A stretch of DNA of 64,000 bases, taken from the NCBI RefSeq assembly GCF_009498275.1, contig NZ_CP045643.1:3968001-4032000 (forward strand), given 5' to 3'. This document shows, piece after piece, positions 1-64,000 of this stretch (position 1 is the first letter of the stretch; the number at the start of each line of letters is the position of its first letter). This DNA comes from Streptomyces fagopyri (lineage in GTDB: Bacteria > Actinomycetota > Actinomycetes > Streptomycetales > Streptomycetaceae). The notes beneath the pieces are model-generated. The model worked only from the letters and a program-made list of their open reading frames with translations. It had not been told where the DNA came from and made no database searches. Both the position numbers and the translations under genes were made by a program.

Positions 1-1
1 C

Positions 2-70
2 CGCTGTCTGTCGCGCTGGCCGCACCTGTCCGGCGACGCCCTGCTCACATGCCCCCTGCCCAAAGTCTGA
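2..70 (+). CDS. C-terminal end of an unidentified gene cut by the left edge
   Basis: An open frame enters from the left edge and stops at a TGA ending at base 70, giving 22 residues that finish in PLPKV. Nineteen of the 22 codons end in G or C, as expected for Streptomyces coding DNA, and the next gene starts 183 bases later on the same strand. The piece is too short to assign to a family, and a chance open frame is possible. Confidence 0.35.
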   Translation, partial: RCLSRWPHLSGDALLTCPLPKV

Positions 71-108
71 CCGTCTTGCCCTTCTTCGGCCACCACGCAC
101 CCCCAGCC

Positions 109-202
109 TGTGGACAACACTCGCGGAAACTCGCCCGACCAATCCCACAAATCGGTCATATTTACTCCTAGTCTGACATTGCGCTCGTCCATCCTGTCCA
201 CA
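109..202. promoter_or_regulatory. Two DnaA-box-like sequences in an AT-richer leader
   Basis: TGTGGACAA at 109-117 is the complement of TTGTCCACA, the preferred Streptomyces DnaA box, and CTGTCCACA at 194-202 differs from it by one base. They face each other across an unusually AT-rich stretch (about 150-180) just upstream of the dehydrogenase-like gene. There are only two boxes and no dnaA or dnaN nearby, so this is not oriC. It could be a DnaA titration or regulatory site, or chance. Confidence 0.3.
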
Positions 203-252
203 GGACTTGCGCACCTGTCCCGCTTCGGTTACTGGGAAGGACGGCCCACGCC

Positions 253-1461
253 ATGCCCGCAGATCTCGCCGTCATCGGACTCGGTCATCTCGGCCTGCCC
301 CTGGCCCAGGCCGCCGTCGCCGCCGGCGTCTCCACACTCGGCTACAAGACCGGGCCGGAAGGCGGCTCACTCACCCCCGCCGAACTGCGCCGGATGCTCT
401 CGGGGGGCTTCCGGCCGACCACCGACGCGGCCGAACTCGGCCGTGTCCGCACCGCCGTCATCTGCGCCCCGACCCCACCGGGACCCGACGGCGCGCACGA
501 CCTGGCCCAGGTGGCCTCCGCCGCCCGCACCCTGGCCGCGCACCTGCGGCCGCACACCACGGTGATCCTGGAGTCGCCGGTGCACCCCGGGACCACGGAC
601 GACTTCCTGCTCCCCCTCCTCGAAGACGGCTCGGGGCTGCGCGCGGGACGCGACTTCCACCTCGCGTACTCGCCCAGCCGGGTCGACCCCGGCAACCGTG
701 ACTTCGGCCCGGCGAACACCCCCAAGATCATCGGCGGCCTCACTCCGGCCTGCACCGAGTCGGCCGCCGCCTTCTACGGCCGCCTCACGGACAAGGTCGT
801 CCGCGCGCGGGGACCACGCGAGGCGGAGACCGTGCAGCTTCTGGAGACCAACTACCGGCACGTGAACATCGCCCTGGTCAACGAGATGGCCGTGCTCTGC
901 CACGACCTGGGCGTCGACCTGTGGGACGTCATCCGCTGCGCCGAGACCAAGCCGTTCGGCTTCCAGGCGTTCCGGCCGGGCCCCGGCGTCGGCGGGCACG
1001 GCATCCCCCAGGACCTGACCGGCCGCGCGCCCCGCTCCCTGCGCATGGTCGAACTGGCCCAGCAGGTCAACAGCCACATGCCGCAGTACGTCATCCAGCG
1101 CGCCGCCGCCCTCCTCAACGAGCACGGCAAATCGGCCCGTGCCGCACGCGTGCTCCTGCTCGGGGTCACCTACAAGGCCGATCTCGCGGACCAACAGGGC
1201 ACGCCCGCCCACGAGATCGCCCTGCGCCTGATGGAACTCGGCGCGTCCGTCAGTTACCACGACCCGCTCGTCCCCGCCTGGAGCGTCCTCGGCCACCCCG
1301 TCCCCCGCGCCGACTCGCTCTACGAGGCCGCCGCCGACGCCGACCTCACGATCCTGCTCCAGCAGCACCGGACGTACGACCTCCAGGGCCTGTCCGTGAA
1401 GGCCCAGCTCCTCCTGGACACGCGCGGTGCGACTCCCACGGGGGCGGCGCACCGACTCTGA
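253..1461 (+). CDS. UDP-glucose/GDP-mannose dehydrogenase-family protein with substituted catalytic residues
   Basis: The 402-residue protein has the full architecture of nucleotide-sugar dehydrogenases: an N-terminal Rossmann fold with G9-x-G11-x-x-G14, a central helical domain and a C-terminal UDP-binding domain around LLLGVTYKADLADQQGTP. Active members oxidise UDP-sugars in two steps with a Thr, a Glu, a Lys, an Asn and a nucleophilic Cys. Here those positions read Pro109 (SPV for STV), Ser142 (SPSR for SPER), Gln195 and Thr199 (QLLET for KLLEN) and Gly250 (GGHGIPQD for GGHCIP.D). The fold is intact but the chemistry should be lost, so a binding or regulatory role is inferred. The start is an ATG with a GGAAGG ribosome-binding site about 13 bases upstream. 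No partner biosynthetic genes are visible. Confidence 0.85.
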   Translation: MPADLAVIGLGHLGLPLAQAAVAAGVSTLGYKTGPEGGSLTPAELRRMLSGGFRPTTDAAELGRVRTAVICAPTPPGPDGAHDLAQVASAARTLAAHLRPHTTVILESPVHPGTTDDFLLPLLEDGSGLRAGRDFHLAYSPSRVDPGNRDFGPANTPKIIGGLTPACTESAAAFYGRLTDKVVRARGPREAETVQLLETNYRHVNIALVNEMAVLCHDLGVDLWDVIRCAETKPFGFQAFRPGPGVGGHGIPQDLTGRAPRSLRMVELAQQVNSHMPQYVIQRAAALLNEHGKSARAARVLLLGVTYKADLADQQGTPAHEIALRLMELGASVSYHDPLVPAWSVLGHPVPRADSLYEAAADADLTILLQQHRTYDLQGLSVKAQLLLDTRGATPTGAAHRL

Positions 1462-1583
1462 CCCGGCCGAAATCCCCGACGAGATGTCAGTGCCCCCTGT
1501 TAATGTGCGTCAGCTCTCGCACACACGTACGCCCGCGTCCCGGGCGCTCTCAGGTGTGCGCTCACGTCCCCGGGGGGAACCAC

Positions 1584-2162
1584 ATGAGTCAGCCGACACC
1601 GCCGCCCGTCCCACCGGCCGGCAACCCGTACGCGGGCGAGCCCGCCGACCGGCCGCCCGTCCCGCAGCAGGGCGTCCCGCAGCAAGATGCCCCGGCCGCC
1701 CCGCAGGGCGCGCCCCAGCCGGGCTTCCCTGTCGCACCCTTCGCCCCGGCCGCCCCGGCGCGCGGCAACTTCGCGCTCGGTCTCGCCGCCGCCCTCGGTG
1801 CCGGCCTGGTCTCCGCCGTCCTGTACGGCATCGTCATCGGCCTGACCAAGCACGAGATCGGCTATGCCGCCGTCGGTGTCGGCTTCCTCGTCGGCATCGC
1901 CGCGGGCCGCGCCGGCGGCCGCAGCCAGAGCCTGCCGGTCGCCGGAGTGATCTTCTCCGTCGCCGCGATCTATCTCGGCCAGCTGATCGGCGAGGCCATG
2001 ATCATCGCCAAACAGGTCGGCGTCGGCTTCAACGAGGTCTTCTTCGACCACCTCGGCTTCGTCCAGGACTCCTGGAAGGCCGACGCGGACCCGCTGACCT
2101 TCGTCTTCTTCGCGGTCGCGGCGTACGTGGCGTTCCAGTCCGCCCGCAAGGCCGGACTCTGA
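1584..2162 (+). CDS. Small membrane protein with proline-rich cytoplasmic tail
   Basis: The predicted protein has 192 residues. About the first 60 are Pro/Gln/Ala-rich (PPPVPPAG, PQQGVPQQ), as in many Streptomyces proteins with disordered N-terminal tails. The rest holds three or four hydrophobic segments: NFALGLAAALGAGLVSAVLY, a stretch around GYAAVGVGFLVGIAAG, VAGVIFSVAAIYLGQLIGEA and a last one near FVFFAVAAYVAF. The ATG follows a GGGGGGA ribosome-binding site. It stands alone, and its transcript runs toward the 74-bp palindrome. I recognise no family and infer no function beyond membrane location. Confidence 0.8.
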   Translation: MSQPTPPPVPPAGNPYAGEPADRPPVPQQGVPQQDAPAAPQGAPQPGFPVAPFAPAAPARGNFALGLAAALGAGLVSAVLYGIVIGLTKHEIGYAAVGVGFLVGIAAGRAGGRSQSLPVAGVIFSVAAIYLGQLIGEAMIIAKQVGVGFNEVFFDHLGFVQDSWKADADPLTFVFFAVAAYVAFQSARKAGL

Positions 2163-2434
2163 CACTGCCCGTCCGCCTCTTCCCGATGCCGCCGGGCCTG
2201 CCGTCCGCGCCGCGCGGGGAGGGCCTGGACGGCCTTCGGCGCCCGGGGCGCCACCACGGCGGCGCGGGCCTCCCAGCGACTCGGCCACGGCCCGCGCGCC
2301 GCCGCGGCCGACGGCCTCACACCCCCGGGCGACTGGGTCACCGCCTCCGGTTTCTGGGCGTCCCGAGCCGTCACCGGTCCCGCCGGCACGGTCTGGTCCC
2401 CGTGGGCGTCGCCGAGCTGCCGTCAGCCGGCTGA

Positions 2435-2508
2435 CGCACCGGTCTGTACGGGTGAAGGGGCCGTCCACCAGCTGGTGGACGGCCCCTTCACCCGTACAGA
2501 CCGGTGCG
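2435..2508. terminator. 74-bp perfect palindrome between convergent genes
   Basis: Two 37-base arms match perfectly with no spacer, centred between 2471 and 2472 (ACCAG|CTGGT). The arms are G/C-rich with no U-tract. It lies between the membrane-protein gene on the plus strand and guaB3 on the minus strand, ending 20 bases past the guaB3 stop, so it can fold in either transcript and most likely acts as a bidirectional terminator. The length and perfection are unusual. Confidence 0.8.
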
Positions 2509-2528
2509 GGCCCGGCGGGCCCGCCCGG

Positions 2529-3653
2529 CTACCGCTTGTGCTGCGAGTCCGCGACCGTCACCTCGACGCGCTGGAACTCCTTGAGCTCGCTGTAGCCGGT
2601 GGTGGCCATGGCACGGCGCAGGGCACCGAAGATGTTCATGGAGCCGTCCGGGATGTGCGACGGGCCGGTGAGGATCTCCTCGATGGTGCCGACGGTGCCG
2701 AGGTCGACCTTCTTGCCGCGCGGCAGCTCCTCGTTGACCGCCTCCATGCCCCAGTGGTGGCCCTTGCCGGGCGCGTCCGTGGCACGGGCGAGCGGGGAGC
2801 CCATCATCACCGAGTCGGCGCCGCACGCGATGGCCTTGGGGAGGTCGCCGGACCAGCCGACGCCGCCGTCGGCGATCACGTGCACGTACCGGCCGCCGGA
2901 CTCGTCCATGTAGTCGCGGCGGGCCGCGGCCACGTCGGCGACGGCGGTGGCCATCGGGACCTGGATGCCCAGCACGTTGCGCGTGGTGTGCGCCGCGCCG
3001 CCGCCGAAGCCCACCAGGACACCCGCCGCGCCGGTGCGCATCAGGTGCAGGGCCGCGGTGTACGTGGCGCAGCCGCCGACGATGACGGGGACATCCAGCT
3101 CGTAGATGAACTGCTTGAGGTTCAGCGGCTCGGCGGCGCCCGAGACGTGCTCCGCCGACACGGTCGTACCGCGGATGACGAAGATGTCCACACCCGCGTC
3201 GACGACGGCCTTGGAGAACTGCGCCGTGCGCTGCGGGGACAGCGCGGCGGCGGTGACGACTCCCGAGTCGCGCACCTCCTTGATGCGCTGCCCGATCAGC
3301 TCCTCCTTGATGGGAGCCGCGTAGATCTCCTGCAGACGACGGGTCGCGGTCTCCGCGTCCAGCGCGGCGATCTCGTCGAGCAGCGGCTGCGGGTCCTCGT
3401 ACCTCGTCCACAGGCCTTCGAGGTTGAGGACGCCCAGGCCGCCCAGCTCGCCGATACGGATCGCGGTGGCCGGGGAGACGACCGAGTCCATCGGGGCGGC
3501 CAGGAACGGCAGCTCGAAGCGGTAGGCGTCGATCTGCCAGGCGATCGAGACCTCCTTCGGGTCCCGCGTACGGCGGCTCGGGACGACGGCGATGTCGTCG
3601 AAGGCGTACGCCCGCCGGCCGCGCTTGCCGCGCCCGATCTCGATCTCAGTCAC
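2529..3653 (-). CDS. guaB3: GuaB3 family IMP dehydrogenase-related protein
   Basis: The 374-residue (beta/alpha)8-barrel protein belongs to the IMP dehydrogenase/GMP reductase superfamily and lacks the CBS pair found in GuaB. Phosphate-site motifs are clear (VIADGGVGWSGDLPKAIACG, MMGSPLA). The catalytic loop, GPGSICTTR in the neighbouring GuaB, reads GGGAAHTTR here, so His222 sits where IMP dehydrogenase has its nucleophilic Cys. A conventional dehydrogenase reaction is therefore doubtful and the activity is unresolved. It follows guaB on the same strand after a hairpin, the arrangement seen in Mycobacterium (guaB2-guaB3). The ATG (MTEIEIGRG) gives the normal family length. Confidence 0.9.
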   Translation of the reverse strand: MTEIEIGRGKRGRRAYAFDDIAVVPSRRTRDPKEVSIAWQIDAYRFELPFLAAPMDSVVSPATAIRIGELGGLGVLNLEGLWTRYEDPQPLLDEIAALDAETATRRLQEIYAAPIKEELIGQRIKEVRDSGVVTAAALSPQRTAQFSKAVVDAGVDIFVIRGTTVSAEHVSGAAEPLNLKQFIYELDVPVIVGGCATYTAALHLMRTGAAGVLVGFGGGAAHTTRNVLGIQVPMATAVADVAAARRDYMDESGGRYVHVIADGGVGWSGDLPKAIACGADSVMMGSPLARATDAPGKGHHWGMEAVNEELPRGKKVDLGTVGTIEEILTGPSHIPDGSMNIFGALRRAMATTGYSELKEFQRVEVTVADSQHKR

Positions 3654-3714
3654 GTGTGTGGCCTTTCCCTCTTCGGTTCTGCGCCTTCCAGTATCCCCGA
3701 CGCCTACGACGAGA

Positions 3715-3739
3715 GCGGTCCCGGAACCTCCGGGACCGC
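3715..3739 (-). terminator. Hairpin after guaB
   Basis: Perfect arms GCGGTCCCGG and CCGGGACCGC flank a five-base loop, of which the outer A-T can also pair. It lies about 55 bases past the guaB stop and 62 before guaB3, so it probably ends or attenuates the guaB transcript. Confidence 0.7.
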
Positions 3740-3792
3740 CCTTGTTCGGGCTTCACGCACGCGTGGAGCTCTGTACGGCTGCTTGGTGACCG

Positions 3793-5820
<2,028 letters not shown>

Positions 5821-6396
5821 CTACTGCTCCGCCAGCGCCCGCAGCCGGCTCAGCGCCCGGTGCTGAGCCACCCGGACCGCTCCCGGGGACATCCCCAGCA
5901 TCTGGCCCGTCTCCTCGGCCGTGAGGCCCACCGCGATACGCAGCAGAAGCAGCTCGCGCTGGTTCTCGGGGAGGTTGGCCATCAGTTTCTTGGCCCATTC
6001 GGCGTCGCTGCTGAGCAGCGCGCGCTCCTCGGGACCGAGGGAGTCGTCGGGGCGCTCGGGCATCTCGTCCGAGGGAACCGCCGTCGACCCGGGATGACGC
6101 ATCGCGGCGCGCTGCAGGTCAGCGACCTTGTGCGCGGCGATGGCGAAGACGAAGGCTTCGAAGGGCCGCCCGGTGTCCTTGTAACGCGGCAGGGCGAGGA
6201 GCACCGCGACGCAGACCTCCTGCGCCAGGTCCTCCACGAAGTGCCGCGCGTCGCCCGGCAGCCGGGACAGACGCGTGCGGCAGTAGCGCAATGCCAGAGG
6301 ATGAACATGAGCGAGCAGGTCGTGTGTGGCCTGCTCGTCGCCGTCGACCGCGCGATGGACGAGCGCACCGATCACCGTCGTCTCGTCGTCACGCAT
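5821..6396 (-). CDS. shbA: ECF-family RNA polymerase sigma factor, ShbA/SigD-like
   Basis: This 191-residue group 4 sigma factor has region 2 ([10 protein letters not shown] through [18 protein letters not shown] and [17 protein letters not shown]) and region 4 with a helix-turn-helix ([29 protein letters not shown]). In Streptomyces griseus, ShbA drives transcription of the principal sigma gene hrdB. This gene has the same neighbourhood, between guaB and bldM, and SigD of Mycobacterium lies in the matching place near guaB2. The assignment to ShbA rests on that context and on my memory of the family. I chose the ATG at MRDDETT; an in-frame ATG at 6486 after GGGAGGG would add 30 residues. No anti-sigma gene is adjacent. 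Confidence 0.85.
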
Positions 6397-6652
6397 CGGT
6401 CCATGGTGCCTTGGCGTCGTTCTGTCCGTGGCACCGCGTCCGTAGTTGTGCACCGAAGCGTTATGAGCAGGTGCGCCGGAACTCATCTCCTGCGCCCTCC
6501 CCTTCCGCTCGACCGACTCGTCCCCGAGGAACTCCACACCTCAAGGATGCGGCATCGGCGGCGAAACGAGCAGCGGGCACCCGGCGCGCCCCCTTGTCGG
6601 CCCCGCCCGCCACACGGCAGGCGGGGTGCGTCGTACCCCCGGGACGGCTCAC

Positions 6653-7264
6653 CTAGCGGACCAGACCCCACCGGAAACCGAGCGCCACGGCGTGCGCGCG
6701 GTCCGAGGCGCCGAGCTTCTTGAAGAGCCGCCGGGCGTGCGTCTTCACGGTGTCCTCGGAGAGGAACAGCTCGCGGCCGATCTCCGCGTTGGAGCGGCCG
6801 TGACTCATGCCTTCGAGCACCTGGATCTCACGCGCGGTGAGCGTGGGCGCGGCACCCATCTCGGCCGAGCGCAGTCTGCGCGGGGCGAGCCGCCAGGTCG
6901 GGTCGGCGAGCGCCTGGGTCACGGTCGCGCGCAGCTCCGCCCGGGAGGCGTCCTTGTGCAGATAGCCGCGGGCCCCGGCGGCGACGGCGAGCGCCACACC
7001 GTCCAGGTCCTCGGCCACGGTGAGCATGATGATGCGCGCACCGGGGTCGGCGGACAGCAGCCGCCGAACGGTCTCGACGCCGCCCAGACCGGGCATGCGT
7101 ACGTCCATCAGAATCAGGTCCGAACGGTCGGCGCCCCATCGGCGGAGCACCTCTTCTCCGTTGGCCGCAGTCGTCACGCGCTCGACGCCGGGCACGGTCG
7201 CCACCGCACGGCGGAGCGCCTCTCGGGCAAGCGGGGAGTCGTCGCAGACGAGGACGGATGTCAT
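6653..7264 (-). CDS. bldM: Developmental response regulator BldM
   Basis: The 203-residue orphan response regulator has a receiver domain (residues 1-120, with Asp54 at the phosphorylation position in LILMDVRMPG) and a LuxR-type helix-turn-helix at the C-terminus (LTAREIQVLEGMSHGRSNAE ... TVKTHARRLFKKLG). In Streptomyces, BldM controls aerial hypha and sporulation genes, as a homodimer or as a heterodimer with WhiI, and does not depend on classical phosphorylation. No sensor kinase gene is adjacent. The start is the ATG at MTSVLVCDDS; upstream in-frame codons would add sequence foreign to receiver domains. A sigma-BldN-type promoter lies 134 bases upstream. It is divergent from whiD. Confidence 0.96.
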   Translation of the reverse strand: MTSVLVCDDSPLAREALRRAVATVPGVERVTTAANGEEVLRRWGADRSDLILMDVRMPGLGGVETVRRLLSADPGARIIMLTVAEDLDGVALAVAAGARGYLHKDASRAELRATVTQALADPTWRLAPRRLRSAEMGAAPTLTAREIQVLEGMSHGRSNAEIGRELFLSEDTVKTHARRLFKKLGASDRAHAVALGFRWGLVR

Positions 7265-7397
7265 GGCCGCCCTCCGCAGCTGATGCGCGTCACCTTGAGC
7301 CTCCAGGCTGGTACGAATCGTCACCTGTGCGGTCGACACTCGCCGACGGAAACTGCCGTCTGCCCGAGCGCTTGTTCCTTCAACCGCCTCGTCACTC

Positions 7398-7425
7398 TCA
7401 ACGATGGTCACTCGAAAGAGTTACG
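7398..7425 (-). promoter_or_regulatory. sigma-BldN-type promoter of bldM (bldMp1)
   Basis: Read on the minus strand the sequence is CGTAAC, sixteen bases, then CGTTGA. This matches the described consensus of promoters used by the developmental ECF sigma factor BldN, whose known target is bldM. The -10 lies about 134 bases before the bldM ATG. The rest of the 390-base bldM-whiD interval (7265-7654) is AT-richer than its surroundings and must also hold the whiD promoters, for which I see no confident match. Confidence 0.85.
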
Positions 7426-7654
7426 GGGCAGCCGGTCATCTTCGGCACTCTACGTGAGGGCACGGACACGGTGCAGACATGCGCAACGGACCCTCAATCT
7501 TTCAACACAACCTATGCCCCATTCAGCCTGTTTTCTTCCCATTTACTGGTGTCTGCGGCTAGATTCGCAATGAGTCATATTTTCATCTCCTTAGATCGTA
7601 GATGTACGGTCGGTGGGCACAGAGCATCCCAGAACGGCAACAAGGGGACACGCA

Positions 7655-7984
7655 ATGGCAGATTTCTCCCGCCTTCCCGGTCCGAACGCGGATCTCTGGG
7701 ACTGGCAGCTCCTCGCGGCATGCCGTGGGGTCGACAGCTCGCTCTTCTTCCATCCGGAGGGCGAGCGCGGTGCGGCACGGAGCGCTCGCGAGAACTCGGC
7801 CAAAGAGGTCTGTATGCGATGCCCGGTACGCGCTCAGTGCGCCGCTCACGCGCTGGCGGTGCGCGAGCCGTACGGGGTGTGGGGCGGCCTGACCGAGGAC
7901 GAGCGCGAAGAACTCATGGGACGGGCACGGAATCGCCTGGTGACGGCGTCGGCCACCGGGAGCGGCTCCGCTTCGAACACTTGA
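7655..7984 (+). CDS. whiD: WhiB-family iron-sulfur transcription factor WhiD
   Basis: The 109-residue Wbl protein carries the four invariant cysteines at positions 23, 53, 56 and 62 (C-x29-C-x2-C-x5-C) that hold a [4Fe-4S] cluster, followed by the GVWGG turn and a basic tail (GRARNRL). WhiD is needed for late sporulation, spore wall thickness and septum placement in Streptomyces, and Wbl proteins act by binding region 4 of the principal sigma factor. Spacing and sequence match WhiD rather than other Wbl paralogues. The ATG at MADFSRLPG follows AAGGGG; an earlier in-frame ATG at 7613 lacks support. It is divergent from bldM, as in Streptomyces coelicolor. Confidence 0.96.
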   Translation: MADFSRLPGPNADLWDWQLLAACRGVDSSLFFHPEGERGAARSARENSAKEVCMRCPVRAQCAAHALAVREPYGVWGGLTEDEREELMGRARNRLVTASATGSGSASNT

Positions 7985-8125
7985 AGGAACGTTTCTGCAT
8001 TGATGAGTCCGCAGCCGGGCGCACAGGCGTGCCTCTGACTCGGGCGCGCGTTGGCATGCCCTCGAACGGGCGCGCGCACGCGCGTCCCTGACGTGTGCGC
8101 GGCCGCCTGTGGCCCTCCGCCGCCG

Positions 8126-9022
8126 TCAGCGGGCCGCGGCCCGGGCCAACTGGTCCAGCGTCGCCGCCACCGCCGGTACCTGGGCGAGGTCCGGCAGCGT
8201 CAGCGCGACGATCTCCCGCCGTACCGCCGGCTCCACGGTCACGGCGCAGGCGCCCTTGGGGCGTACGGACTCGATCGCGAGCTCCGGCAGCACCGCGACG
8301 CCGAGACCCGCGCCGACCAGCCCGACCACCGCGGGATAGTCGTCGGTGGCGAAGTCGATGCGGGGCACGAAGCCCTCGCGGCGGCAGACCTCCACGAGTT
8401 GACCCCGGCACCGCGGGCAGCCCGCGATCCACGGCTCCCCGGCGAGTTCGCCTATCGTGACCGACCCCGCGCGGGCGAGCCGGTGCCCCTCCGGGACCAG
8501 CCCGACCAGCCGGTCGCGCAGCAGCGGCCGTACGACCAGGTCGTCCCACTCCTCGACGCCCGCCGCCCCCTCGTAGCGGAACGCGAGCGCGATGTCGCAG
8601 TCGCCGTCGCGCAGCTTGTCGACGGACTCGGGCGGCTCGGCCTCCTCCAGGGAGACCCGGGTGCCGGGATGCGCGGCGCGCAGGGCGGCCAGGGCCGTGG
8701 GGACGAGGGTCGAACTGCCGCTGGGGAAGGAGACGAGCCGGACCCGGCCCGCGCGCAGGCCCGCGATCGCGGCGACCTCCTCCTCGGCGGCGGTCAGCCC
8801 CGCGATGATGCCGGCGGCGTGCCGGGCCAGCGCCTCGCCCGCCTGGGTCAGGCGCATCTCACGGCCCGTGCGGATCAGCAGCGGCGTGCCGACGGACGAT
8901 TCGAGCGCCTTCATCTGCTGACTGACGGCCGGCTGGGTGCAGCCCAGTTCGCGTCCCGCCGCGGAGAAGGAACCGGTGGCGGCGACGGCGCGCAGTACAC
9001 GGAGATGACGAGCCTCGATCAC
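8126..9022 (-). CDS. LysR-family transcriptional regulator
   Basis: The 298-residue protein has an N-terminal winged helix-turn-helix (HLRVLRAVAATGSFSAAGRE, CTQPAVSQQMKALE) and a periplasmic-binding-protein-like effector domain. The pair CPRCRGQLVEVC in the effector domain is cysteine-rich, which is unusual for the family and could respond to redox or metal; this is inference. The likely start is GTG. There is no ribosome-binding site, but TATGCT lies six bases upstream, so the mRNA may be leaderless. It is divergent from the MOSC-domain gene, its probable regulatory neighbour given the usual LysR arrangement. The effector is unknown. Confidence 0.88.
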   Translation of the reverse strand: MIEARHLRVLRAVAATGSFSAAGRELGCTQPAVSQQMKALESSVGTPLLIRTGREMRLTQAGEALARHAAGIIAGLTAAEEEVAAIAGLRAGRVRLVSFPSGSSTLVPTALAALRAAHPGTRVSLEEAEPPESVDKLRDGDCDIALAFRYEGAAGVEEWDDLVVRPLLRDRLVGLVPEGHRLARAGSVTIGELAGEPWIAGCPRCRGQLVEVCRREGFVPRIDFATDDYPAVVGLVGAGLGVAVLPELAIESVRPKGACAVTVEPAVRREIVALTLPDLAQVPAVAATLDQLARAAAR

Positions 9023-9106
9023 CGTTCGAGCATAAGCGCTACTTGGGTACGGTGGCGAATATCGCGTCGGTGCTTTGGCCCGCATCGCCCCGGGGCCGTC
9101 CCCTGA

Positions 9107-9207
9107 TCCCCGGTGGACCGGCGGCGCGGTGCCGGGCGGGGTGCGCCGCGAGGCGGAGGCTTCCCCTCGTACGCGGCGTGTCCGGTCGATCCGACGACGC
9201 GGCGAGG
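9107..9207. repeat. Dispersed intergenic repeat, copy A
   Basis: This 101-base segment resembles 29407-29506. Both open with TCCCCGGTGGA(C/T)CGGCG and close with a shared block ending in GACGCGGCGAGG, with diverged middles of nearly equal length. The copy lies in the spacer between the LysR and MOSC genes and shows no coding signal. The function is unknown. Confidence 0.6.
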
Positions 9208-9266
9208 TGCTGTGACGGTCGTCGCGCGCACGCCGGGGATCACCGGACAGCCCTTAGCGTGCTGTC

Positions 9267-10004
9267 ATGCAGCTTCTGTCTCTGAACGTGGGCCGTCCGC
9301 TCGCCGTCCCTCACACGGACCCGGCCGTGGGGGTGACCGGTATCGACAAGCGGCCGGTGGCCGGGCCGGTGCGGGTGACGGCGCCCGGCCCCAAGGGGGT
9401 CGGTGCGAGCGGTCTGGCCGGGGACACCGTGTGCGACCTGCGCCACCACGGCGGGGACGACCAGGCGGTCTACGCGGTCGCCCGCGAGGATCTCGACGAC
9501 TGGGAGCGCGAGCTCGGCCGGCCGCTGGTGAACGGCGCCTTCGGCGAGAACCTCACGACGCGGGGGCTCGACGTGTCCGGCGCGCGGATCGGTGAGCGCT
9601 GGCGCGTCGGTTCCGAGCTGGTCCTGGAGGTCACCTCCGGACGCATCCCCTGCCGTACGTTCCAGGAGCACCTCGGGGAGCGGGGCTGGGTGAAGCGTTT
9701 CACCCGCAAGGCCGCGCCCGGCGCGTATCTGCGGGTGATCGAGCCGGGCGAGATCCGCGCGGGCGACCCGATCGAGGTCGTGCACCGGCCTGAGCACGAG
9801 GTGACGGTCGCGGTCGAGTTCCGCGCCATGACGACCGAACGCGAGCTGTTGCCAAGGCTGTTGGCCGCGGGCCCGGCGCTGCATCCGGAGGCGTCGGCGG
9901 CGGCCGAGAAGTACGTGGCGCGACAGGGCGGACAGTTGTCGGCACAGCACGCGGGGGGCGCGGCCGGCGACAACGTCGGCACCGCGGGCGCGGGACGCGT
10001 GTAA
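9267..10004 (+). CDS. MOSC-domain protein (YiiM-like)
   Basis: The 245-residue protein has a MOSC domain, the molybdenum-cofactor sulfurase C-terminal fold. The probable sulfur- or metal-carrying Cys is in SGRIPCRTFQEHLGE, and the conserved block HGGDDQAVYAVAREDLDDWE marks the YiiM branch, which in other bacteria detoxifies N-hydroxylated bases using molybdenum cofactor. The C-terminus (after about residue 215) is Ala/Gly-rich and probably disordered. The ATG gives the expected MQLLSLNVGRP start. It is divergent from the LysR gene, with the repeat copy in between. The substrate here is inferred only from the family. Confidence 0.88.
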   Translation: MQLLSLNVGRPLAVPHTDPAVGVTGIDKRPVAGPVRVTAPGPKGVGASGLAGDTVCDLRHHGGDDQAVYAVAREDLDDWERELGRPLVNGAFGENLTTRGLDVSGARIGERWRVGSELVLEVTSGRIPCRTFQEHLGERGWVKRFTRKAAPGAYLRVIEPGEIRAGDPIEVVHRPEHEVTVAVEFRAMTTERELLPRLLAAGPALHPEASAAAEKYVARQGGQLSAQHAGGAAGDNVGTAGAGRV

Positions 10005-10066
10005 CGGCACCGGGGACCTGACGGCGGGGGGCGCGGCGCACCTGGTCAGGTCACTAGCCTTGGGCC

Positions 10067-10840
10067 ATGACAACGGCTCTGATTACGGGATCGACCGCGG
10101 GCATCGGCGCCGCCTTCGCGCGCCGCCTCGCGGCTGACGGCCACAACCTCGTGCTGGTGGCGCGCGACACCGAGCGGCTGGCCGAACAGGCGACGGAACT
10201 GCACGACCGGCACGGCATCGAGGCGGAGGTGCTGACGGCGGACCTGGCGACGGACGACGGCATCGAGACGGTGGCCAGGCGCCTGAGCGACCGCAGGAAC
10301 CCGGTCGACCTGCTGATCAACAACGCCGGGTTCGGCAACAAGGGCCGCTATCTGGAAGTGTCGATGGCCGACGAGCTGACCATGCTCAAGGTGCACTGCG
10401 AGGCGGTGCTGCGGCTGACGTCGGCCGCGACCGCGGCCATGCGCGAGCGCGGCCGGGGCGGGGTCGTCAATGTGGCGTCGGTGGCCGCGTTCGTCCCGCG
10501 GGGTACGTACGGGGCGTCCAAGGCGTGGGTCGTGCAGTTCACGCAGGGCGCGGCGAAGGACCTGGCGGGCAGCGGCGTACGGCTGATGGCGCTGGCCCCG
10601 GGCTTCGTGCGCACCGAGTTCCACCAGCGCGCCGGGATGGGCACGGACAACATCCCGAACTGGATGTGGCTCGACGCGGACAAGCTGGTCGCGGCGGCAC
10701 TCGCGGACCTGGCCCGCGGCAAGACGCTGTCGATCCCCGACCCGCGGTACAAGGCGCTCATGGGTGTGGTGAAGGTGGCGCCGCGCGGGCTGCTGGGCGG
10801 GATCACGTCGAAGACGGGGCGCAAGTACGGGCCGCAGTAG
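10067..10840 (+). CDS. Short-chain dehydrogenase/reductase
   Basis: The 257-residue Rossmann-fold oxidoreductase has the cofactor motif TGSTAGIG near the N-terminus, DLLINNAGFG in the middle, the catalytic Ser in VNVASVAAF and the Tyr-x-x-x-Lys pair in YGASKAW. An Arg in the VARDTERL segment suggests NADP(H) preference. The substrate cannot be read from the sequence. It follows the MOSC gene by 62 bases and may share its transcript. A hairpin after the 8-base tandem repeat separates it from groEL. Confidence 0.9.
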   Translation: MTTALITGSTAGIGAAFARRLAADGHNLVLVARDTERLAEQATELHDRHGIEAEVLTADLATDDGIETVARRLSDRRNPVDLLINNAGFGNKGRYLEVSMADELTMLKVHCEAVLRLTSAATAAMRERGRGGVVNVASVAAFVPRGTYGASKAWVVQFTQGAAKDLAGSGVRLMALAPGFVRTEFHQRAGMGTDNIPNWMWLDADKLVAAALADLARGKTLSIPDPRYKALMGVVKVAPRGLLGGITSKTGRKYGPQ

Positions 10841-10890
10841 AACGGCACGCGGCGACAGAGCCGGCCGAGCGGCAGAACCGCACGACGGCA

Positions 10891-10914
10891 GAACGGCAGA
10901 ACGGCAGAACGGCA
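10891..10914 (+). repeat. Tandem 8-base repeat (GAACGGCA)x3
   Basis: Three exact copies of GAACGGCA, with degenerate copies on both sides, sit just past the stop of the dehydrogenase gene. The unit is too short and spacerless to be CRISPR; replication slippage explains it. A second 8-base tandem array, of unrelated sequence, overlaps the end of nnr. Confidence 0.8.
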
Positions 10915-10983
10915 CGGCGGCAGGGCACTGGAGCGGCACGGCGGCGGGGCGGGGGCAGCGGTACGGGCCCGCCGCGGCGCCCG

Positions 10984-11030
10984 CAGTACTGAGGCCCAGC
11001 GTCCCCGGGGGGAGCTGGGCCTCAGTACTG
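10984..11030. terminator. Bidirectional terminator hairpin before groEL
   Basis: Seventeen-base perfect arms (CAGTACTGAGGCCCAGC and its complement) enclose a 13-base loop that can itself pair C against G. It lies between the convergent short-chain dehydrogenase and groEL genes and can serve both transcripts. Confidence 0.85.
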
Positions 11031-11076
11031 CCTGTCGATGCGGACGTCTACCGGTGCGGACGTCCCACGACGTGTC

Positions 11077-12714
<1,638 letters not shown>

Positions 12715-12745
12715 TCAGCCCTCTCGGAAAACGTGGGTGAAAACG

Positions 12746-12799
12746 AACCGCGCCCCCAGCGCCCGGCTTCATAAGGTCGCGGGGGCCAGGGGCGCAGTT
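12746..12799 (-). terminator. Hairpin in the groES-groEL gap
   Basis: AACTGCGCCCC and GGGGCGCGGTT (minus strand) pair over eleven bases with one mismatch. In Streptomyces, groES-groEL transcripts are known to occur both full length and as short groES messages. This hairpin is the obvious candidate for partial termination or 3' end protection, though that link is inference. Confidence 0.55.
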
Positions 12800-12819
12800 C
12801 ACTGCAGAACTGTGGTGAA

Positions 12820-13128
12820 TTACTTCTCGATGATCGCGAGCACGTCGCGGGCCGAGAGGACGAGGTACTCCTCGCCGTTGTACTTCACCTCGGTGCCGCC
12901 GTACTTGCTGTACAGCACGATGTCGCCGGTGCTGACGTCGAGCGGCAGGCGCTCGCCGTTCTCGAAGCGGCCCGGGCCCACGGCGAGGACGACGCCCTCC
13001 TGGGGCTTCTCCTTCGCGGTGTCCGGGATGACCAGGCCAGAGGCCGTGGTCTGTTCGGCGTCCAGCGGCTGGACCACGACACGGTCCTCGAGCGGCTTGA
13101 TGGCAACCTTGGAGCTGGTGGTCGTCAC
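12820..13128 (-). CDS. groES: Co-chaperonin GroES
   Basis: The 102-residue lid of the GroEL chamber. Conserved features are [20 protein letters not shown] at the start, the mobile loop ([15 protein letters not shown]) and the [20 protein letters not shown] block. It is first in the groES-groEL operon. Two CIRCE operators and a TTGACC/CATAGT promoter lie about 100-170 bases upstream, so heat induction through HrcA is expected. The ATG follows a GGGGGAGG ribosome-binding site (complement of 13135-13142). Nothing is unusual. Confidence 0.97.
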
Positions 13129-13225
13129 GATCCGACCTCCCCCTTCGGAGATCTCACGGGGTTAACTGTCTGAGGTGGCGACCAGGTCGATCCGTCGTCG
13201 CGGGTGCCGGACCTGCCCGTCGCTA

Positions 13226-13252
13226 TTGGCACTCTCCAGTGGGGAGTGCCAG
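13226..13252. promoter_or_regulatory. CIRCE operator 1 (HrcA)
   Basis: TTGGCACTC, nine bases, GAGTGCCAG: a near-perfect copy of the CIRCE inverted repeat TTAGCACTC-N9-GAGTGCTAA bound by the heat-shock repressor HrcA. It lies just downstream of the -10 hexamer of the groES promoter, where bound repressor would block initiation. Confidence 0.92.
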
Positions 13253-13259
13253 GCCTGAC

Positions 13260-13287
13260 ACTATGACCGCGATTAGCACTCGGTCAA
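13260..13287 (-). promoter_or_regulatory. groES promoter
   Basis: On the minus strand TTGACC is followed after 16 bases by CATAGT, a vegetative-type promoter. The -35 hexamer falls inside the spacer of the second CIRCE element and the -10 lies between the two operators, a tight HrcA-controlled arrangement. Confidence 0.75.
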
Positions 13288-13299
13288 GCGGAGTGCCAA
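13273..13299. promoter_or_regulatory. CIRCE operator 2 (HrcA)
   Basis: TTAGCACTC, nine bases, GAGTGCCAA: one base from the consensus. It covers the -35 region of the groES promoter. Two CIRCE copies upstream of groES are typical for Streptomyces. Confidence 0.93.
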
Positions 13300-13457
13300 A
13301 GGCCGTCGGCGTGGCGTGGGGTTCGGGTCGGCGTTCGCCGGTGTCGGCGCGCCGCAGGAAGCTCCGCCCGCGGACCCCGTTCCGGCCCGAACGGCCTCGT
13401 CCCCGAGCGCCGGACGGGCCGGAGGCGGTGGTCCGGGCCGGGGCGTCGGGGCGTGGG

Positions 13458-14267
13458 TCAGAGGTAGTTCTCCAGGCGCGCCGGGGTGAAGCCCTCCGCC
13501 TGGATGCGGCGCAGGAGTCTGGTGGTCGCCGCGGTGAGGTTCGGCTCCTCGAAGCCGGACAGGATGTCGCCGGGGCGCAGCCGGTGGGAGTCGGCCTCCC
13601 TGCCCAGGACGACGGCCGTGACCCCGCAGTCGGCGGCGGCGCGCAGGGTGGTGGTGTCGTAGGTGCCGTAGGGGGGCCGGAAGAGCCGGGGGCGGATGCC
13701 GAAGCGGGCCTTGAGCTTCTCCTGCTGGCCGCAGATCTCGGCCCGCTGGCCCGCGTACGGCAGTCCGCGCAGCGAGGCGTGGTCGAGGGTGTGGTTCTGC
13801 ACGCTGGCGCCGACCTCCCGCAGCCGCGCGAAGTGCCCGTAGCCGGGCCCGACGACACTGTCCGTGAGGAACATGCTGACGGGCAGCCTGAGTTCGCGGA
13901 CCATGTCGACGAAGCGCGGATCGCGCTCGGCGCCGTCGTCGTACGTCAGGAAGACCACCTTGTCGTGGGTGGGCACACGGCCGACGACCGGGACCAGTCC
14001 CGTCCGGTCGCGGCGGACGCCGCTGCGGGCGGGCGGGCGCGGTGCCGGCGCGAGCGGGGCGGACAGCCCCCAGCGCCGGTACGTCGCCGCCGCCGGGCCG
14101 TGCGGGCGGGTCCTGCGCACCTCCTGCGCGGCCTTCTTGCCCAGGCGCTCGATCGGGTCGACGGACTGCGCGCAGCCGGCCAGCAGGACGGTGGCGAGCA
14201 CCGCGGCCAGCGCGGCGCCCGCCCACGCGCGCGTCCGGGTGCCCGCGGCGGGCGAACCACCTCTCAC
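13458..14267 (-). CDS. Polysaccharide deacetylase lipoprotein
   Basis: The 269-residue protein starts with a lipoprotein signal (hydrophobic AALAAVLATVLLAGC, lipobox LAGC) and should be anchored outside the membrane. The NodB homology domain shows the metal motif TYDDG, the HxxxH ligand pair in NHTLDH and the RPPYG catalytic block, so it probably removes acetyl groups from peptidoglycan or another surface glycan. The start is a GTG that overlaps the stop of the preceding 105-residue gene (GTGA), implying translational coupling. Its last 20 residues (RRIQAEGFTPARLENYL) resemble the tail of that upstream partner. Confidence 0.9.
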   Translation of the reverse strand: MRGGSPAAGTRTRAWAGAALAAVLATVLLAGCAQSVDPIERLGKKAAQEVRRTRPHGPAAATYRRWGLSAPLAPAPRPPARSGVRRDRTGLVPVVGRVPTHDKVVFLTYDDGAERDPRFVDMVRELRLPVSMFLTDSVVGPGYGHFARLREVGASVQNHTLDHASLRGLPYAGQRAEICGQQEKLKARFGIRPRLFRPPYGTYDTTTLRAAADCGVTAVVLGREADSHRLRPGDILSGFEEPNLTAATTRLLRRIQAEGFTPARLENYL

Positions 14268-14581
14268 AGGTGGTCCCCCAGCCGCGCGACCGCGTAGCCC
14301 TCGCCCGTGACCTCGTCCAGGAACCGGCGGATCATGTCCGGCATGGCGGCCCGCCGGTCCTTCGTGCCCCGCAGGCGGATGAGGAGCCTGGTGGCGTACG
14401 AGCCGAGGGGGCCGGCCGCGGGCGCGTGCGGCCCCTGCTGCCGGCCGGGCGCGGGCCTCACCTCCGCGGACCCGCCGCCGGCACGGCCGGACACGAGTCC
14501 GATGACGGTGAGGGCGGTGATCCCGCTCAGGGCAACCGTCCCCTTCGCGTCATTTTTATCGGCTTGTCGTACTGATCGCAT
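14264..14581 (-). CDS. Short membrane-anchored partner of the deacetylase
   Basis: This 105-residue protein has one hydrophobic segment near residues 14-32 (VALSGITALTVIGLVSG), a Pro/Gly-rich linker and a C-terminal part ending in RRFLDEVTGEGYAVARLGDHL. The tail matches the end of the deacetylase encoded next (E-G-aromatic-x-x-A-R-L-x-Asp/Asn-aromatic-L), but the catalytic NodB domain is absent. It could be a remnant of a duplicated deacetylase or a dedicated partner. The stop overlaps the downstream GTG start. The ATG (complement of 14579-14581) overlaps, on the other strand, a possible ATG of the divergent methyltransferase gene. Confidence 0.7.
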   Translation of the reverse strand: MRSVRQADKNDAKGTVALSGITALTVIGLVSGRAGGGSAEVRPAPGRQQGPHAPAAGPLGSYATRLLIRLRGTKDRRAAMPDMIRRFLDEVTGEGYAVARLGDHL

Positions 14582-14681
14582 GGTGTCGGATACTCCCAGG
14601 CCACGGCCCGTGCGCGGCCCCGACACCGCGACCGGACGCGCACCGTCCACCGACTGGCCCACACTGACCGACAATGGGCCG

Positions 14682-15869
14682 GTGAACGACGTCTCCTTCG
14701 CCTCCCTGCTCACCCCCGAGGGCCACGCGCTGCTCGACGAGGTGCGCGGCACCGAACCGGCCCAGGAACTGGCCGTCGCCACCCGGTTGCGCCGCACCCA
14801 TCCGGCCGAGCTGGTCTCGGCGGCGCTCGGGCAGGCGCGGCTGCGCCGGCGGGCGGCGGCGAAGTTCGGCACCGAGGACGCGGAGCGGATGTTCTTCACT
14901 CCGAACGGGGTCGAGCAGTCCACCCGCACGACGGTCGCCGCACACCGAGCGGAGCGTCTGCGTGCCCTCGGTGTGCGCTCGGTCGCCGACCTCTGTTCCG
15001 GCATCGGCGGCGACGCGATCGCGCTGGCCCGCGCCGGGATACGCGTCCTCGCCGTCGACCGGGACCCCCTGACGGCGGCCGCCGCCCGCGCGAACGCCGA
15101 CGCGCTCGGACTCTCCGGTCTGATCGAGGTGCGCGAGGCCGATGTCACGGAGATCGACACGGCCCCGTACGACGCCGTCTTCGTGGACCCGGCACGGCGG
15201 GGCGGCAGGGCGGGCGGAAGGATCTTCGACCCCGAGGCGTACTCACCGCCGCTCTCCTGGGCGGTCGGGGCCGCCCGGAAAGCGGCCGTCGCCGCGCTGA
15301 AGATCGCTCCGGGCATCCCGCACGAGACGGTCCCCGCCGAGGCGGAGGCCGAGTGGATCTCGGACGGCGGGGACGTGAAGGAGGCCGTGCTGTGGTTCGG
15401 CACGGAGCCGGGTCTGGTGCGGGCCACCCTGCTGCCCGGCCCGCGCGTCCTGCGCGGCCGCGGTCTGCCCGATCCCCCGGTGCGGCCGGTGGGGCGCTAT
15501 CTCTACGAGCCCGACGGCGCCGTGATCCGCGCCCATCTGGTCGCCGAGGCGGCCGCGGAACTCGACGGCGGGCTCCTCGACGAGACCATCGCGTACATCA
15601 CGGCGGACTCGCTGCGCCCGACCCCGTACGCCACCGCGTACGAGATCACCGACCGGCTTCCCTTCAACGTGAAGAAGCTGCGGGCACTGCTGAGGGAGCG
15701 GGAGGTCGGGGTGCTGACGGTGAAGAAGCGCGGCTCGGCGGTCGAGCCGGAGGAACTGCGCAGGAAGGTCAAACCACAGGGTCCGCACGCGGCCACCGTC
15801 TTTCTGACCAGGGTCGCGGGAGCGCCCACGATGCTGATCGGCCACCCGGCCCCGCGGCACCCCGCCTGA
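14682..15869 (+). CDS. Class I SAM-dependent methyltransferase with THUMP-like C-terminal domain
   Basis: The 395-residue protein has a SAM-binding Rossmann fold (VADLCSGIGGDAIALARAG, VDRDPLTAAAARANADALG, then YDAVFVDPARRGGR). The DPARRGG block resembles the catalytic segment of RNA or DNA methyltransferases. The C-terminal part (FNVKKLRALLREREVGVLTV, KKRGSAVEPEEL) is the THUMP-like domain common to this actinobacterial family, so an RNA substrate is plausible but unproven. The GTG start lacks a good ribosome-binding site; an in-frame ATG at 14580 would add 34 Pro-rich residues. It is a single gene, divergent from the deacetylase pair. Confidence 0.82.
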   Translation: MNDVSFASLLTPEGHALLDEVRGTEPAQELAVATRLRRTHPAELVSAALGQARLRRRAAAKFGTEDAERMFFTPNGVEQSTRTTVAAHRAERLRALGVRSVADLCSGIGGDAIALARAGIRVLAVDRDPLTAAAARANADALGLSGLIEVREADVTEIDTAPYDAVFVDPARRGGRAGGRIFDPEAYSPPLSWAVGAARKAAVAALKIAPGIPHETVPAEAEAEWISDGGDVKEAVLWFGTEPGLVRATLLPGPRVLRGRGLPDPPVRPVGRYLYEPDGAVIRAHLVAEAAAELDGGLLDETIAYITADSLRPTPYATAYEITDRLPFNVKKLRALLREREVGVLTVKKRGSAVEPEELRRKVKPQGPHAATVFLTRVAGAPTMLIGHPAPRHPA

Positions 15870-15922
15870 CGGCACCGCACGCGTCCGACGGCACCACACA
15901 CGCCTGACGGCACCGCGGGCGT

Positions 15923-17191
15923 CTAACGGCACTCTTCCGCGCGCGCCCGGAGCAGGTCCCGCTCGCGTTCGTTGCGGGCCAGGTCCGCGGCCCGTTCGAA
16001 CTCCGCCCGCGCCTCCCGCGTACGCCCGAGCCGGGCCAGCAGGTCCCCGCGGACGCTGGGCAGCAGGTGGTAGTCGCGCAGGGCGGGTTCGGCCGCGAGC
16101 GTGTCCACGATGGCCAGGGCGGGGCCCGGACCGTCCGTCATCGACACGGCGACGGCGCGGTTGAGTTCGACGACGGGCGACGGGGAGCGTGCCGCGAGGA
16201 GCCCGTACAGGGTGGCGATCTGCCGCCAGTCCGTGTCCTCGTACGTGTACGCCTGGGCGTGGCTGGCGGCGATGGCCGCCTGGAGGGCGTACGGGCCCGG
16301 GGCGCCGGTGCTGACGGCGTTGGCGCGGGCCAGGGCGGCGAAACCGCGGCGGATCAGCAGGCGGTTCCAGCGGCGGCGGTTCTGGTCCCGGAGGAGGACC
16401 GGCACGCCCGAGGGGCCGGTGCGGGCGGCCGCGCGGGACTCCTGGAGCTCCAGCAGCGCGACGAGCCCGTGCACCTCGGGCTCCTTGGGCATCAGCTCGG
16501 CGAGGACGCGGCCCAGCCGGAGCGCTTCCTCGCACAGCGCGGGGCGCAGCAGGTCGTCGCCCGCCGTGGCCGCGTACCCCTCGTTGAAGACGAGGTAGAT
16601 GACCTCCAGGACCGAGCCGAGCCTGGCCTCGCGGTCCGGGCCGTAGGGGACCTCGAAGGGGACCCCCTTCGTCGCCAGCGTCCGTTTGGCGCGCACGATG
16701 CGCTGGGCGATCGTCGGCTCCGGCGCGAGGAAGGCGCGGGCGATCTCCGGCGTGGTCAGTCCGCCGAGCAGGCGCAGCGTGAGGGCGATGCGGGCCTCCG
16801 CCGACAGCACGGGATGGCAGGCGGTGAACACGAGCCGGAGCAGGTCGTCGTCGATGTCGTCGGGGTCGGAGGGTTCCTCGAAGGGGACGGTCGTCTCCAG
16901 ATCGCGCCCGATCTCCTCCAGTTTGCGCGCGTATCGCTCGCGGCGGCGTACGAGGTCGATCGCGCGGTGCTTGGCCGTGGCCATGAGCCAGGCGCCGGGG
17001 TTGTCCGGGACCCCGTCACGCGGCCACTGCTCCAGCGCCGCGACCAGGGCGTCCTGGGCCAGTTCCTCGGCGATGCCGACGTCCCGGACGACTCGGGTGA
17101 CGCCGGCGATGATCCGGGGCGACTCGATCCGGAAGATCGTCTCCACGATCCCGTCGGCGCCGGACGGGGTGACGGCGGGCTGGTGTTCCAC
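15923..17191 (-). CDS. ECF42-type RNA polymerase sigma factor with C-terminal TPR-like extension
   Basis: The 422-residue protein is twice the length of a standard ECF sigma factor. Region 2 (SPRIIAGVTRVVRDVGIAEE ... NPGAWLMATAKHRAIDLVRR) and region 4 (LTTPEIARAFLAPEPTIAQR) fill the first 190 residues. The remaining 230 form a helical, TPR-like extension (VYLVFNEGY-type motif, LNRAVAVSM, LLARLGRTREARAEFERAAD). This architecture and the DGPF-family gene 45 bases upstream define the ECF42 group, whose extension is needed for activity in Streptomyces venezuelae. The probable start is GTG. Co-transcription from the TGTCGA-type promoter before the DGPF gene suggests autoregulation. Confidence 0.92.
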   Translation of the reverse strand: MEHQPAVTPSGADGIVETIFRIESPRIIAGVTRVVRDVGIAEELAQDALVAALEQWPRDGVPDNPGAWLMATAKHRAIDLVRRRERYARKLEEIGRDLETTVPFEEPSDPDDIDDDLLRLVFTACHPVLSAEARIALTLRLLGGLTTPEIARAFLAPEPTIAQRIVRAKRTLATKGVPFEVPYGPDREARLGSVLEVIYLVFNEGYAATAGDDLLRPALCEEALRLGRVLAELMPKEPEVHGLVALLELQESRAAARTGPSGVPVLLRDQNRRRWNRLLIRRGFAALARANAVSTGAPGPYALQAAIAASHAQAYTYEDTDWRQIATLYGLLAARSPSPVVELNRAVAVSMTDGPGPALAIVDTLAAEPALRDYHLLPSVRGDLLARLGRTREARAEFERAADLARNERERDLLRARAEECR

Positions 17192-17236
17192 AGCCCACCA
17201 TCAGACACCAGCGGACCGGCCGGGCCAAGCCGCCGC

Positions 17237-17593
17237 TCAGCCCTCGGCGATCTCCCGCACCTCGCAGGTCACCGTCCAGTGCTCCTCGTGCGTCTTCAGG
17301 AACCGCTTGGTCCACTCGATCGCCTCGGCCATGTCCTTGCACTGCATGAGCGCGTAGCCGCCGACGACCTCCTTGGACTCGGTGAAGGGCCCGTCGGTGA
17401 CGGACAGCTGTCCGCCCTCCCAGTGCACCCGCCTGCCCTGCGCGGACGGCGTCAGTCCGGCGGTGTCGAGCATGACCCCCGCCTTGGTGATCTCCTCGAT
17501 CAGCTCGCCCATCCGCTGCATCAGCTCGGGGCTCGGGCCCTCGGCGGGGGCGTTGTTCTCGTCGATACGGACCAGGGACAGGTAGCGGGGCAT
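17237..17593 (-). CDS. DGPF/YCII-related domain protein
   Basis: This 118-residue protein has the YCII-like ferredoxin fold of DGPF proteins; the signature DGPF is present in VTDGPFTESKEVVGGYAL. These proteins almost always accompany ECF42 sigma factors. They were first suspected to be anti-sigma factors, but published work in Streptomyces venezuelae found no such role, so the function is open. The ATG follows a clear AAGGAG ribosome-binding site. The promoter upstream carries the ECF42 signature, so it is the likely first gene of an autoregulated pair. Confidence 0.93.
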   Translation of the reverse strand: MPRYLSLVRIDENNAPAEGPSPELMQRMGELIEEITKAGVMLDTAGLTPSAQGRRVHWEGGQLSVTDGPFTESKEVVGGYALMQCKDMAEAIEWTKRFLKTHEEHWTVTCEVREIAEG

Positions 17594-17644
17594 CGTGGCT
17601 CCTTCGGTGCGGAGGGCGGGGCTTCTCCTCGCCTCTCACCCCTG

Positions 17645-17672
17645 CGTCGATCGGGCGGCGGCGGTTTCGACA
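17645..17672 (-). promoter_or_regulatory. Candidate ECF42-dependent promoter
   Basis: The minus strand reads TGTCGA (17672-17667), seventeen bases, then CGACG. ECF42 factors are reported to use TGTCGA at -35 and CG(A/T)C at -10. Position, about 50 bases before the DGPF start codon, fits a functional promoter and autoregulation. Confidence 0.65.
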
Positions 17673-17820
17673 CGGTCCCCGGAATTCCTCGAAGATTCTT
17701 TCGGAGTGCCGCCGGACGGCTTCCCGAAGGCTTCCCGGGCGGCCGGCGGACGACTGAACGACGGTCGGCGGACAGCGGACAGCCGGAGGACGGCCGAAGG
17801 GCAGCTGTCCGGGGAGCACT

Positions 17821-17838
17821 ACCGCCCCTGGGGGCGGT
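17821..17838. promoter_or_regulatory. 18-base palindrome before the methyltransferase gene
   Basis: ACCGCCCC-TG-GGGGCGGT is a perfect inverted repeat ending 16 bases before the start codon, immediately upstream of the GAGG ribosome-binding site. It could be an operator or an mRNA hairpin that limits translation. No matching regulator is known to me. Confidence 0.45.
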
Positions 17839-17854
17839 GTGCGAGGTTTCCCGT

Positions 17855-18442
17855 ATGCCCTTCGACCACAACGACCACTACCACCGGCTCCTGCTGCGGA
17901 AACTGCCCACGCACGGGCGGACCGCGCTGGACGTCGGCTGCGGCACCGGCCGCTTCGCGCGGCGGCTCGCCGCGCGCGGCTACACGGTGGACGCCGTCGA
18001 CCCGTCCGCGAAGGTGATCGCCGAGGCCGAACGGATCGGCGGCGGGCCCCGGTTCCGGCGGACGGACGCCGCCTCCGCGGCGCTGCCGAAGGCGCACTAC
18101 GACGTCATCACCTGCCTCGCGAGCCTGCATCACATGCCCTTCCGCACGGTGACCAGGTTCCGCGACGCGCTGGCGCCCGGCGGGACGCTGCTGGTGCTGG
18201 GCTGCTACGCGGGACACACCTGGTGGGATCTCGCGGCGGTGCCCGCCAACGCGGTGGCACGGGCCGGGGTGTCGGCGGGCGAACGGCTGCGCGGGAGCGG
18301 GCCCACGGTGGTCCCGGCCCCGGTGCGCGCGCCGCGGATGTCGCTGACCGCCGTCCGTGGCGAGGCGAGCCGTCTGCTGCCGGGCGCCCGCGTCCGGCAG
18401 CTTCTCTACTGGCGTTATCTGCTGACGTACAGGGTCACTTGA
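17855..18442 (+). CDS. Class I SAM-dependent methyltransferase
   Basis: The 195-residue enzyme has the canonical motif I LDVGCGTGRFARRLAARG, the acidic residue of motif II (VDAVDPS) and a motif-IV-like stretch YDVITCLASLHHMPF, followed by LAPGGTLLVLGCY. It resembles small-molecule methyltransferases of the UbiE/BioC type, but the substrate cannot be told. The start ATG follows GAGG. The 3' end overlaps the convergent LCP gene by 8 bases. A perfect 18-base palindrome precedes the ribosome-binding site. Confidence 0.85.
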   Translation: MPFDHNDHYHRLLLRKLPTHGRTALDVGCGTGRFARRLAARGYTVDAVDPSAKVIAEAERIGGGPRFRRTDAASAALPKAHYDVITCLASLHHMPFRTVTRFRDALAPGGTLLVLGCYAGHTWWDLAAVPANAVARAGVSAGERLRGSGPTVVPAPVRAPRMSLTAVRGEASRLLPGARVRQLLYWRYLLTYRVT

Positions 18443-19490
18443 GCAACGCCCACAGCTCGCCCGCCGCCGGCTCGCGCGCCACCACCCGGTTGGCGTCCGA
18501 GGGAGCCGTCACCACCGGCATCATGACCGTCCTGACGTGGTCGGCGGACAGGGACCTGAGGCTCTGGCCGAGCTTCGTCAGTTCACCGAGGGAGTCGAGG
18601 CCGGTGTCCGTGGTGAGGCTGCCGGTGACCGCGTCGGCGACCTGGTAGAGCTTGGCGGGGCTGGTCAGCAGGGACGTCGAGGAGATCTGTTCCAGCAGCG
18701 CCTTGACCAGCTTCTGCTGGAGCCCGATGCGGCCGAGGTCGCTGCCGTCGCCTATGCCGTGCCGGGTACGGGCCAGGGCCAGGGCGTGGGTGCCGTCCAG
18801 GAGATGGGTGCCGGCCTTCAGGTGCAGATGGCTCTGGTCGTCGTCGATGTCCTCGTCCGTGGTCACCGTGACCCCGCCGACCGCGTTCACCAGTTTCGCG
18901 AAGCCCGAGAAGTCGATCTCCAGGTAGTGGTCCATGCGGACACCCGTCAGGGACTCGACGGTCTTCACGGCGCAGACCGGCCCGCCGAGCGAGTACGCGC
19001 TGTTGAACATCGTGCCGTACGCCACCGAGCTGGTCCCGCCGGACGGGGTCGGGCAGGACGGACGGGTCACCAGGGTGTCCCGGGGGATGCTCACCACGGT
19101 CGCCTCGGCGCGGCCCTCGTCGATGTGGACGACCATCGCCGTGTCCGAACGGGCACCCGTGCTGTCGCCGCCGCCGAGTGCGGCGTTCGCCTTCCCGCTG
19201 CGCGAGTCGGAGCCGAGGACCAGGATGTTCAGGGACCCGCTCGGCAGCGGGGAGGCGGAGGCGGACGGGGTCGCCACGGGCTTCGGGGGGCGGTCGTCGC
19301 CGAGCGCGCCGTTGATGTCGACGCTCTTGATGTTGTGGTTCAGGTGCCAGTAGACCCAGCCCGCCCCCACCGCGGAGAGCACGAGGACGCCGGCGAGCGC
19401 TACACCCGCGGCCTTCAGCAGCCCCCGCCGACGGCCACCGGGTCCCGGGGCCCCCTCGTTCTCGTCCCTCTGCCCGTCTGCTCCGATCAC
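18435..19490 (-). CDS. LytR-CpsA-Psr family cell-wall glycopolymer ligase
   Basis: The 351-residue membrane protein has a short cytoplasmic basic tail, one transmembrane helix (residues about 25-48, AAGVALAGVLVLSAVGAGWV) and an extracellular LCP domain. Typical LCP blocks are ILVLGSDSR, GARSDTAMVVHIDEGRAEAT, VSIPRDTLV, FNSAYSLGGP, DHYLEIDFSGFAKLVNAVGG and ARTRHGIGDGSDLGRIGLQQ with the lipid-phosphate-binding arginines. LCP enzymes attach teichoic acid or other glycopolymers to peptidoglycan. The start is probably GTG. It is a single gene, convergent with the methyltransferase. Confidence 0.93.
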   Translation of the reverse strand: MIGADGQRDENEGAPGPGGRRRGLLKAAGVALAGVLVLSAVGAGWVYWHLNHNIKSVDINGALGDDRPPKPVATPSASASPLPSGSLNILVLGSDSRSGKANAALGGGDSTGARSDTAMVVHIDEGRAEATVVSIPRDTLVTRPSCPTPSGGTSSVAYGTMFNSAYSLGGPVCAVKTVESLTGVRMDHYLEIDFSGFAKLVNAVGGVTVTTDEDIDDDQSHLHLKAGTHLLDGTHALALARTRHGIGDGSDLGRIGLQQKLVKALLEQISSTSLLTSPAKLYQVADAVTGSLTTDTGLDSLGELTKLGQSLRSLSADHVRTVMMPVVTAPSDANRVVAREPAAGELWALLK

Positions 19491-19715
19491 GGTGTAGAAC
19501 GTAAGTCCGAATTGTTACGAGCGGAAACACCTGTTCGCGTTTTTTTCGGAAAATCTCACTTTTCTCAGGCCGTACTCACCTCGGTACCGGCCCTCTCCCC
19601 CGTGGTGCGCACGGCCGGCCGCGGCGCCGTCCCGTCGTCCGCCACAGGAGCACCATCCGCCTCAGGAGCACCGCCCGTCCCAGCGCCGGTCGACGGCGCG
19701 GGAAGCGCGGGGCGG

Positions 19716-19979
19716 TCAGAGCCCGCCGACCGACTCGAACCGCCACCGGTGCACCGTCCGGGTCACCAACTCGCCGTCCGGTTCGGGCAGTTCCGGGAGC
19801 TCGGCGTCGTAGGCCGCGTTCCACCAGGTGATGACGAGGACCCGGTCCTGAGGTGCCCGCAGGATCTCGCCGCGCAGCGGCCGGTCCGGCAGCTCCCGTT
19901 CCCGCTCGCGCACCCAGGCGAGCAGCTCGTCGCCCCGCCCGTCGACCGCCCGCGCCTCCCACATCAGCGCGACGCTCAC
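19716..19979 (-). CDS. Conserved small protein coupled to tsaD
   Basis: This 87-residue soluble protein ([12 protein letters not shown] ... WRFESVGGL) is rich in Trp, Glu and Arg and has no membrane segment. Its GTG start overlaps the tsaD stop (GTGA), so the two are translationally coupled and the gene is the last of the tsaB-rimI-tsaD operon. The pattern [16 protein letters not shown] ... [20 protein letters not shown] resembles a small ferredoxin-like fold, but I do not recognise a named family. The position suggests a link to tRNA modification or cell-wall growth only by association. Confidence 0.75.
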
Positions 19980-21073
19980 GAGTAGAGGTTCTCCTTGCTG
20001 ACCTCGTGCACGTGATCGTGCGTGTGCGAGCGGCCCGGCACGTGCGGGTCGGTCACCGGGAGGGACGAGTCCGCGGAGAGGTCCCAGTCGGAGGCCGCGC
20101 GCCCCCGCGCGACCATCTCCGCGCCCAGCGCCGCGACCATCGCCCCGTTGTCCGTGCACAGCTTCGGCCGGGGCACCCGCAGCCGGATCCCGGCGGCCTC
20201 GCAGCGCTCCTGGGCCAGGGCGCGCAGCCGGGAGTTCGCCGCCACACCGCCGCCGATCATCAGATGGTCGACGCCCTCGTCCTTGCAGGCCCGTACGGCC
20301 TTGCGGGTCAGGACGTCCACCACCGCCTCCTGGAAGGACGCGGACACGTCGCGCACGGGCACCTCCTCACCCGCCGCCCGCTTCGCCTCGATCCAGCGGG
20401 CCACGGCGGTCTTCAGGCCGGAGAACGAGAAGTCGTACGCCGGGTCGCGCGGCCCGGTGAGCCCGCGCGGGAAGGCGATGGCCCTCGGGTCGCCCTCCTT
20501 GGCGTACCGGTCGATGACCGGACCGCCGGGGAAGCCGAGGTTCAGCACACGTGCGATCTTGTCGAAGGCCTCGCCCGCCGCGTCGTCGATGGTCGCGCCC
20601 AGCGGACGGACGTCCGAGGTGATGTCGGTGGACAGGAGCAGTGACGAGTGGCCGCCCGAGACCAGCAGCGCCATCGTCGGCTCCGGCAGCGCGCCGTGCT
20701 CCAGCTGGTCCACGCAGATGTGCGAGGCGAGGTGGTTGACGCCGTACAGCGGCTTGCCCAGGGCGTAGGCGTACGCCTTCGCCGCCGAGACCCCGACGAG
20801 CAGCGCGCCGGCGAGTCCGGGGCCGGCGGTCACCGCGATCCCGTCGAGGTCACGGGCGCTCACCCCCGCGTCCTTCAGGGCGCGTTCGATGGTCGGCACC
20901 ATCGCCTCCAGGTGCGCGCGGGAGGCGACCTCCGGCACGACCCCGCCGAAGCGGGCGTGCTCGTCGACGCTGGAGGCGATGGCGTCCGCGAGCAGCGTGG
21001 TGCCGCGGACGATGCCGACGCCGGTCTCGTCGCAGGAGGTCTCGATGCCGAGGACGAGCGGTTCGTCAGCCAT
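19976..21073 (-). CDS. tsaD: tRNA N6-threonylcarbamoyladenosine transferase TsaD
   Basis: The 365-residue Kae1/Qri7-family enzyme transfers threonylcarbamoyl to A37 of ANN-decoding tRNAs, together with TsaB and TsaE, both encoded nearby. It has the ASKHA fold with the N-terminal IETSCDET block, metal-binding His114 and His118 in [16 protein letters not shown], and [11 protein letters not shown]. The C-terminus is extended by about 20 His-rich residues ([15 protein letters not shown]), beyond the usual family end. It overlaps rimI by 8 bases and the downstream small gene by 4, giving a tightly coupled operon. The ATG start is at MADEPLVLG. Confidence 0.97.
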
Positions 21074-21569
21074 TGATCTCGGTTCCTTGTACGCCGTTTA
21101 CTGAGGTGGAAGGGTCGTTGAGGCGCATCACCAGGGCGTCGACGTTCCCCGGCTGGTAGTAGCCGCGCCGGAAGCCGATGGGTTCGAAGCCGAAGCGCTC
21201 GTACAGCTTCTGCGCCCGTACGTTGTCGACGCGGCACTCGAGCATCACCTCCGCGCACTCGAACGCGGTCGCCGCCCGCAACAGCTCGGCCAGCAGCCGC
21301 GCGCCGAGGCCGGTGCCCCACTGGTCACGGCGGACGGCGATCGTCTGCACGTCGCCGAGGTCACCGGCGGCGGCGAGCCCCGCGTACCCGACGAGCCGGT
21401 CGCCGTCGAGGGCGACCACGTACCGGCGCGTCGCCTCCGACCCGCGGGCGTGGGCCAGTTCGGACCAGAACATCCCCCGCGACCAGGCGTCCTCGGGGAA
21501 GAGGTCCTTCTCCAGCTCCAGGACGGGATCGATGTCCCACCAGCGCATCTCGCGCAGCACGGCGGTCAC
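21066..21569 (-). CDS. rimI: Ribosomal-protein-alanine N-acetyltransferase RimI-like
   Basis: The 167-residue GNAT protein has the acetyl-CoA loop ([18 protein letters not shown]), [20 protein letters not shown] and a typical start [20 protein letters not shown]. RimI acetylates the N-terminus of protein S18 in Escherichia coli, and actinobacterial homologues are more general N-alpha-acetyltransferases. It stands between tsaB and tsaD with overlaps of 4 and 8 bases, an arrangement common to actinobacteria. The substrate is inferred from the family and context. Confidence 0.93.
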
Positions 21570-22213
21570 TTGGGGGTGACCACCTTGTAGTTCTTGGGCA
21601 CCTGGGCGTCCGGGCGGCGCAGATACAGCGGCCGGGCCGGCTCCAGTTCCTCACCCGCGGCCAGCCGTTCGGCCGCCAGGGACGCGAGGGCGGCCGCCGA
21701 CACGTGCTCGGGCGCGCGGGCGTCCGGGAAGGTGTCCGGATAGAGCAGGGCGCCCGCGCCGACGGCGGGCAGGCCGTCCAGCGCGAGGTCGCCGGGCCGG
21801 TCGACGGCGGGCTCGGAGACGCGGGTGCGCGAGTCGGTGTACCGGGCCCAGTACACCTCCTTGCGCCGCGCGTCCGTCGCGACGACGAAGGGGCCGTCGA
21901 TGTCGGCGGCGTAGGCGAGCCCGTCGAGGGTGCACAGGCCGTGCACCGGGACGCCGAGCGCGAGACCGAAGGTGTCGGCGGTCATGAGGCCGACGCGCAG
22001 CCCCGTGTACGGGCCGGGGCCGACGCCGACGACGATGCCGGTGACGGCGTCGAGCCGCAGGCCGGCCTCGGTGAGCACACGGTCGACAGCCGGCAGCAGC
22101 AGCTCTCCGTGCCGGCGCGCGTCCACCTGGCTCGACGAGGCGATGACGGACGTGCCGTCGTGCAGGGCGACGGTCACGGCGGGGGTGGCGGTATCCAGAG
22201 CGAGCAAGAGCAC
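21566..22213 (-). CDS. tsaB: TsaB, scaffold subunit of the t6A synthase
   Basis: This 215-residue inactive ASKHA-family paralogue of TsaD starts with LLLALDTATPAVTVALHDG and has the conserved VGVGPGPYTGLRVGL block. TsaB lacks the metal-binding histidines and holds TsaD and TsaE in the t6A-forming complex. It is the first gene of the tsaB-rimI-tsaD operon and overlaps rimI by 4 bases. The promoter should lie in the 130-base gap shared with the divergent membrane-protein gene. Confidence 0.95.
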   Translation of the reverse strand: MLLLALDTATPAVTVALHDGTSVIASSSQVDARRHGELLLPAVDRVLTEAGLRLDAVTGIVVGVGPGPYTGLRVGLMTADTFGLALGVPVHGLCTLDGLAYAADIDGPFVVATDARRKEVYWARYTDSRTRVSEPAVDRPGDLALDGLPAVGAGALLYPDTFPDARAPEHVSAAALASLAAERLAAGEELEPARPLYLRRPDAQVPKNYKVVTPK

Positions 22214-22345
22214 GCAAACAGCGTACGGCGCCCGGGGGGTGTCCGGCGGCCCGGAGCACGGCCGCCATGGTCCGCCGGACCCGTGCTGCTACCGTCACCA
22301 CACAGGACATACAGGACGCGATCAAGGTACGAGAGGCGGCACAGG

Positions 22346-22900
22346 GTGGCCAGCAGCAGCTCGGGATTCGTGGCCGGGCTGACCGCCGCGGCCGTCGCCG
22401 TGGTCGGCTTCCTCGCCTACCAGGCGTCGGCGAACGCGCCGGACCAGCTGGCCGGGCCCCGCGTGGGCGCGTCCACCGACCTCTCCACCACGAAGGCGCC
22501 CCGGGACCGGAAGAACCCGGCGGCGCTGCCCGGCGACTCGGGCGACGGCGAGCGGGTCGTCTACTCGATCGACGACGACCGCGTGTGGCTGGTCGGGGAC
22601 GACGACAGGACCCAGCGCACCTTCGCGGTCACGCCCGGCACGGTGGACCCGGTCGTGGGTACGTACGACGTCACCTCACGCGGCCGGATCGTCACCGGAT
22701 CGGACGGCGCGCAGATCGAGCACGTCGTGCGGTTCACCGTGGTCGACGGCATCGTGATCGGCTTCAGCGCGGCGCGGGACGGCTCCACGTCCGCCCCCGA
22801 CCCCGGGAAGAAACTCGGCGGCATCCGGGAGTCACGCGCCGACGGCGACGCCATGTGGACCTTCGCGACCGTCGGCGTCAAGGTCGTCGTCATCCAGTGA
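22346..22900 (+). CDS. Single-pass exported protein of unknown function
   Basis: The predicted 184-residue protein begins at a GTG preceded by GAGAGG. Residues 7-28 (GFVAGLTAAAVAVVGFLAYQ) form a membrane anchor or uncleaved signal, and the rest should lie outside. The domain after residue 65 (RVVYSIDDDRVWLVGDDDRT, TFAVTPGTVDPVVGTYDVTS) is beta-rich, with no catalytic motif that I recognise. It is divergent from tsaB. It looks like a conserved Streptomyces secreted protein; function unknown. Confidence 0.8.
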   Translation: MASSSSGFVAGLTAAAVAVVGFLAYQASANAPDQLAGPRVGASTDLSTTKAPRDRKNPAALPGDSGDGERVVYSIDDDRVWLVGDDDRTQRTFAVTPGTVDPVVGTYDVTSRGRIVTGSDGAQIEHVVRFTVVDGIVIGFSAARDGSTSAPDPGKKLGGIRESRADGDAMWTFATVGVKVVVIQ

Positions 22901-23243
22901 CCACCCCGCCCGACGCCCGACGACCACTCGGGCCGACTCCCTCACACGGGCCGGCCGACACCTGACGCGGTCCGGCCGACACCGAGCGATCCCCCGCGCG
23001 ACGGCAACGCCCGCGCACGAGGCCCGACTCGCCGCACCTGCCCCGCCGCCCCGGCAGGAGCGCCCCTCAGGGACGCGGGGAACTGCGCGCCCGGCCACAC
23101 CCCACCCGCACCGGAAGAACCCACGGAACCCACCCGGGCCTCACGGAACCAAGGGATTCAACGGACCCGAGGGAATCAAGAAGACCTACGGAACCGAGGA
23201 AACCCACCCCGGGACCGACTCCCACCGCCGCCCCGGCGAAGCC
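22901..23243. other. Gene-free stretch with degenerate repeats
   Basis: No credible gene is present. The right part (23110-23215) is built of loosely repeated GGAACC/CCCACGG-like units. The middle holds a copy of a common Streptomyces interspersed motif, listed separately. The open frames here have no ribosome-binding site and poor codon periodicity. Confidence 0.6.
23058..23112 (+). repeat. Copy of a Streptomyces interspersed intergenic motif
   Basis: The segment contains GCGCCCCTCAGGGACGCGGG followed by GAACTGCGCGCCCGGCCACA. From memory, a very similar motif (gcgccccttaggggcgcggg-gaactgcgcgaccagccac) recurs in intergenic DNA across many Streptomyces genomes. The recall is unverified. The role is unknown; the first part can form a hairpin. 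Confidence 0.55.
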
Positions 23244-23432
23244 CTACGCCGCGTCGCGGGACCGCTCGTCCCCCCGACCGGCCTCCGACAACGGCGCCCG
23301 AGGCGCCCGCGGCGGCCTCGACACGGCCTCGGCCGCGGCGCACGACGCCAGCAGATCCCGCATCGACACCCCGGCCACCGCTCGCGGCTGCTGCGTCGGC
23401 AGGTCGCGCACGTCACGTTCTGATGCCGACAT
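23244..23432 (-). CDS. Small Ala/Arg-rich protein behind an iron-box-like palindrome
   Basis: The 62-residue product (MSASERDVRDLPTQQPRA ... RSRDAA) has a possible helix around VSMRDLLASCAAAEAVS with a single Cys, and a Pro/Arg-rich tail. The ATG is backed by a near-perfect AGGAGG ribosome-binding site six bases upstream, stronger than that of most genes in this window. A symmetric TTAGGT/ACCTAA element sits 33 bases before the start. The family is not recognised. The strong start signal makes translation likely, and the length suggests a regulator, a peptide precursor or a small partner protein. Confidence 0.6.
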   Translation of the reverse strand: MSASERDVRDLPTQQPRAVAGVSMRDLLASCAAAEAVSRPPRAPRAPLSEAGRGDERSRDAA

Positions 23433-23464
23433 GGACGCCTCCTGGGCCTCGGGGGGCTAGCGTG

Positions 23465-23480
23465 GTTAGGTACACCTAAC
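23465..23480. promoter_or_regulatory. Iron-box-like palindromic operator
   Basis: GTTAGGT-AC-ACCTAAC has 7-base perfect arms. The half-site TTAGGT resembles the DmdR/IdeR iron box (TTAGGTTAGGCTAACCTAA), but the spacing between outer half-sites is shorter (14 rather than 19 bases). It overlaps the expected core promoter of the downstream 62-residue gene, so a repressor of the DtxR type or another symmetric regulator could sit there. Confidence 0.6.
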
Positions 23481-23620
23481 TACGGCCTGATCTCCATGTG
23501 ACCACGGCCGGGACGCCGAACGCAACATCTTGCCGACGACTTGTCGGAACCCGGACGGAGAACGCGCGGCGCCGTGGCGGAGCCCGGGGCCCCGGGGCTA
23601 CGCCGTGAGGAGATCCGGGG

Positions 23621-24166
23621 CTACGCCGTGAGGAGGTTCAGGTCGGCACTCGCCCAGCGCGCGCCCAGTCCGGTCAGCGTGACGTGCCGTACCTCGTCCG
23701 TGGTGTCGCCCACCGCCCGGTGGATGACGACGTGCAGGCGGTCGTCGGTCAGCTCCTCGACCTTGCCCTCGCCCCACTCCACGACGATGACCGAGTCGGA
23801 GAGCGACACGTCGAGGTCGAGGTCCTCCATCTCGTCGAGCCCGCCGCCCAGCCGGTACGCGTCCACGTGCACGAGCGGCGGACCGTCGGCGAGGGAGGGG
23901 TGCACACGGGCGATGACGAACGTCGGCGACGTGACGGCGCCCCGTACGCCCAGCCCCTCGCCGAGTCCGCGGGTCAGGGTCGTCTTGCCCGCGCCGAGTT
24001 CACCGTTGAGCATCACCAGATCACCCGCGCGCAGCAGCTCGGCGAGCCGAAGGCCCAGCTCCCGCATCTGGTCGGGCGAGTTGACGGTGATGTTCACGCC
24101 GGCGTCGGTGCCGGCCCGCGCGGCGGCGGGCTCAGCCGGGTTGTGCGGTGCTGCTGGTGCTTCCAT
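23621..24166 (-). CDS. tsaE: TsaE, ATPase of the t6A synthase
   Basis: The 181-residue P-loop protein carries a Walker A motif GELGAGKTT at about residues 55-63, preceded by an unusual 25-residue Ala/Pro-rich N-terminus. Further conserved blocks are TSPTFVIARVH, VHVDAYRLGGGLDEMEDLDL and VIVVEWGEGKVEEL. With TsaB and TsaD it makes t6A37 in tRNA; the ATPase resets the complex. The ATG (MEAPAAP) lies inside the 3' end of the alpha/beta hydrolase gene, overlapping it by 35 bases; a GTG two codons earlier is possible. Co-expression with the hydrolase and alr is implied. Confidence 0.95.
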   Translation of the reverse strand: MEAPAAPHNPAEPAAARAGTDAGVNITVNSPDQMRELGLRLAELLRAGDLVMLNGELGAGKTTLTRGLGEGLGVRGAVTSPTFVIARVHPSLADGPPLVHVDAYRLGGGLDEMEDLDLDVSLSDSVIVVEWGEGKVEELTDDRLHVVIHRAVGDTTDEVRHVTLTGLGARWASADLNLLTA

Positions 24167-25370
24167 AGCCACCCACGGTAGCCCCTGCGGGAACGGCGCC
24201 CGCGCGCATCAGAAGGTCGGCGAGGCGGTCCATGACCACCTCGGGGCGCTCCAGCATGACCAGGTGTCCGGCGTCCGGTACGAGCACCAGTTCGGCGTCG
24301 GGCAGCAGGTCGGCGATCGCCTCGCTGTGCTCGCTGGGCGTCACCATGTCGCCGACCCCGGCCAGCACCAGCACCGGCAGGTCGGCGAAGCGCGCCAGCG
24401 CCTCCGTCTTGTCGTGGTCCGTGAAGGCCGGGTAGAACTCCGCGACCACGTCGATAGGTGTGCCCTCGATCATCCGCTCGGCGAACCGCGCGATGGCCGG
24501 GTCGACGTCCCGGGAGGCGAACGAGTACCGCTTGATGATCCCCGCGAACAGGTCGGCCGTGGCACGCCGCCCGCGCTCCACGAGGGCGGCCTGCTGACCG
24601 AGCGCCTTCAGCACCCCGGGCAGCACCCGCCGTACCGCGTTGACGCCCGCGACGGGCAGCCCGAAGTTGACCTCGCCGAGCCGTCCCGACGAGGTGCCGA
24701 CGAGGGCGACGGCGACGACCCGGTCCCTGATCAGCTCGGGGTACTGGTCAGCGAGGGCCATGACGGTCATGCCGCCCATGGAGTGCCCGACCAGCACGAC
24801 CGACCCCTCGGGCGCGGCGGCGTCGATGACGGCCTTCAGGTCGCGGCCGAGCTGGTCGATGGTGACCGGCGTGCCGTCCTTCGACTGGTCGACCCCGCGC
24901 CCGGAGCGGCCGTGACTGCGCTGGTCCCAGTGCACCGTGCGCACCACGCCGCGCAGCGCGGCCCGCTGGAAGTGCCAGGAGTCCTGGTTGAGGCAGTAGC
25001 CGTGGCTGAAGACGACGGTGACGGGTGCCGGGGCCTTGCGGCCGAAGAGCCTGCGGCGGCGCGGGGTGAACGTGACGTCCTGCTCGATGTCGTCCACCTC
25101 GTAGTACAGCTCGGTGCCGTCGTCCGCGTACGCCTTGCCCGGGGTGCCGCGCAGTGAGCCGTACGGGCCGGTCGAGTCGAGCGCGAGGCGCGCCTTGCTC
25201 CGCATGCCGCGGCCGACCGTGAGCCTCTCTATGGCGACTCCGGCCGCCGCGCCGGCGGCGACCACGCCTATGGCGACACCGGCGATACCGGCCTTGCGCC
25301 AGTTCCCGGCGGCGGAGGCGACGGCCGCCGCGGCGACATCCGTCACGGCCTCCGCGCTGCTCTCGCTCAC
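24132..25370 (-). CDS. Alpha/beta hydrolase with N-terminal membrane segment
   Basis: The 412-residue protein has a hydrophobic segment at residues 27-48 (AGIAGVAIGVVAAGAAAGVA) and an alpha/beta hydrolase domain: oxyanion loop FSHGYCLN, nucleophile Ser197 in GHSMGG, acid in GVGDMVTP and His in DAGHLVMLE. It may be an esterase or lipase-like enzyme, and the substrate is unknown. It lies between alr and tsaE in the order seen in related actinobacteria. The last 20 residues are Gly/Ser/Thr-rich and overlap tsaE. The ATG at MSESSAEA is the first in frame. Confidence 0.88.
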   Translation of the reverse strand: MSESSAEAVTDVAAAAVASAAGNWRKAGIAGVAIGVVAAGAAAGVAIERLTVGRGMRSKARLALDSTGPYGSLRGTPGKAYADDGTELYYEVDDIEQDVTFTPRRRRLFGRKAPAPVTVVFSHGYCLNQDSWHFQRAALRGVVRTVHWDQRSHGRSGRGVDQSKDGTPVTIDQLGRDLKAVIDAAAPEGSVVLVGHSMGGMTVMALADQYPELIRDRVVAVALVGTSSGRLGEVNFGLPVAGVNAVRRVLPGVLKALGQQAALVERGRRATADLFAGIIKRYSFASRDVDPAIARFAERMIEGTPIDVVAEFYPAFTDHDKTEALARFADLPVLVLAGVGDMVTPSEHSEAIADLLPDAELVLVPDAGHLVMLERPEVVMDRLADLLMRAGAVPAGATVGGYGSTSSTAQPG

Positions 25371-25546
25371 GTACCGCTCCTCTTCGCCGGGATCTCGTCC
25401 ACTGATGTGTCCGTTGGTATCGGTGGTGCTGTCATGGCCAGTGTCGCTGGTGGTACTGGTGGTACTGATGATGGTGCTGGTGCGGCTGAAGCCGCCGCCG
25501 CTCGTGTCGGCATGTCCTGTTGTCCTGCCCGGGACACCCTGTGCGG

Positions 25547-26698
25547 TTACCCGTCCTGTTCCCTGTTCACGTGTACGCGCGGCACCCGGGTTCCGATCCG
25601 GGTGACGATTTCGTACGCGATCGTGCCCGCCGCCCGCGCCCAGTCCTCGGCGGTCGGCTCACCGCGATCGCCCGGACCGAAGAGGACCGCCTCCGAGCCG
25701 GGCGCCGGCTCGTCCCCGCCGAGGTCGACGACGAACTGGTCCATCGCGACCCGGCCCGCGACCGTCCGCCATTTGCCGCCGACCAGCACCGGGCCGGTCC
25801 CGGAGGCGTGCCGGGGGATGCCGTCCGCGTAGCCGACGGGGATCAGGCCGAGGGTGGTGGGGCCCGGAGTGACGTAGTGGTGCCCGTAACTGACGCCGTG
25901 ACCGCCCGGTACGTGCTTGACCAGCGCCAGCGACGCGCTCAGCGTCATCACCGGACGCAGTCCGAAGTCGGCCGGGGTGCCGATCTCGGGGCTGGGCGAG
26001 ATGCCGTAGACGGCGATCCCCGTACGGACGAGGTCGAAGTGGCTCTCGGGCAGGGTCAGCGTGGCCGGCGAGTTGGCGATGTGCCGCACCTCGGGACGCA
26101 CGCCCTGCTCCTCGGCGTACGCCACCATCTCGCGGAACAGTGTCAGTTGGGCCCGCACGGAAGGGTGGCCGGGCTCGTCGGCGCAGGCGAAGTGCGACCA
26201 GAGGCCGGTGATCCGGATCCGGCCCCCGGCCTCGGCGCGCAGGGCCTCCGCGACCAGCTCGGGCCAGTCGGCGGGCTGGCAGCCGCTGCGTCCGAGTCCG
26301 GTGTCGGCCTTGAGCTGGACGCGGGCCGGGACACCGGCGGCCGCGGCCGCCGCGACGACCTCCCGCAGTGCCCACATCCCGCTGACCGACACGTCGAGGT
26401 CGGCCTCCACGGCCTCACGCCAGGGACCGCCCGGGGTCCACAGCCAGCACATGACGCGCCCCGGGATGCCCGCCGCCCGCAGGGCGAGGGCTTCCTCGGG
26501 GGTCGCGGTGCCGAGCCAGGTGGCGCCGGCCTCCAGCGCCGCGCGGGCGCACGGGACGGCTCCGTGGCCGTACGCGTCGGACTTGACCACGGCCATCAGG
26601 GCCGCGGACGGCGCGTGGGCGCGCAGGGTCCGCACGTTGGCCCGCAGGGCGGCCAGGTCGATCTCTGCGCGGGCGCGCAGCGGTGCTGTCTCGTTCAT
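25547..26698 (-). CDS. alr: Alanine racemase
   Basis: The 383-residue PLP enzyme interconverts L- and D-alanine for peptidoglycan. Lys39 in VVKSDAYGHG binds PLP, and the second catalytic residue is the Tyr of GVSYGHHY in the C-terminal beta domain. AVYGISPSPEIG and VGYADGIPRH are further family marks. Length is normal. The ATG is at MNETAPLRAR. It is probably first in the alr-hydrolase-tsaE run, with 176 bases before the hydrolase. Confidence 0.97.
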   Translation of the reverse strand: MNETAPLRARAEIDLAALRANVRTLRAHAPSAALMAVVKSDAYGHGAVPCARAALEAGATWLGTATPEEALALRAAGIPGRVMCWLWTPGGPWREAVEADLDVSVSGMWALREVVAAAAAAGVPARVQLKADTGLGRSGCQPADWPELVAEALRAEAGGRIRITGLWSHFACADEPGHPSVRAQLTLFREMVAYAEEQGVRPEVRHIANSPATLTLPESHFDLVRTGIAVYGISPSPEIGTPADFGLRPVMTLSASLALVKHVPGGHGVSYGHHYVTPGPTTLGLIPVGYADGIPRHASGTGPVLVGGKWRTVAGRVAMDQFVVDLGGDEPAPGSEAVLFGPGDRGEPTAEDWARAAGTIAYEIVTRIGTRVPRVHVNREQDG

Positions 26699-26813
26699 CG
26701 CGCCCCCAGTGTCTCAGAGGGGTCCGACCGCCCCCCTGTGCCGGTGCCCTTCGGGCGGCCCGGACGGTCTCGGACGATCTCCGGCTCCGGCGGCCCCGGA
26801 CGACGCCGGACGG

Positions 26814-27758
26814 TCAGGTACCGGCCCTGCGCCCCCACACGGACACCCGGTCGCCCGTCCTGAGCACGTTCCAGAGCGTACGGGCGTCGGCGAGGCGCAG
26901 ATTGACGCAGCCCCACGAGCCGTGCGGGTCGTAGACGCTGCCGTAGACGGCGTGGAAGGCCTGGCCGCCGCTGAAGAACTGGCTGTACGGCATGGGGCTG
27001 TTGTACAGCGTCGACCAGTGGTTCTTGTGCTTCCAGTAGATCTTGAACTGGCCGGTCCTGGTCCGGTACCCGGCCCGTCCGCTGCGCATCGGCACCGGTC
27101 CCCACAGCACCTTCTTCCCCTTCTGCACCCAGGTGAGCTGGCGGGCCAGGTCCACGCAGGCCACCCGGGAGGCCCGGACGGGGCACTTCCCGGCCGCGTT
27201 CGGGTTCTTGCGCGCGGAGAGCAACCGCATGTGGGCCCAGGTCACGGGTCCCGCGAATCCGGTGGCCGGCCTGATCGCGTGCCGGGTCTGGAACGCCCGG
27301 ATCGCGCGGCAGTCGCCGCCGGACTGCTTCCCGTCCACCCTCAGCTTCAGCCAGCGCTCGACCTGGCGCTGATAGGGGCCGGTACGCCTGCTGCACGACA
27401 GGGTCTTGTCGGCGGCGTCGCCCGGCGGAACGTACTCGATCAGGGCGTCCTCCCCGGCGGTGGCGTCCCGCGGCTCGACGGCGTCCTCGCGGGCGCTCGG
27501 GGTGTACACCACCGGCGGGAGCATCAGGTCCGGCATGTCGGCCGGGACCTGCCACGACTGGCGCGGGCCGGGCGCCACACCGGGCACCAGGCCGCCCACC
27601 GCGGGCACCAACCGGGGCGCCGAGGCGGGCAGCGGGCTTTCCGGGCCGGGGGTCAAGGGGCCGTGCGTGTCGGCCAGGGCTGTCTGCGCGGGCAGTACGG
27701 TCAGCAGCGCCAGCATCACCGCCGCGCTTCGGCAGGTCGTTCGTCTGCTCATCATCAT
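26814..27758 (-). CDS. Secreted L,D-transpeptidase (YkuD domain)
   Basis: This protein of about 314 residues has a Sec signal peptide (RRTTCRSAAVMLALLTVLPA, cut near ALADTH), a linker, a peptidoglycan-binding-like domain (CRAIRAFQTRHAIRPATGFA) and a C-terminal YkuD domain. The catalytic block reads HAVYGSVYDPHGSWGCVNLR: the Cys and the upstream His are present, while the common SHGC is SWGC here. Such enzymes make 3-3 crosslinks or attach proteins to peptidoglycan. The start is one of three consecutive ATG codons; I chose the first, and the in-frame TTG six codons earlier seems unlikely. Confidence 0.9.
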   Translation of the reverse strand: MMMSRRTTCRSAAVMLALLTVLPAQTALADTHGPLTPGPESPLPASAPRLVPAVGGLVPGVAPGPRQSWQVPADMPDLMLPPVVYTPSAREDAVEPRDATAGEDALIEYVPPGDAADKTLSCSRRTGPYQRQVERWLKLRVDGKQSGGDCRAIRAFQTRHAIRPATGFAGPVTWAHMRLLSARKNPNAAGKCPVRASRVACVDLARQLTWVQKGKKVLWGPVPMRSGRAGYRTRTGQFKIYWKHKNHWSTLYNSPMPYSQFFSGGQAFHAVYGSVYDPHGSWGCVNLRLADARTLWNVLRTGDRVSVWGRRAGT

Positions 27759-27862
27759 GCGCTCAGCGATACGCAACGTGGGGGCGGGAGGGGGTGAGCC
27801 GCGCGGAAGGTGTCCCCCGTAATGGGCAACGCCCCCGGGGATTTCACCCCCGGCGTCAACAC

Positions 27863-27892
27863 GTCACCGGGTCACCGGGTCACCGGGTCACC
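27863..27892 (+). repeat. Tandem 8-base repeat (GTCACCGG)x4 at the nnr stop
   Basis: Four units, the last incomplete, overlap the stop codon of nnr. Because the unit contains TGA on the minus strand and eight is not a multiple of three, the repeat places stop codons in all three frames within about 25 bases. Confidence 0.85.
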
Positions 27893-29333
27893 CCATCACG
27901 TCGCGCCAAGCGTCCCGTACCGCCTCCGCCACGTCATGCGCCCCCACCGGCGCCCCGTCCGCCGCGAACCGCCCCGCGAGCCCGTGGAGATACGCCCCCA
28001 CACTCCCCGCGTCCGACGCCGACAACCCCGACGCGAGCAACGACCCGGCCAGCCCCGACAGCACGTCCCCGCTCCCCGCCGTCGCCAGCCACGCGGTCCC
28101 CGTCGGATTCACCCGCACGACCCCGCCCCCCGGATCGGCGATCAGCGTCGTCGACCCCTTCAGCAGCACCGTCGCCCCGTACCGCGCCGCCAGCTCCCGC
28201 ACGGACGCCAGCCGGGCCCCCTCCACCGACTCCCGCGACACTCCGAGCAACGCCGCCGCCTCACCGGCGTGCGGGGTCAGCAGCGTCGGCGCGGTACGTC
28301 CGCGCACCGTCGCGCGATCCGCCAGCCGCAGCCCGTCCGCGTCGACGAGCACCGGCACCTCCGCCTCCAGCACCTCGGCCACCGCCGACGCGTCGTCCCC
28401 GGCACCGGGCCCCACCACCCACGCCTGCACTCGACCGGCCCGCGCGGGCCCCAGGTCCGACACCAGCGTCTCGGGAAAACGGGAGATCACGGCGTCCGCC
28501 GCGGGCCCGACGTAGCGCACCGCCCCCGCGCCGCCGCGCAGCGCCCCGGAAACGGCCAGCACGGCGGCCCCGGGATACCGGGCGGACCCGGCCGCGATCC
28601 CCACCACGCCCCGCCGGTACTTGTCGCTCTCCGCCCCCGGCGCGGGCAGCCGCGCCGCCACGTCCGCGTGCTGCAGGGCCTCCAGTTCGGCCCGTTCGGG
28701 CAGATCGAGCCCGATGTCGACCAGGCGCACGGAACCGGCGTACTCGCGCGCCGGATCGATCAGCAGCCCCGGCTTGTGGGTCCCGAAGGTCACCGTCAGA
28801 TCGGCGTGGACCGCCGGGCCGAGGACCTCTCCGGTGTCCGCCTCGACACCGCTCGGCAGGTCCACGGCGACCACCACCGCACGGGATCCCGCCGCGAACC
28901 CCGCCAGCGTCGCCGCGTCGGGCCGCAGACCGCCCTTGCCCCCGATCCCCACGATGCCGTCGACGACGAGGTCGGCCCGCCCGATCAATTCCTGCGCGGT
29001 GCCCAGGAAGCCGTCCCCGCCCGTGACCGTGTTCCCGCCCGCCCCCCGCAGCGCGGCCAGCCCCCCGGCATGGGTGCGTTCGGGCGCGAGCAGCAGCGCG
29101 GTGACACCCGCGCCGCGCCGGGCCAGACGCGCGCCCGCGTACAGCGCGTCCCCGCCGTTGTCCCCGCTGCCGACCAGCAGCACGACCCGGCTGCCGTACA
29201 CCCGCCCCAGTACGTCCGCGCAGGCGGCGGCGAGTCCGGCGGCCGCCCGCTGCATCAACGCCCCCTCGGGGAGCCGTGCCATCAGCTCCCGTTCGGCGGT
29301 CCTCACGGTCTCCACGCTGTACGCAGTACGCAT
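27888..29333 (-). CDS. nnr: Bifunctional NAD(P)H-hydrate epimerase / dehydratase
   Basis: This 481-residue fusion repairs damaged NAD(P)H hydrates. The N-terminal YjeF_N epimerase (about 1-215) shows VLLVGSGDNGGDALYAGARL and VDLPSGVEADTG. The C-terminal ADP-dependent dehydratase (ribokinase-like, about 225-481) shows VVGPGAGDD, LLTPHAGEAAALLGV and NPTGTAWLATAGSGDVLSGL. Length and order match the family. The start is the ATG at MRTAYSVET; the frame runs further upstream but without similarity. The gene ends inside the 8-base tandem repeat. It sits between the transpeptidase gene and acpS, as in other actinobacteria. Confidence 0.95.
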   Translation of the reverse strand: MRTAYSVETVRTAERELMARLPEGALMQRAAAGLAAACADVLGRVYGSRVVLLVGSGDNGGDALYAGARLARRGAGVTALLLAPERTHAGGLAALRGAGGNTVTGGDGFLGTAQELIGRADLVVDGIVGIGGKGGLRPDAATLAGFAAGSRAVVVAVDLPSGVEADTGEVLGPAVHADLTVTFGTHKPGLLIDPAREYAGSVRLVDIGLDLPERAELEALQHADVAARLPAPGAESDKYRRGVVGIAAGSARYPGAAVLAVSGALRGGAGAVRYVGPAADAVISRFPETLVSDLGPARAGRVQAWVVGPGAGDDASAVAEVLEAEVPVLVDADGLRLADRATVRGRTAPTLLTPHAGEAAALLGVSRESVEGARLASVRELAARYGATVLLKGSTTLIADPGGGVVRVNPTGTAWLATAGSGDVLSGLAGSLLASGLSASDAGSVGAYLHGLAGRFAADGAPVGAHDVAEAVRDAWRDVMG

Positions 29334-29406
29334 GGCACCGAGTCTCCCGTACGGAGCCCCTGCGTGCCGCTCCGGCCTCGGCGGCGGGGCCCGGGCCGTC
29401 GCGTGG

Positions 29407-29506
29407 TCCCCGGTGGATCGGCGCGCGGCCTCGGACGCCGTGCGTCGCACCGCGCGGGGCCGCCCCCGTAGACGGCGTGTTCGGTCGATCGGGCGACGCG
29501 GCGAGG
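29407..29506. repeat. Dispersed intergenic repeat, copy B
   Basis: This 100-base segment between nnr and acpS resembles 9107-9207. Shared blocks are at the left end (TCCCCGGTGGA.CGGCG) and the right end (CGGCGTGT.CGGTCGATC and GACGCGGCGAGG). Both copies lie in spacers upstream of minus-strand genes. Confidence 0.6.
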
Positions 29507-29551
29507 GCCGTAGCTGCCGACGCCAGCCCGCCGGACGTCGCGGGACGGCCC

Positions 29552-29923
29552 TCAGCCTTCCGCGATCACCACCGCCGAGGCGACCCCCGCGTCATGGCTG
29601 AGCGACACGTGCCACGACATGACGCCCAGTTCGGCCGCGCGTGCCGCCACGGTCCCGCGCACCCGCAGCCGCGGCCGGCCGCTGTCCTCCACATAGACCT
29701 CGGCGTCCGTCCAGTGCATTCCGGCCGGAGCGCCCAGTGCCTTGGCGACCGCCTCCTTCGCGGCGAACCGCACGGCGAGCGACGCGATACCCCGGCGCTC
29801 CCCGCTCGGCAGGTGCAACTCCTGTTCCAGGAAGAGCCGTTGGGCCAGCCCCGGCGTTCGCTCCAGCGACGCGCGGAACCGGTCGATCTCGGCCACGTCG
29901 ATACCGACCCCGATGATGCTCAT
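29552..29923 (-). CDS. acpS: Holo-ACP synthase
   Basis: The 123-residue AcpS-type phosphopantetheinyl transferase loads acyl carrier proteins. Magnesium ligands are the Asp of [14 protein letters not shown] and the Glu of [13 protein letters not shown], and the tail [20 protein letters not shown] is diagnostic. The ATG at MSIIGVGID gives the normal length. It follows nnr on the minus strand after 218 bases that include the repeat copy, so transcription from its own promoter, upstream near 29930-30100, is likely. It is divergent from the accessory M16 cassette. Confidence 0.96.
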
Positions 29924-30167
29924 GCCGAGCACCCTACGACCGGCCCGCCCCCCTCGGCGTACCACCGAACCGCGGCCGGTCAGGTCCCCCGACCGGGGCT
30001 GCGCCCCGATATCTCGCTCCCGTCCTGTCACAGCTCCCTGTTAGCCTGCGGCAACTCGATCACGCCACACGTCAACCTCGCATTGACCACGCGTCGATCA
30101 CACGTTCTCGCGCGCCCTGGGGGGCCAGCCGGCGCGCCCCACATCGCCATCGCCAGGGGGCGGACAC

Positions 30168-31148
30168 ATGAGCAGCACCACCAAGGGCACCGACAGGGAC
30201 GGAGGAAGACCCGTCACCGCCTCCGGGCCGGTGACCGACCCCTTCGACGCGTTCCCGGAACTCGTCCCGCTGCGCACCGCCGCCCGGGAGGGCGACGGTG
30301 CGGCGGTCCTCGCCTTCTTCGCCGGGCTCGGCTCCGCCGACGAGGTCTGTTTCGCCTCCCATCACCTCGCCGATGTCCCTGATGTGGAGAAGTGTCTGGA
30401 ACGGGCCGTGGCGGCCCGGCCCGCCGACCCGTTGCCCCGCACCCTTCTCGCCGAGCGGTACGTCCGCGTCGGCTGGGCCATTCGCAGCAGAGCCCTGGCC
30501 AGGGACGTCTCGCGCGACCGGTTCGACCAGTTCCACGAGTGGCTCCGCAGGGCCGAGCGGCTCCTCATCGAGGTGTGCGCGGAGCACCCCGCGTACGCCC
30601 CCGCCTGGACCACCCGCCTGCTCACCGCCCGCGGTCTGGAGCTGGGCCAGTCCGAGGCCCGCCGCCGGTACGACCGGATGTCGGCCGGCACCGCGCACAC
30701 CCATCGCGCCCAGACCCTGCTGCTCCAGCAGCTGTGCCCCAAGTGGGGCGGTTCCTGGGACGCCGCGCACGGCTTCGCCCAGGAGTGCGCGAGCGCCGCG
30801 TCGGACGGCTCCGACGCCGGCTCGCTGGTCGCCCTCGCCCACATCGAACACCGGATGGAACTGCAAGGCGTCGAGGCCGACACCTACCTGCGGAACATAT
30901 CGGTCCGCAACGACCTGCGCGCCGCCGCCGAGCGCTCGGTGCTGCACCCCGCCCACCGGCCCGGCTGGGACTCGGTCGCCGCGCACAGCGCCTTCGCGAT
31001 GGCGTTCTCCCTCGGCGGTCACCACGGGGACGCCGCCCGGCACTTCACCGTACTGGGCGACAGGGCCTCGGAGTTCCCGTGGGAGTACCTGGCGGACTGG
31101 CGCGGCCTGTTCACGACCTTCCGCGCGTCCGCGCTCGAAACGCTCTGA
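30168..31148 (+). CDS. Helical protein of unknown function preceding an M16 peptidase
   Basis: The 326-residue soluble, Ala/Arg/Leu-rich protein has TPR-like helical repeats (LERAVAARPADPLPRTLLAE, AERLLIEVCAEHPAYAPAWT, HPAHRPGWDSVAAHSAFAMA) and no signal peptide or membrane helix. I do not recognise a named family. The ATG follows a weak AGGGGG ribosome-binding site. The downstream peptidase gene starts 15 bases after its stop, so the two are co-transcribed. It may scaffold or regulate the peptidase or recruit a substrate (inference). Confidence 0.75.
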   Translation: MSSTTKGTDRDGGRPVTASGPVTDPFDAFPELVPLRTAAREGDGAAVLAFFAGLGSADEVCFASHHLADVPDVEKCLERAVAARPADPLPRTLLAERYVRVGWAIRSRALARDVSRDRFDQFHEWLRRAERLLIEVCAEHPAYAPAWTTRLLTARGLELGQSEARRRYDRMSAGTAHTHRAQTLLLQQLCPKWGGSWDAAHGFAQECASAASDGSDAGSLVALAHIEHRMELQGVEADTYLRNISVRNDLRAAAERSVLHPAHRPGWDSVAAHSAFAMAFSLGGHHGDAARHFTVLGDRASEFPWEYLADWRGLFTTFRASALETL

Positions 31149-31163
31149 GGGGGCCGGGACACC

Positions 31164-33029
31164 ATGACCACGGAACGCGAGAGGGACACCCCCGCGGTGC
31201 GGGAGCCCGAGACCGAGGCCGACGCCACGGGTACGACCACGAGCACCACGAGCACCGCCAGCACCACGAAGCCGCCGGCTCCCGCCCCGCCGGCCGACGC
31301 AACCGGCCTCACCGCTCTGGCACCCCTGATCTCCCACACCACCACCCAGGGCATCCCCACCCTCTGCGCCCCCCGACCGGGCGAGATCACCGCCGGTCTC
31401 TTCTTCCGGGTGGGCCGCGCCGACGAGACGCTGACGACGTCCGGGATCACCCATCTCGTCGAACACCTCGCACTGCACGAACTGGGCCGGTCCGACCTGC
31501 ACTACAACGGCGCCACGTCGAACACGTACACCCACTTCCACGTCACCGGCACCCAGCCGGAGGTCGTCACCTACCTCAACGCCGTCTGCGCGGCCCTGCG
31601 CGATCTCCCGCTGGAGCGGCTGGAGACGGAGAAGGAGATCCTGCGCACGGAGGCGGCCGGCCGCGGGAACGGCCCCGGCACCCAGCTGCCGCTGTGGCGC
31701 TACGGCGCCCAGGGATACGGCCTGTCCAGCTACAGCCAGCTCGGCACCTGGAACCTGACCTCCGACCAGGTGCGCGACTGGGCAAGGACCCGCTTCACCA
31801 GGGACAACGCCGTGCTGTGGATCACCGGCGACGGTGTGCCGGACGGCCTGGACCTCACGCTGCCCGCCGGTACCCGCGTCCCGGCACCCGCCGCGTCCAG
31901 CGCGCTGCCCGTCACGCCCGCCTTCATCCTGGGCGACGACGGCCACGTCGTCTTCGACGCGGTCCTGCCCCGCTCCACCGCCGCCGCCGTCTTCGCCGAC
32001 GTCCTCAGCCGCGCCCTCTTCCGGGATCTGCGGCAGGAGGGCGGCTACTCGTACACCGCGCAGGCCGACTACTCCCCGCGCGACGCCGGCTTCGCCACCC
32101 TCACGGCGTACGCCGACGCGCTGCCGAAGAAGCAGGACGCCGTGGTCGGCGGATTCGTCGACGCCTTCGCCCGATTGCGCGCGGGCCGCATCGAACAGGC
32201 CGAACTCGACTCCGCGCGCGGCAAGATGCTCAAGGTGTACGACGCCCCCGACCTCGGCGCCGCCATGCTGCCCTCGTACGCGCTGAACCTGCTGACCGGC
32301 CACCCACTCCTCTCCCCCGAGGAGCACCGGGCCGAGCTGGCCGCGGTGACGGTCGCCGACCTGCGCGAGGTCGCCCGCGCGGCCTGGGCCGACGGGCTGC
32401 TCCAGGTGCCGGGCCGGGATGCCGACTGGGCGGGGTGCACGCCGGCCCCGCGGTATTCGTCGTCGGCCGTCACCGGCACCCGGCACCAGTCCCTGGATGA
32501 CGACCGGTTCACGCTGGTCATCGGCGCCGAAGGGGTGAGCCTGAGGACACCGGGCGGCCCGGTGACCGTACGTTACGACGCGGTCGCGGCGATGACCGTC
32601 CGGCCCGACGGGGCGCGCACCCTGACCGGGCTCGACGGCTTCCGGGTGTCGATCGAGCCGACCCTCTACCGCGGCGTCACACCGGCGGAAACCGCGAGGG
32701 TGGACGCGGGAGTGCCCGCCTCCGCACTGGTGCGCCTGCCCGCCCGGGACCCGGAACAGATCCCACGGCCGTCCGAGCGGAAGGCCTTGGACGGCGAGAC
32801 CGGGAACGCGGGCGGCTGGAAGGCAGCGGTACGGGGCCTGCCCCTGCCGCTCGTCCTGATGGTGACGGTGGACGTGGTCTTCGGCGTGGGCGTGCTGTTC
32901 GCCGTCTTCCACGAGGCCACCGCGGCCGAACCCCAGTGGAGCCGGATCGCCCGCGCCTTCCTGCCGGCCCTCCTGCTGACCCACTTCACCCGCCGGCTGT
33001 ACACCCGCCACAGAGGCGCCCGCGGCTGA
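31164..33029 (+). CDS. Membrane-anchored M16 (insulinase-like) peptidase
   Basis: The 621-residue protein begins with a 45-residue Thr/Pro/Ser-rich low-complexity segment. An M16 domain follows, with the zinc motif H97-x-x-E100-H101 (ITHLVEHLALHEL) and a downstream glutamate cluster at 151-163 (ERLETEKEILRTEAAG), so it should be catalytic. A second M16-like inactive half spans roughly 240-410 (FRDLRQEGGYSYTAQADYS). A beta-rich, PH-like stretch (about 430-520) and two C-terminal hydrophobic segments (LVLMVTVDVVFGVGVLFAVF; IARAFLPALLLTHF) complete it. M16 enzymes can mature peptide natural products or clear peptides. The pair sits inside otherwise conserved acpS-glmS order. Confidence 0.85.
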   Translation: MTTERERDTPAVREPETEADATGTTTSTTSTASTTKPPAPAPPADATGLTALAPLISHTTTQGIPTLCAPRPGEITAGLFFRVGRADETLTTSGITHLVEHLALHELGRSDLHYNGATSNTYTHFHVTGTQPEVVTYLNAVCAALRDLPLERLETEKEILRTEAAGRGNGPGTQLPLWRYGAQGYGLSSYSQLGTWNLTSDQVRDWARTRFTRDNAVLWITGDGVPDGLDLTLPAGTRVPAPAASSALPVTPAFILGDDGHVVFDAVLPRSTAAAVFADVLSRALFRDLRQEGGYSYTAQADYSPRDAGFATLTAYADALPKKQDAVVGGFVDAFARLRAGRIEQAELDSARGKMLKVYDAPDLGAAMLPSYALNLLTGHPLLSPEEHRAELAAVTVADLREVARAAWADGLLQVPGRDADWAGCTPAPRYSSSAVTGTRHQSLDDDRFTLVIGAEGVSLRTPGGPVTVRYDAVAAMTVRPDGARTLTGLDGFRVSIEPTLYRGVTPAETARVDAGVPASALVRLPARDPEQIPRPSERKALDGETGNAGGWKAAVRGLPLPLVLMVTVDVVFGVGVLFAVFHEATAAEPQWSRIARAFLPALLLTHFTRRLYTRHRGARG

Positions 33030-33082
33030 CCCGTGGGGGCACCCTCACCAGGGTGCCCCCCGGGCCCCGACCACCGGGGGCT

Positions 33083-34930
33083 CTACTCCACCGTCACCGA
33101 CTTCGCCAGGTTGCGCGGCTGGTCCACCTCGTTGCCCCGCGCCGTCGCCAGTTCACAGGCGAACACCTGGAGGGGAACCGTGGCCACCAGCGGTTGCAGC
33201 AGGGTCGGGGTCACCGGAATGCGGATCAGGTGGTCGGCGTACGGCACCACCGTCTCGTCGCCCTCCTCCGCGATCACGATCGTGCGCGCGCCCCGGGCCC
33301 GGATCTCCTGGATGTTGGACACGATCTTGTCGTGCAGGACGGACCGGCCGCGCGGCGAGGGCACGACCACCACGACCGGCAGGTCCTCCTCGATCAGCGC
33401 GATCGGCCCGTGTTTCAGCTCGCCCGCCGCGAAGCCCTCGGCGTGCATGTACGCCAGCTCCTTGAGCTTGAGGGCGCCCTCCAGCGCGACCGGGTAGCCG
33501 ACATGCCGGCCGAGGAACAGGACGGTCCGCTTGTCCGCGAGCGTCCGTGCCAGTTCCCGCACCGGTTCCATGGTCTCCAGGACCCGCTCGACCTCGCCGG
33601 AGATGTGGGACAGGTCCCGGATCACGGCCTGGATCTCGTCGCCCCACTTGGTGCCGCGCACCTGGCCGAGGTAGAGGGCGACCAGGTAGCAGGCGACCAG
33701 CTGGGTGAGGAACGCCTTGGTCGAGGCGACCGCGACCTCCGGGCCCGCGTGCGTGTAGAGCACCGCGTCCGACTCGCGCGGGATCGTCGAGCCGTTCGTG
33801 TTGCAGATCGCCAGCACCTTCGAGCCCTGTTCACGCGCGTGCCGCAGCGCCATCAGGGTGTCCATCGTCTCGCCCGACTGGGAGATCGCGATGACCAGCG
33901 CACGCGCGCCGAGGATGGGGTCCCGGTAGCGGAACTCGCTGGCCAGCTCCACCTCGCACGGGATCCGCGTCCAGTGCTCGATCGCGTACTTGGCGATCAG
34001 CCCGGCGTGGAAGGCCGTACCGCAGGCCACGATGACGACCTTGTCGACCTCCCGCAGCTCGCGCACGGGAATCCGCACCTCGTCCAGCCGGAGCGAGCCG
34101 CCCGCGTCGATACGGCCCAGCAGCGTGTCGGCGACCGCCTTGGGCTGCTCGGCGATCTCCTTGAGCATGAAGTAGTCGTAGCCGCCCTTCTCGGCCGCCG
34201 CCGCGTCCCAGTCCACGTGGTACGAGCGCACGTCGGCGGGCCGCCCGTCGAAACCGGTGACCGTCACCCCGTCCCGGCGCAGCTCCACCACCTGGTCCTG
34301 GCCCAGCTCGATGGCCGAGCGCGTGTGGTCGATGAACGCGGTGACGTCCGAGGCGAGGAAGGCCTCGCCCTCGCCCACGCCCACCACGAGCGGCGAGTTG
34401 CGGCGCGCGCCCACGACCACGTCGGGCATGTCGGCGTGCACCGCGACCAGCGTGAACGCGCCCTCCAGGCGCCGGCACACCAGCCGCATCGCCTCCGCCA
34501 GGTCGGCACAGACCGAGAACTCCTCGGCGAGCAGGTGCGCGACCACCTCGGTGTCGGTCTCGGAGGCCAGCTCGTGGCCGCGCTCGGCCAGTTCGGCGCG
34601 GAGCTCGGCGAAGTTCTCGATGATCCCGTTGTGGACGACGGCGACCCGGCCCGCGTTGTCGAGGTGCGGATGCGCGTTCGCGTCCGTGGGGCCGCCATGG
34701 GTGGCCCAGCGGGTGTGCCCGATCCCGGTCGTCCCGGTCGGCAGCGGCCGGTCGACCAGTTCCTTCTCCAGGTTGACCAGTTTCCCGGCTCTTTTCGCCG
34801 CGGCCAGTCCGCCGTCCGCCGGTACGGCGACGCCGGCCGAGTCGTACCCCCGGTACTCCAGTCGCTTCAGTCCGGCCATCACCACGTCAAGCGCCGACTG
34901 CGACCCCACGTATCCCACGATTCCGCACAT
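33083..34930 (-). CDS. glmS: Glutamine-fructose-6-phosphate aminotransferase
   Basis: The 615-residue enzyme makes glucosamine-6-phosphate for cell-wall precursors. The N-terminal glutamine amidotransferase uses Cys2 (MCGIVGYVG). Two SIS sugar-isomerase domains follow (IAISQSGETMDTLMALRHAR, NTNGSTIPRESDA, LFLGRHVGYPVALEGALKLK), ending in the typical PRNLAKSVTVE. No glmS ribozyme is expected in actinobacteria and none is evident upstream. It is a single gene, convergent with the M16 cassette and divergent from coaA. Confidence 0.98.
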   Translation of the reverse strand: MCGIVGYVGSQSALDVVMAGLKRLEYRGYDSAGVAVPADGGLAAAKRAGKLVNLEKELVDRPLPTGTTGIGHTRWATHGGPTDANAHPHLDNAGRVAVVHNGIIENFAELRAELAERGHELASETDTEVVAHLLAEEFSVCADLAEAMRLVCRRLEGAFTLVAVHADMPDVVVGARRNSPLVVGVGEGEAFLASDVTAFIDHTRSAIELGQDQVVELRRDGVTVTGFDGRPADVRSYHVDWDAAAAEKGGYDYFMLKEIAEQPKAVADTLLGRIDAGGSLRLDEVRIPVRELREVDKVVIVACGTAFHAGLIAKYAIEHWTRIPCEVELASEFRYRDPILGARALVIAISQSGETMDTLMALRHAREQGSKVLAICNTNGSTIPRESDAVLYTHAGPEVAVASTKAFLTQLVACYLVALYLGQVRGTKWGDEIQAVIRDLSHISGEVERVLETMEPVRELARTLADKRTVLFLGRHVGYPVALEGALKLKELAYMHAEGFAAGELKHGPIALIEEDLPVVVVVPSPRGRSVLHDKIVSNIQEIRARGARTIVIAEEGDETVVPYADHLIRIPVTPTLLQPLVATVPLQVFACELATARGNEVDQPRNLAKSVTVE

Positions 34931-35104
34931 GCGCGCAGCCTAAGGGCCGACACCCGCCGCATCTCGGCATCTCGTGCCCGATATCGGAAATTCCAGCCGC
35001 CTTCCCCACCGGCCCCACGGCCCCGCGGCCCGCCGGCGAGGTCACCAGGCCCCGCGTGACGGACCCCACGCCCCACCCCGTCCACACTCCCGTAACAATG
35101 GACT

Positions 35105-36094
35105 GTGATCTCTCCGGTCTCCCCGATGCCCCGGAGCGCCCACCGGCACAAGCCGGAGGCGACTCCCTACGTCGACCTCACCCGTGCCGAGTGGAGCGCG
35201 CTGCGCGAAAAGACGCCGCTGCCGCTGAACGCCGAGGAGGTCGAGAAGCTGCGCGGTCTGGGCGATGTCATCGACCTCGACGAGGTGCGGGACATCTACC
35301 TGCCGCTGTCCAGACTGCTGAATCTGTACGTCGGTGCCACGGACGGGCTGAGAGGGGCGCTGAACACCTTCCTCGGCGAGAAGGGCTCACAGTCCGGCAC
35401 CCCGTTCGTGATAGGCGTGGCGGGTTCGGTCGCCGTCGGGAAGTCCACCGTCGCCCGCCTCCTCCAGGCCCTGCTCTCACGCTGGCCCGAACACCCGCAC
35501 GTCGAACTCGTGACCACGGACGGCTTCCTGCTCCCCACCAAGGAGCTGGAGGCACGCGGCCTGATGTCGCGGAAGGGCTTCCCCGAGTCGTACGACCGCC
35601 GCGCGCTCACCCGGTTCGTCGCCGACATCAAGGCGGGCAAGGACGAGGTCACCGCCCCCGTCTACTCCCACCTCATCTACGACATCGTCCCCGGCCAGAA
35701 GCTCACGGTCCGGCGCCCCGACATCCTCATCGTCGAAGGCCTGAACGTGCTGCAGCCCGCCCTGCCGGGCAAGGACGGCCGCACCCGCGTCGGCCTCGCC
35801 GACTACTTCGACTTCAGCGTGTACGTCGACGCCCGCGCCGAGGACATCGAGGCCTGGTACCTCAACCGCTTCCGCAAGCTGCGCGCCACCGCCTTCCAGA
35901 ACCCGTCCTCGTACTTCCGCAAGTACACCCAGGTCTCCGAGGAGGAGGCGCTCGACTACGCCCGCACGACCTGGCGGACCATCAACAAGCCCAACCTGAT
36001 GGAGAACGTGGCCCCCACCCGCGGCCGCGCAGCCCTCGTCGTCCGCAAGGGCCCGGACCACAAGGTGCAGCGTCTCAGCCTGCGCAAGCTGTAG
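35105..36094 (+). CDS. coaA: Pantothenate kinase, type I
   Basis: The 329-residue P-loop kinase phosphorylates pantothenate, the first step of CoA synthesis. Visible motifs are [17 protein letters not shown] (Walker A), TTDGFLLP and VEGLNVLQ, with [20 protein letters not shown] near the C-terminus. The start is most likely GTG with no ribosome-binding site but TAACAA six bases upstream, suggesting a leaderless transcript; an ATG seven codons later is an alternative. Type I enzymes are feedback-inhibited by CoA. Confidence 0.95.
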
Positions 36095-36138
36095 TCCCGT
36101 ACCACCGGCGGCTGTTCGGTGGGGCTACCCTGCCCGGC

Positions 36139-37080
36139 ATGCTGCATCTTCGCCTGATCACACCGGCCGCACGGACCGACGAGGTGGTGCGCCTGATCGG
36201 GGATACGGTCGGCACCACTCATCTCGTCGTGCTGCCGGGCGCCGCGCGCGACCCCGCCGGCGACGTCGTGATGTGCGACGTCGCCCGCGAGGCGGGCGAC
36301 GAACTGATCGGCGCGCTCCGGGAGTTCGACCTCGACCGGACCGGCTCGATCGCCGTCGAGAACATCGATCTGTCGCTCTCCAGCCGCGCCGACCGGGCCG
36401 AGGAGGCGGCGCCGGGCGAGGGCGCCGACGCGGTGCTGTGGGAACAACTGGCGGACGCCTCGCACGAGGAGTCGACGCTCAGTGTCACCTACGTGGCGCT
36501 GCTGGCGGTCGCGACGATGCTCGCGGCCTGCGGTGTGATGCTGGACAACGCGATCCTGATCGTCGGCGCGATGGCCGTGGGACCGGAGTTCGGACCGCTC
36601 GCCGGGATCTCGACGGCGCTGGTGCGGCGCGCCCCGCACCTGGTCTGGCGGTCACTGTGGGCGCTGCTCGCGGGATTCGCCCTCGCCATGGTGCTGACCG
36701 CTGGCTTCAGCCTGCTCCTCGACGGCCTGGGCCTGTTCGAGCGGGCGATGGTGGAGGCACCGCGCCCGAACACGGCCTTCATCTGGAAGCCCGACTGGAT
36801 GTCCTTCGTCGTGGCCTTCCTCGCGGGGATCGCGGGCACCCTGTCCCTGACCTCCGCGAAGTCGGGCGCGCTGATCGGCGTCGCGATCTCGGTGACCACG
36901 GTCCCGGCGGCGGCGAACGCGGCGGTCGCCCTCAGTTACACGGACTACTCCCAGACCTGGGGCTCCACCTGGCAGTTGCTCGCCAACCTGGGCGGCATCG
37001 TGCTCTCGGGGACCCTCACCCTGCTCGCCCAGAAGTGGTTCTGGGCGAGGCAGCGTGGGGTGACACCCGCTCCCGGTTAG
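36139..37080 (+). CDS. DUF389 membrane protein
   Basis: The 313-residue protein has a cytoplasmic ferredoxin-like N-terminal part ([20 protein letters not shown]) and about five membrane helices from residue 115 on, including [40 protein letters not shown] and [20 protein letters not shown]. The NAILIVGAM and GPEFGPLAG signature marks the DUF389 family, whose function is not established. TACCCT lies seven bases before the ATG and no ribosome-binding site is visible, so the mRNA is probably leaderless. Its end overlaps the convergent glmM by 4 bases. Confidence 0.88.
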
Positions 37081-38435
37081 CCGAGCGCGGACTTCACGGC
37101 GTCCGCGAGCCGCCCGGCCACCGACCGGGCGTGGTCGATGTCGGCGGCCTCGACCATGACCCGGACCAGCGGCTCGGTGCCGGACGGACGCAGCAGCACC
37201 CGGCCGGTGGTGCCGAGTTCACGCTCGGCCTCGACGACCGCGGCGGCCAGCTCGGCGGAGCTGTTCACCCGTGAGCGGTCGACGTCGGGGACGTTGACGA
37301 GGACCTGCGGCAGCCGCACCATGACGGACGCGAGGTCCTGGAGCGTACGGCCCGTCTGGGTGATGCGCGCGGCCAGCATCAGGCCGGTCAGCGTGCCGTC
37401 GCCGGTCGTGGCGTGGTCGAGGATGATCACGTGGCCGGACTGCTCGCCGCCGAGCGCGTAGCCGTGCTCCTTCATCTCCTCCAGGACGTAGCGGTCACCG
37501 ACCGCGGTCTGGATGAGCGAGACGCCCTCGCGTTCCATGGCGAGCTTGAAGCCCAGATTGGACATGACCGTCGCGACAACGGTGTCGGAGCGCAGTGCGG
37601 AACGCTCCCGCATCGCCAGCGCGAGTACGGCCAGGATCTGGTCGCCGTCCACCTCGGCGCCCGTGTGGTCCACGGCGAGGCAGCGGTCGGCGTCACCGTC
37701 GTGCGCGATGCCGAGATCGGCGCCGTGCTCGACCACGGCGGCCTTGAGCAGGTCGAGGTGCGTGGAACCGCAACCGTCGTTGATGTTCAGGCCGTTCGGG
37801 GCGGTACCGATCGTGATGATCTCCGCGCCGGCCCGCGCGAAGGCCTCCGGGGACACCCGGGCGGCGGCGCCGTGCGCCTCGTCGAGGACGACCTTGAGAC
37901 CGTCCAGACGGTTCGGGAGCACACCGATCAGATGGGCGACGTACTGGTCGAAGCCCTCGTCGTACGAGCGCACGCGCCCGACGCCCGAACCCGTCGGCCG
38001 GTCCCACGGCGCGCCGGTGCGGTGCTCGTCGTACACGGCCTCGATCCGGTCCTCCAGCTCGTCGGCGAGCTTGTGCCCGCCGCGGGCGAAGAACTTGACG
38101 CCGTTGTCCGGCATGGCGTTGTGACTGGCCGAGAGCATCACACCGAGGTCGGCACCCAGCACACCGGTGAGGTACGCCACCGCGGGGGTGGGCAGCACAC
38201 CGACGCGCAGGACGTCCACGCCGGCGCTGGCCAGCCCGGCGACCACGGCGGCCTCCAGGAACTCCCCGGACGCGCGCGGGTCCCGCCCGACCACTGCCAC
38301 CGGCCGGTGGCCCTCGAACGTACCCGCCTCGGCCAGCACATGCGCCGCCGCTACGGAGAGACCGAGCGCCAGCTCGGCCGTCAGATCCGCGTTGGCGACA
38401 CCGCGCACGCCGTCCGTGCCGAAGAGTCGTCCCAC
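37077..38435 (-). CDS. glmM: Phosphoglucosamine mutase
   Basis: The 452-residue enzyme converts glucosamine-6-phosphate to glucosamine-1-phosphate on the way to UDP-GlcNAc. The phosphoserine loop is MLSASHN (Ser104), metal binding is in AHDGDADRC, the sugar loop is GGEQSGHVI and the phosphate-binding loop is [11 protein letters not shown]. Typical blocks begin at [11 protein letters not shown]. It works directly after GlmS, encoded 2 kb away. The ATG start is at MGRLFGTDG. It probably follows rpsI after a terminator hairpin. Confidence 0.97.
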
Positions 38436-38535
38436 TGGTGTCCTCCTGATGATGCTCAGTATTCGGAAGTCATCCGATCATGCAAGCCTTTGAGCGCCTT
38501 GTGCCGTTATACGCCCTGGGCTGGTGATAAACGAA

Positions 38536-38568
38536 CGCCCCGACGGCACACAGCGTGCCGCCGGGGCG
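38536..38568 (-). terminator. Terminator after rplM-rpsI
   Basis: A stem of CGCCCCG-A-CGGCAC pairing with GTGCCG-C-CGGGGCG, with one mismatch, closes a five-base loop. It lies 31 bases past the rpsI stop and before glmM. Confidence 0.8.
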
Positions 38569-38598
38569 AACGGTCGTACGACTACCAGCAGGCGGTGA

Positions 38599-39126
38599 TT
38601 AACGCTTGCTGTACTGCGGGGCCTTACGGGCCTTCTTGAGACCGGCCTTCTTGCGCTCGACCGCACGGTCGTCGCGCTTGAGGAAGCCGGCCTTCTTCAG
38701 CGCCGGGCGGTTGTTGTCGACGTCGGCCTCGTTCAGCGCGCGGGCGACACCGAGACGGAGCGCACCGGCCTGACCGGAGACGCCGCCACCCGAGATGCGG
38801 GCGATGACGTCGTAGCGGTTGTCGAGCTCGAGCACCTTGAAGGGCTCGTTGACTTCCTGCTGGTGCACCTTGTTGGGGAAGTAGTCCTCAAGGGTGCGAC
38901 CGTTGATCTTCCACTTACCGGTGCCCGGGACGATACGGACGCGGGCGATGGCGTTCTTGCGACGGCCCAGGCCGGCGGCCGGCTGCGGGTCGCCGAAGCG
39001 GCCCGCGAGCGACTCGGAGGTGTACTCGCCCTCGACGGGGACCTCGGACTCGCTGGTGTAGCTCTCGATGTCGACAAGCTCGGTCTCAGTCTCTTCGACC
39101 GGCTGCTCAACGGTGGTCTCGGCCAC
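38599..39126 (-). CDS. rpsI: 30S ribosomal protein S9
   Basis: The 175-residue protein ends in [12 protein letters not shown], the basic tail that reaches the P-site tRNA. The globular part starts near [19 protein letters not shown] and includes [20 protein letters not shown] and [20 protein letters not shown]. About 50 acidic residues ([17 protein letters not shown]...) precede it, an extension typical of Streptomyces S9 and absent from Escherichia coli S9. It is the second gene of the rplM-rpsI operon, 42 bases after rplM. Confidence 0.97.
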
Positions 39127-39168
39127 GATTCTCCTCAGATTCTTTTTCGTCTTAGGGGGTGGCCGGAA

Positions 39169-39612
39169 CTACTGCGCGACCTGGGTGATCTCGAACGGGA
39201 CCGGCTGCTGCGCAGCGTGCGGGTGGTTCTCGCCCGCGTAGACCTTCAGCTTCGAGAGCACCTGACGGCCCAGGGTGTTCTTGGGAACCATGCCCTTGAT
39301 GGCCTTCTCGATGGCCTTCTCGGGGTTCTTCGCCAGCAGCTCGTCGTAACGGACGGAGCGCAGACCACCCGGGTAACCCGAGTGGCGGTACGCCAGCTTC
39401 TGGGTCTTCTTGTTGCCGGAGAGGTGCACCTTGTCCGCGTTGATGATGATGACGAAGTCACCAGCGTCGACGTGGGGGGCGTAGATCGGCTTGTGCTTGC
39501 CGCGCAGAATGTTCGCAGCAGTGGTCGCCAGACGACCCAGGACGACATCCTGGGCGTCGATGACGTACCACTGGCGAGTGATGTCGCCGGGCTTGGGGCT
39601 GTACGTACGCAC
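39169..39612 (-). CDS. rplM: 50S ribosomal protein L13
   Basis: The 147-residue protein begins [20 protein letters not shown] and carries the block [40 protein letters not shown] and [20 protein letters not shown] are standard L13 signatures. It is the first gene of the operon with rpsI. The nearest promoter candidate, TTGACC/TACTCT, is about 180 bases upstream, leaving a leader long enough for autoregulation. Length is typical. Confidence 0.97.
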
Positions 39613-40246
39613 GGTCGTAGCCTTCGCTTCTTCAGTGAGTGGGTCCTGACATGGCCACCACGGACGATCACGACAGCCCTGACCGCACCTCGGTGACGCA
39701 TACCGAGTGCTGGTCGCTGGTCATCGGCCCCGGTGGACCGGTGTAAGGGCCCCTCACGTGAGAATGAGCAAGCCAATACACATAACGAACTGCAAGAGTA
39801 CCCGCGCTTCCCCGGACGGGTCAAAACGCGCTCTTGCGGCGGGCGCCGCGGGCAGTCGTCCGGACGGACGGCTCACGCCCCTCGGCGTCGAACGCCCCGG
39901 GGCAGCTCCCGGCCGCACGGCCGCCGCTGCAGCCTGCGGAACCAGGGTAAGCCAGTCCCGAAAGACATGCCGCATCGCCGGCCCGGCGCCCATGTGAGGA
40001 AACCCACGGCATCCCGCCTCCGCGCGCCGCACCCGTCCCCGTGCGCCGCCGCCCGCGCGCACGAGGTCACCGTCCCCATGACAGCCGCGCGGATGTCACC
40101 ACAGAACGGACGGCCCCGCCGGGAGGCGTGACGTACCAACCACCCGGAGATGTCACTTTTGCCCGTGCGCGGTCAGGTCACGCTAGGGGCTCAGCTGTCC
40201 CCCGGTGCGGAACGGCACCCCCCAACGCCCGTCTAAGATGCGCCCC
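39613..40246. other. 634-base gene-free region upstream of rplM
   Basis: No gene is supported in this gap between divergent rplM and the membrane-anchored protein gene. The rplM side holds a promoter candidate at 39795-39824, and the first 175 bases would be the mRNA leader. The part from 39900 to 40200 has short open frames in several phases but no ribosome-binding site with family similarity. Confidence 0.6.
39795..39824 (-). promoter_or_regulatory. Promoter candidate for rplM-rpsI
   Basis: On the minus strand TTGACC is followed after 18 bases by TACTCT, which fits vegetative (HrdB-type) promoters. Transcription would start near 39788, giving a leader of about 175 bases before rplM. Confidence 0.6.
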
Positions 40247-41134
40247 ATGAGCTATGGGCAGGGTGGGCAGGGGGAGCCCCCGTGGGATCCGTGGAAGCCT
40301 GGTTCTCAGCAACCCGACTGGGGCAGCGGAACCAGGACTCCGGACTGGGCGGCACTCGCCGAGGCGTCCGAGACGCGCAACAGGCGCCGCAGGCTGCTGG
40401 TGATCGGCGGCTCGGCGATCGCGACGCTCGCCGTCGGCGCGGCCGTCGCCATGGCCGTCGTCTCCGCGAACGGCGACAACGGCAACACGGCGTCGAACCA
40501 GTCCGGCAAGGGGCCCGGCACCGCGGCCGTCCCGAGCGACACCAGCGCGTCGGCGCCCTCGTTCGCGCCGACGTCGGCGCCCCCGCCGCTGGATCCGAAG
40601 GACTTCATATCCAGCGCCAAGAAGGACACCGCTCCGCTCAGCCCGGACATCCTCTTCCCCGGTTCGCAGCTGACCATGGGTGACCGCGTCTACCGCAAGG
40701 GTCCGACCGACTCGACGACGAAATGCGCGACGGGCGCGCAGAAGACGCTCCCCAAGGCCCTCACCGACAACGGCTGCACCCGGCTGATGCGCGTCACGTA
40801 CAGCAAGGACGGCGTCGCGGTGACCGTGGGCGTCGCGGTCTTCGACACCTCGGCCCAGGCGGCCAAGGCCAGGGCCCAGGCGGACACCAAGAGCATCATC
40901 ATCTCGCTGCCCGGCCAGGGCGTCGCGACCTTCTGCCGCAAGTCGGTCTGCCGCTCGACCACCAACTTCTACGGCCGCTACGTGTACTTCACGCTGGCCG
41001 GCTTCACCAACGGCAAGGACGCGACGACCAAGAGCGCCGAGGTCTTCACCGCCGGCGACGACCTGGGCGAGTTCACCTTCCGCCAGATCCGCCGCCGCGG
41101 CGAGGCGCAGGCGTCGTCGGCGGCCAACCGGTAG
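40247..41134 (+). CDS. Membrane-anchored exported protein of unknown function
   Basis: The 295-residue protein has a Gly/Pro/Trp-rich cytoplasmic tail (MSYGQGGQGEPPWDPWKPGS), an Arg-rich stop and one transmembrane helix (LLVIGGSAIATLAVGAAVAM). A Ser/Thr/Pro-rich linker leads to an external domain after residue 125. Two cysteine pairs (CATGAQ ... NGCTR; TFCRKSVC) suggest disulfides. No enzyme motif is seen. TAAGAT lies seven bases before the ATG and there is no ribosome-binding site, so translation is probably leaderless. It is divergent from rplM. Confidence 0.82.
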   Translation: MSYGQGGQGEPPWDPWKPGSQQPDWGSGTRTPDWAALAEASETRNRRRRLLVIGGSAIATLAVGAAVAMAVVSANGDNGNTASNQSGKGPGTAAVPSDTSASAPSFAPTSAPPPLDPKDFISSAKKDTAPLSPDILFPGSQLTMGDRVYRKGPTDSTTKCATGAQKTLPKALTDNGCTRLMRVTYSKDGVAVTVGVAVFDTSAQAAKARAQADTKSIIISLPGQGVATFCRKSVCRSTTNFYGRYVYFTLAGFTNGKDATTKSAEVFTAGDDLGEFTFRQIRRRGEAQASSAANR

Positions 41135-41287
41135 TCACCGGCCGGCGCGGGTGGACCGGGCCGCCCCCGGCCACCGCGCACCGGCGGCCGGACGCCCGCG
41201 CGGCGCACCGGCCACGCTCCTCGCCGGGGCCGCGCCCAAAGGCGCACCCGGCGCCCCTCCCCCGCGCCGTTCGCGCGCGGGAGCCAC

Positions 41288-42154
41288 TCAGCAGGTGTCG
41301 CACGCGGGCACGCCGGGCAGGGTGCGCTTGTTGCGCGCCTCCTTGCTGCGCGCGGCCAGCAACTCGTCGGCGGGATAGCCGACCTCCTCCAGCGTCAGCC
41401 CGTGCGGCCGTACGACATGGACGGCCGAGTCCCGCACGCCGGCGGCCAGCACCTTGCCCGGCCACTCGGGCCCGCGGTGCCCGTCCCCCACGAACAGCAG
41501 CGCCCCGATCAGCGACCGCACCATGTTGTGGCAGAACGCGTCCGCGCGGACGGTCGCGGTGATGATCCCGTCGTCCCCGCGCACCAGGCTCAGCTCCTGG
41601 AGCGTGCGGATGGTCGTCGCGCCCTCGCGCTTCTTGCAGTAGGCGGCGAAGTCGTGCTCGCCCACGAGCCCGGCCGCGGCCTGGTTCATCGCGTCGACGT
41701 CCAACGGCCAGTCGTGCCACAGGACGTGATTGCGCAACAGCGGATCCACGCCTCCGGCGTTGTCGGTGACGCGGTACGCGTAGCGCCGCCAGACGGCCGA
41801 GAAACGCGCGTTGAACCCGGCGGGCGCCTCGGTCAGGGACCACACCCGCACGTCCTTCGACAGCCGCCCCGCCAGCCGCTTCAGCAGCTTCTCCCGGTGT
41901 TCGGCCCACAGCTCCGCCGGCAGGTCGACGTGCGCCACCTGCCCGCGCGCGTGCACCCCGGCGTCGGTGCGCCCGGCGACCGTCAGCTCGTACCCGGTCC
42001 CGTGGGAGCGCGTCACCGTACGCAGCGCGTCCTCGATCTCCCCCTGCACGGTCCGCCGGCCCCCGGCCTGCTTGGCCCATCCGGAGAACTCGCTCCCGTC
42101 GTACGACAGGTCGAGCCGCACCCGTACGAACCCGTCTTCTGCTTCGTCACTCAC
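41288..42154 (-). CDS. truA: tRNA pseudouridine synthase A
   Basis: The 288-residue enzyme isomerises U38-40 of the tRNA anticodon arm. Catalytic Asp64 is in [18 protein letters not shown]. Other family marks are [20 protein letters not shown] and [19 protein letters not shown]. The C-terminus extends to a CDTC motif. It follows rplQ after a UUCG-capped terminator. Length is close to the actinobacterial norm. Confidence 0.96.
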
Positions 42155-42196
42155 ACCCAGATCCTCTCAAGGCCGGAAACTCCCAGGAACGCGGAA

Positions 42197-42226
42197 GCGG
42201 GCCCGCCCCCGAAGGGACGGACCCGC
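42197..42226 (-). terminator. Terminator after rplQ with UUCG tetraloop
   Basis: On the minus strand a 13-base stem with two G-U pairs is closed by C(UUCG)G, a very stable loop, about 20 bases past the rplQ stop. It separates the alpha operon from truA. Confidence 0.85.
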
Positions 42227-42246
42227 TCTCACAGCCAGGCAGTGCC

Positions 42247-42768
42247 TCAGGCGTCCTTGGACTCCTCGGCGGCGGCCTCGTCGGCCGGCTTGGCGTCCTC
42301 GACGACCTCGTCGGACTTGGCCTCGACGGCCTCGTCCTTCTTGAGGGTGTCTTCCTTGACGGCACGCTTGGTGGCCGCCTCGGCCTCACCGGTGGCCTGC
42401 TGGGCCACGGTCAGGGCCTCCACCAGCTCGATGACGGCCATGGGCGCGTTGTCGCCACGGCGGTTACCGATCTTGGTGATACGGGTGTAGCCACCCGGGC
42501 GGTTCTCGTAGCGCGGGCCGATCTCGGTGAAGAGCGTGTGCACGATGCTCTTGTCCGTGATCACCGAGAGCACCTGACGGCGGTTGTGAAGGTCACCCTT
42601 CTTCGCCTTGGTGACCAGACGCTCCGCGTACGGGCGCAGGCGACGGGCCTTCGCCTCGGTGGTGGTAATGCGGCCGTGCTCGAAGAGCGACTTCGCGAGG
42701 TTCGCGAGGAGCAGCTTCTCGTGCGCGGCGCTGCCGCCCAGACGGGCACCCTTGGCAGGCTTCGGCAT
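42247..42768 (-). CDS. rplQ: 50S ribosomal protein L17
   Basis: The 173-residue protein starts [20 protein letters not shown] and holds [20 protein letters not shown] and [20 protein letters not shown]. The core ends near residue 125. The remaining 45 residues are Ala/Glu/Lys/Asp-rich and acidic ([17 protein letters not shown]), a lineage-specific tail. It is the last gene of the alpha operon, 193 bases after rpoA; that gap contains GC-rich inverted repeats. Confidence 0.97.
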
Positions 42769-42961
42769 GGTCTTTCTCCTAGGTGTCTGCCCCGGCCGTA
42801 TCAGGTACCAGGGTCAGTATCCGAGCAGGCGGTCGCCTGTCGGAGATCCGGACGCCTCTTTCGCGGTGTCCGGAGGGTCCGAGCCCCCGAGGGGGCGCGG
42901 GAAGCCGCGGGACCAGCCGAAGCGGGCCCGCGGCCGCAGAACCGTGTTCTCCGCGGAGAGC

Positions 42962-43984
42962 TCAGTACTGCTCGGTCTCCACGAAGCCCGCGTCCGCGTC
43001 GTCGTCGGCGCCGAAGGCGTCGGCGGCGGCGGTCGGGTCGAATCCGGGCGGGCTGTCCTTGAGGGCCAGGCCCATGCCGGCCAGCTTCGCCTTGACCTCG
43101 TCGATGGACTTCGCACCGAAGTTACGGATGTCCAGGAGGTCGGCCTCGGAGCGGGCGACGAGCTCACCCACGGAGTGGATGCCCTCACGCTTGAGGCAGT
43201 TGTACGACCGAACGGTGAGCTCGAGCTCCTCGATCGGCAGGGCGAGATCAGCGGCGAGGGCGGCGTCCGTGGGGGACGGGCCCATGTCGATGCCCTCGGC
43301 GTCGATGTTGAGCTCACGGGCCAGACCGAACAGCTCGACCAGGGTCTTACCGGCCGACGCCATGGCGTCACGGGGACGCATGGCCTGCTTGGTCTCGACG
43401 TCGACGATCAGCTTGTCGAAGTCGGTGCGCTGCTCGACACGGGTCGCCTCGACCTTGTAGGTGACCTTCAGAACGGGCGAGTAGATGGAGTCGACCGGGA
43501 TACGGCCGATCTCCTGGCCCACCTGCTTGTTCTGAACGGCGGAGACGTAGCCGCGACCGCGCTCGACGGTCAGCTCCATCTCCAGCTTGCCCTTGCCGTT
43601 GAGCGTGGCGAGGACGAGGTCGGGGTTGTGCACCTCGACACCGGCCGGGGGCGCGATGTCGGCGGCGGTGACCAGACCCGGACCCTGCTTGCGCAGGTAC
43701 ATCACGACCGGCTCGTCGTGCTCCGAGGAGACGACGAGCTGCTTGATGTTGAGGATCAGGTCGGTGACGTCCTCCTTGACGCCCGGCACGGTGGTGAACT
43801 CGTGCAGAACGCCGTCGATGCGGATGGACGTGACCGCCGCACCCGGGATCGAGGAGAGGAGGGTCCGACGCAGGGAGTTGCCGAGGGTGTAACCGAAGCC
43901 CGGCTCCAGCGGCTCGATCACGAACCGGGAGCGGAATTCGTCGACGACCTCTTCGGTCAACGAGGGACGCTGAGCGATCAGCAT
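42962..43984 (-). CDS. rpoA: RNA polymerase alpha subunit
   Basis: The 340-residue subunit has the N-terminal dimerisation domain ([36 protein letters not shown]) and the C-terminal DNA/activator-binding domain ([40 protein letters not shown]). The acidic end [20 protein letters not shown] is normal for actinobacteria. It follows rpsK, with a hairpin and repeated CCGTACG motifs in the 154-base gap, so rpoA may have its own promoter. The start is ATG (MLIAQRPSL). Confidence 0.98.
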
Positions 43985-44074
43985 GTGTGGATCAGATCCT
44001 TCTTTCGTGGACGCCCGCTATTTGACGCCCGACGGAACCGTACGTTTTCACCGTACGGGTACTGCAAGGATACG

Positions 44075-44107
44075 GGCGATACGGCCCTTTTACGGAGCCG
44101 TACCGCC
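44075..44107 (-). terminator. Hairpin between rpsK and rpoA
   Basis: On the minus strand GGCGGTACGGC pairs with GCCGTATCGCC, an 11-base stem with one G-U pair, around an 11-base loop containing UAAAA. A second direct repeat (ACCGTACG twice) lies just downstream. Together they look like an attenuator plus internal promoter that would set rpoA apart from the ribosomal genes. Confidence 0.65.
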
Positions 44108-44138
44108 CGGAAACCTCAAGCCGACAAGCGGCCGTGCG

Positions 44139-44543
44139 TCAGACGCGGCGGCGCTTGGGCGGACGGCAGCCGTTGTGCGGGGTCGGCGTGACGTCCTGGA
44201 TGGAGCCGACCTCGAGACCGGTCGCCTGCAGCGAACGGATCGCCGTCTCGCGGCCCGAGCCCGGGCCCTTGACGAAGACGTCGACCTTGCGCATGCCGTG
44301 CTCCTGCGCGCGGCGGGCGGCCGACTCGGCGGCCATCTGCGCGGCGAAGGGGGTGGACTTGCGCGAGCCCTTGAAGCCGACGTGGCCGGCGGAGGCCCAG
44401 GAGATCACGTTGCCCGAGGGGTCCGTGATCGAGACGATCGTGTTGTTGAACGTGCTCTTGATGTGAGCGTGCCCGTGAGCGACGTTCTTCTTTTCCTTGC
44501 GGCGCACCTTCTTGGCAGCGCCCTGACGACCCTTGGGGGGCAT
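44139..44543 (-). CDS. rpsK: 30S ribosomal protein S11
   Basis: The 134-residue protein shows a basic N-terminus ([18 protein letters not shown]), the core [40 protein letters not shown] and the C-terminal [18 protein letters not shown]. It lies on the platform of the small subunit, near S18 and the mRNA exit. It is in the order rpsM-rpsK-rpoA-rplQ, 64 bases after rpsM. Nothing is unusual. Confidence 0.98.
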
Positions 44544-44607
44544 CTATTACTCCTACGGGAGGTGGTCGGTCCTACAGCGAAGACCGCTGATAAGCGTCCG
44601 CTGAGGA

Positions 44608-44988
44608 CTACTTCTTGCCCGGCTTCTTCTTACCGGCGATGGCGCGACGCGGGCCCTTGCGGGTACGAGCGTTCGTGCTGGTGCGCTGACCGTGGACGGG
44701 CAGGCCACGACGGTGGCGCAGACCCTGGTAGCAGCCGATCTCGACCTTGCGGCGGATGTCGGCCTGAACCTCGCGACGGAGGTCACCCTCGGTCTTCAGG
44801 TTGGCGTCCACGTACTCGCGGATCTTGACCAGCTCCTCCTCGGAGAGGTCACGAACGCGGGTGTTCGGGTTCACGCCGGTCTCGGCCAGCGTCTGCTGGG
44901 AAAGGGTCCGGCCGATGCCGAACACGTAGGTCAGGGCGACCTCCACACGCTTTTCGCGCGGGATGTCAACACCGGAAACGCGTGCCAT
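44608..44988 (-). CDS. rpsM: 30S ribosomal protein S13
   Basis: The 126-residue protein begins [20 protein letters not shown] and includes [40 protein letters not shown] and [20 protein letters not shown] with the basic tail [17 protein letters not shown]. It lies at the head of the small subunit. It is 209 bases after rpmJ, with a weak CCCCGG hairpin (45080-45098) in the gap. There is no rpsD copy next to rpsK, unlike in Mycobacterium and Escherichia coli. Confidence 0.97.
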
Positions 44989-45197
44989 TCAATGGCTCCA
45001 GTTGTCGTTCGGAGGTCTTCCGCAGAACCGGATCCCGCCCGCCGTCCTCTTCTCTCATGAAGATTCGGTACGAAGGGGTCCCCGGCCTCCGACCGGGGGT
45101 GTCAGGCCTGATGAGACTCAGCCCTGGATTCTGCGTATGAACATGTACTGCTTGCGTCGCGCGAAGTATCTGCGGGTGCAGAAGGTGCGGTCGTGCG

Positions 45198-45311
45198 TCA
45201 GCCCTGGCGCTGCTTGTGGCGCGGGTTTTCGCAGATGACCATGACCCGGCCGTGACGGCGGATCACCCTGCACTTGTCGCAGATCTTCTTGACGCTCGGC
45301 TTGACCTTCAT
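45198..45311 (-). CDS. rpmJ: 50S ribosomal protein L36, zinc-binding form
   Basis: The 37-residue protein ([20 protein letters not shown] ... PRHKQRQG) has Cys11, Cys14, Cys27 and His32 as zinc ligands, so it is the C+ form. Streptomyces genomes usually hold a zinc-free paralogue elsewhere under Zur control. It lies between infA and rpsM, as in most bacteria. Confidence 0.97.
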
Positions 45312-45381
45312 TAGGTGAGGTTCTCCGGGTCAGTGCCACCACCCGCGCCCCGGAACCGGGGACACGGAGTAAAGGCAAGAT

Positions 45382-45603
45382 CTACTTGTATCGGTAGACG
45401 ATCCGGCCACGCGTCAGGTCGTACGGAGACAGCTCCACCACGACCCGGTCGTCAGGGAGGATGCGGATGTAGTGCATACGCATCTTGCCGCTGATGTGTG
45501 CCAGAACCTGGTGGCCGTTCTGGAGCTCTACCTTGAACATTGCGTTCGGAAGAGACTCGACGACAGTGCCCTCGATCTCGATGGCACCTTGCTTCTTGGC
45601 CAC
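45382..45603 (-). CDS. infA: Translation initiation factor IF-1
   Basis: The 73-residue OB-fold protein has [40 protein letters not shown] and [20 protein letters not shown] in the expected order. The start is GTG (VAKKQGA), giving the standard length; upstream codons of the open frame do not match the family. A promoter with TAGACT lies about 80 bases upstream, so infA-rpmJ-rpsM-rpsK forms its own unit after map. Confidence 0.97.
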
Positions 45604-45684
45604 GCTTCGCCCTTCGAATCGACTACCTTGATCGACTCCGTCCAAGCGCATGCAGACATGCGGGTACACGAGAGCCGACGAGTC

Positions 45685-45714
45685 AGTCTACGTCAGGGCA
45701 CCCGGAAAGACGAA
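45685..45714 (-). promoter_or_regulatory. Promoter candidate for infA
   Basis: On the minus strand TTCGTC is followed after 18 bases by TAGACT. TAGACT is a good match to the -10 of strong Streptomyces promoters. It lies in the 299-base gap between map and infA, which has no gene. Confidence 0.6.
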
Positions 45715-45902
45715 TCGAGGAAGAATGCCCCATCAGGGAGATCCTTAACCGGGACCCCTCCGGTGATTGGGCACGAAAACGGCCGGCGCGACGGAAGCGA
45801 ACCGCCGGAACGCGAACAGGTGGAACGAGAAGGCGCCGGGGCCGACGCCGCCGGTCCGCCGGGAACCGGTACCGGAGCTCTCCCGGCACCCGGCCCGCCC
45901 GG

Positions 45903-46739
45903 CTACGCCAGCGGGTCCGGCGCCGCCGTCACTCCGTACTCCGCCAGCTTCGCCCTGCCGCAGTCCGGAGCCGTCAGGACCAGCGGGCCCTCCTCCGTCA
46001 CCGCCACCGAGTGCTCCCAGTGCGAGGACCACGTGCCGTCCGTCGTGATGACGGTCCAGTCGTCCTCCAGCACCTCGGTCTTCGGTGTGCCGAGGGACAC
46101 CATCGGCTCGACGGCCAGGCAGATGCCGGGGACGAGCTTCGGGCCCTTGCCGCGCCGGCGCTCCACGTAGTTCAGCAGGTGCGGGTCCATGTGCATCTCG
46201 GTGCCGATGCCGTGGCCGCCGTAGTCCTCGATGATCCCGTACCGGCCGCCGCCGGGCTTCGGCTGGCGGCGGATGTACGTCTCGATCGCGCGGGAGACGT
46301 CGACGAGCCGGTTCCCCGACCTCATCGCCGCGATGCCCGCCCACATCGACTCCTCGGTCACCCGGGAGAGCTCGATCAGCTCGGGAGCGTGGCCGGATCC
46401 CACGAACGCGGTGTACGCCGCGTCCCCGTGCCAGCCGTCCACGATCGCGCCCGCGTCGATGGAGATGACGTCGCCGTCCTTCAGGACGGTCTTGTCGTCC
46501 GGGATGCCGTGCACGACGACCTCGTTGGCCGAGGTGCAGATGGTCGCGGGGAAACCGCCGTACCCAAGGAAGTTCGATTTCGCGCCGTGCTCCGCGAGCA
46601 CCTTGCGCGCCACCTCGTCGAGGTCCCGCGTCGTCGCGCCGGGCACCGCCGCCTCGCGTGTGGCCGCGTGCACGGCGGCCACGACCAGGCCCGCCTCACG
46701 CATCTTGGCGATCTGCTCGGGGGTCTTGATCTGCACCAT
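45903..46739 (-). CDS. map: Methionine aminopeptidase, type I
   Basis: The 278-residue pita-bread metalloprotease removes N-terminal Met. The metal ligands lie in SIDAGAIVDGWHGDAAYTAF, GGHGIGTEMHMDP, LAVEPMVS and the terminal SHWEHSVAVTEEGPL. The first residues MVQIKTPEQIAKMREAGLVV are family-typical. It follows adk by 114 bases in the secY-adk-map run. Streptomyces often has a second map elsewhere. Confidence 0.96.
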   Translation of the reverse strand: MVQIKTPEQIAKMREAGLVVAAVHAATREAAVPGATTRDLDEVARKVLAEHGAKSNFLGYGGFPATICTSANEVVVHGIPDDKTVLKDGDVISIDAGAIVDGWHGDAAYTAFVGSGHAPELIELSRVTEESMWAGIAAMRSGNRLVDVSRAIETYIRRQPKPGGGRYGIIEDYGGHGIGTEMHMDPHLLNYVERRRGKGPKLVPGICLAVEPMVSLGTPKTEVLEDDWTVITTDGTWSSHWEHSVAVTEEGPLVLTAPDCGRAKLAEYGVTAAPDPLA

Positions 46740-46853
46740 GGCGGCCCGCGCTCTCCGTCTTCTCCGTCAACCGACTGCGTACACGAACGACTACCTGTAC
46801 AACACTACGGCCGCGACACCCCGGAGGGCACCGCGGCCGAAGCAGCGTGACGA

Positions 46854-47516
46854 CTACTTGTCGTCGGCCTTGCTCTTGAGCGCCTCCATGGCGCGCGCCG
46901 TGACCTCTTCCACCTTGCCGAGTGCCGAGATCGTCACGACCAGGCCCTGGGCCTTGTAGTAGTCGATGATCGGCTCGGTCTGCGTGTGGTAGACCTCCAG
47001 CCGCGTGCGGACGGTCTCCTCGGAGTCGTCGTCGCGCTGGTACAGCTCACCGCCGCAGACGTCGCAGACACCGTCCTGCTGCGGCTTCTTGTACTCCACG
47101 TGGAAGACGTGGCTCGAGTCCTTGCGGCAGATACGGCGGCCCGCGATGCGCTTGACCACCTCGTCCTCGGGGACCTCCAGGTCCAGCACCGCGTCCAGCT
47201 TCATGCTCTCGGCATTCAGCATCTCGTCGAGCGCCTCGGCCTGCGAGACGTTACGAGGGAAGCCGTCCAGCAGGAAGCCGTTCGCGGCGTCGGCCTGCTC
47301 CATGCGGTCCTTGGCCATCCCGATGGTGACCTCGTCGGGCACCAGGTTGCCGGCGTCCATGTACGCCTTCGCCTGCTTGCCGAGGTCCGTGCCCTGACTG
47401 ATGTTGGCACGGAAGAGGTCGCCCGTGGAGATGTGCGGAATCCCCAGGTTCTTGGCAAGGAACGCGGCCTGCGTTCCCTTCCCGGCACCGGGTGGCCCGA
47501 CGAGGACGATTCGCAT
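46854..47516 (-). CDS. adk: Adenylate kinase
   Basis: The 220-residue kinase interconverts ATP+AMP and ADP. The P-loop is [20 protein letters not shown], with [15 protein letters not shown] in the middle. The long LID carries cysteines in [16 protein letters not shown] and [15 protein letters not shown]. The second position of the zinc site (C-x-x-C in Bacillus) is Asp here, giving Cys/Asp/Cys/Cys. Its ATG overlaps the secY stop by one base (TGATG), so translation is coupled. Confidence 0.97.
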
Positions 47517-48832
47517 CAGCGGAGGAACCCTTCGTAATTGCGCTGCTGAAGCTGGCTCTCGATCTGCTTCACCGTCTCAAGACCCACACCCACGATGATC
47601 AGGATGCTGGTACCACCGAACGGGAAGTTCTGGCTTGCCCCGAAGCCAACCAACGCCATCGTCGGTACGAGAGCGATCAGACCCAGATACAGCGACCCCG
47701 GCCAGGTGATCCGGTTGAGTACGTAGCTGAGGTACTCAGCGGTCGGTCGGCCAGCCCGGATGCCCGGGATGAAGCCACCATACTTCTTCATGTTGTCGGC
47801 TACTTCCTCGGGGTTGAAGGAGATCGCCACGTAGAAGAACGCGAAGAAAACGATCAGGAGGAAGTACATCGTGATGTAGATCGGGTGGTCGCCCTTGGTC
47901 AGGTTCTGCGTGATCCAGGTCTTCCAGCCGGAGTTTCCGTTGGAGAACTGGGCGACCAGCGCCGGGATGTAGAGCAGCGACGACGCGAAGATGACGGGGA
48001 TCACACCCGCCTGATTGACCTTCAGCGGGATGTACGTGGACGTACCCCCGTAGGAGCGGCGGCCGATCATGCGCTTCGCGTACTGGACGGGAACGCGCCG
48101 CTGGGCCTGCTCGACGAAGACCACCAGGCCGACCATGACCAGGCCGACGAGGATGACCGTGCCGAACTCGATCCAGCCTCCGGCCAGCGTGCCCTGCTTC
48201 TTGATGGCCCACAGCGCGGACGGGAAGCTGGCGGCGATCGAGATGAACATCAGGATCGACATGCCGTTGCCGATGCCGCGGTCCGTGATGAGCTCGCCCA
48301 GCCACATGACGACGCCGGTACCGGCGGTCATGGTGACGACCATGACGACGGTCTGGAAGATCGACTGGTCCGGCACGATCTGGTTGGCCACCTGGCAGCC
48401 GCTGAACAGGGCGCCGCTGCGCGCGGTCGCGACCAGACCGGTGCCCTGCAGGATGGCGAGAGCCACCGTCAGATAACGGGTGTACTGCGTGATCTTCGCG
48501 GTGCCGGACGAGCCCTCCTTCTTGAGGGCTTCGAGGCGCGGGATCACCACCGTCAGCAGCTGCAGGATGATGCTCGCCGTGATGTACGGCATGATGCCGA
48601 GCGCGAAGATCGTGATCTGCAGCAGCGCGCCACCACTGAACAGGTTGACGAGACCGAACAGCCCCTGGTTGCCCTTCGAGGCCGCGTCGATACAGGTCTG
48701 GACGTTCTTGTAGTCGACGCCAGGGATCGGAATGTGCGTACCGACCCGGTAGACCACGATGATGGCGAGCGTGAAGAGCAGCTTCTTGCGCAGGTCGGGC
48801 GTCCTGAACGCCCGGGCGAACGCGGTGAGCAC
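47516..48832 (-). CDS. secY: Preprotein translocase subunit SecY
   Basis: The 438-residue channel protein has ten membrane helices, the N-terminal [20 protein letters not shown], the plug region after [28 protein letters not shown] and the cytosolic loop [13 protein letters not shown]. The start is GTG after an AGGAGG ribosome-binding site. It is separated from rplO by 224 bases with a strong hairpin, so it probably has its own promoter and leads the secY-adk-map unit. Confidence 0.98.
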
Positions 48833-48986
48833 GGTGCCTCCTGCGACCCCCGCGCAACTGCGTCAAGGGTGATGGTCTTGAGGTTCGACGAATAGGTATC
48901 GGTCAACTGCCGCCCAGCGGGACACCGGACGAAAGTCGGCAGTGCAGGCCACCTTACCGGCGACACCGCCCCCCTTGGAACGACCA

Positions 48987-49021
48987 ACCGGGGATGCCCC
49001 ATTTGTTGGGGCATCCCCGGT
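48987..49021 (-). terminator. Terminator/attenuator between rplO and secY
   Basis: Fifteen-base perfect arms (ACCGGGGATGCCCCA and its complement) close a five-base loop (TTTGT on the plus strand), 36 bases past the rplO stop. It is the cleanest hairpin of the ribosomal cluster and should end most spc transcripts before secY. Confidence 0.85.
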
Positions 49022-49056
49022 CGGGATCGCTCAAGTCATCGAGGCGCCTGAAGTGA

Positions 49057-49512
49057 TCAGACGAGCTCGGTGACGGTACCGCCGGCGGCGGTGATCTTCT
49101 CCTTGGCGGAGCCGGAGACGGCGTCGACCGTCACCTGCAGCGCCACGGAGACCTCGCCCTGGCCGAGGACCTTGACCAGGCTGTTCTTGCGAACGGCACC
49201 CTTGGCGACGAGACCCTCGACGGTGACCTCGCCACCCTCCGGGTACAGCGCGGCCAGCTTGTCGAGGTTCACGACCTGGAACTCGGTCTTGAACGGGTTC
49301 TTGAAGCCCTTCAGCTTCGGGAGGCGCATGTGGAGGGGCATCTGCCCGCCCTCGAAGCGCTCCGGAACCTGGTAGCGGGCCTTCGTGCCCTTGGTACCAC
49401 GACCGGCCGTCTTACCCTTCGACGCCTCACCACGACCCACACGGGTCTTCGCGGTCTTGGCGCCCGGGGCGGGACGGAGGTTGTGGATCTTGAGCGGGTT
49501 GTTCTCCGCCAT
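49057..49512 (-). CDS. rplO: 50S ribosomal protein L15
   Basis: The 151-residue protein begins [20 protein letters not shown], continues with [20 protein letters not shown] and [20 protein letters not shown] and ends with the alpha/beta domain [20 protein letters not shown]. It binds 23S rRNA early in assembly. It is 2 bases after rpmD, at the end of the spc operon. Sequence and length are typical. Confidence 0.97.
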
Positions 49513-49514
49513 GA

Positions 49515-49697
49515 TCAGTCGACCTCCTCAACCGTCACGAGGTGGCGGACGGTGTGCACCATTCCGCGGAACTCGGGGCGGTCCTCCTTGACGACCACGT
49601 CGTTCAGGCGCTTGAGCCCGAGCGAACGCAGTGTGTCGCGGTGGTTCTGCTTGCTGCCGATGTACGACTTCGTCTGCGTGATCCTGAGCTGAGCCAT
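49515..49697 (-). CDS. rpmD: 50S ribosomal protein L30
   Basis: The 60-residue protein ([20 protein letters not shown] ... [13 protein letters not shown]) shows the L30 core. The ATG is two bases after the rpsE stop and gives the normal bacterial length; a longer reading frame upstream is a shadow of rpsE. It sits in the canonical order rpsE-rpmD-rplO. Confidence 0.95.
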
Positions 49698-49699
49698 GA

Positions 49700-50305
49700 T
49701 TACGCACCCGCTCCCGCACGCGCACGCAGCAGAGCCGCGGGGGCGACGTCCTCGAGGGGCAGACCACGGCGAGCCGCGATCTCCTCGGGACGCTGCAGGC
49801 CCTTGAGGGCCGCCACGGTCGCGTGCACGATGTTGATCGCGTTGGACGAGCCGAGCGACTTCGACAGGATGTCGTGAACGCCGGCGCACTCGAGCACAGC
49901 ACGCACCGGGCCACCGGCGATGACGCCGGTACCGGGGGAAGCAGGCTTGAGCAGGACGACGCCCGCGGCCTTCTCGCCCGTGATCGGGTGCGGGATGGTG
50001 CCCTGGATACGGGGGACCTTGAAGAAGTGCTTCTTGGCCTCTTCAACACCCTTGGCGATCGCGGCCGGCACCTCCTTGGCCTTGCCGTAACCGACACCGA
50101 CGGTGCCGTCACCATCGCCCACCACGACCAGCGCGGTGAAGCTGAAGCGACGACCACCCTTCACAACCTTGGCGACGCGGTTGATCGCGACAACGCGCTC
50201 AACGTACGCGGTCTTCTCGGCGGCAGCTGCGCCGCCGTCACGGCCCTTCCGGTCCCGCCGCTCGCCGCCACCGGCACCGCCACCGCGGCGCTGGGGTCCA
50301 GCCAT
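49700..50305 (-). CDS. rpsE: 30S ribosomal protein S5
   Basis: The 201-residue protein has a Gly/Arg-rich N-terminal extension of about 25 residues ([20 protein letters not shown]), then the double-stranded-RNA-binding domain ([40 protein letters not shown]) and the C-terminal domain ([20 protein letters not shown]). S5 takes part in decoding accuracy. It lies between rplR and rpmD. Confidence 0.98.
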
Positions 50306-50346
50306 TGGAATTACCTCTCTCTGTTTCCGCTAGCTACGGAACCGAC

Positions 50347-50730
50347 TCAGAACTTGAGTCCGGCTTCGCGGGCGGCGTCCGCCAGGGCGGCGATGCGCCC
50401 GGCGTACTGGTTTCCACCACGGTCGAATACGACAGCCTCGACACCGGCGGCCTTGGCGCGCTCGGCGACAAGAGCGCCGACCGACTTCGCCTGAGCCGAC
50501 TTGTCGCCCTCGCCACCACGGACCGTGGTGTCCAGGGTCGACGCCGACGCCAGGGTGTGACCCTTAACGTCGTCGATGACCTGGGCCACGATGTGGCGGT
50601 TGGAACGCGTCACGACCAGGCGCGGACGCTCAGCCGTACCCGAGATGTGCTTACGGATCCGGATGTGACGACGCTTGATGGCAGCACGCTTGTAAGCGTC
50701 GCCCTTAGCAATCTTGACACCGTATGCCAT
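50347..50730 (-). CDS. rplR: 50S ribosomal protein L18
   Basis: The 127-residue protein contains [40 protein letters not shown] and [20 protein letters not shown] with the terminal AREAGLKF. It binds 5S rRNA. It lies 3 bases after rplF. Nothing is unusual. Confidence 0.97.
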
Positions 50731-50733
50731 GGC

Positions 50734-51273
50734 TTACTTACCCGCCTTTCCGACCTTGCGGCGGATGACTTCGCCTTCGTACTTGACGCCCTTGGCCTTG
50801 TACGGGTCGGGCTTGCGCAGCTTGCGGATGTTGGCCGCAACCTCGCCGACCTTCTGCTTGTCGATGCCCTCGACCGAGAAGTGCGTCGGGTTCTCGACCT
50901 TGAACGAGATGCCCTCGGGCGCCTCGACCGTGATCGAGTGGCTGTAGCCGAGCGAGAACTCCAGGTTGGAGCCCTTCGCCAGGACGCGGTAACCAACACC
51001 GCTGATCTCGAGCTTCTTCACGTAACCCTGGGTCACGCCGGTGATCATGTTCGCCACCAGCGTGCGGGACAGGCCGTGCAGGGCCTTGTTCTGACGCTCG
51101 TCGTTGGGGCGGGTGACGTTCAGAACGCCTTCCTCACCCTTGACGATCTCGATCGGCGCGACGACGGTGTGGGAGAGGGTGCCCTTGGGGCCCTTCACCT
51201 GGACCGTACGGCCATCGATGGTGACGTCCACGCCGGCGGGAACCGTGATGGGGAGCTTGCCAATGCGCGACAT
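50734..51273 (-). CDS. rplF: 50S ribosomal protein L6
   Basis: The 179-residue protein starts [20 protein letters not shown] and has the two repeated alpha/beta domains, with [20 protein letters not shown] and the C-terminal [20 protein letters not shown]. It supports the factor-binding site at the stalk base. It is 24 bases after rpsH. Typical length. Confidence 0.98.
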
Positions 51274-51297
51274 AGCTGTTTCCTCCGTTCCCTTCCG

Positions 51298-51696
51298 CTA
51301 CCAGACGTAGGCGAGAACTTCTCCGCCTACGCCCTTCTTGCCGGCCTGCTTGTCGGTGAGGAGCCCGTGGGACGTGGAGATGATCGCCACGCCGAGGCCA
51401 CCCAGCACCTTGGGCAGGTTGGTGGACTTCGCGTACACCCGGAGACCGGGCTTGGAGATCCGCTTGATGCCCGCGATGGAGCGCTCACGGTTCGGGCCGA
51501 ACTTCAGCTCGAGAACGAGGTTCTTGCCGACCTCGGCGTCCTCGACCTTCCAGCCCGTGATGAAGCCCTCCTGCTGGAGGATCTCCGCGATGTGCGACTT
51601 GATCTTGCTGTGCGGCATTCCCACGGTGTCGTGGTACGCCGAGTTCGCGTTACGCAGACGCGTAAGCATGTCTGCGATCGGATCAGTCATGGTCAT
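51298..51696 (-). CDS. rpsH: 30S ribosomal protein S8
   Basis: The 132-residue protein begins [20 protein letters not shown] and ends with the RNA-binding [20 protein letters not shown]. In Escherichia coli, S8 represses the spc operon by binding its own mRNA. Here the 210-base gap before rpsH, unusually long for this operon, contains a hairpin that could be such a site. Either ATG of MTMTD could start the protein. Confidence 0.97.
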
Positions 51697-51809
51697 GAAT
51701 TGGCCTTCGGCCTCTCTCGCCGGGGTTTCCTGTATGCGCCATCCCTCTCCCCACTCATGGGCGGGACGGGTGCGGTGCGGGGACCTACGGCGTAGTAAGT
51801 CGTCTGAGC

Positions 51810-51860
51810 GTCAGGCGCCCAACCCTCCTAGCCTAAGCCATGGAGAGGTGGGCACCTGAC
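51810..51860 (-). promoter_or_regulatory. Candidate structured RNA upstream of rpsH
   Basis: GTCAGGTGCCC and GGGCGCCTGAC (minus strand) form an 11-base stem with one G-U pair. The 29-base interior can partly pair (CCTCTCC with GGAGGG). It sits in the 210-base rpsN-rpsH spacer, the only long gap inside the spc cluster besides that before secY. Confidence 0.5.
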
Positions 51861-51906
51861 AGAGCCCTTTACTTACCGAGAGTCCTGGATCCCTGAACTA
51901 CAGGGA

Positions 51907-52092
51907 CTACCAGGAGCTCTTGGTCACGCCCGGCAGCTCGCCACGGTGAGCCATCTCACGAAGGCAGACGCGGCACAGGCCGAACTTGCGGTACACGGAG
52001 TGCGGACGACCGCAGCGCTGGCAGCGCGTGTAGCCACGCACACCGAACTTGGGCTTACGAGCAGCCTTGGCAATCAGAGCCTTCTTCGCCAT
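51907..52092 (-). CDS. rpsZ: 30S ribosomal protein S14, zinc-binding type Z
   Basis: The 61-residue protein has two CxxC pairs, in [20 protein letters not shown] plus CLREMAH, that bind zinc. This is the short S14 form; Streptomyces usually keeps a longer, zinc-independent copy under Zur. It lies 5 bases after rplE. The ATG start is at MAKKALIAK. Confidence 0.97.
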
Positions 52093-52097
52093 CTCGC

Positions 52098-52655
52098 TTA
52101 CGCCTCCTTGAAGGGGAAGCCGAGGTGACGAAGGAGCGCACGGCCCTCAGCGTCGTTGGTCGCCGTGGTCACCACGGTGATGTCCATACCCCGGGTGCGG
52201 TCGATCTTGTCCTGGTCGATCTCGTGGAACATGACCTGCTCCGTGAGACCGAAGGTGTAGTTGCCACGGCCGTCGAACTGCTTGGGGGACAGACCACGGA
52301 AGTCGCGGATGCGCGGAAGCGCGAGCGACAGGGTGCGGTCCAGGAACTCCCACATGCGGTCGCCACGGAGCGTGACGTGGGCACCGATCGGCTGACCCTC
52401 GCGCAGCTTGAACTGCGCGATGGACTTGCGGGCCTTGGTGATGGCCGGCTTCTGACCGGTGATCGTGGTCAGGTCACGGACGGCACCGTCCATGAGCTTC
52501 GAGTCACGGGCGGCGTCGCCGACACCCATGTTGACCACGATCTTGACGAGGCCCGGGGTCTGCATGACGTTCTCGTAGGAGAACTCTTCCTGCAGCTTGC
52601 CCGCGATCTCCTCGCGGTACTTCGTCTTGAGACGCGGAGTGGTGGTGGTAGCCAT
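52098..52655 (-). CDS. rplE: 50S ribosomal protein L5
   Basis: The 185-residue protein contains [40 protein letters not shown] and [20 protein letters not shown]. It binds 5S rRNA and contacts P-site tRNA. Its start overlaps the rplX stop by one base (TGATG), so the two are coupled. Typical length. Confidence 0.98.
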
Positions 52656-52978
52656 CAGATGTCCTCACCCGTCCGCTTGGCAACGCGGATCTTGTTGCCC
52701 TCGTCGTCGAAGCGGTAACCGACACGCGTGACGACCTTGTTGCCGTCCTTCTCCACGACGAGCTGAACGTTGCTCACGTGGACCGGGGCCTCGGTCGTCA
52801 CGATGCCGCCGGCCTGCGAACCACTCGCGGTCGGGCCGGCCTTGGTGTGCTTCTTGACCCGGTTGACACCCTCGACCAGGACGCGCTCGTCGCGCGGGTA
52901 AGCGGCAATGACCTTGCCCTGCTTGCCCTTGTCCTTGCCGGTGATGACCTGAACCGTGTCACCCTTCTTGATCTTCAT
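52655..52978 (-). CDS. rplX: 50S ribosomal protein L24
   Basis: The 107-residue KOW-domain protein starts [20 protein letters not shown] and includes [20 protein letters not shown]. It initiates large-subunit assembly. It is 2 bases after rplN and overlaps rplE by one base. Nothing is unusual. Confidence 0.97.
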
Positions 52979-52980
52979 GC

Positions 52981-53349
52981 TTACAGCACCTCCGGCGCGA
53001 GCGAGATGATCTTCATGAACTTCTTCTCGCGCAGCTCACGGCCGACAGGGCCGAAGATACGGGTGCCGCGAGGGTCGCCGTCGTTCTTCAGAATGACGGC
53101 GGCGTTCTCGTCGAAGCGGATGTACGAGCCGTCCGGACGGCGGCGCTCCTTGACGGTGCGAACGATGACGGCCTTGATGACGTCACCCTTCTTCACGTTG
53201 CCACCGGGGATCGCGTCCTTGACGGTGGCGACGATCACGTCACCGATGCCCGCGTAGCGGCGACCGGAGCCACCGAGCACACGGATGCAAAGGATCTCCT
53301 TCGCACCAGTGTTGTCGGCGACACGCAGTCGCGACTCCTGCTGGATCAC
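52981..53349 (-). CDS. rplN: 50S ribosomal protein L14
   Basis: The 122-residue protein starts [20 protein letters not shown] and has the motifs [20 protein letters not shown] and [24 protein letters not shown] residues (here [12 protein letters not shown]). It lies at the subunit interface. A GC-only hairpin in the 103-base gap to rpsQ precedes it. It is the first gene of the classical spc order. Confidence 0.98.
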
Positions 53350-53378
53350 GTCTATCTCCTGATTTGTCTGCCGGTTCC

Positions 53379-53413
53379 CGGGGCGGGGCCGACCTTACGG
53401 CGGCCCCGCCCCG
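53379..53413 (-). terminator. GC-only hairpin between rpsQ and rplN
   Basis: Perfect 13-base arms (CGGGGCGGGGCCG and its complement) surround a nine-base loop. The position marks the border between the S10 and spc gene sets, 40 bases past the rpsQ stop, so partial termination or mRNA end protection is likely. Confidence 0.75.
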
Positions 53414-53452
53414 AGCCTGGCGGAACGAACCTGAGGGAAACCCCTCAGGTAA

Positions 53453-53737
53453 TTACTTGGCCTTCTCGAGGATCTCGACGATGCGCCAGCGCTTCGTCGC
53501 GGACAGCGGACGCGTCTCCATGAGGAGGACGCGGTCGCCGATACCCGCGGCGTTCTGCTCGTCGTGTGCCTTGAGCTTGCTCGTACGGCGGATGACCTTG
53601 CCGTACAGGGCGTGCTTGACGCGGTCCTCGACGGCGACGACGACGGTCTTGTCCATCTTGTCGCTGACGACCAGACCCTCACGGGTCTTGCGGAAACCGC
53701 GCTGCTCGTTGGTCTCAGTCACGTTGCTCTCGCTCAT
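53453..53737 (-). CDS. rpsQ: 30S ribosomal protein S17
   Basis: The 94-residue OB-fold protein has [40 protein letters not shown] and [20 protein letters not shown]. The N-terminal 14 residues ([14 protein letters not shown]) are acidic and polar, a small extension. It overlaps the rpmC stop by one base. It is the last gene of the S10 set. Confidence 0.97.
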
Positions 53738-53961
53738 CAGGCGCTCTCCACCGTTTCGATGCCCAGCTCGCGCTCACGCATCAGGGTGTAGATCCGCGCG
53801 ATGTCCTTGCGGACGGCCTTGAGCCGACCGTGGTTCTCGAGCTGACCGGTCGCCGCCTGGAAGCGGAGGTTGAACAGCTCTTCCTTGGCTTCGCGAAGCT
53901 TCGCGAGAAGCTCCTCGTCACCCAGTTCGCGCAGCTCGGACGCCTTGGTACCGGCCGACAT
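53737..53961 (-). CDS. rpmC: 50S ribosomal protein L29
   Basis: The 74-residue two-helix protein ([20 protein letters not shown] ... [20 protein letters not shown]) sits near the exit tunnel, where trigger factor and SRP dock. The ATG overlaps the rplP stop; a GTG one codon earlier is possible. Its length is typical of actinobacteria. Confidence 0.96.
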
Positions 53962-54380
53962 CACGCTTCACCTGCCTCGCGCTTGACGATCCGGCACTTC
54001 ATCGGCAGCTTGTGGGCTGCGCGAGTGAGGGCCTCACGAGCGATCTTCTCGTTGGGGTAGGACAGTTCGAACATGACCCGGCCCGGGTGCACGTTCGCGA
54101 CCCACCACTCGGGAGAACCCTTACCGGAACCCATGCGGGTCTCGGCAGGCTTCTTGGTCAGCGGGCGGTCCGGGTAGATGTTGATCCAGACCTTGCCGCC
54201 ACGCTTGATGTGACGGGTCATGGCGATACGAGCGGCCTCGATCTGGCGGTTCGTCACGTACGCCGGCGAGAGGGCCTGAATGCCGTACTCGCCGAACGAA
54301 ACCTGCGTGCCGCCCTTGGCCTGACCACGACGCTTCGGGTGGTGCTGCTTGCGGTGCTTGACCCTACGGGGGATCAGCAT
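53961..54380 (-). CDS. rplP: 50S ribosomal protein L16
   Basis: The 139-residue protein starts [20 protein letters not shown] and has [40 protein letters not shown] and [20 protein letters not shown], close to the peptidyl-transferase centre. It lies 5 bases after rpsC. No anomalies. Confidence 0.98.
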
Positions 54381-54385
54381 GTCGG

Positions 54386-55222
54386 TCAGGCCTCCGTTCC
54401 GGTGCTCTCAGCCGGAGCGGCAGCCGCCGGAGCCTCGGCCTTGGGGGCCTCGGCAGCGGGAGCCTGCTGCGGCTTACGACCGCGACCGCCACGCTCGCCA
54501 CCGCGGCCACCACGGCCGGCCGGGCGGTCGTTGCCGCCGCCACGGGCCGGGCGGTTGCCGGCGCGGGCAGCGGCGTTCTCGGCGCGGACCTCGGCGATGT
54601 TCTTGACGTCGCCCTTGTAGATCCAGACCTTCACACCGATACGGCCGAAGGTCGTCTTGGCCTCGAAGAAGCCGTAGTCGACGTTCGCGCGGAGCGTGTG
54701 CAGGGGCACACGGCCCTCGCGGTAGAACTCCGAGCGGGACATCTCGGCGCCGCCGAGGCGGCCACCGCACTGGATCTTGATGCCCTTGGCGCCGGCCTTC
54801 ATCGTGCCCTGCATGCTCTTACGCATGGCGCGACGGAAGGAGACGCGGGAGGACAGCTGCTCGGCAACGGCCTGGGCAACCAGCTGAGCGTCGGTCTCGG
54901 GGCTCTTGACCTCGAGGATGTTCAGCTGGACCTGCTTGCCCGTGAGCTTCTCGAGGTCACCGCGGATGCGGTCGGCCTCGGCGCCACGGCGGCCGATGAC
55001 GATGCCCGGACGCGCGGTGTGGATGTCCACCCGCACACGGTCACGGGTGCGCTCGATCTCAACCTTCGAGATGCCGGCGCGCTCCATGCCGGACGTCATC
55101 ATCCGACGGATGGCGACGTCTTCCTTGACGTAGTCCTTGTACAGCTTGTCGGCGTACCAGCGGGACTTGAAGTCCGTGGTGATGCCGAGCCGGAACCCAT
55201 GCGGGTTAACCTTCTGGCCCAT
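54386..55222 (-). CDS. rpsC: 30S ribosomal protein S3
   Basis: The 278-residue protein begins [20 protein letters not shown], has the KH domain ([20 protein letters not shown]) and the S3 C-terminal domain ([20 protein letters not shown]). The last 60 residues are an extension: RGG-rich ([16 protein letters not shown]), then Ala/Glu/Pro-rich. Such tails occur in Streptomyces S3 and could contact mRNA near the entry channel. Its ATG overlaps the rplV stop by one base. Confidence 0.97.
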
Positions 55223-55569
55223 TACCGGGTTCCTTCCTTGCTGCTGACGACCACGGTGATGTGGCTGGTCCGCTTGCGGATCCGGTAGGCGCGGCCCTGG
55301 GCACGCGGACGGAACCGCTTCAGGGTCGGACCCTCGTCGACATACGCCTCGGAGATGACGAGGCTGCCGGCGTCGGTGTGGTCGTAGTTGTGTGCGGCGT
55401 TGGCAATGGCGCTGTCGAGCACCTTGCCGACCGGCACGCTCGCGGCCTGCGGGGCGAAACGCAGGACCGCCTGAGCCTCCGTGGCATCCATGCCACGGAT
55501 AAGGTCCACCACGCGGCGGGCCTTCATGGGCGTAACGCGGATGTACCGCGCCTGGGCCCTGGCTTCCAT
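55222..55569 (-). CDS. rplV: 50S ribosomal protein L22
   Basis: The 115-residue protein has [40 protein letters not shown] and the extended hairpin [20 protein letters not shown] that lines the exit tunnel, a site of macrolide resistance mutations. I chose the ATG at MEARAQARY with GGAAGGA upstream; the frame is open for 11 more codons. It overlaps rpsC by one base. Confidence 0.97.
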
Positions 55570-55610
55570 GGTTGTCCTTCCAGTGTCTGTCATGGTCATT
55601 CCACCCCGCG

Positions 55611-55892
55611 TTAGCGGCGCTTCGACTTCCGGTCGTCCTTGACGTGACCCCGGAAGGTGCGCGTCGGCGAGAACTCGCCGAGCTTGTGGCCGACCATCGA
55701 CTCGGTGACAAACACCGGAATGTGGGTCTTGCCGTTGTGCACCGCGATCGTGTGGCCGAGCATGGCCGGGATGATCATCGAGCGACGGGACCAGGTCTTG
55801 ATGACGTTCTTGGTGCCGGCTTCGTTCTGTACGTCCACCTTCTTGATCAGGTGGTCGTCGACGAAGGGCCCCTTCTTGAGACTGCGCGGCAT
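55611..55892 (-). CDS. rpsS: 30S ribosomal protein S19
   Basis: The 93-residue protein begins [20 protein letters not shown] and holds [20 protein letters not shown] and [20 protein letters not shown]. It lies at the head of the small subunit. It is 12 bases after rplB, in canonical order. Nothing is unusual. Confidence 0.98.
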
Positions 55893-55904
55893 CTAAACCC
55901 GCTC

Positions 55905-56741
55905 CTAGCGCTTCTTGTTCGTCTTGCGGCGGCGGACGATGTACTTGTTCGAAGCCTTCTTCGGCGAACGAGTACGACCCTCCTTCTGACCCCACGGGGA
56001 GACCGGGTGGCGACCACCGGAGGTCTTGCCCTCACCACCACCGTGCGGGTGGTCAACCGGGTTCATCGCCACACCGCGGACGGACGGGCGAACGCCCAGC
56101 CAGCGCTTACGGCCGGCCTTACCCCAGTTGATGTTGCTCTGCTCGGCGTTGCCGACCTCGCCGACCGTGGCGCGGCAGCGCTGGTCGACCAGGCGGATCT
56201 CACCGGAGGGCATGCGGAGGTGGGCCATGGTGCCCTCCTTCGCGAGCAGCTGCACCGAGGCACCGGCGGAGCGGGCGAACTTGGCGCCGCCACCGGGACG
56301 GATCTCGATCGCGTGGATCGTGGTACCGACCGGGATGTTGCGGAGCGCCAGGTTGTTGCCCGGCTTGATGTCGGCCCCAGGACCGTTCTCGACGCGGTCA
56401 CCCTGCGACAGGTTGCGCGGGGCGAGGATGTAGCGCTTCTCGCCGTCCGCGTAGTGCAGCAGCGCGATGCGCGCGGTGCGGTTGGGGTCGTACTCGATGT
56501 GCGCGACCTTCGCCGGCACGCCGTCCTTGTCGTGACGACGGAAGTCGATCACTCGGTAGGCGCGCTTGTGTCCGCCACCCTGGTGGCGAACGGTCACACG
56601 ACCGGAATTGTTACGGCCGCCCTTGCTGTGCAGCGGGCGGACCAGCGACTTCTCCGGCGTGGACCGCGTGACCTCGACGAAGTCGGCGACGCTGGAGCCA
56701 CGACGGCCCGGCGTAGTCGGCTTGTACTTGCGGATTCCCAT
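55905..56741 (-). CDS. rplB: 50S ribosomal protein L2
   Basis: The 278-residue protein begins [20 protein letters not shown] and ends with the conserved [20 protein letters not shown], with the histidine near the peptidyl-transferase centre. [20 protein letters not shown] is also typical. It follows rplW by 38 bases. Length is normal. Confidence 0.98.
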
Positions 56742-56779
56742 TTCTCAGTCCTCGTCCGATATCGGACCAGGGCGCTCCG

Positions 56780-57196
56780 TTAGGAGGCCTGGCCGAAGAT
56801 GTCGATACGGTCGCCCTCAGCGAGGGTCACGATGGCGCGCTTGGTGTCAGCACGCTTACCGAAACCGCTCTTGGTGCGCTTGCGCTTACCCTGGCGGTTG
56901 ATCGTGTTGACCCCGGTGACCTTGACCGAGAAGACCGCCTGGACGGCCTGCTTGATCTGGGTCTTGTTGGCGCCCGGCGCGACGACGAAGGTGTACTTGC
57001 CCTCGTCGAGCAGCGCGTAGCTCTTCTCGGAGACGACCGGCTTGATGAGAACGTCACGGGGGTCCGTGAAGCTCTTGCTCAGCGGCGTCTCGACGGTGTT
57101 CTTGCCCTCGGCCTCGTGGCGCTTCGCCTTGGCGACGCGCGCGGCCTTGGCGGCCTTGGCCGCCTTGGAGGCAATGCTCGGGTGACGCGTAGCCAT
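56780..57196 (-). CDS. rplW: 50S ribosomal protein L23
   Basis: The 138-residue protein has the core [40 protein letters not shown] and [21 protein letters not shown] basic Ala/Lys-rich N-terminal extension of about 35 residues ([20 protein letters not shown]) precedes it. The position near the tunnel exit makes the extension interesting for chaperone docking. The ATG overlaps the rplD stop by one base. Confidence 0.96.
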
Positions 57197-57852
57197 CAGG
57201 CTTCGCTCCCTTCGGTGTCAGCGGCCTGGGGGCCAGACACGAAGGACTCGAAAGCGGCCTGGGTGAAGACCACGTCGTCCGAGACGAGAACGTCGTACGT
57301 GTTCAGCTGGCCCGGCTCCAGGATGTGGACCTGGGGCAGGTTGCGCGCGGAAAGCAGCGCGGCCTCGTCGGAGCGCTCGATGACCAGGAGCACGTTCTTG
57401 CGCTCGCTGACCTTGCCGAGGAAGCTCTTCGCGGCCTTGGTGGAGGGGGTCTCGCCCTCGATCACGCCGGTGATGACGTGGATGCGAGCGTTGCGGGCCC
57501 GGTCGGTGAGGGCGTGGCGCAGGGCCGCGGCCTTCATCTTCTTCGGGGTCCGCTGCGAGTAGTCACGCGGCGTGGGGCCGTGGACGACGCCACCGCCGGC
57601 GAACTGCGGCGCACGGGTCGAACCCTGGCGCGCGCGGCCGGTGCCCTTCTGGCGGTAAGGCTTGCGGCCACCACCGCGGACCTCGCCACGACGCTTGACC
57701 TTGTGCGTGCCCTGACGGGCGGCGGCCAGCTGTGCGACGACGACCTGGTGAAGCAGCGGGATGCTGATCTTCTCTACGTCGAAGATCTCGGCCGGGAGCT
57801 CAACAGTCCCGGCGGTGTCGCCGGAGGGCGACAGAATGTCAATGGTGCTCAT
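57196..57852 (-). CDS. rplD: 50S ribosomal protein L4
   Basis: The 218-residue protein starts [20 protein letters not shown], has the extended tunnel loop [20 protein letters not shown] and [20 protein letters not shown]. In Escherichia coli, L4 represses the S10 operon through its leader; the long leader before rpsJ here could serve similarly, though homology is not shown. It is 4 bases after rplC. Confidence 0.98.
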
Positions 57853-57856
57853 GTCC

Positions 57857-58501
57857 TCAGGCCCCCTTGGCCGCGGTACGGACCAGGACGAGGCCGCCGT
57901 TCGGACCAGGGATCGCTCCCTTGATGAGGAGCAGGCCCTTCTCCGCGTCAACGGCGTGAACGGTCAGGTTCTGGGTGGTGACCCGCTCGTTGCCCATGCG
58001 GCCCGCCATGCGGACGCCCTTGAACACACGGCCCGGGGTGGCACAGCCACCGATGGAGCCGGGAGAGCGGTGCTTGCGCTGGACACCGTGGCCGGCGCCG
58101 AGGCCCTTGAAGTTGTGACGCTTCATGACACCGGCGAAGCCCTTGCCCTTGCTCTTGCCGGTGACGTCGACCTTCACGCCCGCCTCGAACACCTCGGCGG
58201 AGATCTCCTGGCCGAGGGTGTACTCGGAGGCATCCGCGGTGCGGATCTCGACGAGGTGACGGCGGGGGGTGACGTCGGCCTTGGCGAAGTGACCCTTGAG
58301 GGGCTTGTTCACCTTGCGCGGGTCGATCTCGCCGAAGGCGATCTGGACCGACTCGTAGCCGTCGGAGTCATTCGTACGGACCTGGGTCACGACATTCGGC
58401 CCGGCCTTGACGACGGTGACGGGAACAACGCGGTTGTTCTCGTCCCACACCTGCGTCATGCCGAGCTTCTCGCCCAGGATGCCCTTGATCTGCTTACCCA
58501 T
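57857..58501 (-). CDS. rplC: 50S ribosomal protein L3
   Basis: The 214-residue protein begins [20 protein letters not shown] and contains [20 protein letters not shown], with [20 protein letters not shown] and [20 protein letters not shown]. It organises the peptidyl-transferase centre. It is 17 bases after rpsJ. No anomalies. Confidence 0.98.
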
Positions 58502-58518
58502 TCTCAGATCACCGGCCC

Positions 58519-58827
58519 TTAGAGCTTGATCTCGATGTCGACACCGGCCGGGAGGTCGAGTCGCATCAGAGAGTCAACGGTCTTGGGCGTGGGATCGAGG
58601 ATGTCGATCAGGCGCTTGTGCGTGCGCATCTCGAAGTGCTCGCGCGAGTCCTTGTACTTGTGCGGCGACTTGATGACGCAGTACACGTTCTTCTCAGTGG
58701 GCAGCGGCACCGGGCCCGCGACCGACGCACCAGTGCGCGTCACCGTCTCGACGATCTTCTTCGCCGAGGAGTCGATGACCTCGTGGTCGTAGGCCTTGAG
58801 CCGGATGCGGATCTTCTGTCCCGCCAT
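58519..58827 (-). CDS. rpsJ: 30S ribosomal protein S10
   Basis: The 102-residue protein begins [20 protein letters not shown] and has [20 protein letters not shown] and [20 protein letters not shown]. Besides its 30S role, it binds NusG in transcription-translation coupling. It leads the S10 operon. The nearest good promoter lies about 380 bases upstream, so the mRNA has an unusually long leader. Confidence 0.98.
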
Positions 58828-59371
58828 GGCTACTCAGTAGTCCTTTGTCTCGTGAAACGCTCTGGAACCCGGGGGTTCGCGTTCCTGTCTCCGACCCACG
58901 CGGTCGGGTGTGTCGCGCTCCTGCCGCACAGATATCCGCAATGGATTTCCCTGCTCAGGGACGCGGCTCAGCCCAAAAGACAACCGCGGGACCGGGGGCT
59001 GAACACCCACCGGGCGCCTGGTCTGCACCCCGCTGACACTTCCCGGAAGATTCCCGTACGTCCGCTCCAGCGCTGCCTCGCGGCAGATGGGGCGACGAGT
59101 ACTGTGGGACTCGCTTCCGGTCCCCCCGACGGGAGGCGCGCAGCATCGGCACTCGACCGAGCAACCCCGCTAGTCTGCCATACGGGGCGGGGGGCTGGCC
59201 AATCGAGCCGGAGATCGTACCCCTTGGGTGACGTGGGTCAAACCCTGGGTGCGCGCGCCCCCGGGCGGAGGCCGCTCCCCGGCCGGCGGCGGCGGGGCGA
59301 TCGGTACGGACGCGCACCGACTGTGGAGTGACGTCCGCACACGACGGGTGCGTGAGGAGCCGGTCTCCGGG
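58828..59371 (-). other. S10 operon leader and promoter region
   Basis: No gene is supported in these 544 bases. The strong promoter candidate at 59214-59241 and a second CAGACT -10-like motif near 59174 would both give a leader of 340-380 bases before rpsJ. The leader contains GC-rich inverted segments. Small open frames cross it without start signals. Confidence 0.6.
59214..59241 (-). promoter_or_regulatory. S10 operon promoter candidate
   Basis: On the minus strand TTGACC is followed after 16 bases by TACGAT, a good vegetative promoter, placed upstream of rpsJ. It could also lie in the intergenic space of the membrane-protein gene, but it points toward rpsJ. Confidence 0.65.
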
Positions 59372-59734
59372 TCATGCGGCGGTGGCGTAGGCCCACAGGA
59401 CGGCGAAGACGGGTACGGCACAGGCCAGAGGCCCGAGCAGGGCGAGCCGAGCCATTCGCGACAGACGGCGGAAGCCCGGGGCGAAGTAGAGCCCGAGCAG
59501 TACGACAGCACCCACCGCGATCTGCAGGGCCGGTGTCCACAGAGACGGCCAGGGCGAACGCCGCCCGCCCGAGTCCGCCGAGGCCAGAACGTGCGCGAAG
59601 AAGATGAGGCCGGCCATGTCGGCCGTCAGCAGTGCGGCGCATCCCCAGAAGAGCCGGGCGAGCGTGACGAAGACGGGCCAGTCGGCGAGATCGCGGGGCT
59701 TGGCGACGCGTACGGGACCTTGCGTGATGCTCAT
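59372..59734 (-). CDS. Small membrane protein of unknown function
   Basis: The 120-residue protein has about three membrane segments: FWGCAALLTADMAGLIFFAH, ALQIAVGAVVLLGLYFAP and LALLGPLACAVPVFAVLWAY. No family is recognised. It stands upstream of the S10 promoter on the same strand and shows no good ribosome-binding site at its ATG (MSITQGPVRV). Codon usage is typical of the chromosome. Confidence 0.65.
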   Translation of the reverse strand: MSITQGPVRVAKPRDLADWPVFVTLARLFWGCAALLTADMAGLIFFAHVLASADSGGRRSPWPSLWTPALQIAVGAVVLLGLYFAPGFRRLSRMARLALLGPLACAVPVFAVLWAYATAA

Positions 59735-59828
59735 GGCGACAGCGTGCCGCGGGCACGTGTGCGAGCGCGTGAGCGTGAGTACTCGGGTCGGTACTCAAAG
59801 AAGCTCTCCGCTCAGGGGCTCCCCGGCT

Positions 59829-59960
59829 TCACAGCCTGCCGGTGGCCTCGCCGCGCCAGATCCACCCCGCGCCGAGGACGGTGCCACTCAGGGGGTTCTT
59901 GAGCGCCACCTCCGCTCCGGTGCCGCGGACGCGCTGGATGAACCACCGTTCACCCACCAC
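59829..59960 (-). CDS. Possible 43-residue protein
   Basis: A short frame starting at GTG encodes VVGERWFIQRVRGTGAEVAL and ends WIWRGEATGRL. Almost all its codons end in G or C, and Trp and charged residues are placed as in a real domain, unlike other frames here. No ribosome-binding site is clear. It could be a small protein or the preserved tail of a degraded gene. Confidence 0.35.
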   Translation of the reverse strand: MVGERWFIQRVRGTGAEVALKNPLSGTVLGAGWIWRGEATGRL

Positions 59961-60017
59961 GTGTGTGCGGCGTTCCCCCGGCAACCGCCCACGGCCGTGC
60001 CACCTGTCCGAACCGCA

Positions 60018-60551
60018 TCAGAATCGCTCGATCTTCTGGCCGTCCGGAACCTGATAGCAGCCGGATACGACGAAGAAGTTGAGGTTCGGCAGATTGTCCT
60101 TGGCCTGATAGGTGATGTTGACACTGAATTTCTTCGTGTCATTGTCGGCCGTGAGGCTGAGGTTCTTGTTCCGGCTGCTGTCAGGCCCGTACTCGACGAC
60201 CTCCCAGCCGTGCCTGGGGAGTTTGACCTTCAGTTGTTCCATGACACCGCTCAGCTGCTCGGACGAATCTGGGATGAAGGACCAGGAATGGAACATCTGG
60301 AAGTACTTCTCCGGGTCCTTCTTTCCGCACTCCTTTACGCCCGGCCCAGTGTCGGTTGCCTTCCCTTTGATGCCGATCAAGTTGTACAACTCACTGGAAG
60401 TCCTCTTCGCATCCCCGGCGGCTTCACTCGAGGTGCTGACGCCGGAAGACGGCATGTCGTCGGATTTCTTGTTGTCAGTCATGCCGCATCCGATGAGGGT
60501 AGTGAGGGCGATGGGCAGGGTGAACGCGATGGCGCACAGTTTCGTCTTCAA
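60018..60551 (-). CDS. Lipoprotein associated with the DUF1023 locus
   Basis: The 177-residue protein has a lipoprotein signal (LCAIAFTLPIALTTLIGC, lipobox LIGC) and a Ser-rich linker (MPSSGVSTSSEAAG). The mature part has two further Cys (VKECGKKDP and VSGCYQVP) and a beta-rich pattern around NKNLSLTADNDTKKFSVNIT. The start appears to be TTG; no in-frame ATG exists upstream. Codon use is less GC-biased than in the neighbouring core, suggesting recent acquisition. It lies 72 bases after the hydrolase on the same strand. An immunity-like or processing role is speculation. Confidence 0.8.
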   Translation of the reverse strand: MKTKLCAIAFTLPIALTTLIGCGMTDNKKSDDMPSSGVSTSSEAAGDAKRTSSELYNLIGIKGKATDTGPGVKECGKKDPEKYFQMFHSWSFIPDSSEQLSGVMEQLKVKLPRHGWEVVEYGPDSSRNKNLSLTADNDTKKFSVNITYQAKDNLPNLNFFVVSGCYQVPDGQKIERF

Positions 60552-60623
60552 GTCGGGGACCTTGTCTGATCGAACCGGACACGGAGCGGATCGTCGGTCG
60601 GCCGGTCGGGCAAACCACGCTTC

Positions 60624-62420
60624 CTACTTCACATGCGCCCAGGGGTCCGGCGGCGGCTTCAGATGTACGTTGCCACCTTTGCCGACCGCGACCCGGGCCT
60701 GGTTCCGCAGGCTGTCCGAACCCGCATCCCAGTAGCCGCTGTGGCCGTCGGTGTCCGTGGTCATCTGGTGGGCACCGAAGCTCGGATCACTGGGGACGAC
60801 CCAGCGAGTCCCGCCGTGACCGAAGCGGCCGATGTCCGGAACAGGGTCTCCGTCCGCCTCCTCGTTCCACACGTGCCCCGTGGGGACGTCCAGGTCCGTT
60901 GCATGCGAGACCTTGACACCGGGGCTGCCCGCGAGGACGACATCGTCAGCGTTGAGGTGCCCTGTCTGGGCCGCAGCACCGACAAGGGTCGTTCCGTAGG
61001 AGTGCGCGATGACAGTTCGGTGCGGATCCGAATCGCCGGAATGCGAAGCGTCAAGGCCGTCCATGAAGCCACGAAATGCCGGAGCGCCGTCATATGCATA
61101 GTGTTCGAACGGCGAGTCTTCGACGAGATTCTGGGGTGCGTCGTAGCCGAGCCAGGTGATCGTGGAAACAGAATCGCCATGCGCCTCGGTATTGGCAACG
61201 CGCCACAAGTCGGCCATCCGACCGATATCGCCGTCGGATTTTCCTAGATTCGCTGTGGTGCCCGGCACATAAATTGCCTGGTGATCAGCGGTGTCGGGAT
61301 TCCCGTTGGCGACAATCACTCGCCCATTGCCGTCCGCATTGAACCCCAACAGATACGCCTCGGGCAGTCCACCATTGCCCGTCGCGTCGAAACGGGTCTG
61401 GATCGACTCCATACCCTTGAGGGATGCGGTGAGATGGTCATACCGATTTCCGTACTTGTTGTACCACTCCATCCAATCATCGGTATGCACCTTCGACGCG
61501 TACCCCCCGGCACTGGTCCAGGTCCACTCGTTGGGCGGTGGCGCCGGCAGCGAATTCAGCTCCGTCTGCATCATGCCGCGCGTCTCGTCGAACACGATGC
61601 GGTTGGCCTCGTCCCGAACCTCTGCAGGCAGCCCGTCGAGCGCGCCCACGAAGTCGGGTTGCAGGGAGATCCACGCTGCCCTCTCCTGTGCGCTCAGTCC
61701 GTCCCACCACGCCGCGTTGTCCTTCGGACTGCCGTTCTCGGGTGGCTGGGAGAGCGAGTCGAGATACTTCCTGCCTGCCTCGCTCACACCCTTCGTGTCC
61801 GAGGAAGCGTCGGCCCAGTCCTTGTCCGAGACGGTCAGATCGTCGTCCGCCTTCAGCGCGCGCAGTTTCGGCGCCCACTTCTCGTCGGCCTCCGTCGCCT
61901 CTCGGAGCGCGCCGGCGATCTGGTCCGCATAGTCCTGTGCGAGGCGATGGTTGGGGTTCGGGTCGAAGTTGGCCGCCTGGCGACCCACCGCGGAAGCCGT
62001 GCCATCCGTCAGGCCGCTCACCGTGCCGCCCTCGGGGGTCTTGCCGTCCTCGCTCTCTTCCCCACCCGCTGGGTAGGTGATCGAGCCGTCGCCGTTCACG
62101 GTGAGCTTCGCCGCCCGCGCGCCTTCGAGCGCCGCGTCGAGCTTGCTCTTGGCCGCTCCCACTTCATAGGAGAAGGCTTCGAGAGCCGCGCTCACGAGGC
62201 CACATTCGACCTGGATGTAGTGGAAATTCTTTCCCAGTTCGGCCAGTTGCTTGATCGCTGCGGTCGCGGCCTTGCTCTTGAGGGAGTTCCTCATGGCCAC
62301 GACGATCTGGTTGTCGATACGGTCTTTGGCCGCGCTCCCCATGTCAGAGGTACTGCGGTAGCCGTCAGCCGCTTCCGAGAACTCCGTCGGCTTGAGGGCT
62401 TTGAGCGTTGCGAGGTCCAT
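60624..62420 (-). CDS. DUF1023 alpha/beta hydrolase with WXG-like helical N-terminus
   Basis: The 598-residue protein begins with a helical region (LATLKALKPTEFSEAADGYR ... VECGLVSAALEAFSYEVGAA) resembling the WXG100-type domains of ESX substrates. The C-terminal alpha/beta hydrolase (Abhydrolase_8/DUF1023) has the nucleophile in VIAHSYGTT, an acidic residue in EEADGDPVPD and the His of DGHSGYWDAG. There is no signal peptide, so a type VII-like export route or intracellular action are both possible. A WXG100-like gene is directly upstream and a lipoprotein gene downstream. Similar trios are common in Streptomyces as far as I recall; the substrate is unknown. Confidence 0.88.
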   Translation of the reverse strand: MDLATLKALKPTEFSEAADGYRSTSDMGSAAKDRIDNQIVVAMRNSLKSKAATAAIKQLAELGKNFHYIQVECGLVSAALEAFSYEVGAAKSKLDAALEGARAAKLTVNGDGSITYPAGGEESEDGKTPEGGTVSGLTDGTASAVGRQAANFDPNPNHRLAQDYADQIAGALREATEADEKWAPKLRALKADDDLTVSDKDWADASSDTKGVSEAGRKYLDSLSQPPENGSPKDNAAWWDGLSAQERAAWISLQPDFVGALDGLPAEVRDEANRIVFDETRGMMQTELNSLPAPPPNEWTWTSAGGYASKVHTDDWMEWYNKYGNRYDHLTASLKGMESIQTRFDATGNGGLPEAYLLGFNADGNGRVIVANGNPDTADHQAIYVPGTTANLGKSDGDIGRMADLWRVANTEAHGDSVSTITWLGYDAPQNLVEDSPFEHYAYDGAPAFRGFMDGLDASHSGDSDPHRTVIAHSYGTTLVGAAAQTGHLNADDVVLAGSPGVKVSHATDLDVPTGHVWNEEADGDPVPDIGRFGHGGTRWVVPSDPSFGAHQMTTDTDGHSGYWDAGSDSLRNQARVAVGKGGNVHLKPPPDPWAHVK

Positions 62421-62429
62421 GACGTCTCG

Positions 62430-62867
62430 TTACCGCCTCTTGTCCTGTCCGCCGATAGCAGGAGTGTCCGAGCAGGCAGCCTCCAGGTTGCCGATCTCGG
62501 CGCCGACCGCCTCGTCGGTCTTCAGCAGGTCGCTACCCACTTTCTCCAGCAGGCCCGAGAGTTTCCCGCAGCGCCCGCTCACATCCTTGACGTAGCGCTC
62601 CCACGAGTCATGGACACCCTTCTGGGCCCCCGCGGTCAAGCAGCCGGCGTCCTCGCCGACCCCCTTCTGACCGTCCTCCAGCTTCCCCAACGCCTTGCCC
62701 ACGCCCTCACGGAGTGAACCGACGTCCTCCCCTGCTTTGGCCCAGGCGCGTTTGTTCGACACCAGCGTGCCGCCACCACCGCCAGGATCCGCGTGGTTCA
62801 GCTGCGTCAGGGCTGAGTGCTGCCCTGCCGCCGCGCTCTTGAGCTGCTCCCACTCCGCCCACGCCAT
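62430..62867 (-). CDS. WXG100/ESX-like helical protein
   Basis: The 145-residue all-helical protein begins WAEWEQLKSAAAGQHSALTQ and contains LREGVGKALGKLEDGQKGVG and HDSWERYVKDVSGRCGKLSG with a C-terminal helix LLKTDEAVGAEIGNLEAACS. No canonical Trp-x-Gly pair is seen, but the helical hairpin length and pairing with a DUF1023 protein suggest an ESX-type partner. It is 9 bases from the hydrolase gene, so co-translation is likely. No signal peptide. Confidence 0.75.
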   Translation of the reverse strand: MAWAEWEQLKSAAAGQHSALTQLNHADPGGGGGTLVSNKRAWAKAGEDVGSLREGVGKALGKLEDGQKGVGEDAGCLTAGAQKGVHDSWERYVKDVSGRCGKLSGLLEKVGSDLLKTDEAVGAEIGNLEAACSDTPAIGGQDKRR

Positions 62868-63798
62868 CCGTGGCTCCTCCCCGTGTCGCGTTGTGCGCTA
62901 CCTCGGCAGACGTATCCCGCAAGGGCAGTGGCGCAGGGAAATGGCGCCCGTCATGTGCAGCGACCGAGCCGACGCTAGCGGCTCTGATCGAGTGCCCCAT
63001 CCGCGCAAACGGCCAGAAGCCTTGAGTACCGGCACTCGTCCACGGGGAAAATGACGCTTAGGAGTGACTGGCGTCGGCGGCTGAACGACGAAACGCAGGC
63101 CCTTGCCCCGCTCGACCACCGTGAAGGAGCTGACGTCAACGGCATACGGGCCCGGAGGATCTCCGCCCCGGGTACGAACCTGGAACGTCGCCTCCCCCTC
63201 CGTACGCACCCGTGTCGACGATGAGCCCGGCCATCCCCGTGCCATGGCCGTGGTACCCACCCGCTCGTCGCTGGAATGCTCATGGGCGCGGACTCAGTTC
63301 ACCCAGGCGCCTGGCCTGTTGCTTCTGCTCTCGCAGCCGGGCACCCCCCGCTCCGGCAAGGCCGCCGCACGGACCAGTCCGTGCACCGGCCTGTCTTCGC
63401 ATTCCGCGGGACGTAGCCTCGCGCCGGTGCGGAGAGTGCCGATGGACGGGGTCGCGCCGGAGTACGGCCCGGCCACTGCGGACTGCGGCCAACGGTGCCG
63501 TCAGGCGTGCCACAGGGTGCCCTGCGGCCGACCAGAGCTTCCAGAAGGCGAGGGGGTGCGACACGATCGGTTGGAACCGGCGAAACCATTCGGGTCGCCG
63601 ACGGTACCGGTCAGTCTGTCGATGAAGCCCATCGGATCATCCTGCCTGAGCGCGTACACACGAATCGGATGAGTACACCTCCCTCAGCACTCGGGCGGCT
63701 CGCACGGCGCCACGAAACGGCGAGATACGCACCTCGCAGTCCACAACAGTGACGGCGCCACGGGTAAGGCAGCGAGGGCATCCCTGGGTGTGTGCTCC
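62868..63798. other. 931-base stretch without a confident gene; probable decayed coding DNA
   Basis: On the minus strand, about 63100-63225 encodes a coding-like stretch (EGEATFQVRTRGGDPP ... SFTVVERGKGLRFVV) whose third-position G/C bias then fades with no domain end. The remainder shows no frame with sustained codon bias. I read it as remnants of lost genes next to the accessory locus, but a short intact protein here cannot be excluded. Confidence 0.4.
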
Positions 63799-64000
63799 TC
63801 AGTCGTTCGCGGAATCCACGCGCACGGCGGGCGTCGTGAGAGCGACTCGTACAGCGCCTGTGGTCGACGGAGCCACCTGGGCGACGCTCTTGTCCTCAGC
63901 CTGGAGGGCGACAATCGCCAGCACTCCTGCGGCCGTCGGAAGGTGGTGCGCCTGCCAACCGGCACTCGCAAAAGAGAGCTGCGCACGCCCCACTGCGCGC
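63799..64000 (-). CDS. C-terminal part of an unidentified gene cut by the right edge
   Basis: The frame enters from the right edge on the minus strand and stops at 63799. It reads GRAQLSFASAGWQAHHLPTA, then AGVLAIVALQAEDKSVAQVA and ends AVRVDSAND. Third codon positions are mostly G/C. The visible part has no recognisable motif; it may be an intracellular globular protein. Confidence 0.55.
   Translation of the reverse strand, partial: RAVGRAQLSFASAGWQAHHLPTAAGVLAIVALQAEDKSVAQVAPSTTGAVRVALTTPAVRVDSAND

Follow-up and report, generated by a model that had tools for sequence, protein, structure and literature searches.

Does a nucleotide-sugar dehydrogenase (NSDH) that has lost residues of its chemistry still have a task in the cell, and if so, which one? 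This question is raised by an open reading frame at positions 253-1461 (+) of the window, the whole stretch of 64,000 nucleotides of DNA analyzed here. The frame starts with ATG and encodes 402 amino acids plus a stop codon. AAGGA at 237-241, 11 bases ahead of the ATG, is likely its ribosome-binding site. An earlier note had read the product as a selected pseudoenzyme with an NSDH fold, in which every key catalytic residue was replaced while the cofactor and UDP-binding frameworks were kept. We have followed up this reading with comparisons of homologues, structure prediction and an analysis of the chromosomal surroundings.

Family membership and predicted fold

By sequence and fold family the protein is an NSDH. 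Its UDPG_MGDP_dh N-terminal, central and C-terminal domains scored 73.1, 74.1 and 53.3 bits in Pfam (cut-offs 27, 25.4 and 30 bits, respectively), and TIGR03026 gave 301.9 bits (cut-off 189.8). The closest solved sequences were Cap5O and other NDP-sugar dehydrogenases. Structure prediction, which the earlier note had suggested as a check, agreed with the proposed fold. An AlphaFold model built from 95 aligned rows, 52 of them from outside the clade of close relatives described below, reached a pLDDT of 93.3 and a pTM of 0.90, with a weak stretch at residues 251-260. The nine best PDB rows for this model were all NSDHs (TMq 0.72-0.90), including 4r16, CalS8 and Cap5O. The three-dimensional fold is thus that of an NSDH as predicted with the help of outside-clade rows; the clade-only alignment of 66 rows gave a poor model (pLDDT 61.9, residues 140-269 under 50).

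The nearest solved sequences and folds were those of Cap5O (3ojl) and of the P. horikoshii enzyme (4r16), UDP-ManNAc/UDP-GlcNAc 6-dehydrogenases that we take to be of the WecC/WbpA type. The 253-1461 protein has in common with them the three-domain fold, the GPGVGGH stretch and the equivalents of Asp254 and Lys308. Unlike them, it lacks the Thr, Glu, Lys, Asn and Cys of the active site as well as the NAD-ribose Asp, has two shortened stretches, and belongs to a clade with fixed residues of its own, Glu231 and Arg46-Arg47 among them. Human UDP-glucose dehydrogenase (UGDH; 2q3e, 3khu) has a like fold, with a TMq of 0.74-0.80 in the PDB rows listed, at 16-17% identity; the human enzyme, however, is active and its residue set intact.

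Loss of five catalytic residues

For the comparison, 240 clade proteins were taken as the best 120 of 7898 and the best 120 of 6223 matches of two homologue searches, each run on a candidate list of limited size, and 80 named genome loci (the best 80 of 534) and further genome loci were added to them. Removal of own-genome copies, paralogues and identical sequences left 383 proteins, 363 from the clade and 20 canonical ones, clade proteins being 388-426 amino acids long. Another 120 canonical relatives, the best matches to the canonical protein L169, brought the canonical set to 140. Both sets consist of best matches and are therefore biased to near relatives.

Substitutions were read after aligning the protein with three solved members of the family, Cap5O being one, and with the 140 canonical relatives. 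All five substitutions listed in the earlier note were found in their places, each codon lying on the forward strand: Pro109 (577-579) stands for Thr, Ser142 (676-678) for Glu, Gln195 (835-837) for Lys, Thr199 (847-849) for Asn and Gly250 (1000-1002) for the catalytic Cys. The replaced residues were each present in 140/140 canonical relatives and, among the 363 clade proteins, in 47 (Thr), 1 (Glu), 128 (Lys), 13 (Asn) and 6 (Cys). The last three correspond to Lys220, Asn224 and Cys276 of human UGDH, and we take positions 109 and 142 to be its Thr131 and Glu161.

The full Thr-Glu-Lys-Asn-Cys (TEKNC) set occurred in all 140 canonical relatives and in none of the 363 distinct clade proteins. No residue of the five was kept in 223 clade proteins, one in 96, two in 38, three in 1 and four in 5; the 253-1461 protein itself retains none. 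Chance or a sequencing error is ruled out by these counts. Two further NSDH-like genes of the same genome, L082 and L083, are 28-31% identical to the 253-1461 protein over the match and align with all five residues intact. They serve as an internal check on the alignment, so that chance and misalignment can be dismissed from this side as well. The homologue search found no closer homologue in the source genome.

The statement that every key catalytic residue was replaced went too far. Asp254 (1012-1014, +), by alignment Asp280 of human UGDH, which is predicted to activate the water, was kept in 359/363 clade proteins, and Lys308 of the UDP-binding domain (1174-1176, +) in 362/363. By alignment, the catalytic Cys and the Thr, Glu, Lys and Asn of an active NSDH are missing, and its water-activating Asp is present as Asp254. 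Conservation of the five substitutions among orthologues, which had been put forward as a check, was not observed either. The sites drift: position 250 is Ala in 137 clade proteins, Gly in 113, Ser in 87, Thr in 15, Cys in 6 and Asp in 5, and the five sites rank 344, 346, 336, 253 and 374 of 402 by entropy, where a high rank means variable. Conserved substitutions are hence ruled out as a signature of the clade.

Glu at position 142 was seen in a single clade protein, P0194, which reads TEKVD at the five sites. It is nested among Glu-less relatives in the tree, and its Glu is likely a reversion. This Glu and the retention of Lys195 in part of the clade were weighed against the explanation that we prefer below, as were the poor clade-only model and a dN/dS above that of most neighbours.

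In the partial text of PMC3184952, Cys276 of human UGDH carries the covalent intermediate and, in one form, turns toward Asn224. Lys220 stabilizes the anionic transition state, and Thr131 shifts as NAD is exchanged. The same text describes a C276A variant that still oxidizes the aldehyde intermediate. Loss of the Cys alone is therefore no proof of a dead enzyme, all the more as Asp254 is kept. Full oxidation is nevertheless very unlikely in the core group of the clade since Cys, Glu, Lys, most of the Asn and the NAD-ribose Asp are gone. That the 253-1461 protein is devoid of dehydrogenase activity is a judgement from its residues, which we hold with high confidence.

Selection and integrity of the gene

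The median dN/dS was 0.174 over 1500 pairs of more than 83% identity and 0.170 over 1200 pairs from 81 loci, in line with the purifying selection that the earlier note had asked orthologues to reveal. At the same 81 loci the neighbours gave 0.091 (glpD), 0.080 (guaB3), 0.084 (shbA) and 0.206 (guaB). Compared with glpD, guaB3 and shbA, the 253-1461 gene has a dN/dS about two times as high and is constrained about half as tightly. The value of guaB (3793-5301, -) lies above those of its neighbours, which is surprising for a housekeeping enzyme and may be an alignment effect.

Within the gene, pN/pS amounted to 0.46 at the five catalytic sites and to 0.21 at 394 other positions. At least 99% invariance in the clade was found for 139 of the 402 positions. 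In 20 canonical proteins, 77 positions were invariant. The clade had the same residue in at least 97% of its members at 52 of them; all five catalytic positions were among the other 25, for which the chance is about 0.003.

The gene was present as a clade-level match in 63/63 genomes of the same genus, and no internal stop was found within 108 clade-level matches (63 from the same genus and 45 from other genomes). In two genomes of the genus (G547 and G552) a stop lay inside the match to a canonical query; the genes fetched from them were open over residues 1-402. A single-genome error or a pseudogene is ruled out by the presence throughout the genus and by the stop-free matches. Intact orthologues with a gene broken only here, the case that would have spoken against the earlier note, were looked for among the 363 clade proteins and not found. 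The notion of a selected pseudoenzyme has thus withstood the comparison: with no intact orthologue, a single clade, purifying selection and an NSDH fold, the loss of residues is common to the orthologues compared, and the gene is retained under selection.

The NAD side and the UDP side

In Rossmann folds, an Asp at the end of strand 2 binds the NAD ribose. This Asp was present in 140/140 canonical relatives. The 253-1461 protein has Lys32 (346-348, +) in its place, as 204 of the 218 core sequences have Arg or Lys, and lacks the NAD-ribose Asp of an active NSDH. The stretch that follows is 11 residues shorter. The GxGxxG motif, on the other hand, was kept, with Gly9 in 362/363, Gly11 in 341/363 and Gly14 in 363/363 clade proteins. 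The claim that the cofactor and UDP-binding frameworks are kept consequently holds for GxGxxG, Lys308 and Arg391, but not for the strand-2 Asp and the stretch behind it.

Lys308, Asp254, Lys233, Arg264 and Arg391 were nearly invariant across the clade. Other positions set the clade apart. Glu231 (943-945, +) was Glu in 363/363 clade proteins and in 0/140 canonical ones, which have Lys, Arg, Ser, Ala or Gly. Gln315 (1195-1197, +) replaces an Arg found in 140/140 canonical relatives and in 9/363 clade proteins. Arg46-Arg47 are among the residues fixed in the clade, as is Arg228, which is also Arg in 22/140 canonical relatives. What has been retained is the UDP side (Lys308, Arg391), Asp254, Lys233 and a stretch at 228-248 with Arg228 and Glu231.

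Order of loss

When 70 rows, 50 from the clade and 20 canonical, were analyzed by maximum likelihood, the tree placed the clade in one group at 100/100 support. The first fork inside the clade has nine Wenjunlia-type rows on one side (98/95). We binned the 363 clade proteins by their identity to the 253-1461 protein. In the bin below 70% (n = 9), with Wenjunlia and S. capparidis among the named members, all nine proteins had Thr for Glu; six still had Cys, five Asn and seven Lys. No Cys was left in the bins of 70-76% (n = 51) and 76-83% (n = 85), where Asn had become Thr in 46 and 82 proteins and Lys195 was kept in 44/51 and 77/85, respectively. In the core bin of at least 83% (n = 218), Lys had changed to Gln in 208, Thr to Pro in 203 and Asp32 to Arg or Lys in 204 sequences; Arg or Lys at 32 was absent from the three bins below. 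Two stretches were shortened in the core, 31-46 from 27 residues in canonical proteins to 16 in 215/218 sequences, and 254-264 from 17-18 residues to 11 in 190/218. We read these bins as a stepwise decay, in which mainly Glu went first, then Cys and Asn, and last, in the core Streptomyces, Lys, Thr, the NAD-ribose Asp and the two loop stretches.

The nine Wenjunlia-type rows include a sister pair that differs at the catalytic position, with Cys in P0137 and Ser in P0198; Ser is also found in P0127 and L144. The catalytic Cys thus seems to have disappeared on more than one occasion. In L115 (the same place as L131), Cys and Glu are gone, but Lys195 is still there, as are the Asp that follows GY and the Rossmann stretch in its longer form; this intermediate would mark the time at which the NAD side was eroded. 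PDB entry 3KHU is titled as human Glu161Gln with a thiohemiacetal intermediate. Going by that title, the loss of Glu alone may already have stalled the catalytic cycle.

Chromosomal place

At 145/145 clade loci fetched, glpD adjoined the gene on the opposite strand. These loci, the clade members to which the statement on synteny applies, represent 142 distinct places (three were fetched twice), with some genomes possibly under two names. The gap between the glpD match and the match to the 253-1461 gene was 204-1077 bases (median 303). At 23 loci of other homologues, two places being fetched twice and some having a flank of only 1.5 kb, none of the seven neighbours tried was matched. Nor did 20 glpD loci from 17 genomes of other genera have an NSDH within 1.5 kb, with the source locus as positive control. 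Genus g14 yielded no clade-level match; of 15 genomes tried from it, 12 also lacked glpD at E <= 1e-100. Downstream follow guaB3, guaB and shbA, which in several lineages are 4-7 kb away. Viral contigs scanned with the protein gave 13 pattern matches and no relative, which rules out viral spread of the gene on the contigs scanned.

Further out lie Ser/Thr kinase genes which, by their order, resemble the SCO4775-4779 cluster of S. coelicolor and may be its equivalent. Presumably, again from gene order, SCO4773 is the S. coelicolor orthologue of the 253-1461 gene. As far as the partial text of PMC4416010 goes, the SCO4775-4779 cluster affects the spore envelope. We regard glpD and the kinase genes as neighbours, and the neighbourhood as a weak hint to function.

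Possible function and alternatives

We consider it probable that the protein is a retired NSDH kept for a non-catalytic job, most likely to bind a UDP-sugar and to pass its occupancy on to a partner. It retains the NSDH fold as well as the C-terminal, UDP-binding half, but the four-electron oxidation would very probably be impossible with Cys, Glu, Lys and Asn gone from the active site. The protein would then have been maintained in Streptomyces and sister genera for its non-catalytic job, in which the UDP-sugar would be bound and its occupancy signalled to the partner, perhaps in connection with cell-envelope supply. The retained UDP side, Asp254 and the fixed Arg228 and Glu231 fit a UDP-sugar that is held and used as a signal or for stability. 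Taken by itself, the judgement that the protein binds a UDP-sugar and acts as a regulator or scaffold is tentative and falls somewhat short of probable. A more elaborate version is rather unlikely as a whole: a sensor or adaptor for UDP-sugars, derived from an NSDH and dedicated to the cell envelope of Streptomyces. The stretch that in human UGDH crosses the dimer to the sugar of the partner, and near which Glu231 is fixed in the clade, would here report the supply of sugar nucleotides to a partner, the gene having its fixed place next to glpD and not far from kinase genes of the spore-wall type.

Alternatively, the enzyme may have been re-purposed for another reaction, such as a one-step redox, lyase or epimerase step, relying on Asp254, Glu231 and the arginines and perhaps on NADP(H). 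The clade-only Glu231, the near-invariant Asp254 and the Arg or Lys at 32 of the core sequences would be in line with this; such a replacement of the strand-2 Asp is known as an NADP-type change. However, site 250 in the middle of the pocket varies between Ala, Gly, Ser, Thr and Asp, hardly what one would expect of a working active site, and the Arg or Lys at 32 is confined to the core bin, where it accompanies the loss of 11 residues from the same stretch. We therefore regard a new reaction as unlikely.

Less likely still, the protein would be a subunit with no catalysis of its own, which joins an intact dehydrogenase of the cell in mixed oligomers and modulates that enzyme. Candidates for the partner exist with L082 and L083, and Arg260 of human UGDH crosses the dimer to contact the sugar of the partner subunit (PMC3184952, partial text). 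Yet the low identity of both paralogues argues against joint oligomers, and 47 of 91 same-genus genomes had one match only at E <= 1e-60, so that a close partner seems not to be required. The retained GxGxxG motif might suggest a redox sensor that binds NAD(H) or NADP(H) rather than a UDP-sugar, but the core group no longer has the ribose-binding Asp and is shortened behind strand 2, which makes this quite improbable. A relic under loss, as the drifting catalytic sites and deleted loop stretches might suggest, is barely credible, since a dN/dS of about 0.17 and 139 near-invariant positions speak against decay, as do the 108 stop-free matches, the presence in 63/63 same-genus genomes and the conserved upstream block described below.

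Relation to known pseudoenzymes and annotation

Our preferred reading of a retired NSDH with a non-catalytic job has parallels in trypanosomes, where the AdoMet decarboxylase prozyme and the deoxyhypusine synthase paralogue also represent a dead fold beside active relatives (PMC5201418 and PMC3663545, both in partial text). According to the same sources, the trypanosome proteins activate their active paralogue, whereas for the 253-1461 protein such a partner is hypothetical. The literature searched, which left out most subscription papers, held no mention of SCO4773 that we could find and no paper that brought together 'nucleotide sugar dehydrogenase' and 'pseudoenzyme'; among the papers listed by a further search (20 of 48) there was no mention of UDP-glucose dehydrogenase.

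The source names among the 240 clade matches listed were, where given, those of enzymes, e.g. nucleotide sugar dehydrogenase or UDP-N-acetyl-D-glucosamine dehydrogenase. This annotation is very probably wrong. The clade would represent a pseudo-dehydrogenase maintained under selection at a fixed chromosomal place and, most likely, misannotated. It also provides a natural record of enzyme retirement, in which living lineages show an early state, with mainly Glu lost, a middle and a late one. If UDP-sugar sensing were true, it would tie the supply of envelope precursors to growth or development in antibiotic-producing bacteria.

The upstream region

Between the divergent glpD and the 253-1461 gene, a block at 153-182, CGGTCATATTTACTCCTAGTCTGACATTGC, was conserved with an identity of 0.94-1.00 over 81 loci. 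Identity was 0.64-0.79 at 123-152, 0.80 at 183-192 and 0.89-0.98 at 193-252. The block was still recognizable in several more distant clade members. It may serve one or both of the two genes as a promoter or operator. A sigma-70 promoter scan of positions 1-2600, the block included, gave no match. A repeated regulon site is ruled out, as a 21-mer of the block had no second copy in the genome even when up to 3 mismatches were allowed.

Between the same two genes lies a perfect TTGTCCACA at 109-117 (-), presumably the DnaA-box consensus. It is the only one in the window, where 0.15 would be expected, and a copy with one mismatch was found at 194-202 (+).
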